Source: a virus
IMG/VR virus record: IMGVR_UViG_3300022752_000253
Location: 1-31,991 of that record
Length of the DNA stretch: 31,991 nt
Direction: 5' to 3' (one strand)
The position numbers and the translations under genes were made by a program. The notes beneath the pieces were generated by a model, which had not been told where the DNA came from, did not search any database, and saw only the letters and a program-made list of their open reading frames with translations. Of this stretch, positions 1-31,991 are shown piece after piece; positions within the stretch are counted from its first letter, which is position 1; each line of letters opens with the position of its first letter.

Positions 1-739
1 CCGTGTCGGTTATGTTGGCCTGAATCCCTGTAAATGTTACCCCAGAACTATTCCAAGTCTGCGTAATCGACAGAGGCGTGGATGCCGTAACGGTTCCAAG
101 CGGGAATCGCAGTTGCCTTTGCGTCCCAGTTCCAGCCGCTTCTGCCCCCAGTTCCAAGATATTGGAACTCCACCTGAAGAACCCCCGCTCGTAGTTAGAT
201 GCGTCCGTGTAGGTGTTATAGAGTCGGAAGGTTTGGGCGTTGGTGGAGTTGCGTTGTTCCCAGATGTTTGCCCCACCGGAATAGGCGGCTACTTCAAAGG
301 CTCCCCCTCCGTTAGATGTGTGAATACCTAAAGCTGTTCTTCCAACCACGCCTGTTGAGCTAATCCAAAATCTTCCCAACGAACCAGATCCACTAACATC
401 TACTGGCCCTATTCCAACACTTAACATAGTCGAGGTAAAAATAGTGCCACCACTAAAGAAAATATTTCCGTTTGGGCCAGCTTGAAAAGCCGCAGACCCA
501 CCAACTCTTGCATCTATAAGCGCCGAACCACCTCCTCTTGCCGTTGATGTGATGTTTAGTTGAAGTGCCCTAAAATCAACCGCCGCATTATTCCAAGTCT
601 GGGTAAAAGTGGCCGCAGGAGAGTTTGCCGTCAGCGTGCCGTTGTTGGCAGAAAGCGTGGTGAACGCCCCCGTGTTCGGCGTGGTGGAGCCGATGGCGGC
701 TGGGCTGGACAGATCGACAGGTGCGGAGATGAAGCCCAT
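1..739 (-). CDS. Phage fibre-like structural protein, N-terminal part (runs off left edge)
   Basis: The reading frame opens with ATG at 739-737, three bases after the stop of the upstream fibre gene, and stays open to base 1, giving about 246 residues with the C-terminus missing. The N-terminus reads MGFISAPVDLSSPAAIGSTT and is followed by a PNTGAFTTLSA stretch, wording common at the start of phage tail-fibre or virion-surface proteins. The rest is rich in Gly, Ser, Thr and Asn with no catalytic motif, and two copies of a TQTWN(N/S) motif (about residues 52 and 224) suggest beta repeats. It is co-directional with, and closely spaced to, the repeat fibre gene at 743-2080, so both are probably virion surface components. 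The exact structure it belongs to is inference. Confidence 0.75.
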   Translation of the reverse strand, partial: MGFISAPVDLSSPAAIGSTTPNTGAFTTLSANNGTLTANSPAATFTQTWNNAAVDFRALQLNITSTARGGGSALIDARVGGSAAFQAGPNGNIFFSGGTIFTSTMLSVGIGPVDVSGSGSLGRFWISSTGVVGRTALGIHTSNGGGAFEVAAYSGGANIWEQRNSTNAQTFRLYNTYTDASNYERGFFRWSSNILELGAEAAGTGTQRQLRFPLGTVTASTPLSITQTWNSSGVTFTGIQANITDT

Positions 740-742
740 CGC

Positions 743-2080
743 CTAGCCCTCCAACACCGACCAGTTCGAGCCTGTCACGCTAGAAAGCCAGTAAACCGCC
801 CCAGTCGGACAGAACGCATCGAAGGTCAGCCCTGCCCCAACGGCAAGCTGGATTCCTTGGGTGGTGGTCGGGGAAAACCCGATCCCGATGGTCACGGAAG
901 TTGAGGCGATGTTTTGCACAAGGAGAAACTTGCGTGAGGCATTTGTGACGGCAGATGTTAAGGTTGCCAGATTTGCGGTTACGACAGATCCGAAGCGGGT
1001 GGTTAGCGCACCGGATGGGTTATTGGCTGTAATAGATGTGGCATAAGAAGATTGAACAATCTGAACTGGAAGAGGATTTGTGTTTCCTATAATGTGGAAG
1101 TTTACATCATTTTCATTCCATCCCACGGCTACTGCGTCAGCTACGATGCCTACATCCGTCCCTACTTGATTTATGAAATTATCACCAAAAGTTACCGATG
1201 CCTGAGTAAATGTTACTGACGGGGTTCCTGAAATACTTGCCGTAACGCTTCCAATCTGCGCTGTTCCTGCGCCAATTGTTACACCATGCGTAGCAATTTG
1301 AGTAAAAGTTACAGATTGCGTAGCCGGAAAATTAAGGATTGATACAGATCCAGTAATGGTTGCAGTTGTAAATGTAATAGATGGAGTTCCAATAATGCTG
1401 GTTGACCCAGTGATTACTGCGGTTCCAAATGTCACTGCCTGCGTAGCCGGATAATTCTGAATCGAAACATAGCCAGTAATTGAATTGAAAGTTACCGATG
1501 CCTGAGTAAAGGTTACTGAAGATCCTGAGGCATCGACACTCATTGATCCTCCGGAAGAAACATGAACTATATGCGCCGTCTGGTTTGATCCGCTCTGATG
1601 TCCTCCAATTTTAATAAAGTTTAGTGTCGTATCGGAAATTCCATCGGTTGCCACTGATGAATTTAAAGCTCCGATGTTTGAGGCCGAAACCACCGCCTGT
1701 CCAAATGTTACTGGTGCTTGTGTAAATGTAACACTTGCCTGACCGAAGGTTACGGCCTGCGTAACTGGAAAATTCGATACCGAAACAGATCCACCGATTG
1801 TAACGGCAGAAGCACGAAGCTCGGTATTGGTAAGTCCGCCAGTTACAGAAACTACATTACCAATGGTTATGCTTGTTCCAGATCCAAAAGTTACAGAAAT
1901 GTTTTCTAGTGCAGAAATGGTATTCGGGCCAAGCTCCACGCCAGATACGGCTGTCGCTATATCCGTTATGGCCTGCGATCCGAGGGATACAACCGAATGC
2001 GCTGGGATATGGGCATTGCCAACTAGGATGGTTGAAAGAGTGGTAAGAGATTGATTTCCGTCACGAATTGTGAGTGCCAT
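743..2080 (-). CDS. Repeat-rich virion fibre/spike-like protein (445 aa)
   Basis: The middle of this protein (about residues 60-320) is built of short beta-type repeats: VTFTQASVTF-like strands and three N(F/Y)PxTQ(A/S)VTF units (near residues 103, 209 and 249). This composition of Val, Thr, Ser and Gly with few charged residues is typical of phage fibre or head-spike proteins. The last 70 residues form a separate, less repetitive beta domain ending SVTGSNWSVLEG, which may be the exposed or trimerising tip. The start ATG at 2080 has a good AAAGGA Shine-Dalgarno about 8 bases upstream. It follows the tail-completion pair and precedes a second fibre-like gene. Adhesion to the host is a reasonable inference, but no receptor-binding motif can be seen. 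Confidence 0.75.
   Translation of the reverse strand: MALTIRDGNQSLTTLSTILVGNAHIPAHSVVSLGSQAITDIATAVSGVELGPNTISALENISVTFGSGTSITIGNVVSVTGGLTNTELRASAVTIGGSVSVSNFPVTQAVTFGQASVTFTQAPVTFGQAVVSASNIGALNSSVATDGISDTTLNFIKIGGHQSGSNQTAHIVHVSSGGSMSVDASGSSVTFTQASVTFNSITGYVSIQNYPATQAVTFGTAVITGSTSIIGTPSITFTTATITGSVSILNFPATQSVTFTQIATHGVTIGAGTAQIGSVTASISGTPSVTFTQASVTFGDNFINQVGTDVGIVADAVAVGWNENDVNFHIIGNTNPLPVQIVQSSYATSITANNPSGALTTRFGSVVTANLATLTSAVTNASRKFLLVQNIASTSVTIGIGFSPTTTQGIQLAVGAGLTFDAFCPTGAVYWLSSVTGSNWSVLEG
1191..1519 (-). repeat. Direct DNA repeats inside the fibre gene
   Basis: A 29-base unit beginning gttaccgatgcctgagtaaa occurs at 1191-1219 and again at 1491-1519, exactly 300 bases apart and differing at one position. 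A second unit, tgcgtagccggaWaatt, occurs near 1317 and 1440. They encode the repeated beta strands of the fibre. Near-identity at DNA level, not just protein level, suggests recent duplication or gene conversion. Confidence 0.7.
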
Positions 2081-2097
2081 ATAGCTAGTCCTTTATG

Positions 2098-2595
2098 TCA
2101 AATAGTGGACAAATAAAATGAGTTTAAAAAATCACTAAATATATAACTTCTATAACCATCTGAAAATTCATCTGGGGTAACAATAGCAGTTATTTTAAGA
2201 CCCCTTAGCCAAGCTCTTTTATTCTGAATTATGGTTGGAATCTGTTCTGAAATTCTTGCCATATATATTTTTAGATCTGTGGTATTTTTCCCAATTTTTG
2301 CTGTAAGAGTGTCTTCTGGAGAATACAGCGATGAAAATACCTCTAGGTATTTTTCGTCAAATTGTGTATCGGAAACTTTTGCGCACGAGTCGGAATAATT
2401 CAATGTTGCCTCAATTTCATATACACCACTATATTGATTTATTAGCTGTCTTGATATTTTTGATGAAACAAGTATATATGGCAGTAACCTTTGTCCAGTT
2501 CTATTTGTTGTATATACATTAAGATTATCTATTTCTGAAAAAATTTCAGATACAGCTTGTTCAAATTGATATTCAACTGATTGAGGAAAGCTCAT
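2098..2595 (-). CDS. Tail-completion/tail-terminator-like protein, second copy (165 aa)
   Basis: This protein and its upstream neighbour (2592-3023) appear to be paralogues. Both have an N-terminal helix, an (G/A)xR.xQ.(L/I)LPY strand (residues about 34-42 here), an IEATLNYS or CSATIRYA strand, an FDxK helix and a C-terminal RAWLRGLKI or RTWARDISM strand. Size, fold pattern and position between head-tail connector and fibre genes fit the small tail-completion or tail-terminator class. It overlaps the upstream gene by an ATGA. Base composition is clearly AT-richer than the capsid genes. The precise role (terminator versus neck protein) cannot be decided from sequence. Confidence 0.6.
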   Translation of the reverse strand: MSFPQSVEYQFEQAVSEIFSEIDNLNVYTTNRTGQRLLPYILVSSKISRQLINQYSGVYEIEATLNYSDSCAKVSDTQFDEKYLEVFSSLYSPEDTLTAKIGKNTTDLKIYMARISEQIPTIIQNKRAWLRGLKITAIVTPDEFSDGYRSYIFSDFLNSFYLSTI

Positions 2596-3023
2596 GTCTC
2601 TTTTGATGTAACCTTTAATTCCATTGATATATCCCTAGCCCAAGTCCTAGTTGCTCCGGAAATTATCGGCTCAACCTTTAATATGTTTACACTATAAAAT
2701 GTAACTGATGTTGATTGGTTTGTCATTTGCTCTGCAATGTTTGGCTGTGTATAAAATGCTTGAAGAACCTGTTGGAATTTATTATCAAAATCCTGATCTG
2801 TTATTGTGTCGGCACGGACAGCATATCTTATTGTCGCAGAGCATGAAAATATTCCGGTAAATGGCTCTATTTCTTCAGAATTTATTTCTACATCCGCATA
2901 TACATACGGAAGTATTTTTTGTGCATTTCTTTCTCCTGCATAGAAATTTACACCAGTAACACCAGCCGTTGTTATGGCATTAAGTATTTGCGATTCTACC
3001 TCATTTTCTACTGATGTGGTCAT
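2592..3023 (-). CDS. Tail-completion/tail-terminator-like protein, first copy (143 aa)
   Basis: The protein has an amphipathic N-terminal helix (VENEVESQILNAI), then alternating beta strands including AQKILPYVYADVEI and IRYAVRAD, and ends in a KVTSKET tail. The order of motifs matches the following gene, so the two look like a tandem duplication that has diverged. ATG at 3023 overlaps the TGA of the upstream connector gene (ATGA), which implies coupled translation. In long-tailed phages genes of this size just after the connector genes usually cap the tail tube or join it to the head. That role is inferred from position and general pattern only. Confidence 0.6.
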   Translation of the reverse strand: MTTSVENEVESQILNAITTAGVTGVNFYAGERNAQKILPYVYADVEINSEEIEPFTGIFSCSATIRYAVRADTITDQDFDNKFQQVLQAFYTQPNIAEQMTNQSTSVTFYSVNILKVEPIISGATRTWARDISMELKVTSKET

Positions 3024-3343
3024 CCGGTTGTAATGTCTGCAACATCAATATTATATGAAACTCCGTCTGCCGAAAGTGAATATCTGGCCACCATTCTTTC
3101 CACCCCGTCAATCGTGCATAGCGCACCCACAACTGGAGGAGCCGAAATGACGCTGGCAGGAACGATGATGGTCTGGGTGATCGTTACAACATCCCCACCT
3201 ACCTGAAGTTCGCTATCAAAACCAAGATCCGTGACCGATGCCGATACTGAGTTCGTGGCAAGCCCTGTTACCGAGGAATAAAGATCCGAGATCATCTCCG
3301 AAAGATCCGTCCCGAAAATAGTGGTATCGATTCTTCCGCTCAT
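3020..3343 (-). CDS. Head-tail connector-like small protein (about 107 aa)
   Basis: I place the start at ATG 3343 (MSGRIDTTIFGTDLSEM); an alternative TTG start eight codons upstream at 3367 would give 115 residues, and neither has a clear Shine-Dalgarno. The protein is mostly beta, with DGVERMVARYSLSADGVSY near the C-terminus, a pattern (a short OB- or SH3-like barrel with a turn GVERM) seen in small phage neck or stopper proteins. Its stop overlaps the next start (ATGA), tying it to the tail-completion pair. It is the first gene after the 108-base gap that follows the sugar-modification operon, so it probably begins a separate structural transcript. Function is by context. Confidence 0.5.
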   Translation of the reverse strand: MSGRIDTTIFGTDLSEMISDLYSSVTGLATNSVSASVTDLGFDSELQVGGDVVTITQTIIVPASVISAPPVVGALCTIDGVERMVARYSLSADGVSYNIDVADITTG

Positions 3344-3390
3344 GGTTACACATATAGCAAATGTCAATTTTGGGTAAACTGCCCATAGAT

Positions 3391-3424
3391 AAGTTAAAAG
3401 CCCCTTTAAAGGCCATTTAAAAGC
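3391..3424 (-). repeat. Three short phased repeats in the 3344-3451 intergenic gap
   Basis: Read on the minus strand, GCTTTTAAATG, GCCTTTAAAGG and GCTTTTAACTT follow one another with starts 11 and 12 bases apart, about one helical turn. They lie upstream of the connector gene in the only sizeable gap in this half of the window. They could be a binding site for a regulator. No good -35/-10 pair or terminator T-tract accompanies them, so the role is uncertain. Confidence 0.3.
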
Positions 3425-3451
3425 GATTTTGAGCCATTCTTGGGCATTGCC

Positions 3452-4114
3452 CTATAAGGAGACTATGTTTGCGCCAAGGATATAATCGTCTTGATCGTTT
3501 CCAGTTGGAATTAAGTCGAAGCAATCCTTTGTGGCAGAAGCAATTACGGCTGGGGATGAGTTTATTCCAAGGAAATTACGGCTGGACTTAATGATCCAAG
3601 GAAGCTCGGAGACCGATTTTGCGGTTATGGTTCGAAGCCCGTTTATGCTGTATTCTGGTGGGCAGAGAACAGCCAGATCGTCTTTCCCGTAAAGCTTTAC
3701 CGCCTTGACTACAACCTTCATCGGATCGTGCCGGACTATCTGACTGATGCCAAATGGGGCAACCAGATCGAATGTCCCAAGATTATCGCCTTCAATAATT
3801 GAATCAAAAACCACCCGCTCGCCCACCGCCTCCGGTGCGTATTCCCCGTAAACGAAATCTTCCCACCATTTGCCACTTTTCCTGTATTCATCGTAAAGTA
3901 GTGGCCAGACCTGCCTGTTGAAAATATGGTCGAATCCCTCGTACCGATCCTCAATCTTCTTGTGCTTTGCGTATGTCACGCACTTAAGGATATCCGCATA
4001 CTGATCCCTGCATTCTATGAATACTTCATTCCCCTTGTCGGACAGGTGCTTTGCAAGCGGGAGTAGCCGGATAACATCTCCCAGCCGTTCGTGATACTGG
4101 ATAAGGATCTTCAT
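3452..4114 (-). CDS. GT9-like (heptosyltransferase-type) glycosyltransferase, short (220 aa)
   Basis: The N-terminus MKILIQYHERLGDVIRLLPL matches the opening of ADP-heptose:LPS heptosyltransferase (GT9) proteins, where a beta strand is followed by GDxxxxxP and a helix. Near the C-terminus FLGINSSPAVIASATKD resembles the GxxSGPxHLAAA donor-binding helix of that family. At 220 residues it is much shorter than usual GT9 enzymes (around 330-350), so part of the acceptor half is missing or reduced. ATG at 4114 overlaps the TGA of the exostosin-radical SAM gene. It is the last gene of an ATGA-coupled run from 8194. It probably transfers a sugar within that pathway; donor and acceptor cannot be told. 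Confidence 0.6.
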   Translation of the reverse strand: MKILIQYHERLGDVIRLLPLAKHLSDKGNEVFIECRDQYADILKCVTYAKHKKIEDRYEGFDHIFNRQVWPLLYDEYRKSGKWWEDFVYGEYAPEAVGERVVFDSIIEGDNLGTFDLVAPFGISQIVRHDPMKVVVKAVKLYGKDDLAVLCPPEYSINGLRTITAKSVSELPWIIKSSRNFLGINSSPAVIASATKDCFDLIPTGNDQDDYILGANIVSL

Positions 4115-5973
4115 CCGGCGAAGTATTCAGTCACTTTATGCTCAAGCTTTTTCTCGACATCCAAAAGTTGTATTTTCCGACCCTTGTTCTTTGCAGATTT
4201 CTCGGCTATGTCGGCATTGCTCTTTGTGTAGGTATCGATCTGTTCGTTATCCATGTGGCCTCGTAGTCTTGCCGGAACTCCGCACCCCGTACAAAAGTGT
4301 TTGATCTGATCGGAAAAGGCCTGAATGGGTTGCTTCCACCAATCCAGAACAACCTCATGGCCGTTGTCGGTTCCCCTTGCCAGATCGAACGAGGCAGCTA
4401 CCTCGCAAAAATAGGCACGGAGTTTACCCCTGTTCTGAACAATCGATGCCGACCAGTCACGATTGATATCGCATTTGGAGATCTTTTCCCACATCTCTTT
4501 TTCTGGGTAGAGATCTTTAACCGCAGTAAGGAGAGGCGCATGGTGAGAATTGCCCACATAGAATCCTCCGTTAAATTTACGCTGGTTTACCATTACATTA
4601 TGTAGATCCTTCAGCTTTTCGTTCGCCCGTTCCTCGTTATGGGGATTCAGGTTTAAGGCTCCGAATGTATTCTCGATCACCTCACGATGCTTGAAATAAT
4701 TGTTCGTCCACAAGCCCCGCTGGAACTGGTTCGGCACTTCCTCCCTGAAGATCTCGCATAGCTTCTCAAACTGGGTATGAACGCATGGATTACCGCCGAT
4801 CATGGCTATGATGCCCTTGTAGTTTTTGAGACTTTGAAGTGCCAGCCTGAAGTTCTCCGGTGTCATTTCCCAGAACTCATCCTGATTCTTTAGTAGCCGT
4901 GTGCAGTTGGAACATGCCAGATCGCACTTGTTCGTAACATCCACGCAAATGATGTGCATGGACTCTGGGCCACGCATCTTGCCGATAGCGATGTCTGCAT
5001 ATGATCCGGCTGATAGTTTTTCGGTGATATAGTCCATAATAAACTCCTTTTGGAATAATTCCCTTGAAAGAGATATGCTTGTCGCCATAGCCCTCAATTT
5101 TTCAATGGGTATTTCAGACAAGATTTTATCCAAGGACATAAGATCCTTTTCCTTTACAACAATGCAATAATCCTCCCATCTGAATTTATCGGACATAGGC
5201 ATGACATAATCATCGGATAGGATCACCGGAATCGACCCGCTAAGAAGTGCCTCAACCATCCTGAACGACCATCTCCCGTAGCCAGCCGGACATAGGGTAA
5301 ATATGGATCGTGCCATAAGATCGTGGTATCCGATCTTTTCCCCAAGTGTTTCCTCGACCTGCTCTGGGGTTCCAACTACAAATCTTTCTTTCGGTGCGAC
5401 CTTCTGGAACTCAATTAGCCTACCTCCACGGATATGATCCGCAGGCAAATGAAGCTGGGTAAGTTTGCCCATAAAAGAGGCAAAGATATCCCGAAGGGCA
5501 ATATCCTTTTTTTCTATGTCTTTCATTTGATACGGCAGAATTGCAATGTCCTGAGGCAATAGGCTTGCGGTGGATTCAAGAACAATCAGTCTAAACCTGT
5601 CGTCCATCCATTTATACTTCTTGTTATAGGCACGGAGAGGGTTCGCCTGCTCGGTCATTTCGTGTCTCGATTCCGACCTCTGGCCGACATCTCCTGTTGA
5701 AACAAGAATGTGGTTCCCCCTTTCCAGATATAGGCATTTTTCCCTTATGAGATACTCTGGGTCGATATTGCTAAACTGAAGTCCGGCCATGAATAGTGGC
5801 ACAAAGAAGCAGTCAGCCTCGTCTGGATTCTTCGTCTCGAATTTCTTGAAGTGTTCGTAGATATCTTCTAGGTATTGCAGGTGCGGAATCAGCCTGTCAC
5901 GATTTGCATAGTAAATATTATCCCTGCGAATATTCGGATTCTGGATAAGATCGTGGTAGATAAATATTTTCAT
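4111..5973 (-). CDS. Exostosin-family glycosyltransferase fused to a radical SAM/SPASM-like domain (620 aa)
   Basis: I choose ATG 5973 (MKIFIYHDLIQNP), which overlaps the methyltransferase stop as ATGA; an upstream start at 5988 would add five residues. Residues 1 to about 335 are exostosin-like (GT47): EADCFFVPLFMAG early and FTLCPAGYGRWSFRMVEALL with GSIPVILSDDYVMP around 225-258. Residues about 340-600 are a radical SAM domain: the CX3CX2C cluster motif is C350, C354, C357 in TNKCDLACSNCTR, followed by a GGNPCVH motif in the place of GGEPxLH. Later cysteines C501, C523, C561 and C564 (HFCTGCG) could bind a second, SPASM-like cluster. A single chain joining a sugar transferase to a radical enzyme is odd. 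It may build or modify a glycan or glycopeptide on the virion or host surface; substrate unknown. Confidence 0.8.
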   Translation of the reverse strand: MKIFIYHDLIQNPNIRRDNIYYANRDRLIPHLQYLEDIYEHFKKFETKNPDEADCFFVPLFMAGLQFSNIDPEYLIREKCLYLERGNHILVSTGDVGQRSESRHEMTEQANPLRAYNKKYKWMDDRFRLIVLESTASLLPQDIAILPYQMKDIEKKDIALRDIFASFMGKLTQLHLPADHIRGGRLIEFQKVAPKERFVVGTPEQVEETLGEKIGYHDLMARSIFTLCPAGYGRWSFRMVEALLSGSIPVILSDDYVMPMSDKFRWEDYCIVVKEKDLMSLDKILSEIPIEKLRAMATSISLSRELFQKEFIMDYITEKLSAGSYADIAIGKMRGPESMHIICVDVTNKCDLACSNCTRLLKNQDEFWEMTPENFRLALQSLKNYKGIIAMIGGNPCVHTQFEKLCEIFREEVPNQFQRGLWTNNYFKHREVIENTFGALNLNPHNEERANEKLKDLHNVMVNQRKFNGGFYVGNSHHAPLLTAVKDLYPEKEMWEKISKCDINRDWSASIVQNRGKLRAYFCEVAASFDLARGTDNGHEVVLDWWKQPIQAFSDQIKHFCTGCGVPARLRGHMDNEQIDTYTKSNADIAEKSAKNKGRKIQLLDVEKKLEHKVTEYFAG

Positions 5974-6518
5974 ACGATTGTGTGCCAATACCTTTCTGTT
6001 ACCAATCTATTGGGTATAAGCTCGTCCACCGCCCTTTTTACGCCAGCAAATGCAAGATAATCATCTCCGGCAAGTATCCCTCCGGACTTAACCTTTTTTC
6101 TCCATTCCGATATGTCTGATTTCACCGCCTCATATGAATGATCCCCGTCTATAAATACGGCATCCAGACTTGCATCGTCATACATCCGGACGGCACGAAG
6201 GCTCTCTGCCCGTATCACATTTATATTGTTTATCACTGGCTCAAGATTCTTGAGAAACTTTTCGAATAGGCATCCGTTCTTTATGTCTTCCATGTTCTGA
6301 TGTTCCGCAGATCCAAGCCAAGTATCGATAACATCGACCCGCATTTTTTTATGCTGTGCCTCAACTGCCAAAAATGATGTGCTTCTTCCAAGAAAAGCAC
6401 CTATCTCCACTATGTGTCCTCCGGCTGGAGTAACCTCAAAAATTTTTCGGTACATGTCTATGTATAAAAACCAATTTTCACTTCCAAAGATATCGCTGTC
6501 CCAATAGTGATTTATCAT
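5970..6518 (-). CDS. Class I SAM-dependent methyltransferase (Methyltransf_24-like, 182 aa)
   Basis: The SAM-binding loop is HIVEIGAFLGRSTSFLA (residues 35-51), followed by the acidic strand VDVIDTW (61-67) and the diagnostic LDAVFIDGDHSYEAVKSDI (118-136) and SGGILAGDDY (145-154). That last pair is the mark of the CmcI/macrocin O-methyltransferase type (Methyltransf_24) that methylates sugars or small molecules, using a metal-binding Asp. Length is normal for a minimal catalytic domain. It overlaps both neighbours by ATGA and sits between two glycosyltransferase genes, so O-methylation of a phage-made sugar is the simplest reading. Neither glycan nor position of methylation can be inferred. 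Confidence 0.82.
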   Translation of the reverse strand: MINHYWDSDIFGSENWFLYIDMYRKIFEVTPAGGHIVEIGAFLGRSTSFLAVEAQHKKMRVDVIDTWLGSAEHQNMEDIKNGCLFEKFLKNLEPVINNINVIRAESLRAVRMYDDASLDAVFIDGDHSYEAVKSDISEWRKKVKSGGILAGDDYLAFAGVKRAVDELIPNRLVTERYWHTIV

Positions 6519-8194
6519 GGATTCCTCATTTTAAAAATATGCTCTCCGATGGCATAATTTGTAACGGAGTTATGCTTTTTAAATACTTCGTCCTGACTCT
6601 CCCCAGTCCAGAATGGGTTTCTATGCTCAAATACAAGATCACGGGCATCCACCTGAATTTCCTTTGTCCGTAGCGTGAACTCGTTGTCGGAGAAAATACC
6701 ACTACATTGTGCGTATTCTGGGTGAAATAAATGTCCTCCAAGATATTCCAATGTTTTCTTTGTGCAGATTGCCATACAAAGCAGATCGTCCTTCCTGTGT
6801 CCGTCAGATACCGCAAGCACGGCTGGCCTTTCTGGGTCTGGAAGTCTTTTCCTAATTTCATCATCCCACCCCATAAATGGAACGAAATCGTCCGAAAGCT
6901 GAACAATATACTTTCCTTTTGCATTTTGGGCGCATGCATTCCACGCCCCAATGCACTTTCCATTGGGAGTTATTATCTTTTCATTTCCTCCGTATTCAAA
7001 ATTATCCTCATCGACCCCTATAATATGCTGGATGTTGTTCGGTTTGCTAGCATTCGACAACCAGATCCATCTTGTATGATTGAACTTATCGGGTCTGGCC
7101 GTTGCATGGCAAAGGGTAATATCCACATCGCCAAAATTCTTTCTCCTGTCCTCCTGTATTCCCGAAACGATGTCGTCCATCTTTAGAACTCTGGCGCATC
7201 TTTCATAAAGATCAGGTGCTTCCCAGTTATAGACGGAATCTTTTGTAGTCCAATAGGCCACATTCGGCCTTGGGATCATCGATGCAGATCTGGCCAAGGC
7301 TAATGCCTCACGATAATTCCGTCTGGAATAATAATCCTCTGCAATGTAGAAAAGTGCCTCGGATCTATCTGGCTGTAATGCGTATGCCCTGAAAAGCTCC
7401 TCTCTTTTTGCAACTGGATCTGCAAGGCATCTGCCTATGATCGTATGGCACTGCACCCGCATGATAATATCCAAATCCTCGAAAGCAATTGCCGTCTTTG
7501 CCCACCGGATTGCTTCCACATATTTTCCTGAAAGAAAGTATTCATCGGCTTTATAATATGAATGAATTGCCGATCTTGAAAGGCTAGCGTCCAGAATATT
7601 GTGATTTCTGTCCGCACTAGCCTTCTTATATCCAATTGGTGAATGAACGATTAGTCCTGATGGGGTTCCTATTGCCTTGGACGACTCTTTTTTAAATGGC
7701 TTTAGTTGTTCGTGGACTGGGCCAAACCACTTGAATTCTCCACGCTTGGTTATCCTCTCCCGTATCGGGCAGAGGCCAGCCGCCGGCACTGAGTATCCAG
7801 CATAAATGCACTCATGGTCAGTAACCCTTTTGGCTATCTCAAAAAATCCCTTTTCTGCGCCATCCACAAGAAGATCATCCGCATCGAACCACATACACCA
7901 GTCTTTTGTGCATGCATCCAGAGCCTTGTTCCTTGCGTCCGCAAAACTATCCAGATGCTCTAGGTGTCCAGATCCCTCCCTGTTATTATAAACAACAACC
8001 TTCGCATTAAACTTTTTTGCAACCTCTTCTAGAATTGGCAGGCCTTCTTCCGTGTTCTTTCCCATTGCAGAGCAAAGCACGATCTCATCAGGCTTTAGTG
8101 CAAGCATCGACTCCAATGATCTTGCAATATATTTAGAGGCGCATTCCCTAGAAACAATGGCGTAGAGTGACAAGCTGAATGGGAATCTGTCCAT
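6515..8194 (-). CDS. Two-domain GT2 glycosyltransferase with central TPR-like region (559 aa)
   Basis: Residues 1-190 are a GT-A glycosyltransferase: LSLYAIVSRECASKYIARSL at the start, then FADARNKALDAC and the DxD-type WCMWFDADDLLVDGAEKG at 99-116. Residues about 205-335 are helical TPR-like repeats (YKADEYFLSGKYVEAIRWA, LFYIAEDYYSRRNYREALAL). A second glycosyltransferase-like domain starts at about 356 (DITLCHATARPDKF) and carries GAWNACAQNAKGKYIVQLSD followed by DFVPFMGWDDE at 436-446, the place of its metal-binding acid pair. The enzyme may therefore add two sugars in sequence or act as a small polymerase. Its stop overlaps the methyltransferase start (ATGA). Sugar donor and acceptor are unknown. 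Confidence 0.82.
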   Translation of the reverse strand: MDRFPFSLSLYAIVSRECASKYIARSLESMLALKPDEIVLCSAMGKNTEEGLPILEEVAKKFNAKVVVYNNREGSGHLEHLDSFADARNKALDACTKDWCMWFDADDLLVDGAEKGFFEIAKRVTDHECIYAGYSVPAAGLCPIRERITKRGEFKWFGPVHEQLKPFKKESSKAIGTPSGLIVHSPIGYKKASADRNHNILDASLSRSAIHSYYKADEYFLSGKYVEAIRWAKTAIAFEDLDIIMRVQCHTIIGRCLADPVAKREELFRAYALQPDRSEALFYIAEDYYSRRNYREALALARSASMIPRPNVAYWTTKDSVYNWEAPDLYERCARVLKMDDIVSGIQEDRRKNFGDVDITLCHATARPDKFNHTRWIWLSNASKPNNIQHIIGVDEDNFEYGGNEKIITPNGKCIGAWNACAQNAKGKYIVQLSDDFVPFMGWDDEIRKRLPDPERPAVLAVSDGHRKDDLLCMAICTKKTLEYLGGHLFHPEYAQCSGIFSDNEFTLRTKEIQVDARDLVFEHRNPFWTGESQDEVFKKHNSVTNYAIGEHIFKMRNP

Positions 8195-8230
8195 TTTTTT
8201 ATGGTGGGAATCTGGGTGTGTGTGGCAAGC

Positions 8231-8365
8231 CTATTCTTCTAGAGGTTCCCAAGCTCCCATTGTCGGGGTTTCCGGATACTTTGTTTCAGGTATTTCAGGA
8301 CTTTCATATGGCCTACTGCAACCAGACAAATACATAAAAAGCACTATTAGAATAATCCTAGTCAT
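8231..8365 (-). CDS. Tiny proline/glutamate-rich lipoprotein (44 aa)
   Basis: ATG at 8365 lies inside the 3' end of the DUF1796-like gene (8-base overlap) and is preceded by AGGAAAGG at about ten bases. The peptide starts MTRIILIVLFMYLSGC: one basic residue, a hydrophobic core and the lipobox LSGC, with the lipidated Cys at residue 16. The mature part is about 29 residues, acidic and proline rich (PYESPEIPETKYPETP). This is a convincing signal peptidase II substrate. Small phage lipoproteins of this kind include Rz1 spanins and superinfection-exclusion lipoproteins; the proline-rich tail recalls Rz1, but no Rz-like partner overlaps it. Position in the sugar-modification operon allows a surface-exclusion role. 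Function is open. Confidence 0.75.
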   Translation of the reverse strand: MTRIILIVLFMYLSGCSRPYESPEIPETKYPETPTMGAWEPLEE

Positions 8366-9002
8366 TTTTATACAGCCTTTCCTGTATCAATTTTTTGCAC
8401 CCATCCCATTTTGAGAATGGGCTTTCTGGGCTTTCAATGCAATAGATGTCATCTGAAATTTTGCCTTCTGGAATTACTGCAAGTCCATCTAGGGTCAAAA
8501 TCCTTGATCCAACAATATAGAGTAAGCTGAAATTTCCAAAGCCAAATACTTTAAGACTTTCCTTTATTTCATCCTGTTCCTTGTGGAACATATCAAAAAC
8601 ACCATCCATCCCAACCCCCTCAAGAAACCTAGCTGGCTCTGGATTGAAGTCCCTTAACCTTACAAAAAGGATATGTCCACCAAAGTCCCTTAAGCATATA
8701 AATCTTTTGCATCTATCCGTCATTTCCCTGTGGGCATTTTCAATGTCTGCCCTCTTCTGGTGTCCTATCCAAAATTCTAGCAGTTGCCCATAAAAACCAA
8801 CCCTAAATGTGTCCTCTTCGTCCCTGTTATTTTCTGGGCAAAGTATCTTCTTAAATTCTGTCTTTAGCAAAAACAAAAGATTCTTATGGGAACACCTGCC
8901 AAAATCAAACAAGCACCTCTCTGAATCAAATAATTCTCCCATCATCCTTACTGGATAACAGGATGCCCCAAGGCTAACAGCCTTATTTTTCTTGGGCATC
9001 AA
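8358..9002 (-). CDS. DUF1796-like putative cysteine peptidase (214 aa)
   Basis: The N-terminus VSLGASCYPVRMMGELFDSE followed by LFDFGRCSHKNLLFLL matches the start of the DUF1796 family (SLGxxCxxAxxL...PFDW...), annotated as putative papain-like cysteine peptidases; the candidate nucleophile is C15. The rest (FICLRDFGGHILFVRLRD, EQDEIKESLKVFGFGNFSLLYI) fits the alpha/beta body of that family. Members often sit in polysaccharide or surface-glycan gene clusters, which agrees with the glycosyltransferases downstream. ATG at 9002 overlaps the stop of the LamG-like gene. Activity has not been inferred beyond family resemblance; whether it cuts, transfers or only binds is unclear. Confidence 0.6.
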   Translation of the reverse strand: MMPKKNKAVSLGASCYPVRMMGELFDSERCLFDFGRCSHKNLLFLLKTEFKKILCPENNRDEEDTFRVGFYGQLLEFWIGHQKRADIENAHREMTDRCKRFICLRDFGGHILFVRLRDFNPEPARFLEGVGMDGVFDMFHKEQDEIKESLKVFGFGNFSLLYIVGSRILTLDGLAVIPEGKISDDIYCIESPESPFSKWDGCKKLIQERLYKND

Positions 9003-9748
9003 AGTCCATACTTTGTTCTAAACAATGAAATATAGGCATCAAGCTGTCCTGTTGTTAGCTCATAATCAAACAGAACAAGCTCTGCCAAATATGATCGAGA
9101 CGGCTGACCAAAACTGCTGTCTATGCCAACAACCATATCAGACCTTGATGTATTTCCAGCACCAACAACAGATGAAGAAATCTCCTCATCAATTCCATCA
9201 ACCTTTACCTGTCTTATTAGTGTTCCAGTTGCATTTGCACTATATGCAAAAATTGCAGGCTCTTCTGGATAAACATAGCTATAATAATTAGATGCTCCAA
9301 AATATGTCCCCCAATATAAAATCCCTGCCTTAAAGTCTGCTGAAACACAAGAATAAAGCCCGCCTCCACTACATTCAATAATGCAACCATATTGCCCAAG
9401 TCCAGTAACAGGAAGGGCAACTGCAACAACTGACTTTATGCTTGTTGCATCTGGTGATGCTTGCATTAGGCTTGAAACAATCCCACTCTTATTATCATAG
9501 ACAAAGAACAACGCTGGCTTTGATTGTAGGCCAGTTGCATAATAAACAGGCCCGTAGTCACCGGATGGATACAATGTTTTCCCATTCCCACTTTTATCTG
9601 CCCACTCTGTAACATACCCGCCACTTTGCGTCACCCCATAATCAGCACCCCACCAAGCATAAGGAGTGGCTAGGCTTGATCCAGCCTGTGCAACAGCAGT
9701 AATTGGCCTTCTACCTACCGCAATCCGGTTCCCGAAGCCGTAGCCCAC
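8999..9748 (-). CDS. LamG/concanavalin-like lectin-fold virion protein (249 aa)
   Basis: The motif series is that of LamG-like jelly rolls: AWWGADYGVTQSGGYVTEWA (31-50), DKSGNG (51-56), a GLQSKPALFF strand, central beta strands, and the closing AELVLFDYELTTGQLDAY followed by RTKYGL at the C-terminus. In phages this fold usually forms a sugar-binding or protein-protein decoration domain on fibres or the capsid. It begins five bases after the small capsid-associated gene at 9753 and ends with an ATGA overlap into the DUF1796-like gene, so it links the head genes to the modification genes. It may be the virion display or target of the sugar pathway; that is inference. No signal peptide is present. 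Confidence 0.75.
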   Translation of the reverse strand: MGYGFGNRIAVGRRPITAVAQAGSSLATPYAWWGADYGVTQSGGYVTEWADKSGNGKTLYPSGDYGPVYYATGLQSKPALFFVYDNKSGIVSSLMQASPDATSIKSVVAVALPVTGLGQYGCIIECSGGGLYSCVSADFKAGILYWGTYFGASNYYSYVYPEEPAIFAYSANATGTLIRQVKVDGIDEEISSSVVGAGNTSRSDMVVGIDSSFGQPSRSYLAELVLFDYELTTGQLDAYISLFRTKYGL

Positions 9749-9752
9749 GGGA

Positions 9753-10043
9753 TTAGTCTCCGATGGCTAAAACAACGCCAGAATGGATCTGGAAGGACGA
9801 TACATCGCCAGCCAAATAGGTTCCGGCTGGGATCGTGGTAGCATTCGCAAGGGTCACGCTGGCGATATTGCCCATGCCCGTAACCGAAGATGTGATTGCA
9901 TAGAACTTGGAATCCGTGATGGCTACCAATCCGGCAAAGCTTCCGGTAACGGCACTGCCAGTTGTGGAGACATACTGGGTCTGCGGACGAGCCGCATGGC
10001 TAATTTGGTCGTAGTAGGGTTCGGAGTTTGTTAAGTCTGCCAT
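9753..10043 (-). CDS. Small capsid-associated structural protein (96 aa), paralogue of 12935-13228
   Basis: The protein has the pattern of a small beta protein often found next to phage major capsid genes: GSFAGLVAITDSKFYAITS, a weakly conserved middle with TIPAGTYLAGDVSSFQIHSG, and VVLAIGD at the end. A second copy lies on the opposite strand at 12935-13228 and shares MA(D/E), YY, ARxx, VTG, GLVAI, KF, and QIHSG(V/M)V in the same order. A GAAAGAA Shine-Dalgarno lies about ten bases upstream of ATG 10043. It is separated from the capsid gene by a rho-independent terminator, so it may depend on read-through or its own start. Head fibre or decoration is the likely job. Confidence 0.65.
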   Translation of the reverse strand: MADLTNSEPYYDQISHAARPQTQYVSTTGSAVTGSFAGLVAITDSKFYAITSSVTGMGNIASVTLANATTIPAGTYLAGDVSSFQIHSGVVLAIGD

Positions 10044-10063
10044 AATACTTATTCTTTCATGTC

Positions 10064-10101
10064 AAAAGAAAGAGGGGGACAGGATTTCTCCCATCCCCCT
10101 C
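10064..10101 (-). terminator. Rho-independent terminator after the major capsid gene
   Basis: On the minus strand an 8-bp perfect stem GAGGGGGA/TCCCCCTC (10101-10094 with 10079-10072) encloses a 14-base loop and is followed by TTTCTTTT (10071-10064). It lies 23 bases after the capsid stop codon and before the next gene, so it would set a high level of capsid transcript with only partial read-through. Confidence 0.85.
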
Positions 10102-10123
10102 CTTCCAACCTAGAGGAACCAAA

Positions 10124-11086
10124 TTACGAGGCGGAGTAGTTCGTGGTGATGAGTTCCACCGAAGTCTCATCGATCACCTTGACCGCACGATTCGAGCGGA
10201 CACGGAGGATGTTGGAACGGCGGATTTCGTCACGATAGCTCTCGGTGACGAAAGGAGCGGAGGTGTCTTCGCTCCACACAATCGTCCGACCCACGCCACC
10301 AGCGGCGAAGTCACCACCAGCAACATAGCCAACGGCGATGTAGGTGCTGGGCAGGATGAAGCCACCGGAGAAGGTAGCACCCTTAGCCGCGGTGTTCTTT
10401 GCGGCCTTGCCGACCAAGCACTTCTCAACGCCAGCCACATTCGCAATCTCCTGCTCGGAGAGCAAGCGAACGCTGTTCGAGGCAACAACGCCGAACATCT
10501 GATTCTGCGCCAGCGGGGAACGCCGGATCAGATCAAACACTTCCTGATTCATAATGACCGCATTCGGAATAACTCCGTTCTTGAGGAGACGCTGTTTCGC
10601 AGCGGCCACATCAGCGGGGAAGTTGATCGTGGAGAGGTTCGTGTTCGTATAGTTCACTAGCGGGTTAGTCGCCGTGAAGGTTCCGGTATCGAACAGGGCC
10701 GAAGCCACATCAACCTCGTGTCCGATGGTGATACTGCGGAGCAGAAGCTTCGCAGTTTCGGTTTCCAGTCCGAAGAAACGAGACACATCGGCGGCGAGCG
10801 CATCCGGCACGACCTCCTCCAGTCCGAATTCGTTGCAGGTAAAGTTGTCGTTATCGAAGGCACGGGAGGTGCGGGGGTAGGAGCTGCCGGGAGCCACTTT
10901 GGAGGCATCCGAATTCAGAAGCTCGGCATTGCCGAGTTTCAGCTTCAGATACTGACCAGCACGGACGGAGCTATTATAGACGGGGAACACTTCCGAGCCG
11001 ATGAAGCCCTGATCGGCGTTCGCCGCTTGGATGATAGCCGTGGTGATGTCGCCACGGAGGGTTGCGCCAGAGGTGAGATAACTCAT
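10124..11086 (-). CDS. Major capsid protein (lambda E/HK97-fold type, 320 aa)
   Basis: Length, position after protease/scaffold and decoration genes, and sequence pattern identify the main shell protein. It opens MSYLTSGATLRGDITTAI, has the helix-rich region around LEEVVPDALAADVSRFFGLE (about 93-112), PNAVIMNQEVFDLIRRSP in the middle, and closes with the conserved strand region SAPFVTESYRDEIRRSNILR and AVKVIDETSVELI. The start ATG 11086 has an AAAGGA Shine-Dalgarno with ten-base spacing. Codon use is GC-rich compared with the surrounding accessory genes, as for a highly expressed gene. A strong terminator follows. The HK97 fold is expected from the family, not visible directly. Confidence 0.88.
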   Translation of the reverse strand: MSYLTSGATLRGDITTAIIQAANADQGFIGSEVFPVYNSSVRAGQYLKLKLGNAELLNSDASKVAPGSSYPRTSRAFDNDNFTCNEFGLEEVVPDALAADVSRFFGLETETAKLLLRSITIGHEVDVASALFDTGTFTATNPLVNYTNTNLSTINFPADVAAAKQRLLKNGVIPNAVIMNQEVFDLIRRSPLAQNQMFGVVASNSVRLLSEQEIANVAGVEKCLVGKAAKNTAAKGATFSGGFILPSTYIAVGYVAGGDFAAGGVGRTIVWSEDTSAPFVTESYRDEIRRSNILRVRSNRAVKVIDETSVELITTNYSAS

Positions 11087-11107
11087 GTTTTTGTGTCCTT
11101 TCTATAA

Positions 11108-11461
11108 TTATCGGGTGAAAAACACCTCGACAATAGTTCCAGAGGCACTGCCGTTACGGGCAACGCCAGCCGTGATAGCACCACCAGCCGTGGAAGTGCT
11201 AACCTGACCATTAATAGCCTGATAAACCAGCGTTCCGGCGGTAACCAAGCTGGCGGTACGGGCAAATTGCGAGGGCTGGTAAAGCTTAACAAGACCAACC
11301 TGACCGCTGGTCACATCCTGCTGAAGAACGCCAATTGCGTTACCAGCGGTGGCCGCGACCTGAGCGGTATTGTCGGTGGTGGTCATGCTAACGATGCTAT
11401 TCGCCGTAACCGAAGAGGCGAATGCCAGCGAGGCGTAGCCGTTATCGAATTGAGTTGCCAT
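11108..11461 (-). CDS. Head decoration protein (DUF2190/gpD-like, 117 aa)
   Basis: A small, Ala/Thr/Val/Gly-rich protein directly upstream of the capsid gene. The pattern ASSVTANSIVSMTTTDNTAQ followed by GNAIGVLQQDVTSGQ, VTAGTLVYQAINGQV and GAITAGVARNGSASGT is that of DUF2190-type capsid cement proteins, in which two similar beta units describe a short barrel. Start ATG 11461 has AAAGGA nine bases upstream. Together with the protease/scaffold and capsid genes it forms the usual protease-decoration-shell trio of lambda-like heads. It probably binds trimer sites on the expanded capsid to stabilise it. Confidence 0.82.
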   Translation of the reverse strand: MATQFDNGYASLAFASSVTANSIVSMTTTDNTAQVAATAGNAIGVLQQDVTSGQVGLVKLYQPSQFARTASLVTAGTLVYQAINGQVSTSTAGGAITAGVARNGSASGTIVEVFFTR

Positions 11462-11478
11462 AATATTTTATCCTTTCT

Positions 11479-11973
11479 TTAGAGGACTTTGATTCCGCCA
11501 GCGGAAAGCTCTTTCCGATAGACTTCGTTGTATTTGCCGACACAAAGCCGAAGAGCCTCGGCCTTTGAGATGTTGTTTTGCTTCATCTCGAAATTCACAT
11601 AATCCGCAAAGCTCTGGGGCTTCTTCTCCTCAACCGCAGGGGCAGAGTGAGCCACCGGAGCCGACACGATCTTGGAAAGCTCGGTGCGGATCTGGGTCAA
11701 AACGCTGGAAAGCTCATTCTTGGCGATGTTTTTCGCTTCGAAAGTGCCAGCCACCGCAGTCTCGTCTTCCTTAGGCTTTTCCTGCTTCTTGGTGGTCGTG
11801 GTGGTCTCGGCAAGAGTTTCGGTTTTACCCGTCTTCTCTTCCTTGGGGGTGAGGGTATCTTCGATCTTCTTCAGACGATCCTCAAAGGACATCATCCGTT
11901 TTTCGAAATCACCCATGTCGTAAGTCTTTTCCGTTTTCTCCGTGGTAGGAGTGGTAGTCGTATCGGTGGTCAT
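11479..11973 (-). other. Possible internal start giving free scaffold (Nu3-like)
   Basis: An in-frame ATG at 11973 (M299, MTTDTTTTPTTEKTEK) lies exactly at the junction of protease and scaffold. Upstream on the minus strand is GAATTGAGTAATATG, with only a weak GAG. Translation from here would release a 164-residue scaffold, as lambda Nu3 is made from within gene C. This is by analogy and not proved by the weak ribosome site. Confidence 0.35.
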
Positions 11974-12867
11974 ATTACTCAATTCTTTTTTGTCAACCGA
12001 TACACAAACGGAATCCGCAGAAAAAAGCCCAGTTGGGTTTGCGGCGGGATGCTGTACCAGATCGGCAGAATAAAGCTCCTGACATCTGGCCACCTCAAGA
12101 TCCGTCCCATTTTGCTCGGACTGGCCGGAGAAAGAGATGCTGATCCCGAAAGAATCAGGAATTTCCTGAGCCAGATCCATATAATATTTCGCCCGATCTT
12201 CACGGCTTTTCAGGAAGGTAAGGTCGGCCAGAAGCTTCTCACCGCTATCATCGATCCGGAAGTTCGTAAGCTTGCCGACAATATCCCCGATGCCTGCTCC
12301 GTGATTCTCGTTAACCTTAACCCCGTTCCTGTAATTGTTGGCGCACTCCATGACTTGTTGCAAGGTCATCTGGTCGATCTGGAGTTTATGCCCCTTGGCC
12401 ATTCCGGTGGTGAGAACGGAAACTCCTTCGATGGTCATGTCCTCCAGTTCGTCCACATCATCATCTCCGACCATAGGCTCTTCTAGCGCAGGCACGATCT
12501 CTTCAGAATCGCTTCCGGCCTCCGAATCCTCGCTGGGGATTTCTTCAGAAGATTCTTCCATATCCTCGTAAAGTTCGGAGGCCACCTCGGCACGATCTCC
12601 GGCATCAGGAAACATTTCCGTCATCGCAGGATTTTTCACGAAACGATTGAGGAAATCTTGGAATGATTCGCCCTCATTGGGGGCCAGAAGAGTCTCCTCG
12701 CCTGCTTCCATGTTTTTACGCTTTTTCTGCTTGGTGCGGAAAATCGATGCCCCAACGGCATAACGCTGTTTTGTGTCGGGATAATCTTTTACGGCTGTTG
12801 CATTTGCCATAAATCCGGCAAGGAAATCAGCCATCCGTTGACCTTTTTTGGGGGTAGGTATGGGCAT
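11479..12867 (-). CDS. Prohead protease-scaffold fusion with duplicated N-terminal motif (462 aa)
   Basis: Three parts can be seen. Residues 12-44 and 68-101 are two similar helical units (DFLAGFM...YPDTKQRYAVGASIF and DFLNRFV...FPDAGDRAEVASELY), a motif common before phage proteases. After an acidic linker, residues about 145-295 are a prohead serine protease: GVSVLTTGMAKGHKL, NENHGAGIGDIVGKLTNFRI with candidate catalytic H189, and DSFGISISFSG with candidate S239/S243. Residues about 315-462 are a charged scaffold with a coiled-coil start (DFEKRMMSFEDRLKKIEDTL) and a compact helical tail. This mirrors the lambda C/Nu3 organisation. It would cut scaffold and other head proteins during maturation. 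Confidence 0.8.
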   Translation of the reverse strand: MPIPTPKKGQRMADFLAGFMANATAVKDYPDTKQRYAVGASIFRTKQKKRKNMEAGEETLLAPNEGESFQDFLNRFVKNPAMTEMFPDAGDRAEVASELYEDMEESSEEIPSEDSEAGSDSEEIVPALEEPMVGDDDVDELEDMTIEGVSVLTTGMAKGHKLQIDQMTLQQVMECANNYRNGVKVNENHGAGIGDIVGKLTNFRIDDSGEKLLADLTFLKSREDRAKYYMDLAQEIPDSFGISISFSGQSEQNGTDLEVARCQELYSADLVQHPAANPTGLFSADSVCVSVDKKELSNMTTDTTTTPTTEKTEKTYDMGDFEKRMMSFEDRLKKIEDTLTPKEEKTGKTETLAETTTTTKKQEKPKEDETAVAGTFEAKNIAKNELSSVLTQIRTELSKIVSAPVAHSAPAVEEKKPQSFADYVNFEMKQNNISKAEALRLCVGKYNEVYRKELSAGGIKVL

Positions 12868-12934
12868 ACCCTAGCTAGCCCTGTCAACTATATGTATAGC
12901 ACTTTGGAGTCTTAATTGACACTTCTTGCAATTT

Positions 12935-13228
12935 ATGGCCGAAACTGGGCAATCAATAGCTTATTATCAGGAAATTTTAACTGGTGCTAGGGGGGGGAAT
13001 GTTATCGATGCAAATGCTGGTCTTGTGACTGGAAACTGGGGACTTGTAGCAATTATACAAACTACAAAATTTCATACATTAACGGCAAACGGACTAGTTA
13101 ACGCATCTGCGCTTTCAAGCACTAGCTCTGGAAATGCGCCACAATTTTCGGCAGGATCTGATATCCGAACAACTATTACTGGAATTCAAATCCATTCTGG
13201 TATGGTTATTGCCTACGACCAGACCTAG
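12935..13228 (+). CDS. Plus-strand paralogue of the small capsid-associated protein (97 aa)
   Basis: ATG 12935 gives MAETGQSIAYYQEILTGARG, aligning from its first residue with MADLTNSEPYYDQISHAARP of the 9753-10043 gene; a TTG nine bases upstream is also open but aligns less well. Shared blocks are GLVAI, KF, T, SAGS/PAGT and QIHSG. It lies on the opposite strand to the head operon, its 5' end 67 bases from the protease start and its stop overlapping the stop of 13225-13431 at CTAG. No Shine-Dalgarno is obvious. It may give a second, differently timed version of a head decoration protein. That it is expressed is not certain. Confidence 0.65.
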   Translation: MAETGQSIAYYQEILTGARGGNVIDANAGLVTGNWGLVAIIQTTKFHTLTANGLVNASALSSTSSGNAPQFSAGSDIRTTITGIQIHSGMVIAYDQT

Positions 13229-13431
13229 ACCAAGGATTTAATCTTTGTCTCGACAAGATCCTTGACTTTAATTAAGGCCTCATATTCACAATTAGCCTCT
13301 ACGAATTCTGGCCATAACTGCCGTCCGTCTCTACCAACTATGACCCACCCATAAGGCCAAATCTCAACCGCCCTGTCTGCCTTGAGAATGGCTCGGATGT
13401 CTTCCGGTAGGTTAAAGGTCAAGATGCTCAT
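13225..13431 (-). CDS. Small phage protein of unknown function (68 aa)
   Basis: I do not recognise it. It starts MSILTFNLPEDIRAILKADR, contains a Trp/Gly-rich turn (EIWPYGWVIVGRDGRQLWPE), and ends in a charged helix with KVKDLVETKIKSLV. The centre could be a small beta sheet. ATG 13431 overlaps the stop of the 29-residue membrane peptide gene, so translation is coupled. Its stop overlaps the convergent plus-strand gene at CTAG (13225-13228). It is the last gene of a string of early-type small genes on the minus strand. Confidence 0.65.
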   Translation of the reverse strand: MSILTFNLPEDIRAILKADRAVEIWPYGWVIVGRDGRQLWPEFVEANCEYEALIKVKDLVETKIKSLV

Positions 13432-13517
13432 TTTATTAAAAGTTCCAGCCAGTCCCGAATGGCCATACCGACCACGATTCCTCCGGTGAACCAGATATAA
13501 TACTTTAGGTAGTTCAT
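13428..13517 (-). CDS. Micro-membrane protein (29 aa)
   Basis: ATG 13517 has a perfect AGGAGG at seven bases, the strongest ribosome site in this island. The peptide begins MNYLKYYIWFTGGIVVGMAI and ends RDWLELLIK: an aromatic N-terminal segment and one short membrane span (about residues 6-20), followed by a charged tail. It overlaps both neighbours by ATGA (13514-13517 and 13428-13431), so it is translated within a coupled chain. Single-span peptides of this size in phages can act in lysis control or exclusion; I cannot say which. Confidence 0.7.
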   Translation of the reverse strand: MNYLKYYIWFTGGIVVGMAIRDWLELLIK

Positions 13518-13720
13518 GCTGTTACCTCCTCATATAGTTTTACCGACCTGTTAGGCCCGTAGTAATATCCAGCACCGATATGTCGGGTTGGAAAGTTAAC
13601 GACCTTAACGCACTTGCCATGAATCTTGTTTATTTTCTCAAGTACCTGATAAGAGGTTTTGTCCGAATACTGGTAGAACAGATCTCCGATTTTCAAATCC
13701 TTAAATAGCTTAATGTTCAT
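13514..13720 (-). CDS. Small phage protein of unknown function (68 aa)
   Basis: The start is ATG 13720 (MNIKLFKDLKIGDLFYQYSD), chosen because AGAAAGGA stands nine bases upstream; the frame is open further back but without a ribosome site. The pattern LKIGDLFYQYSDKTSYQVLE, then KCVKVVNFPTRHIGAGYYYG, is that of a small SH3-like or KOW-like beta barrel often seen in phage early genes. The stop overlaps the start of the 29-residue peptide. No specific function is recognised. Confidence 0.7.
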   Translation of the reverse strand: MNIKLFKDLKIGDLFYQYSDKTSYQVLEKINKIHGKCVKVVNFPTRHIGAGYYYGPNRSVKLYEEVTA

Positions 13721-13739
13721 GGTTTCTATCCTTTCTTGG

Positions 13740-13946
13740 TTATCGATTCTGATAGAAGTCAGCCAGCTTGTAGGCCACCTGAATTTTGCTGGGAGCCTCA
13801 TAGTAAAGGTTATAATTGTCGTAATAGGCATAGAATACCTTTTTACCCTTACGGCAAAGCTCTCCAATCACGCTAGGTTCTAGGAATGCCTCCACCAGAT
13901 CGTAAAACCTGAAGGCATCCTGAAGTGTCTGGGTTTTTGTGTTCAT
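13740..13946 (-). CDS. Small phage protein of unknown function (68 aa)
   Basis: MNTKTQTLQDAFRFYDLVEA begins a largely helical protein rich in Tyr and Lys (KKVFYAYYDNYNLYYEA in the middle). ATG 13946 has the repeated leader AAGAAAGGAACCAAAGAC directly upstream, shared with the genes at 14329 and 14866. Nothing in it names a function. The shared leader puts it in the same expression class as its neighbours. Confidence 0.7.
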   Translation of the reverse strand: MNTKTQTLQDAFRFYDLVEAFLEPSVIGELCRKGKKVFYAYYDNYNLYYEAPSKIQVAYKLADFYQNR

Positions 13947-13966
13947 GTCTTTGGTTCCTTTCTTGG

Positions 13967-14329
13967 TTAAACTGCGAGATGCTGATTCCGATCCTCGATG
14001 TGCTTGATGAAGTGAGCGATGGTCTGGTCATAATTCTTTGAGGCCAACTCATCCAGAACGCTCTGGCTGAATCGTTTTGCACTCTTGATGAATTGCTTCA
14101 CGCCATTGAAAAGCACATAGCTCTCAACTTCGTATCCATCACCCTGCGACTTCTCAACGGCTTTGACAGACAAGTAGTACCCACGCTCATCCTGCTTATA
14201 GGTGAAGTAATTCAAACCGCCCTTGCTATAAAACAAGTTGACCTTGTAATAGTGGTTCGGTTTTACCTCAATCGGGATCTCTTTAATAGTTTTGGTTTGG
14301 TTGTATCGGTTGTTGAGTCGGTTGTTCAT
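13967..14329 (-). CDS. Small phage protein of unknown function (120 aa)
   Basis: It starts MNNRLNNRYNQTKTIKEIPI, with a run of beta strands (NHYYKVNLFYSKGGLNYFTY, RGYYLSVKAVEKSQGDGYEV) and a helical end (FSQSVLDELASKNYDQTIAH). The mix looks like an ssDNA- or nucleic-acid-related beta domain with a helical tail but I do not recognise a family. The start has the repeated leader, and a copy of the promoter-like element lies at 14361-14394 just upstream, so it probably begins its own transcript. Confidence 0.7.
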   Translation of the reverse strand: MNNRLNNRYNQTKTIKEIPIEVKPNHYYKVNLFYSKGGLNYFTYKQDERGYYLSVKAVEKSQGDGYEVESYVLFNGVKQFIKSAKRFSQSVLDELASKNYDQTIAHFIKHIEDRNQHLAV

Positions 14330-14354
14330 GTCTTTGGTTCCTTTCTTGTTGGCC

Positions 14355-14621
14355 TTACTCTACTATATCCGAAGTTGCTTGGCAAGGATTATTTTCTACA
14401 TTCTGATTGGGCAATTCAGTTGGAATGTAGCGACCCCTGCCATAAGCGACCCTAAGTAACCGCCCAGCCAACAACCTTGCTCCAACCTTTGTGTATCTGG
14501 TCGCCCTATTGATATCAGGCGTGTTCCATCCGTGTTGCCACAAATATTCTGGAGGATTGGTTTGGTCAGCTACCAGAACCCAAGTCAATTCCGATGGGTG
14601 GGGTCTTTTTCTCCATTTCAT
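14355..14621 (-). CDS. Small phage protein of unknown function (88 aa)
   Basis: Start chosen at ATG 14621 (MKWRKRPHPSELTWVLVADQ) because AAAGGA lies nine bases upstream; the open frame extends 12 codons further but reads through the leader. The protein is basic with Trp and Arg (YLWQHGWNTPDINRATRYTK, RLLRVAYGRGRYIPTEL). Its last 15 residues, ENNPCQATSDIVE, closely resemble the end of the 162-residue gene at 14893-15381 because the promoter-like element is embedded in the 3' end of both genes. Function unknown. Confidence 0.65.
   Translation of the reverse strand: MKWRKRPHPSELTWVLVADQTNPPEYLWQHGWNTPDINRATRYTKVGARLLAGRLLRVAYGRGRYIPTELPNQNVENNPCQATSDIVE
14361..14394 (-). promoter_or_regulatory. 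Promoter-like repeated element, copy B (before gene 14329)
   Basis: On the minus strand AAATAATCCTTGCCAAGC is followed, 12 bases after TTGCCA, by TATAGT (14367-14362). Same arrangement as copies A and C. The gene start with its Shine-Dalgarno lies about 30 bases downstream, a sensible leader. CTTGCCAAG is nearly a palindrome and may be an operator. Confidence 0.5.
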
Positions 14622-14650
14622 TTTATTTGTTCCTTTCTTGGTTGGTTTGC

Positions 14651-14866
14651 TTACCAAAACCGAGACAATAAATCTTTTGTCTCGGCCTCGGTTGCAATGT
14701 GGAAGCTGGCCTTGTCGATCCGGTCAACAAGGCTTGGTAATTCCTTTGCCCATCTGGCTTTGGCCTTTTTATAGGCCTCGCTTTTGTTTGTTGCCCATTC
14801 GGTATTGAATCCACCATCCTTGAAAAAGTAGGTGTATTCTTTGTTTTGTTTGGATGTTTTGTTCAT
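14651..14866 (-). CDS. Small phage protein of unknown function (71 aa)
   Basis: Start at ATG 14866 (MNKTSKQNKEYTYFFKDGGF), supported by the AAGAAAGGAACC leader; the frame is open 19 codons further upstream but that part is leader. The pattern EYTYFFKDGGFNTEWATNKS, then EAYKKAKARWAKELPSLVDR, then a short C-terminal helix, looks like a small alpha/beta protein. Copy C of the promoter-like element lies at 14899-14933. Not recognised. Confidence 0.7.
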   Translation of the reverse strand: MNKTSKQNKEYTYFFKDGGFNTEWATNKSEAYKKAKARWAKELPSLVDRIDKASFHIATEAETKDLLSRFW

Positions 14867-14892
14867 GGTTTTGGTTCCTTTCTTTGTTGGCC

Positions 14893-15381
14893 TTACTCTA
14901 CTGAATTCGAATCGGCTTGGCAAGCATTATTTTCAGTCTTGGGGATAAATTCGTATGCCTCGGTGATCCGCTGGTATGGCGTATTCGGAGTCGTGTCCAG
15001 AATCACCCCATCGATCACGCCGAACGCATGCCCACTGCGCCTGCAATAAAAACGGCCTTTTGGATACCGCTGAAGAAACTTGCTTATCGTTACCGAACTT
15101 CTGATAACCTTGTAGAATTGTAGTCCATTCTTCTTGGCCTCCTTGATTAACTTGCCAACATTAAATCCGCATCGGTTTCTTCGCCCAGCGTCCCGTCCGA
15201 TCCGGTGAGCAACCGGATAGTCAATTCCTGCTGAAACTGCCAATGCCCGAATCGTGCAATCACTCTTTTCGTTAAGTCCGCTTTCTTTGGATCCTCCGTC
15301 CACTTTTGCCTGTGGGATGGCATCCCCGCACAATTTCTTGAAGGTTTCTAGGTCAACCGAGATCGTGGTTTGTTCGTTCAT
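14893..15381 (-). CDS. Papain/C39-like cysteine peptidase-fold protein (162 aa)
   Basis: After a 40-residue N-terminal tail comes KSDCTIRALAVSAGIDYPVA with candidate nucleophile C42 at the start of a helix, then a middle with GFNVGKLIKEAKKNG, and YPKGRFYCRRSGHAFGVIDG followed by VILDT, with candidate H118 and D124 or D129. This Cys-His-Asp order and the GHAFxVIDGxxxDT strand match a phage family of papain-like fold proteins. Whether it is a protease, transglutaminase-type enzyme or inactive binder is unclear. ATG 15381 lies 14 bases after the TATAAT of copy A, so the transcript has almost no leader. It is the first gene of the minus-strand string and divergent from 15519. Confidence 0.65.
   Translation of the reverse strand: MNEQTTISVDLETFKKLCGDAIPQAKVDGGSKESGLNEKSDCTIRALAVSAGIDYPVAHRIGRDAGRRNRCGFNVGKLIKEAKKNGLQFYKVIRSSVTISKFLQRYPKGRFYCRRSGHAFGVIDGVILDTTPNTPYQRITEAYEFIPKTENNACQADSNSVE
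14899..14933 (-). promoter_or_regulatory. Promoter-like repeated element, copy C (before gene 14866)
   Basis: Minus strand AAATAATGCTTGCCAAGC, with TTCAGT at the 12-base position where copies A and B have TATAAT and TATAGT. The conserved block is kept but the -10-like block is poor, so this copy may act as an operator or a weak promoter. It lies within the 3' end of the 14893-15381 gene. Confidence 0.4.
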
Positions 15382-15394
15382 CGTGACCCCAGTT

Positions 15395-15427
15395 TATTAT
15401 ATGCCAGCCCGCTTGGCAAGCACTATT
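15395..15427 (-). promoter_or_regulatory. Promoter-like repeated element, copy A (before gene 15381)
   Basis: Minus strand AATAGTGCTTGCCAAGC, then TATAAT (15401-15396) 12 bases after TTGCCA. This copy is outside any gene, which shows that the conservation is of DNA and not of protein. It would start transcription about 7 bases before ATG 15381. The 12-base gap is too short for an ordinary -35/-10 pair, so TTGCCAAGC is better seen as an operator or activator site over a -10. Confidence 0.5.
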
Positions 15428-15480
15428 TTTAACTTTTTTTGACCTCCAAAAATGAACCCAAAAAATTCTTTATTTTGTTG

Positions 15481-15509
15481 TTGACTGCGGAGCGGTTTAG
15501 CATTACACT
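15481..15509 (+). promoter_or_regulatory. Sigma70-type promoter for plus-strand gene 15519
   Basis: TTGACT (15481-15486), a 17-base spacer and TACACT (15504-15509). A start about seven bases on falls at or within three bases of ATG 15519, so the transcript is leaderless or nearly so; there is no Shine-Dalgarno. It diverges from copy A, 80 bases to the left. Confidence 0.7.
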
Positions 15510-15518
15510 ACCACCAGA

Positions 15519-16331
15519 ATGAAAGACATCAAAGAGATCAAACGGCTGAAGCCCTCGGAAATCCGCAAGCTCCCGAAGGCTGAACTGGAGGCGATTGTTC
15601 CCCTGCTAAGAGCCGAGGAACAGAGGGTAAAAAATGGATTGGATTGGTTTGCTGTCAGTAATCTTTATACGGCGGCGTATAATAGCTTGGAAAAGTATGC
15701 CAAGGAGGAGCGCAAAGCTCTTCGTGAGTCCAAGAAAAACTCCAAGGAGATTGAGCGCAAGCGGATCGAGGGTCTTGCCTCCACGCTCCGCAAGAATTTG
15801 ATTCCCGTTGAGAATGCCCTGTCGGAGTCGATCATCAAATACGATAATGATCGCTTGGAACGGCAAGATAAATTTTTCAAGTCTCTCCCCTCTCCCTACT
15901 TGTTTCGTCTTGTTTCTCAACCTTCGAGTAAGAGCGATGAAATTGAGTATTCTGAATTTAGTCAGACATACCGCCGTTTTTGGCTTTCTGAAACTCAAGA
16001 AAATGACTATCGGCCCCATGCTCCCAAGAAAGCCGTCAAAAAAGATAATGTCTCTCAAATCATCGTGAAAGATGCCAAGGACTATGCAAAGCAGGCCTGC
16101 GATTCCTTCGCCTGCAAGATCGTCCAGAAAACCGAGGAGGAGATCGCCAGCCGGAAGTCCTCGGAGAAGATCGTCTCCACCACCTACAAGGGAAATATTA
16201 ACCCTTGGGACGGAGCCAAGGTAATCGTCAAAACCGACAAGGGCGAGTATGTCTGGAATACCAAGGTGATCCTGAACTTCTCGAAGTACGGCCTTCCCTT
16301 CAACCAGTGGCCGACCCGCCTTGCCGAGTAA
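15519..16331 (+). CDS. Lysine-rich plus-strand protein of unknown function, probably leaderless (270 aa)
   Basis: One of only two plus-strand genes in the window. It begins MKDIKEIKRLKPSEIRKLPK, is helical and strongly charged to about residue 125 (KYAKEERKALRESKKNSKEI, RKRIEGLASTLRKNL), then has a middle with YRRFWLSETQENDYRPHAPK, and a beta-rich end (GAKVIVKTDKGEYVWNTKVI...SKYGLPFNQWPTRLAE). I do not recognise a family. The promoter at 15481-15509 leaves practically no leader. Divergent placement opposite the early-type string and near-leaderless expression are reminiscent of phage regulators, but no clear HTH is seen. It ends tail to tail with 16332-16448, with no spacer. Confidence 0.75.
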   Translation: MKDIKEIKRLKPSEIRKLPKAELEAIVPLLRAEEQRVKNGLDWFAVSNLYTAAYNSLEKYAKEERKALRESKKNSKEIERKRIEGLASTLRKNLIPVENALSESIIKYDNDRLERQDKFFKSLPSPYLFRLVSQPSSKSDEIEYSEFSQTYRRFWLSETQENDYRPHAPKKAVKKDNVSQIIVKDAKDYAKQACDSFACKIVQKTEEEIASRKSSEKIVSTTYKGNINPWDGAKVIVKTDKGEYVWNTKVILNFSKYGLPFNQWPTRLAE

Positions 16332-16448
16332 TTACTTTTTGGATTCTCTTTCGGCAAGAATCTTTTTCAATTCTTCCGTAACGCCATCCAGAAAGTCATC
16401 GTCTATTCTGTCCATGCTATCCGGAAGATTATCATTCGATTTTTCCAT
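16332..16448 (-). CDS. Tiny acidic protein after the polyvalent gene (38 aa)
   Basis: ATG 16448 begins MEKSNDNLPDSMDRIDDDFL, a short acidic peptide ending in a charged helix (EELKKILAERESKK). GGGAGA stands about six bases upstream. It overlaps the last 17 bases of the polyvalent gene in another frame, so it is translated as a coupled add-on. It could be an antidote or packing partner for that protein (the kinase module is zeta-toxin-like); this is only a suggestion from position. Confidence 0.55.
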   Translation of the reverse strand: MEKSNDNLPDSMDRIDDDFLDGVTEELKKILAERESKK

Positions 16449-19400
16449 ATGTCTCCCTTATGGGTGCGTCCCGACCCTGCACCCTTTCTGCGTTCCCGTC
16501 AATTGAATATCCGATATCTGCAATCCCTTCCTTGGTAAGCCTGCTCCAAGTATTGCGAGCCTTTTCTGCCGAACCTTTAATGTAGCGGTACGGAACCCAG
16601 CGACCATTCGGCTTGTTGAATCTGGCCGATGCCCGTTTGAGTGCGACTTTATCATCCACATCCACATGAACTAGGCCGATGGTATAGCCCAAGGATTTCA
16701 GCGTCCTTGCCATTCCGGCAACCTTGTCCGAGTTCTTTCCGGTGATGTCCAGAAGAACATTGTGCCGTTCCTTGACCGCCTCTGGGAAGATCACTTTCTC
16801 TGCCAGAATGGATGATTCCTCATGGAAAGCTCCGGCATTCCAGCCCTCGAACCCCTTGGATTTTGCTTTAATTGCGTCTGGGTCAATCTTTGTGGTTTCT
16901 TTCCCGCCGAGAATCTTTTGTGCAAATGGCCGTCCGGTTGTGGTTTTACCACTGGCCGGAGATCCCATAAGAATCACTGCGATTGGATTTTCGGATTTGG
17001 CATTCGGGTTTAGCTCCGATGCCTTAATCTCATCGATCCATTTTTTGTGTTCTGGAGTTGGATTCTCAAAGGTCTTCCTGATGTCCCTGTCTTGGACATA
17101 GCGGGACGGGTCTCTGAGAGACCATCTAGTGGCTTCTGCAAATTCAGGATCTATGCCCTCGGCCTTCGCCACTTCGTCACGAAGTTGGCGCATTTTCCGC
17201 ACCGCTTCTTTGGCCTTTGGCTCGTTCTCCAAACGCTCTATTTCTGCGTCAATTTCCTTCAGAAGTTTCTCCTGATCCTTCTCGGACTTATCCTTTGTGT
17301 CGGATTCCTTCTTTCCCTTACCTGCTCCACCGCCACCACCTCCACCTCCTTTGGCACAAGTGTTTCCTTCCTTAAATCCTCCAGATCCGGTTCCGCAGTT
17401 TAAGTCTATCCTGTTCCCGTTATAGCTGAATGTTGTTTGTTTCTTTTTTGGGGCATATATAACCTCATTTGCATCCCACCCCTGAATTAAGTCAGCTATA
17501 TTTACAACTTTTTTAAATATCTTATCTACTGCGGATCTTATATGAAGTCCTGCATGTTCTTTGTTTAATGCCGCAAAATCTCCATCCCTAATTTCAGATG
17601 GAGCAGCCCTATAAATGGTAATTTCTTCTGCGTCTTTCGGTATTTTATTATATTTTAGTATATAGTCTTTATCTGGAGAATCTTTAAGCCTTCTGTCTTC
17701 CATTTTTCCATCAACTGCCTGTTGCCTTATTTCTGAATCATATCCTGATATTTTTATATTTTCTTTTGTTGAGCTACCACTCCATCTTCCAGACTCGTCC
17801 CTTGGCTGGCTGGGGTCATAGAATTCAGTTGCGTTATTATATGAAAACTTCTTTGTTACAGATGGTGGATTCGGGACAAACTGCTTACCCTTTTTTGCAC
17901 CTTTGGCCTTGCTCCTATTCGCAGAAGCTTTTTCAGCCGGAGTAAGCTTGTCCCATACCCGTGACGGCAGATATCTTTTTGTAGGCTTCCCACGCTGGAT
18001 TGATTTGCTATTGTCGCTAGTGCGCCACTTCTCTTTAGTCCATTTCTTCAGTCCGGCCTGCTCTTTGGTTCTTTTTCCGGTATAACCGCCACCAGCTTTT
18101 TCGTAGGCCTGTGCGACAAGCTGTGCCTTTCTTGCCGACCACTGCCCAGCTTTCCCGCCTTTAGTCCCACGCAAAATTCTGTTTTTAATCCTTTCACGAA
18201 GCTTGGGTTTTGTATATGCAGAAAACTTTCTCTCTTTGCCCTGACCCTGAATAGCCGCCGTTGGGATTGTTCCGGCTGGCGCACCACCACCCCCGATTGC
18301 ATAGGCCAAGTTTTCGTCCTCCTGTCCTTCTGGGATCTCGATCAGAATGGGAACATAAACATACTTGTTTCCGTCCTCAAGTTCCTTGGTTGCCAGAGGT
18401 TTTGGCTTGGGGCCACTTTCATAAACATATTTTCTAATCGAATCAAAGTCAAAAATATCAAACTTTTTTATGGAGCTAGGCGAAACTGCGCCGTCTTTAA
18501 TGAAAATTTTGGAAACAGCCGCTAGTCCAGTTTTACCCATCTTCTGCGCTTTTGTCGTAGGAATGTTGTCCGCAACGCTTTGAAATCCTTCAGCCAATAC
18601 GCTCACAATGCCGATAAGAGTTTTACCCTGTATCTTTTGTTTGCCTGCTGTGGCACGAAGCACTCCGTACTCCATTGCAAGATCCAAGCTGTCCGTTGAG
18701 TAAACTTTACCACCACCCCAAACTCCGGACTTTGAAGGGAGAATGCCATTCTCCTTAATTGACTTTAGCGCAGTTGCGGATGTTCCGTGGTAGAGTATTG
18801 TTGCTTTTGCCGTCTCCTTGCTTGCCTTTTCTGGATTTTCTCTTGCCCAGCTTGGGGTCATGGTTGTACCACCACCTCCTCCAGCACATGTATTCCCCTC
18901 TTTGAAACCTCCAGCACCAGTTCCGCAATCTAGCTGATATGCGCTCCGGTTATAATGAAGCCAGATCCCTCTGGCAAATCGGTGACGAGTTCGAGTCGGG
19001 AACTTGGTTTCGTAGTCTGTAATGACTCTCCGGTAGGCTTGTTCTCCTTGGATTCGGCTGTCGCCCCCAATGAATTCACCGACTCCTTTAATGATTTGTC
19101 CTGTTGCATTTGCTACCTCCAATACAGAGCTTACTTTGGAAAGCAACTCTGATCCTTTGTCGAAAATTGTGACATTACTTTTGCCACGATCCTCGAATAT
19201 TGTTCTAAATTTAATTCCATTTTCTGAAAGTATCCTACGCATGTCGTCCATCCCTTTTGGGGAAAATATTTTGTAGATGGAGTCCTGTCCGTCACTTTTG
19301 TTCTGGAATGCAATAACCGCTTTTTGCTTCATCAGGGAACCAAGCTTTGCCGCCGTGTACGCAATTTGATCGAAGTCTTGTGCGTTCCTTAACTCGATCT

Positions 19401-20709
19401 TAATTGCATTCTCTGCCCCATCCTCCCAGTCTCCGACTGCGCTTTTAAAATCCCCCTCCATTCCCTGATCCCTAACCACATCTTTTGCCATGCTTACTGC
19501 ACGGGCATGCTCGGATGAGGATATCATTTTTACCGCATCCTTAAATGATGAGTCCTCCTTAATGCTAGGTGATACGAATATACCTCCGGATTCGCCCCCC
19601 TTGGCGCAGGTATTTCCCTCCTTAAAGCCACCCGCACCAGTACCGCAGTCTAATTCTTTTTTATCTTGTATTGGGCCACCAACAATCCAAGCATCACATG
19701 TTCTTAACGAGGCGCATTTAAAATCAAAAATCTCGCAATATCCCAAGTCCCCAGCCTGCTCTACCTCCTGTGCGTCATATCCGATGCCCTTGCTTATGCA
19801 GTCCATGAGCCTTTTAGTTTTATTAAATCCGGCACAATTTCCGCATAGCATCGTCTTGGCTTCTTTGACAGATCCTCCAAAAATCTTTGCCTTCTTCGAC
19901 CAATATTCATCGTTAGGCTCTTTGGGGTTTGCGGGGCCATAATGCGCCACATCGATAGCCTTTTGCCTATTCTCAAGATTTGTTTTGATATCTTGTGTTG
20001 GCAGTGGACATGAGTCCCCATCCTCAAGATCTGCCTGCGAAAAATTATTCTTATCTTCGATGTAGTCTCTTATTGATACAGCAAGCACATCTGCCAAATA
20101 GTCGATTACTTCTTCCGGACTTGGATCTGCCTGAAGATTAGTCTTTTTATATATTGCCCCTAATTGAGGCTTTCCAATTTTTGCCCTAATCGCATTTGAT
20201 ATCTGCCTACCCCCACCCTCAGACCTATATTCTTCGACTGCACCCCTAAAAAATCCCCTCAGGGCAGAGGCGGCAGAATAAATTGGCACAAATTCGGGTG
20301 CAAATATTGCTGTTCCTAGAATTTTAAACCTATCACTTTTAAGCCCCCTTAACGCACCAATCGCCCCAACCCCAGTTATTTTCAATGTGCGACCAACGAC
20401 ATTTAATAGTTTTTTACCATCATCAGTTTTAAGCCATTTTACAATATCCGATGTTTTGCTTGCTCCATATTTTCCTGCAATTTTTGCCCCGCCAACTGCC
20501 TTAACAACTGCATTTACCCCCATCCTTACCGCTTCTTTGGCGACATCTGCCTTGGGGTTTTCTTTCTTTATTTTTTCAGCAAGTTTCCTGCCAAGAAAAT
20601 CTATGGATGACTTGGCTACTTTGGCGCATGTATTGCCAACCTTGAATCCTCCGGCTCCTGTTCCGCAGTCCAACTCAATTTTCTTTGAGTTATAAGAGAG
20701 CAGTATCAC
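16432..20709 (-). CDS. Polyvalent virion-associated multi-effector protein (1425 aa)
   Basis: GTG 20709, with GGGGAG upstream, follows the portal by three bases. Modules in order: linker 13-30; hydrophobic Gly/Ala-rich helices (about 100-160); Cys-rich domain 230-345 (CGNC at 289-292, CEIFDFKC at 325-332); linker 353-370; unknown alpha/beta 380-575; linker 593-610; ADP-ribosyltransferase-like 615-765 (ILYHGTS, KVYSTDSLDLAMEYG); DUF5872-like basic domain 829-955 (YTKPKLRERIKNRILRG, GGKAGQWSARKAQLV); a second ART-like domain 985-1090 (ITIYRAAP with R1034, NEVIYAP with E1082) entered through the linker DPSQPRDESGRWSGS; linker 1103-1120; coiled coil 1133-1185; zeta-toxin-like kinase 1240-1425 (Walker A GSPASGKTT at 1249-1257, DITGK). 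Family logic suggests it is packed in the capsid and injected. Function is inferred. Confidence 0.75.
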   Translation of the reverse strand: MILLSYNSKKIELDCGTGAGGFKVGNTCAKVAKSSIDFLGRKLAEKIKKENPKADVAKEAVRMGVNAVVKAVGGAKIAGKYGASKTSDIVKWLKTDDGKKLLNVVGRTLKITGVGAIGALRGLKSDRFKILGTAIFAPEFVPIYSAASALRGFFRGAVEEYRSEGGGRQISNAIRAKIGKPQLGAIYKKTNLQADPSPEEVIDYLADVLAVSIRDYIEDKNNFSQADLEDGDSCPLPTQDIKTNLENRQKAIDVAHYGPANPKEPNDEYWSKKAKIFGGSVKEAKTMLCGNCAGFNKTKRLMDCISKGIGYDAQEVEQAGDLGYCEIFDFKCASLRTCDAWIVGGPIQDKKELDCGTGAGGFKEGNTCAKGGESGGIFVSPSIKEDSSFKDAVKMISSSEHARAVSMAKDVVRDQGMEGDFKSAVGDWEDGAENAIKIELRNAQDFDQIAYTAAKLGSLMKQKAVIAFQNKSDGQDSIYKIFSPKGMDDMRRILSENGIKFRTIFEDRGKSNVTIFDKGSELLSKVSSVLEVANATGQIIKGVGEFIGGDSRIQGEQAYRRVITDYETKFPTRTRHRFARGIWLHYNRSAYQLDCGTGAGGFKEGNTCAGGGGGTTMTPSWARENPEKASKETAKATILYHGTSATALKSIKENGILPSKSGVWGGGKVYSTDSLDLAMEYGVLRATAGKQKIQGKTLIGIVSVLAEGFQSVADNIPTTKAQKMGKTGLAAVSKIFIKDGAVSPSSIKKFDIFDFDSIRKYVYESGPKPKPLATKELEDGNKYVYVPILIEIPEGQEDENLAYAIGGGGAPAGTIPTAAIQGQGKERKFSAYTKPKLRERIKNRILRGTKGGKAGQWSARKAQLVAQAYEKAGGGYTGKRTKEQAGLKKWTKEKWRTSDNSKSIQRGKPTKRYLPSRVWDKLTPAEKASANRSKAKGAKKGKQFVPNPPSVTKKFSYNNATEFYDPSQPRDESGRWSGSSTKENIKISGYDSEIRQQAVDGKMEDRRLKDSPDKDYILKYNKIPKDAEEITIYRAAPSEIRDGDFAALNKEHAGLHIRSAVDKIFKKVVNIADLIQGWDANEVIYAPKKKQTTFSYNGNRIDLNCGTGSGGFKEGNTCAKGGGGGGGGAGKGKKESDTKDKSEKDQEKLLKEIDAEIERLENEPKAKEAVRKMRQLRDEVAKAEGIDPEFAEATRWSLRDPSRYVQDRDIRKTFENPTPEHKKWIDEIKASELNPNAKSENPIAVILMGSPASGKTTTGRPFAQKILGGKETTKIDPDAIKAKSKGFEGWNAGAFHEESSILAEKVIFPEAVKERHNVLLDITGKNSDKVAGMARTLKSLGYTIGLVHVDVDDKVALKRASARFNKPNGRWVPYRYIKGSAEKARNTWSRLTKEGIADIGYSIDGNAERVQGRDAPIRETYGKIE
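17350..17403 (-). repeat. CGTGAGGF linker, copy 4 (before kinase module)
   Basis: Encodes LNCGTGSGGFKEGNTCAK (residues 1103-1120), followed by a polyglycine run. It is preceded by FSYNGNR, like the other copies. Codons differ from the other copies at many third positions. Confidence 0.9.
18880..18933 (-). repeat. CGTGAGGF linker, copy 3 (before first ART-like module)
   Basis: Encodes LDCGTGAGGFKEGNTCAG (residues 593-610), followed by a glycine run and preceded by HYNRSAYQ. Same residues as copy 2 apart from the last, with different synonymous codons. Confidence 0.9.
19600..19653 (-). repeat. CGTGAGGF linker, copy 2 (after Cys-rich module)
   Basis: Encodes LDCGTGAGGFKEGNTCAK (residues 353-370), preceded by PIQDKKE, so this copy lacks the SYN lead-in. 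Cysteines at 355 and 368 keep the 13-residue spacing of all copies. Confidence 0.9.
20620..20673 (-). repeat. CGTGAGGF linker, copy 1 (N-terminus of polyvalent protein)
   Basis: Encodes LDCGTGAGGFKVGNTCAK (residues 13-30), preceded by LSYNSKKIE. It follows immediately on the start codon region, so it may serve as a leading tag. Confidence 0.9.
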
Positions 20710-20712
20710 GAA

Positions 20713-22728
20713 TTACTCCCCGCTTTTTGTCTTGTTCAGTTGTTCTACTATTTTCTTGGCACGGGTGTATCCGGCATCCCCTCCCCATCCCATCCAAGCC
20801 TGCCATCCCTTGCCCTTCTTATCCCATGTTGAACCCTGCTTATCGACCTCATGCCTGTCAAAAAATGCCTTCATTCTGCGCCATGTTCTAGGAGAGAGAC
20901 GCTTTTTTCCAATAATATCTCTAGCCCGTGCAATGCCAACCTGAGTCATTCCCCGTTCGCTTGCTGGTTTTTCTGCACGAACACGAAGGGCCGACTTTGC
21001 CGCTTCTACCATGCCGTCTGATGGTGAAAGGTCGATATCATCCACGCTCTGCATTTCGATTGCGTCAAGAATCATCTCTGCGTCCTGAAGCGAAAAAGAT
21101 GTTTTTTTAGAAGTGCGCCTAGCCCTGTTTGGAATCTCCAGTTCCATCATTTCCTCCTGACCGCCTTCCTCCGGCGATTCGGTACTAGGATCTTCCTGAG
21201 GCTGTTCTTCTTTGGGCTGTTCACCTTGTGGCATTTGAGGCATTTGCGGTATTGCTGGAGGCTCCGGCTTAAAGGCATCCGAAATCGAATCCATACCAAC
21301 GCCAAACTCCTTGGATAATTCCTTGGCATATTTGACCTCGTAAGCCCTCTGCCTCATGGCTTCCTCGAAGTCCTCGCCTTTCGACCCGTACACCTCTGCG
21401 GCTGTTTTCAGGCCTGCCTTAAACTCTTGGATATTGGCTTGGCTGTCACGGCCAACATCTATGGTCGGGTCACTGGGATAAATCCATTTTCCACTTGAAA
21501 AATTACCCGATGGCGGGATTAGTCCACGGGAAATACCATCAGCCAAAACAATATTCTTAACCCTGTCAAAAAACCTATCCTCAAGGATCGACTGCCATCT
21601 CCTGAATGTGCGTGAAGCAAGAGACATTTCCAGCCGTACCGTTGGGCCACCTAGCTTCGCCAGATCGTAGCAGAATCCGAAAGGAAGATTAAATGCTAGG
21701 GCGATCATGTGAACGATCATATCCACATATCCGTGGAAAGCGTTGGAAGGCCTGCCGGACTCGAACATTTTCATTTCAGCACCCGTGGGCAGGTAGTTGA
21801 TCTGGCTCTTTTGCATCGCTTCCAGATTCATCTGATTCCCGTAGGAATCCGTCTCGGCTTGGTTAAAGTAGGATGCCGGATCATCAGCCTGTCCGGTGCT
21901 GTTCGTGATTGTCATCACCCTGAAGGCGGCGTTCTTCACTGCCATGTTTTCTGCTTCCAGAGTTTCCTGAAGATCCTTGCAGTAGTTGATGACCGATGCG
22001 AGATGGCTACGGCCACGAACTTCATCCAGCCGGAGTGGGTCGTAGATCAGAATGAACGACTGGGCGGGAATGTCCTGCGGGTCTAGGTAAGCGTTGCCCT
22101 GCGTCCGGCGATATACCCGATAGGCAATGTTACGCCCGTTGTCGTCAAATACGATTCCCCCGATGTATCCCTGCGAGGATGTTGGATTATCAAAATTACC
22201 ACCGATACGATCTGCCTCTACCGACTGGATTTTGATATCGGAGTTCGGGTCGGGCATTCCATTTATGCTGTTCTCTCTGGTTATGACAAAGCCGACATCG
22301 CCATCCCGAAGGACGGATCTTAGTGCCAGATGGGAAAGCGCATGAAAGTTGTGTCGTCCGAAAAAGTCCGCCTTCTTGCACCAAGACATCCAGTAATGTT
22401 CATAGGCATTATCGATATCCCTGTTTCCGGTGCGGGACATGTAGCGGAAATTTCCTAGGGCATACTGGGAAAATTTTAGAAGAATTGACCGGATGATCGG
22501 ATTGTTGTCCTCCAAGTCACGGGATGCCTTGATAAGTTCGATGCGCTCGAAGGTTGAGGAGAATCCCTCGCCTCCGGATAATTGTCTGGAAGGCCTGCGA
22601 TCCTTCATCGGATAGGCCGCCGCAAATCGATTGAACTCGATCAGCCTGCATTTGTCCGCAAGCCGTTTTACCCCAAATTGGGGGTTAAGTGTGCTAATGG
22701 CCTTTTCGATTAAATTTAACTGGGGCAT
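20713..22728 (-). CDS. Lambda-type portal protein with C-terminal extension (671 aa)
   Basis: Residues 1 to about 480 match lambda-like portals (Phage_portal_2/gpB): RDLEDNNPIIRSILLKF, LRSVLRDGDVGFVITREN, IQSVEADRIGG, a RAQ-like QDIPAQSFILIYDPLRLDEV, GRSHLASVINYCKDLQ, and the conserved LPFGFCYDLAKLGGPTVRLE. It forms the dodecameric vertex ring through which DNA passes. Residues about 490-545 are a Pro/Glu linker, and 560-671 an added basic domain (SALRVRAEKP, MTQVGIARARDIIGKKRLSP, WMGWGGDAGYTRAKKIVEQL) of a type found in phage head-associated proteins. Lambda B is 533 residues, so the extra domain accounts for the length. ATG 22728 has no clear Shine-Dalgarno. Confidence 0.88.
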   Translation of the reverse strand: MPQLNLIEKAISTLNPQFGVKRLADKCRLIEFNRFAAAYPMKDRRPSRQLSGGEGFSSTFERIELIKASRDLEDNNPIIRSILLKFSQYALGNFRYMSRTGNRDIDNAYEHYWMSWCKKADFFGRHNFHALSHLALRSVLRDGDVGFVITRENSINGMPDPNSDIKIQSVEADRIGGNFDNPTSSQGYIGGIVFDDNGRNIAYRVYRRTQGNAYLDPQDIPAQSFILIYDPLRLDEVRGRSHLASVINYCKDLQETLEAENMAVKNAAFRVMTITNSTGQADDPASYFNQAETDSYGNQMNLEAMQKSQINYLPTGAEMKMFESGRPSNAFHGYVDMIVHMIALAFNLPFGFCYDLAKLGGPTVRLEMSLASRTFRRWQSILEDRFFDRVKNIVLADGISRGLIPPSGNFSSGKWIYPSDPTIDVGRDSQANIQEFKAGLKTAAEVYGSKGEDFEEAMRQRAYEVKYAKELSKEFGVGMDSISDAFKPEPPAIPQMPQMPQGEQPKEEQPQEDPSTESPEEGGQEEMMELEIPNRARRTSKKTSFSLQDAEMILDAIEMQSVDDIDLSPSDGMVEAAKSALRVRAEKPASERGMTQVGIARARDIIGKKRLSPRTWRRMKAFFDRHEVDKQGSTWDKKGKGWQAWMGWGGDAGYTRAKKIVEQLNKTKSGE

Positions 22729-22748
22729 TTTATTTATCGCTATTTATA

Positions 22749-23006
22749 TCAACTGCGACCACCACCTGAAAAGTCCAAATATACCCGATTGATCCTTTGG
22801 GTCGGGCCTGCCAAGCGTTGAATGGCCGCCGTAGTCTCCATAACTACATTCTGTAATTCTGACAGATTCGCCCGTGTAAGTTGCCGTCCGCCAATACTAT
22901 ACGAAGAACCTGTCTTCAGAATGGCCTCGATGGCATTAAGGGCATTCGTGCGTATGTCCTCAATAGTGGCTAGTGGGAGACCGAAATAAACGCCTTGAAC
23001 GGCCAT
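22749..23006 (-). CDS. Head-tail joining protein gpW-like (85 aa)
   Basis: A small protein between large terminase and portal, the position of lambda gpW. It has LPLATIEDIRTNALNAIEAI, a helix, then the small hairpin YSIGGRQLTRANLSELQNVV and a second helix VMETTAAIQRL, and ends with a basic/aromatic tail (INRVYLDF). That is the alpha-hairpin-alpha layout of gpW. The start overlaps closely with the terminase end (one-base gap). It would sit at the portal exit as head-completion protein. Confidence 0.7.
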   Translation of the reverse strand: MAVQGVYFGLPLATIEDIRTNALNAIEAILKTGSSYSIGGRQLTRANLSELQNVVMETTAAIQRLAGPTQRINRVYLDFSGGGRS

Positions 23007-23007
23007 A

Positions 23008-24828
23008 TCACTTAACCCCTGTCAACATGGCATCTTTATCATCATCGTTAACTAAAACCATTTTCTCATCCGGTGATGGCATGCACCCAGACAGCATGGC
23101 TCCTGTGAGGTTCATGCATTCTGCGTCCCGCAAGTGGTTATCCTTTCTAAGCCTGTACCAGATCATTTTAGTCCTTCCAGATAGCGGATTGAACTTTGGC
23201 CTCTTTACCTCGGCGTTCATGTGGTTGTGCCATTCCTCTGGGCAGTCGTCAGGTATTTCCCACTTACTCATTTTATTGCCCCGTAATAGCGCAAGGATGT
23301 CCTTTATAGCGGGGTTTGACCATTTTATGACCGGACACTTTGGCTTGCTTAAACCCTCGCTCTGGGCCGTCCTATTCGTTCCTGCGAGTGGGTCTCCCCA
23401 ACTTATTGTGCTGTAAGGTCTTATGATCCGTCCCGTTTTGGTCATATGCGTAAATGACTGACTATCAGATCCCAATAGGCAAGTCCATCCCCATTTGCAT
23501 GCCTGATAGTAAACCTGTCTGGTTTGATCGCCCGAATCCAAGAAAACCATTTTGTCGGAAACTTTCCAGTCTAACTGCAAGGCCCGAAGCGCATCCCAAG
23601 TCTCAAGTTTACCGCACCACTCCAGCCGTGACTCCCCGTTCTTTTTCCAACCCCGAACCACAACCCACATATGGAATCCCTTGGCTTCCTGAATGTCTGC
23701 TGAAATGATTCTGGTCTCGCACTCGCTCCATTGCTCACCCATCCGGTATCCAGCACCGGAGATTTTAACATCCTGTGAGTCGTCCTCGATCTCCACCCAA
23801 GGCTGGGCAAGAACCGAATTGACGAAGTTTTGCAACCCAAGGACGCTCTTCTTGTCGCTCAAGAACTGGCAGGCCAGCTTCCCAAAAGTTTCCCAAGGGG
23901 AATAGAGTCCGGATAGGTGGAAGGATTTTACCTGTGGTTCAGGATTCATGTTCGTGGGTTTCCACTTTCCGGATCGAAGCATCTTGGTCTTGTGGCCGTC
24001 AGTGATCTTCCCCTTGCACTTTGAGCATTCGTAGTAGGCGGATTTTCGCACCCGCTCGTTATCCCACTCCCCGTCCGCATTTCTGGCGGTCTGATCCCAC
24101 TTCACATTCGGCCATTCCAAGGTCTGCTCCTCCCCGCAGAATGGGCATGGGACAAAGAAGTATCTTTGGTCGCCCCGCTTGAATGCCTGCCATATATGGC
24201 CGTATTCGGTTGTTGGCGTGGAAGTCTGGATTGTCAGGGATAGCGGATAGGTTTTTGTGCGAACCTCGGCAAGTTGGAGCGAATTCGCCTCTTTCGAGGT
24301 TGCCTCTGCCATCTTGTCAGTTTCGTCACAACAGAGTAAGCCGACACTCCTAGATGCCAGATTGGCCGGAGAGTTACTTCCGAAAAACCAGATCGACATC
24401 TTATCGAAATGTTGTTCCATTAGTTTGTACCTGTCCGGATTGTTCGGCTTGTGTCGTGCCAGTGCTGGGCAATCGTCCACCATTGGCATCCAGCGATACT
24501 CGGAAAACGACCTTGCCAGATTTTCGTTAGGCATGACCCACATGGTCGGGGTCGGCTTCATGTCCAGCCTGTACCCCATTCCGGCAAGAATGGTCGTGGT
24601 CTTGGCAGTCTGCGCTCCCCAGCATAAAACCATCAGCCTAGTCTTTTCGTCCTTGAAGGTTTCCAAGGGTTCTCGGACATATGGGGTCAAAAGAGTCGAA
24701 TATGGGCCAGCGGAGGACGATACCCGCTCGGATAGGTACAGATTCTTTTCAGCCCACTCGGTAACGGAGATGTCCTCCCGTGGAATCCAGAAGCCGTTCG
24801 CCAGAATTTCCAAGTCCTCGCCAGTCAT
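23008..24828 (-). CDS. Terminase large subunit, GpA type (606 aa)
   Basis: The N-terminus includes SVTEWAEKNLYLSERVSSSA, typical of GpA terminases. The ATPase has a deviant Walker A WGAQTAKT (70-77), the adenine-binding YRWMPMVDDCPAL region, and Walker B VGLLCCDETDK (162-172). Two CXXC pairs (FVPCPFCGEEQ and YYECSKCKGK) form the zinc knuckle of that family. The nuclease half follows with ISADIQEAKGFHMWVVVRGW and VFLDSGDQTRQVYYQACKWG. It cuts and pumps DNA into the prohead through the portal. ATG 24828 overlaps the upstream stop as ATGA. Length is slightly below lambda A (641). Confidence 0.9.
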   Translation of the reverse strand: MTGEDLEILANGFWIPREDISVTEWAEKNLYLSERVSSSAGPYSTLLTPYVREPLETFKDEKTRLMVLCWGAQTAKTTTILAGMGYRLDMKPTPTMWVMPNENLARSFSEYRWMPMVDDCPALARHKPNNPDRYKLMEQHFDKMSIWFFGSNSPANLASRSVGLLCCDETDKMAEATSKEANSLQLAEVRTKTYPLSLTIQTSTPTTEYGHIWQAFKRGDQRYFFVPCPFCGEEQTLEWPNVKWDQTARNADGEWDNERVRKSAYYECSKCKGKITDGHKTKMLRSGKWKPTNMNPEPQVKSFHLSGLYSPWETFGKLACQFLSDKKSVLGLQNFVNSVLAQPWVEIEDDSQDVKISGAGYRMGEQWSECETRIISADIQEAKGFHMWVVVRGWKKNGESRLEWCGKLETWDALRALQLDWKVSDKMVFLDSGDQTRQVYYQACKWGWTCLLGSDSQSFTHMTKTGRIIRPYSTISWGDPLAGTNRTAQSEGLSKPKCPVIKWSNPAIKDILALLRGNKMSKWEIPDDCPEEWHNHMNAEVKRPKFNPLSGRTKMIWYRLRKDNHLRDAECMNLTGAMLSGCMPSPDEKMVLVNDDDKDAMLTGVK

Positions 24829-25346
24829 TTGAATGTGTCGTGAATGCTAATCACGCTTGACCCTATTGGATATAGGATGATTTCGTCCTTTGTCTGGGCA
24901 ATCACCTGCTTTGGGATCTTCAGCATGTCGAATGCCCAGTGCATGATAACATCGTCCATTGGCATATTTGTGAAAATAAAGTCCCGTCTGGGTTCCTGCC
25001 TCCACAAAAACTCTGTTCCCGATTTTACAATTATGTCGCTTTTGGGTACTTCTGGGGCAACTCCTATCCAAGATCTTAACCTGAAGTCGGTAAGTTTATA
25101 GAAAACATCCAGAATTGCGGTTGTGGTGCTTCCGCAATCCCACATGGGATATCCCTTCCGATTAAGTCTTTTTCTGTTTTGCTCGTTTTTGGATTCGTAT
25201 GGGGAAAAGAAGAAAATATGCGGAAATATGAAATTTGATATGCAGTCATCAGCCATCAGGATTGCCGAAGTCGCATGCTTCCCCTTGGGGCCACTGCAAC
25301 AAATAATCGCTACTTGATCTGGTTTATCAATCTTTGAGGGAGCCAT
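24825..25346 (-). CDS. Unknown protein between ParB-like and terminase genes (173 aa)
   Basis: I choose ATG 25346 (MAPSKIDKPDQVAIICCSGP), 20 bases inside the ParB-like gene; longer frames from 25403 overlap more. The body is alpha/beta with IICCSGPKGKHATSAIL near the start, a SPYESKNEQNRKRLNRKGYP strand-turn, and FIFTNMPMDDVIMHWAFDML. The GPKGKHA loop after a hydrophobic strand could bind a phosphate-containing ligand but is not a standard Walker A. ATGA overlap with the large terminase suggests co-translation. The family is not recognised. Confidence 0.65.
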   Translation of the reverse strand: MAPSKIDKPDQVAIICCSGPKGKHATSAILMADDCISNFIFPHIFFFSPYESKNEQNRKRLNRKGYPMWDCGSTTTAILDVFYKLTDFRLRSWIGVAPEVPKSDIIVKSGTEFLWRQEPRRDFIFTNMPMDDVIMHWAFDMLKIPKQVIAQTKDEIILYPIGSSVISIHDTFK

Positions 25347-25926
25347 ATGTCTTTTCGACACAATGCCTGATAACATCGGCGGTTCCCTCAACTCCGATGC
25401 CATCTCCTATTTTCTTCAGTTTTGAGGTAAATTCAGAAAACTCCTCATTAGGTATGTAAATGGGGATCATCTGCATGTCCTCTTGCTTCTCTTCGTCTTT
25501 CGGTAGCTCCGGTGGAGCCTCCGACATCATGCGATCCAGTTCTTCCTGCGAGAATCCGGTAAGCTCAAGATCGATATTTGTAGTATCGATCTGTTCGATC
25601 AGGTCTTTTAAGGCCTGTGTGTCGAATTCACCCGCAAGGTTGTTGAGGGCAAGGTTGGCGATTTTCTCCTTTTCCTCTGGAAGATCGACAACCCAGACAT
25701 CGACTTCCTTCCGGCCCATCGCACGATAGATGTCGTACCTCTGATGGCCTCCGATAATTCTGTTACCTGTCCTTGCGTTGATTGTGATCGGCTGGAGATC
25801 TCCGAGTTCCGCAATGCTTTTCGCCAAACGACCCAACGCCTCTGGAGTAATTTTTCTAGGATTGTAATTTGCCCCGTGAATCTCACTTAGGCTCATCCTT
25901 TCCAGTCTGGGATAGGTCTTGCTCAT
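25327..25926 (-). CDS. ParB/sulfiredoxin-fold protein (199 aa)
   Basis: Start at ATG 25926 (MSKTYPRLERMSLSEIHGAN), though ATG 25896 is possible. The ParB N-terminal domain is clear: LSEIHGANYNPRKITPEALG with NPR at 22-24, LAKSIAELGDLQPITIN, and IIGGHQRYDIYRAMGRKEVD with GGHQR at 59-63, the place of the CTP-binding or catalytic GxxRxxA box. A C-terminal acidic half (DEEKQEDMQMIPIYIP) is separate. Phage copies next to terminases are often part of modification or nuclease systems. Here it overlaps the small terminase and lies one gene from the ABC-GNAT fusion. Role (DNA marking, packaging aid or nicking) is inferred. Confidence 0.8.
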   Translation of the reverse strand: MSKTYPRLERMSLSEIHGANYNPRKITPEALGRLAKSIAELGDLQPITINARTGNRIIGGHQRYDIYRAMGRKEVDVWVVDLPEEKEKIANLALNNLAGEFDTQALKDLIEQIDTTNIDLELTGFSQEELDRMMSEAPPELPKDEEKQEDMQMIPIYIPNEEFSEFTSKLKKIGDGIGVEGTADVIRHCVEKTYGSLKD

Positions 25927-26593
25927 CTTTGGCCAAGTTGTTCGCTTGTGCCTGAGTGTCAAATTCTTTTGCATCATCTGTTGGCAACCCGCCCTTGGTC
26001 TTGTCGATTACTGCTATGATCTGCCTTACCCCGTCCGAAATCGCCTCCTTGGCCAATTCTGGATCGGATGGGTTCGCCCTCCGGCAAACGCTCGATCCAA
26101 GCCCTTCCATCAAATTCCTGATCGTGGTCATGTATCGGGAGAAAATTCCACGAACGATATCGTCATCTATCTTCGATCCCCTCGAAACATGCAATGCCTC
26201 AATCCTGATCTCTGCTTCCATTCTGGATCGCAATGCCTCTCGATGTGCCTTCACCAGATTTGGCAATCTTGCCGAATCCCGCCTTACCTGCGCCTCATGC
26301 AAAAGAGCGTAGGCCACCTTTTCGGTTTGCCTTGCTCTGGCCAGACATCCGTAAATATCGTCTCTGGTAAGATCTGTCGGATCGATTGGAACATTTGGCG
26401 GAGGAACCGAAGATCCCATCCCGCCACTGGAACCATTCCCGATTTTTACAACCTTGGAACTGCGCTCACTATTAGCCATCTTCCAAGCATTCGCATTTTC
26501 GAGCGTGTCGGTTGGCATCCCTTTCTTTTTGCATTGTTGCACATATTGAGGAGAACAACCCCACGCATTTGCGATTTCAGCCAGTGTAGCCAT
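25883..26593 (-). CDS. Terminase small subunit, Nu1-like (236 aa)
   Basis: Start at ATG 26593 (MATLAEIANAWGCSPQYVQQ), one base after the ABC-GNAT stop; an ATG nine codons upstream would overlap that gene. Residues 3-40 form a winged HTH like Nu1 (LAEIANAWGCSPQYVQQCKK, NANAWKMA). After a Gly/Pro linker a helical part includes RARQTEKVAYALLHEAQVRR and AHREALRSRMEAEIRI, matching the oligomerisation region. The tail is acidic and could contact the large subunit. It recognises the packaging site. The order small terminase, ParB, unknown, large terminase separates the two subunits by two genes. Confidence 0.75.
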   Translation of the reverse strand: MATLAEIANAWGCSPQYVQQCKKKGMPTDTLENANAWKMANSERSSKVVKIGNGSSGGMGSSVPPPNVPIDPTDLTRDDIYGCLARARQTEKVAYALLHEAQVRRDSARLPNLVKAHREALRSRMEAEIRIEALHVSRGSKIDDDIVRGIFSRYMTTIRNLMEGLGSSVCRRANPSDPELAKEAISDGVRQIIAVIDKTKGGLPTDDAKEFDTQAQANNLAKDEQDLSQTGKDEPK

Positions 26594-26594
26594 C

Positions 26595-27674
26595 TTAATT
26601 TTTCCCGAAGCGATCTCCAATATATTCGTGAGAATAACAAAGCTTATTGTCTCTTATGGTATTATTCATGCCTAATAGATTTTTATTTTTACCATTTGAT
26701 ACGCTTCGAATCTTGTGGTTTTTTGTTGTTGGCCTCCATAGCGGAGATTTGTCTCTATATTCCCCCATTCTCGGATGACATGTTTTGCTAAAATATCTTC
26801 TCCCAAAAGTAAGGCATCTTTCGCCCATCCAGTCTGAAAGCCTCACCCCAATTCCGAGACCCTGATAGTCTGGTAATACAACAGTCCTATGTCCCCTCCA
26901 AGCATTCTTTAAAGTACCGCTTGGCATAGGAAGTGCGGAAACAAAGCCAACTGGAGTATCTTCCCATTTTGCAATGAACATCTCTGATGCCATATTGATT
27001 TCGGATGTTAGATAATGATGGTGCTTGAAAATTTTCCACCAGTATCCAGAGCAAGGCTCAATTGTGATTCTAATCGGTGGCCGACATTGAAGACACCCCC
27101 TTGGAAGCATTGCTCCGCTCATTGTGTCATAACACCAGTCTGGCTGAAGCCACTCAATAATATCATAGTGGCAAGATGAAAACACAACCCCAGTCATGTT
27201 TTCCCTTCTAATAAATTTTTGAATTGCGTTCGAGCAGGATTTCGCAACGCTTCGGTCAACCACGCTTGTAAATTCATCCACCGCAATGTTGCTGTTTAGG
27301 CTTCTTGCAAGAGAAGCCCTGAATTGCTCCCCATTGCTTAAAACATGAAATGGCTTGCACCATGCGGGAATCGAGTTCAGTCCTACCGATGTTAATTTCT
27401 TAATTGCCGATTCGCTGTTTTCAAAATGGCTTGCAATTGATTTATTTCTATCCCAGTGGCTTTGGTTGTTAATTCCATACGCCCCTTCTAAAAGCTGGGT
27501 CTTTCCACTTCCAGATGGCCCAACAATAAGACCAATTGACCAAGAGCCATCTCTCTTTGGTGGATCAAATTCTGGCAAGTCAAAAGTGCTTTCGCCATTA
27601 AATTTATAATCAAATGGCTCGCATACCTTTTTTGTTATTTCGTCCAGATCTACTTTTACAGACAGTCTTTTCAT
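26595..27674 (-). CDS. ABC ATPase fused to Mom-like GNAT acyltransferase (359 aa)
   Basis: Residues 45-185 are an ABC-type ATPase: Walker A GPSGSGKT (52-59), signature VLSNGEQFRASLARSL (111-126), Walker B NIAVDEFTS (129-137) and H-loop CHYD (168-171). There is no membrane domain, so it is not a transporter. Residues about 205-320 are GNAT-type: WWKIFKHHHYLTSEI, VGFVSALPMPSG, HRTVVLPDYQGLGIGVRLSD with the acetyl-CoA loop QGLGIG (271-276), and KTCHPRMGEYRDKSPLWRP. The HHYL and HRTVVLPDYQG pattern is that of acyltransferases related to phage Mu Mom, which modifies adenine in DNA. A DNA modification role is therefore likely but the target could also be a protein. It is AT-rich compared with its neighbours. 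Confidence 0.8.
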   Translation of the reverse strand: MKRLSVKVDLDEITKKVCEPFDYKFNGESTFDLPEFDPPKRDGSWSIGLIVGPSGSGKTQLLEGAYGINNQSHWDRNKSIASHFENSESAIKKLTSVGLNSIPAWCKPFHVLSNGEQFRASLARSLNSNIAVDEFTSVVDRSVAKSCSNAIQKFIRRENMTGVVFSSCHYDIIEWLQPDWCYDTMSGAMLPRGCLQCRPPIRITIEPCSGYWWKIFKHHHYLTSEINMASEMFIAKWEDTPVGFVSALPMPSGTLKNAWRGHRTVVLPDYQGLGIGVRLSDWMGERCLTFGRRYFSKTCHPRMGEYRDKSPLWRPTTKNHKIRSVSNGKNKNLLGMNNTIRDNKLCYSHEYIGDRFGKN

Positions 27675-27720
27675 TTAGTCGATTTTTCCATTTTTCCCGT
27701 GCGAGTCTACATGACCATTT

Positions 27721-27843
27721 TTAAGTTTTCCCTTTTTGATCTCGATCACAAAGACAATCGTAGGGTTTCCAAAATTCTGCTCCGCATTTTTGGCAGAAGC
27801 ACCAGAGTTCTTCTTCAATTTCTTTTTCTTTTTCATCTTTCAT
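27721..27843 (-). CDS. Zn-ribbon micropeptide (40 aa)
   Basis: ATG 27843 opens MKDEKEKEIEEELWCFCQKC, a charged helix running into a cysteine cluster: C15, C17, C20 in WCFCQKCG and C30, C32 in YDCLCDRD. This spacing fits a small zinc-binding ribbon. No Shine-Dalgarno is apparent, so expression is less sure than for its neighbours. It lies between the DnaA-like and ABC-GNAT genes and points the same way. Too short for a named family. Confidence 0.5.
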   Translation of the reverse strand: MKDEKEKEIEEELWCFCQKCGAEFWKPYDCLCDRDQKGKT

Positions 27844-27918
27844 ATCAATTTAAACATAAGTTGCTTGAAATCAAGAGAGTTTCAACGCGGCTTCGCCAAC
27901 CTGCGATAATAATTGTTC

Positions 27919-28452
27919 TTAAAAGTTATCTAAAAAACTTTTTTTTGTCCTGCCAAGCTTGATTAAACTCTTTGATTTCATCCTTGCCTTGTATTGCTTA
28001 TTATTTCCTACTTTTAATTTCTTGCCCATGACCAAATTATAAAAGATAGTATTATGATCTTTATTTAAAATCCTGCCTATCATATTTGCTGAGACCCCCT
28101 TGGCATATAGGTCGCATATAACATTCCTTCTTAGGAGGGTAGTATCCTCATCCCTCCTAGTAGATCTTAATAATTTAATTTGCTCTGGGGTTAATCTAGA
28201 TTGCAAATATTTAGAGGCCTGCTCTGCAATTGTAATAAAGCCCACCACCTTAGGCTTATTATCTTTAGTGCTACCACCCCCCCCTATGCATGCACCCCCT
28301 TCTATAAAAGACCCACCTCCCCTAGTGGCTAGGGAATGCGCTAGGGTCTCTATATGAGAGAAGGCCTTTTTCATGGATAGCTCTAGGTAGGCTATCCTCT
28401 GGGTTATTGCTTGGTTTCTGGCTTCTTGCTTTTGTTCCTCTATGTAGTTCAT
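27919..28452 (-). CDS. DnaA domain IV-like HTH protein (177 aa)
   Basis: Residues about 105-142 read LLRRNVICDLYAKGVSANMI followed by GRILNKDHNTIFYNLVMGKK, close in pattern to the DNA-binding domain IV of DnaA, where an (E/M)IGRxFxxxDHTTVxxA helix reads the DnaA box. The N-terminal part is helical and then has a Gly-rich linker (GGGSFIEGGACIGGGGS). The C-terminus is basic (KARMKSKSLIKLGRTKKSFL). No AAA+ domain is present, so it is an adapter or origin/operator binder and not an initiator by itself. ATG 28452 has AAGGAGG and overlaps the upstream stop as ATGA. Confidence 0.65.
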   Translation of the reverse strand: MNYIEEQKQEARNQAITQRIAYLELSMKKAFSHIETLAHSLATRGGGSFIEGGACIGGGGSTKDNKPKVVGFITIAEQASKYLQSRLTPEQIKLLRSTRRDEDTTLLRRNVICDLYAKGVSANMIGRILNKDHNTIFYNLVMGKKLKVGNNKQYKARMKSKSLIKLGRTKKSFLDNF

Positions 28453-28967
28453 GCTCCCTCCTTATGGGCTATTTGTTTGAACCTTGCCTGAAGATCATTG
28501 GGCATGGGTAGTGATAGGTCAAGTGTTCCATATAGGTATTTGTCCCCAAGATAATTGGGTGGAAAGTTTGTGCCTGTTGCCTTTATGGATTGCACCTCTT
28601 TTAGTCCGGCATTTGCCAGTGCTTCTATCTTTTCGACATAAGGGGCATGGGTCATGCCTTTCTCATGCAGGAAGGCCTCCTGCTCGAAAGTTCCCATCCT
28701 ATGCTCATTTTCATCCCAGAACTCAAACTCTGCCAACTCTGGGCATAGTGCCTTGAATAGCCTCCAGTTCTTTCCCTTGTCCTTCATGTAAAAGAATGTG
28801 CCTGATGACTCATCCTCAAAAACAGGGGCGAGTCCCTGAACCCTTTGCGATTGGGATACCCCCCAAAGGCCGGATATTGATATGAATCCACCAGCCTTCA
28901 TGGAGCAACCAAGCAGGATCCATTGCCCCTGCTTTGCCCTCCAGATCTGGAAGTTTATTGCCGACAT
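28449..28967 (-). CDS. Phage protein of unknown function (172 aa)
   Basis: Start chosen at ATG 28967 (MSAINFQIWRAKQGQWILLG), with AAGAGG just upstream; the frame is open to 29093 but this would overlap the previous gene widely. The sequence is mixed alpha/beta, with a Gly/Ser strand region (AGGFISISGLWGVSQ), FFYMKDKGKNWRLFKALCPE and an acidic-aromatic middle. No family is recognised. It overlaps the start of the DnaA-like gene (ATGA) and the end of the 90-residue gene, so the three are translated together. Confidence 0.65.
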   Translation of the reverse strand: MSAINFQIWRAKQGQWILLGCSMKAGGFISISGLWGVSQSQRVQGLAPVFEDESSGTFFYMKDKGKNWRLFKALCPELAEFEFWDENEHRMGTFEQEAFLHEKGMTHAPYVEKIEALANAGLKEVQSIKATGTNFPPNYLGDKYLYGTLDLSLPMPNDLQARFKQIAHKEGA

Positions 28968-29227
28968 GCAACCTCTTGAAAGATCGATGCGAAGTTTGGG
29001 GTCTGCTCTTTCCCTGTGGCAACCAAGAATTGATCCATACGGATAAGGCCTCCTTGGATGCGCTTCTTGTCTTGAGAACTGAAATAATGCCACTTTTCGA
29101 CCAGCCCTATTTTGATAAGGGTGCGGAAATAGCCCACCTGCTCCTTTTCCGGAAACATCACATGCTCCCTCTTTGGCGTTGATACCTTGTTCCGTCTTTT
29201 GATTTGGCTATGCAGTGCTGTCTTCAT
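28955..29227 (-). CDS. Small protein, possibly winged-HTH (90 aa)
   Basis: ATG 29227 has AAGGAG nine bases upstream, a strong site. The N-terminus MKTALHSQIKRRNKVSTPKR is basic. Residues about 27-60 (EKEQVGYFRTLIKIGLVEKW...) could form a winged helix, with the helix pair EQVGYFRTLIKIGLV and a following strand. The remainder is ordinary (MDQFLVATGKEQTPNFASIF). Regulation or DNA contact is possible but unproved. It follows the GT-tRNA gene after a 20-base gap. Confidence 0.6.
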   Translation of the reverse strand: MKTALHSQIKRRNKVSTPKREHVMFPEKEQVGYFRTLIKIGLVEKWHYFSSQDKKRIQGGLIRMDQFLVATGKEQTPNFASIFQEVACRQ

Positions 29228-29247
29228 TTGGTTTCTCCTTTTTTGGT

Positions 29248-30711
29248 TTAGAAAAGTTCCGGCATTAGATCGGATTTCGACTTCGAGCGCAAGTCAAATC
29301 TTGTTGGCACTTTTTCGGGTCTTGCGAGGATGGCCTTGTCTTTGTTTTCTGGCGTGAAAAAAATGGTCAACTCGCTCTCATGGTCATCCATGATCCCATG
29401 ATCCCGCATCATCTCGATCCGGCATTTGTTCCAAGCCCTAGAGCATTGTCTTCCAAAGTCTGTGATGTTTTTGTTTATGAGGTCGGTCTTGTAGATCTTC
29501 CCGAATTCCCTGACCTTGGCCAGAACGCTTGGGGTCTTTTTGGTTGTTCTGGGCCTGATAGGATTCGAACCTATAACCAAGGGATTATGAGTCCCCTGCT
29601 CTGACCCTTGAGCTACAAGCCCCAGAAAGATCTGCTCCAATTCTTCCGCCTGCCTTTCCCATGAAAAATATTTCTGGGCAAGCATCCGGTTTTTCTCGCC
29701 CCACATTTCAAGCTCCTCCGTTGGGCAGGTCTGAAGATATTCAAATTTGTCCAAGAATTGATCTTTATTTGAAAAGTAAAACGGATAGCCATTCCCGAAC
29801 ATCTCCGGAAATGCGTTTTTGTCCGGAACCAGCACCACCTTTCCAACTGCCATCATATCCAGAACGCTCATTGACCACATGGAATATCCGGTATGGTAGG
29901 AAACTCCGAACCTGCTTTTTGAAAGATATGTGTAGTAGTCATCATGGTTCTGGATCATACCAAAATCGACCATAGGCTCATTTTCTACGGAGGCATTGTT
30001 CAGGTTCGATACCCATACCCTGAACTTCAGCCTGTCCCTGACCAGATCCATAAACTCATGGAATCCGCTCTCCTGCGATATCCGGTGTGGAAAGGCTATA
30101 AAATCTCCATATTGCCCCTTTATATCGGTTTTATTGGTCTTTGGGGGTATGACCCTAGCTTTCCCCAAATCAGCGTTTTTAGCCAGTTTTGGATCGTTTT
30201 TGAGGCATTCTAGCATCCATTCGGACTGAACCCCGACCAGATCCGAGTTCTCGAACCCATCCACAAGTCGCCATAGGTAGGAAGGCTCGTAGCCCTTGTC
30301 TGCACTCCGGTAGTCCCACCAGTTTATGTAGGAGAAGATCGGGATTTCCTCTCGCCTCTTGTTTGCAAAGGCTCGAAGTGATCCTGCCTGCTCCGGTAAC
30401 ATCGTCCAGATCAGGTCGATATCGTGGGCGTAGTTGTTGAAATAGTCGCAGAGTGCGTTCGTATCGAAGTGGAACCTCGAATTGAGCGCATCGTTTACAT
30501 AGGGATAGGGAACCAAAGTGACATTCTTTGGTTTGTCCGGCCAGCATTCAAGATCCGGCACAAGCAGGTAAAAATGCCAGTTCTGCCGTTTGTTAAGTGC
30601 CAGAATGGAATTCTTGACCAGAAGGAACCCGCTGTCCCCCTGAAGCCTGAACTTATGCGTGGTCTTGTCTATGTTGCTCGGATTTAGATATACCAGAATC
30701 CGTAGATTCAC
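29248..30711 (-). CDS. GT-B glycosyltransferase whose frame continues through an embedded tRNA gene (487 aa)
   Basis: GTG 30711 overlaps the upstream stop as GTGA. Residues 1-363 are a GT-B (GT4-like) enzyme: KFRLQGDSGFLLVKNSILAL at the start, VGVQSEWMLECLK in the middle, and SRFGVSYHTGYSMWSMSVLD with MMAVGKVVLVPDKNAFPEMF for the donor site. Its natural end would be near EQIFLGL. From residue 364 to 388 the codons are exactly those of the tRNA gene (29622-29550), and the frame runs on for 99 residues (SVLAKVREFGKIYKTDLINK, RAWNKCRIEMMRDHGIMDDH) that I do not recognise. No in-frame start for an independent downstream gene is clear (first ATG in MMRDHG). Either the GT gene has been fused by a tRNA insertion or the tail is a separate, broken gene. 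Confidence 0.7.
   Translation of the reverse strand: MNLRILVYLNPSNIDKTTHKFRLQGDSGFLLVKNSILALNKRQNWHFYLLVPDLECWPDKPKNVTLVPYPYVNDALNSRFHFDTNALCDYFNNYAHDIDLIWTMLPEQAGSLRAFANKRREEIPIFSYINWWDYRSADKGYEPSYLWRLVDGFENSDLVGVQSEWMLECLKNDPKLAKNADLGKARVIPPKTNKTDIKGQYGDFIAFPHRISQESGFHEFMDLVRDRLKFRVWVSNLNNASVENEPMVDFGMIQNHDDYYTYLSKSRFGVSYHTGYSMWSMSVLDMMAVGKVVLVPDKNAFPEMFGNGYPFYFSNKDQFLDKFEYLQTCPTEELEMWGEKNRMLAQKYFSWERQAEELEQIFLGLVAQGSEQGTHNPLVIGSNPIRPRTTKKTPSVLAKVREFGKIYKTDLINKNITDFGRQCSRAWNKCRIEMMRDHGIMDDHESELTIFFTPENKDKAILARPEKVPTRFDLRSKSKSDLMPELF
29550..29622 (-). tRNA. tRNA-Met/Ile2 (anticodon CAT)
   Basis: On the minus strand a full cloverleaf can be folded: acceptor GGGCTTG/CAGGCCC (7 bp with one G-T), TA, D stem GCTC/GAGC, anticodon stem GGGGA/TCCCT with loop CTCATAA (anticodon CAT), variable TGGTT, T stem ATAGG/CCTAT with TTCGAAT, discriminator A at 29550. 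The first acceptor pair is a normal G-C and the anticodon stem lacks three G-C pairs next to the loop, so it is not an initiator. It may be elongator Met or lysidine-modified Ile. No CCA is encoded. It lies inside the glycosyltransferase frame. Confidence 0.9.
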
Positions 30712-31010
30712 AACCCAGCTTTGATTATCCTAGTACCAACCCAGACCACCATCGTAATCAAATACATCCACCAAGGGAATCCGAATCCCCAGATTACAAG
30801 ACATGCTATTAGTAGGCTCATTAGTCCGACCTCCTTTTGGTTTTCCTCTTTTATTTTTACCGCCGTCTCGAAGCCCTTTTTATTTGCCGAATAGCATTCA
30901 TCGCAGGATAAAAGAAGTCGCCCCTTCATTAATACCCAGTTCGAAACTACCGCTTGGCCAGACCATTGATCTTGAATCTCTGAATCGCAAAATTCGCACT
31001 TATTTTTCAT
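30708..31010 (-). CDS. Zinc-finger membrane protein (100 aa)
   Basis: Start at ATG 31010 (MKNKCEFCDSEIQDQWSGQA), which overlaps the upstream stop as ATGA. Residues 5-39 hold two CxxC pairs (C5/C8 and C36/C39 in SCDECY), a treble-clef-like zinc finger. After a charged helix come one long or two short membrane spans (SLLIACLVIWGFGF, WWMYLITMVVWVG) from about 63 to 92. The finger faces the cytoplasm if the usual positive-inside rule holds for KKGFETAVKIK and RIIKAGL. It could tether or block a host protein at the membrane; no family is recognised. Confidence 0.65.
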   Translation of the reverse strand: MKNKCEFCDSEIQDQWSGQAVVSNWVLMKGRLLLSCDECYSANKKGFETAVKIKEENQKEVGLMSLLIACLVIWGFGFPWWMYLITMVVWVGTRIIKAGL

Positions 31011-31309
31011 GCTCCGATTGTTTCCTCCATGTCGGCAAGCTCGGCAATCTCCTCTTCCGTCAAAGGCTCCACATCGGCAAACCTCTGCGAGTTGAAAGCC
31101 CTCTCTCGATGTGGCCAAGTTTCGCTTACCGGATTGGTCAACTCAACAAGTGTTACCGCAATCTCTCCAGCATTCCCAAACCAGTCCACACCAACCTCCA
31201 TGCTCCGGATCGTATAAACCTTTCCCTTCCTTGGTAAATTGTCGTAGAACTTGTGAATGTTCTGTGGAAAATCATCGTTTATACAGACCACTTTTGAGCC
31301 TTCCTGCAT
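31007..31309 (-). CDS. SH3/KOW-like small protein (100 aa)
   Basis: The opening MQEGSKVVCINDDFPQNIHK followed by LPRKGKVYTIRSME is a familiar beta pattern of small phage proteins with an SH3-like barrel; EIAVTLVELTNP continues it. The C-terminus is an acidic helix (PLTEEEIAELADMEETIGA). ATG 31309 overlaps the TGA of the 52-residue gene by one base (TGATG), and its stop overlaps the next start (ATGA). Role unknown; these occur widely among early phage genes. Confidence 0.65.
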   Translation of the reverse strand: MQEGSKVVCINDDFPQNIHKFYDNLPRKGKVYTIRSMEVGVDWFGNAGEIAVTLVELTNPVSETWPHRERAFNSQRFADVEPLTEEEIAELADMEETIGA

Positions 31310-31467
31310 CAGGAACTACTCCAGCTTATTTCGAGTATGATACCGAGTCCGCTCAACCATATTTCCCAAGTATATTTATTGGAATGAAAACTTAACTTGG
31401 GAATCCACCTGAATTTGAAAGCCCTGCTGACATAGATTGAGAATCCGAAAGCCTTTATGATTTGCAT
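31309..31467 (-). CDS. Short aromatic/hydrophobic protein (52 aa)
   Basis: The whole gap between two genes is one open frame: ATG 31467, MQIIKAFGFSIYVSRAFKFR, then a second part KYTWEIWLSGLGIILEIS to the end. The stop overlaps the next start as TGATG, which is good support for translation. It is basic in the first half and hydrophobic in the second, with a possible membrane-associated helix at 36-48. No obvious Shine-Dalgarno. Function unknown. Confidence 0.55.
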   Translation of the reverse strand: MQIIKAFGFSIYVSRAFKFRWIPKLSFHSNKYTWEIWLSGLGIILEISWSSS

Positions 31468-31489
31468 GGGAATCTCAATTTTTATCCGT

Positions 31490-31837
31490 CTATTCCATCG
31501 CTAGGGCATCTTTAGCCATCTGCGCCACCTTGCCATCCACATCCGCAAGAGTGCGAAGCTGTTCCTTGAGCCGTTTGTTGCTAGCCTCAAGATGGATAAC
31601 CCGAAAATATAGTTGCTCGTTTTTTTCCCGCATTTGCTCAAGCCCCATGCGAAGCACTGCAACCACGGCAGGCTCGCTTTCTTCCGGCCTCTCAAGCACA
31701 TTCACAACGCTTTGGGTGACGCTCATCCTGAAACTACTAGCGTCCCCGTAGTGATCCCTGCAAGGCAATTCTTTCGCCTTTTCCGTCCATACCCTGCCCA
31801 CGAACTCCACAATTGCCGGAGCATCCAATACGACCAT
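31490..31837 (-). CDS. Coiled-coil protein of unknown function (115 aa)
   Basis: ATG 31837 (MVVLDAPAIVEFVGRVWTEK) has a near-perfect AAGGAGGT five bases upstream; the frame is open a further 18 codons but these read over the ribosome site. The C-terminal half (about 66-98, LEQMREKNEQLYFRVIHLEA, NKRLKEQL) is a heptad-type coiled coil with Leu and Val at a/d positions. The N-terminal half is helical. TTGACA at 31891-31886 may be part of its promoter, but no matching -10 is clear. No family recognised. Confidence 0.7.
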   Translation of the reverse strand: MVVLDAPAIVEFVGRVWTEKAKELPCRDHYGDASSFRMSVTQSVVNVLERPEESEPAVVAVLRMGLEQMREKNEQLYFRVIHLEASNKRLKEQLRTLADVDGKVAQMAKDALAME

Positions 31838-31928
31838 AAGCAACCTCCTTTTGATTTTTTTGTTTAGTGTGCGGGAGGTGCATAGTGTCAATTGGGTCTT
31901 TCCTGTAAATAAAAATATTATTTTTTAT

Positions 31929-31991
31929 TCACTTGGCCGTCACAAGCCCAGCCTGAATGAGTGCCTGCGCCGTCCGGCCATAACTGCCTTG
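31929..31991 (-). CDS. C-terminal end of a gene running off the right edge
   Basis: The last 20 codons read QGSYGRTAQALIQAGLVTAK and end with TGA at 31931-31929; the rest lies outside the window. The stretch is too short to name. It is followed by an AT-only stem (AAAAATAATATTTTT) in the 31892-31928 gap, which could act as a weak stop signal. Confidence 0.5.
   Translation of the reverse strand, partial: QGSYGRTAQALIQAGLVTAK

Follow-up and report, generated by a model that had tools for sequence, protein, structure and literature searches.

The window, that is, the whole 31,991-base virus record that was analysed, encodes on its minus strand a single frame of 620 codons, running from ATG to TGA, whose product joins an exostosin-type glycosyltransferase (GT47) to a radical SAM enzyme. 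The frame is the third of four cassette genes that overlap by ATGA. The features of the cassette and of the head protein gene near it are listed below.

10124..11086, minus strand: major head protein, upstream of the cassette (PHROG 1005, 3.7e-26)
6515..8194, minus strand: glycosyltransferase with GT2, TPR and a second GT-A-like region (Pfam GT2, 2.9e-12, in two stretches; TPR-type matches; PHROG 13126)
5970..6518, minus strand: small-molecule methyltransferase, TylF-like (Methyltransf_24; Pfam, 4.4e-18; ATGA overlap with the fusion gene)
4111..5973, minus strand: GT47-radical SAM fusion protein, 620 aa (open frame, Pfam, ten further contigs, AlphaFold model m504799320faf)
5002..5973, minus strand: GT47 (exostosin) domain, residues 1-324 (Pfam PF03016, 1e-29; EXT2 fold match)
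5245..5292, minus strand: GT47 signature CPAGYGRWSFRMVEAL, residues 228-243 (phmmer alignment to EXT1; invariant in 8 fusions)
4960..5001, minus strand: junction YADIAIGKMRGPES, residues 325-338 (matches the N-terminus of stand-alone radical enzymes, alignment A2)
4504..4959, minus strand: radical SAM core, residues 339-490 (Pfam; SpeY/BtrN fold)
4903..4926, minus strand: C350-X3-C354-X2-C357, expected ligands of the SAM-binding [4Fe-4S] cluster (invariant in 29 family members)
4783..4797, minus strand: GGNPC, residues 393-397, where a GGE motif is usual (alignments A2 and A4)
4174..4503, minus strand: predicted Twitch region, residues 491-600 (DSSP of model m19dd53f2f7c2, conservation and the topology in PMC6231123)
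3452..4114, minus strand: 220-aa protein, a short GT-B (GT9-like) by eye only (conserved in ten contigs)

The 220-aa protein gave no Pfam match. Downstream of the cassette are three small genes that are conserved in relatives. Two frames lie at 8358-9748, between the head protein and the glycosyltransferase: one is weakly similar to DUF1796 (a putative papain-like peptidase, 4.6e-4), the other contains a virion-structural segment (PHROG 10356), and neither clusters with any gene of the other fusion contigs. A 1425-aa frame at 16432-20709 shows ATPase/polynucleotide-kinase-like matches in its C-terminal part and several small PHROG blocks; its counterparts in relatives range from 827 to 1443 aa.

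The initial annotation had described an exostosin signature, a CX3CX2C motif and later cysteines in one chain, and we found all three in the 620-aa frame. It had also raised an assembly error, or homologues that always occur as two separate genes without association, as grounds for doubting the fusion. The domain search for other exostosin-radical SAM fusions that it had called for revealed the fusion in ten IMG/VR contigs besides the window's, the carriers forming a group of aquatic bacterial viruses. Complete fusions are present in nine of them (L002-L006, L010, L014, L015 and L017), while the fusion of L052 is cut by the contig end. Five full-length relatives with 72-73% identity were obtained in the first scan, and the rest in a scan with the radical half. 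Identity among the fusions is about 60-66% in the GT47 half and about 85% in the radical half, indicating that the halves differ in pace. The dN/dS values, calculated from fusion pairs with unsaturated dS, were 0.05-0.11 for the GT47 half and 0.03-0.07 for the radical half, indicating strong purifying selection on both. An assembly artefact was ruled out by the recurrence of the fusion in these ten contigs and by the purifying selection on its two halves. Separate genes without association are likewise not what the scans revealed: the GT47 half alone as a query retrieved eight loci, all of which were the fusion loci themselves, and the radical half, where it is separate, still adjoins other glycosyltransferases. 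No match was found in the plasmids searched. In the contig of L017, a TET/JBP-type dioxygenase gene (L117:10055-11008) is inserted between packaging genes and is absent from relatives.

The GT47 half matched Pfam Exostosin_GT47 over residues 2-287 with 104.2 bits against a cut-off of 33.4. In the full-length AlphaFold model (pLDDT 83, pTM 0.75), residues 1-324 are predicted to adopt the GT-B exostosin fold, with matches to EXT2 (Z 22.6, 273 residues, 3.0 Å) and EXTL3 (Z 19.4). Within the signature, R238 and E241 align with SFRxxEAL of EXT1 in the phmmer alignment and are invariant in 8 fusions. A match of residues 227-411 to PHROG 21308 was dismissed as evidence for a second GT47 fusion because the GT47 half alone fails to match this family. 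At the other end of the domain, the stand-alone radical enzymes start with, for example, MNAEYAMYTMRSPHQ, the counterpart of which in the fusion is ADIAIGKMRGPES of the junction.

The Pfam Radical_SAM profile matched residues 346-426 slightly under its cut-off (E 2.6e-5; 24.9 bits against 29.5). The later conserved cysteines are C397, C406, C501, C523, C561 and C564. The Twitch auxiliary site has one cysteine on each side of a beta-hairpin and two after helix alpha2' (PMC6231123). According to DSSP of the predicted model, C501 precedes a hairpin, C523 follows it, and C561 and C564 are where the following long helix ends. These four are candidate ligands of an auxiliary cluster in the Twitch arrangement, which bears out the auxiliary-cluster site proposed initially as far as the model can tell. 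When the radical domain was modelled alone (AlphaFold model m19dd53f2f7c2; pLDDT 90.4, pTM 0.89), the top fold match was SpeY (Z 17.6, 3.4 Å, 255 of 302 residues), followed by BtrN (Z 13.2), and all other matches were at 11.1 or lower. The Foldseek ranking concurs, with SpeY nearest (E 4.8e-9), and residues 334-620 of the full-length model match SpeY (Z 16.5) with the same order of fold matches. The structure prediction advised at the outset thus assigned both halves to named folds. With the motif, the auxiliary site and the fold all in place, the radical half as modelled is a Twitch radical SAM enzyme.

Peptide-acting Twitch/SPASM enzymes known to form C-C or C-S bonds have either a RiPP recognition element or a SPASM domain with seven cysteines. 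A SPASM maturase was rejected because cysteines are missing: the motif CX9-15GX4C-gap-CX2CX5CX3C-gap-C is incomplete, there being just four auxiliary cysteines, and CX5CX3C after C561-X2-C564 is absent from the sequence and from the family alignment. Nor is there an N-terminal RiPP recognition element, the place being taken by GT47 in the fusion and by about 20 residues in the stand-alone members. The formation of C-C or C-S bonds, one of the reactions suggested earlier, is therefore unsupported. Among the named NCBIfam radical SAM families, the best match was tetraether synthase Tes (1.3e-6), which was far below the cut-off and confined to the core motif region; likewise, searching PDB sequences with profiles made from the radical alignments yielded Tes and chance matches, and nothing else. 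The radical half had no match in 50,697 phage records, in line with the earlier remark that no standard phage family is known to have this pairing. Two family members deviate, each through decay or sequence error: in L048:132-1040, Phe replaces the second auxiliary cysteine, and in L114:1567-2490, the radical SAM gene is split into two frames.

Scans with the radical half gave 45 and 70 viral loci, many of them in common and most encoding stand-alone enzymes of about 300 aa. The stand-alone phage enzymes (L018-L051 and others) are 57-67% identical to the radical half and have the same cysteines but lack GT47. Their carriers have another backbone: the terminase differs, the portal is SU10-like and the head protein is of another family. 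The operon consists of genes for UDP-glucuronate decarboxylase (UDP-xylose synthase; match to UXS1, E 2e-110), GT2, the radical SAM enzyme, in some cases a methyltransferase, and terminase. The stand-alone radical enzymes of L104, L105 and L080 have as neighbour a methyltransferase that is 43-44% identical to the window's and belongs to its family; the combination of this methyltransferase family with the radical enzyme occurs on two unrelated phage backbones. In a 137 kb phage contig, a 1102-aa frame without a Pfam match (L028:4585-7893) lies immediately upstream of paired genes for a stand-alone radical SAM enzyme and a GT2.

Of the distinct loci, 35 extend at least 2 kb to either side of the gene; in 27 of them, a glycosyltransferase of the tested families is nearby or in the same gene. 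None of these families was found near L054, L056, L070 and L072. In the phage contig L112 and at the bacterial genome locus L132, one gene encodes the radical enzyme together with a C-terminal GT2. At L058, a GT61 gene adjoins and genes for RmlB and a sugar nucleotidyltransferase are beside it. Cellular members are rare, being present in 3 of 197 genomes of L058's family (one close, two distant) and in 2 of 385 of L056's class. The distant SAR11 members L130 and L131 keep the auxiliary cysteines, with GGEP instead of GGNP; by inspection, genes for a flippase, an RmlD-like protein, an aminotransferase and a nucleotidyltransferase surround them, a setting that reads as an O-antigen-type cluster. 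In the bacterial contigs L054, L056 and L057, the radical SAM enzyme has a C-terminal part of 250 aa that is methyltransferase-like by eye; it had no Pfam match and was therefore not counted as a methyltransferase.

The tree, built from 45 radical domains, has a branch (97/98) with the stand-alone enzymes on one side; the C-terminal fusions form another (100/99), and the GT47 fusions group together, apart from the outgroup. The SAR11 outgroup has a very long branch, too long to root the tree or to indicate which architecture is ancestral. Given that both the partner family and the side differ (GT47 at the N-terminus, GT2 at the C-terminus), at least two separate joinings of the radical module to glycosyltransferases are needed.

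The initial annotation had suggested that the protein couples sugar transfer with radical chemistry on the same acceptor. The link to sugars held up: the GT47 and GT2 fusions, the neighbouring GT2, UDP-xylose synthase, methyltransferase or GT61 genes, and the SpeY/BtrN-like fold together support a family bound to sugar chemistry. We tentatively propose, with a little less than even confidence, that the fusion is a bifunctional glycan-tailoring enzyme in which transfer by GT47 is followed by radical oxidation to a keto-sugar. Judging from its predicted fold and active-type motif, the GT47 domain would use a nucleotide sugar as donor and attach its sugar to a growing glycan. The [4Fe-4S] cluster of the Twitch domain would then cleave SAM, and the resulting 5'-deoxyadenosyl radical would take a hydrogen from a carbinol carbon of the transferred sugar or its neighbour. 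The auxiliary cluster, if its fold and ligands are a guide, would accept the second electron, as in SpeY and BtrN, and a keto-sugar would result. Completion of the glycan would fall to the other glycosyltransferases and to the methyltransferase, which is translationally coupled to the fusion and may cap the product. The GGN that stands where GGE is usual, the low sequence identity to SpeY and BtrN, and the few family loci at which no glycosyltransferase was seen speak against this proposal.

For the radical step, inversion without net oxidation comes closest as a competitor to oxidation, although we consider it unlikely. NeoN and HygY are epimerases of this kind, in which a cysteine thiol quenches the radical from the other face and thereby inverts the sugar carbon. 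Suitable cysteines outside the candidate ligands exist in the family: among 29 members, C397 is nearly invariant and C406 is invariant or nearly so. However, L055 and L114 have Val in place of C397, one distant SAR11 member has Ile in place of C406, and the two nearest folds, SpeY and BtrN, are dehydrogenases. The epimerisation mentioned by the initial annotation thus fits the fold matches less well, yet stays a close rival: NeoN uses Cys249 as the hydrogen donor on an intact oligosaccharide (PMC10991966), and the title of a study cited there describes HygY as a Twitch epimerase with latent dehydrogenase activity.

As for the acceptor, a virion protein is most likely, and virion decoration is favoured, since head and tail genes flank the cassette on the same strand. 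In both phage lineages, it is embedded in virion morphogenesis genes (head and tail, or packaging). Such a late-gene position does not prove virion decoration. The glycan could instead belong to the host envelope (O-antigen or capsule), altered during late infection or in a lysogen so that competing phages are blocked, as the sugar clusters around the cellular relatives L130, L131 and L058 might suggest and as pelagiphage glycosyltransferases are read in PMC7029224. The surrounding morphogenesis genes speak against this, as does the fact that no membrane polymerase or acetyltransferase of the O-antigen-conversion type was seen, and we regard the envelope as a rather unlikely target.

A protein as the substrate of the radical domain, either RiPP-like or a virion side chain, with GT47 glycosylating the product, is improbable. 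Many Twitch/SPASM enzymes act on peptides, and the fold matches of lower rank include SuiB, anSME and PqqE, but both domains typical of such enzymes are lacking, as described above, and the stand-alone operon includes a UDP-xylose synthase. A role in DNA base hypermodification is highly improbable. In its favour, the L017 record, alone among the nine fusion-carrying records covered, encodes a TET/JBP dioxygenase (5.4e-25). Against it, the gene for this dioxygenase is far from the cassette, the other thirteen of the 14 records searched, among them the window and the 54 and 56 kb relatives, lack such a gene, and none of the 14 (which may be incomplete) encodes a thymidylate-synthase-type enzyme.

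Extending the proposal of transfer followed by oxidation, the fusion might be the first member of a transfer-then-oxidise class, in which one polypeptide adds a sugar and then converts it by radical chemistry into a keto- or inverted sugar, decorating the virion with a sugar novel to phages; the radical module would be a portable glycan-tailoring part of phages and bacteria, joined at least twice to glycosyltransferases of different families. We consider this extension possible but doubtful. If true, an oxygen-sensitive radical step would enter virion or envelope decoration. Orphan radical SAM enzymes seldom offer a hint of their substrate class; here the domain fusion gives one, so that the reaction can be tested directly.

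Each half is of a known kind. The literature searched contains no description of their pairing, of the GGNP subfamily or of the portable radical glycan module, and we found in it no exostosin-radical SAM phage protein and no GT47-radical SAM enzyme. EXT1, EXT2 and EXTL3 share with the phage half a GT47 Pfam match above the cut-off and the fold. The phage half retains SFRxxEAL of EXT1 and has the R/E pair that is absent in EXT2, the inactive partner. EXT proteins pair GT47 with GT64 and are not known to pair it with a radical SAM domain. The closest viral structure to the GT47 half is the exostosin GT47 protein of Synechococcus phage S-SKS1 (M4QPL1; 33% identity over 103 residues), which is encoded in a sugar gene cluster and, at 281 aa, lacks a radical SAM domain. 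Marine phage accessory genes include radical SAM and glycosyltransferase genes, and the parts of PMC7029224 and PMC7150976 that cover them do not describe a GT47-radical SAM enzyme.

SpeY, the Twitch radical SAM dehydrogenase of spectinomycin biosynthesis (PDB 7wzv, 7wzx and 7x0b), shares its fold with nearly the whole phage radical domain. It oxidises a sugar hydroxyl of a spectinomycin precursor after glycosylation. Its PDB entries contain no fused glycosyltransferase, whereas the phage enzyme has GT47, and the radical half carries the GGNP motif, unlike SpeY. BtrN (2-deoxy-scyllo-inosamine dehydrogenase; PDB 4m7t) likewise has the Twitch fold; its four auxiliary cysteine ligands are paralleled by the four candidate ligands in the phage radical half, while its substrate is a free cyclitol and it lacks a glycosyltransferase partner domain. 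Sugar-oxidising or -inverting radical SAM enzymes are known from aminoglycoside antibiotic pathways. SpeY and BtrN are only 12-14% identical in sequence to the phage radical domain, and in the Twitch/SPASM subfamily sequence-network similarity does not settle the reaction (PMC6231123). BtrN oxidises a cyclitol alcohol with an auxiliary cluster fully ligated by four cysteines (PMC9012708). If our proposal is true, the sugar-radical chemistry of aminoglycoside pathways extends to polymeric glycans.
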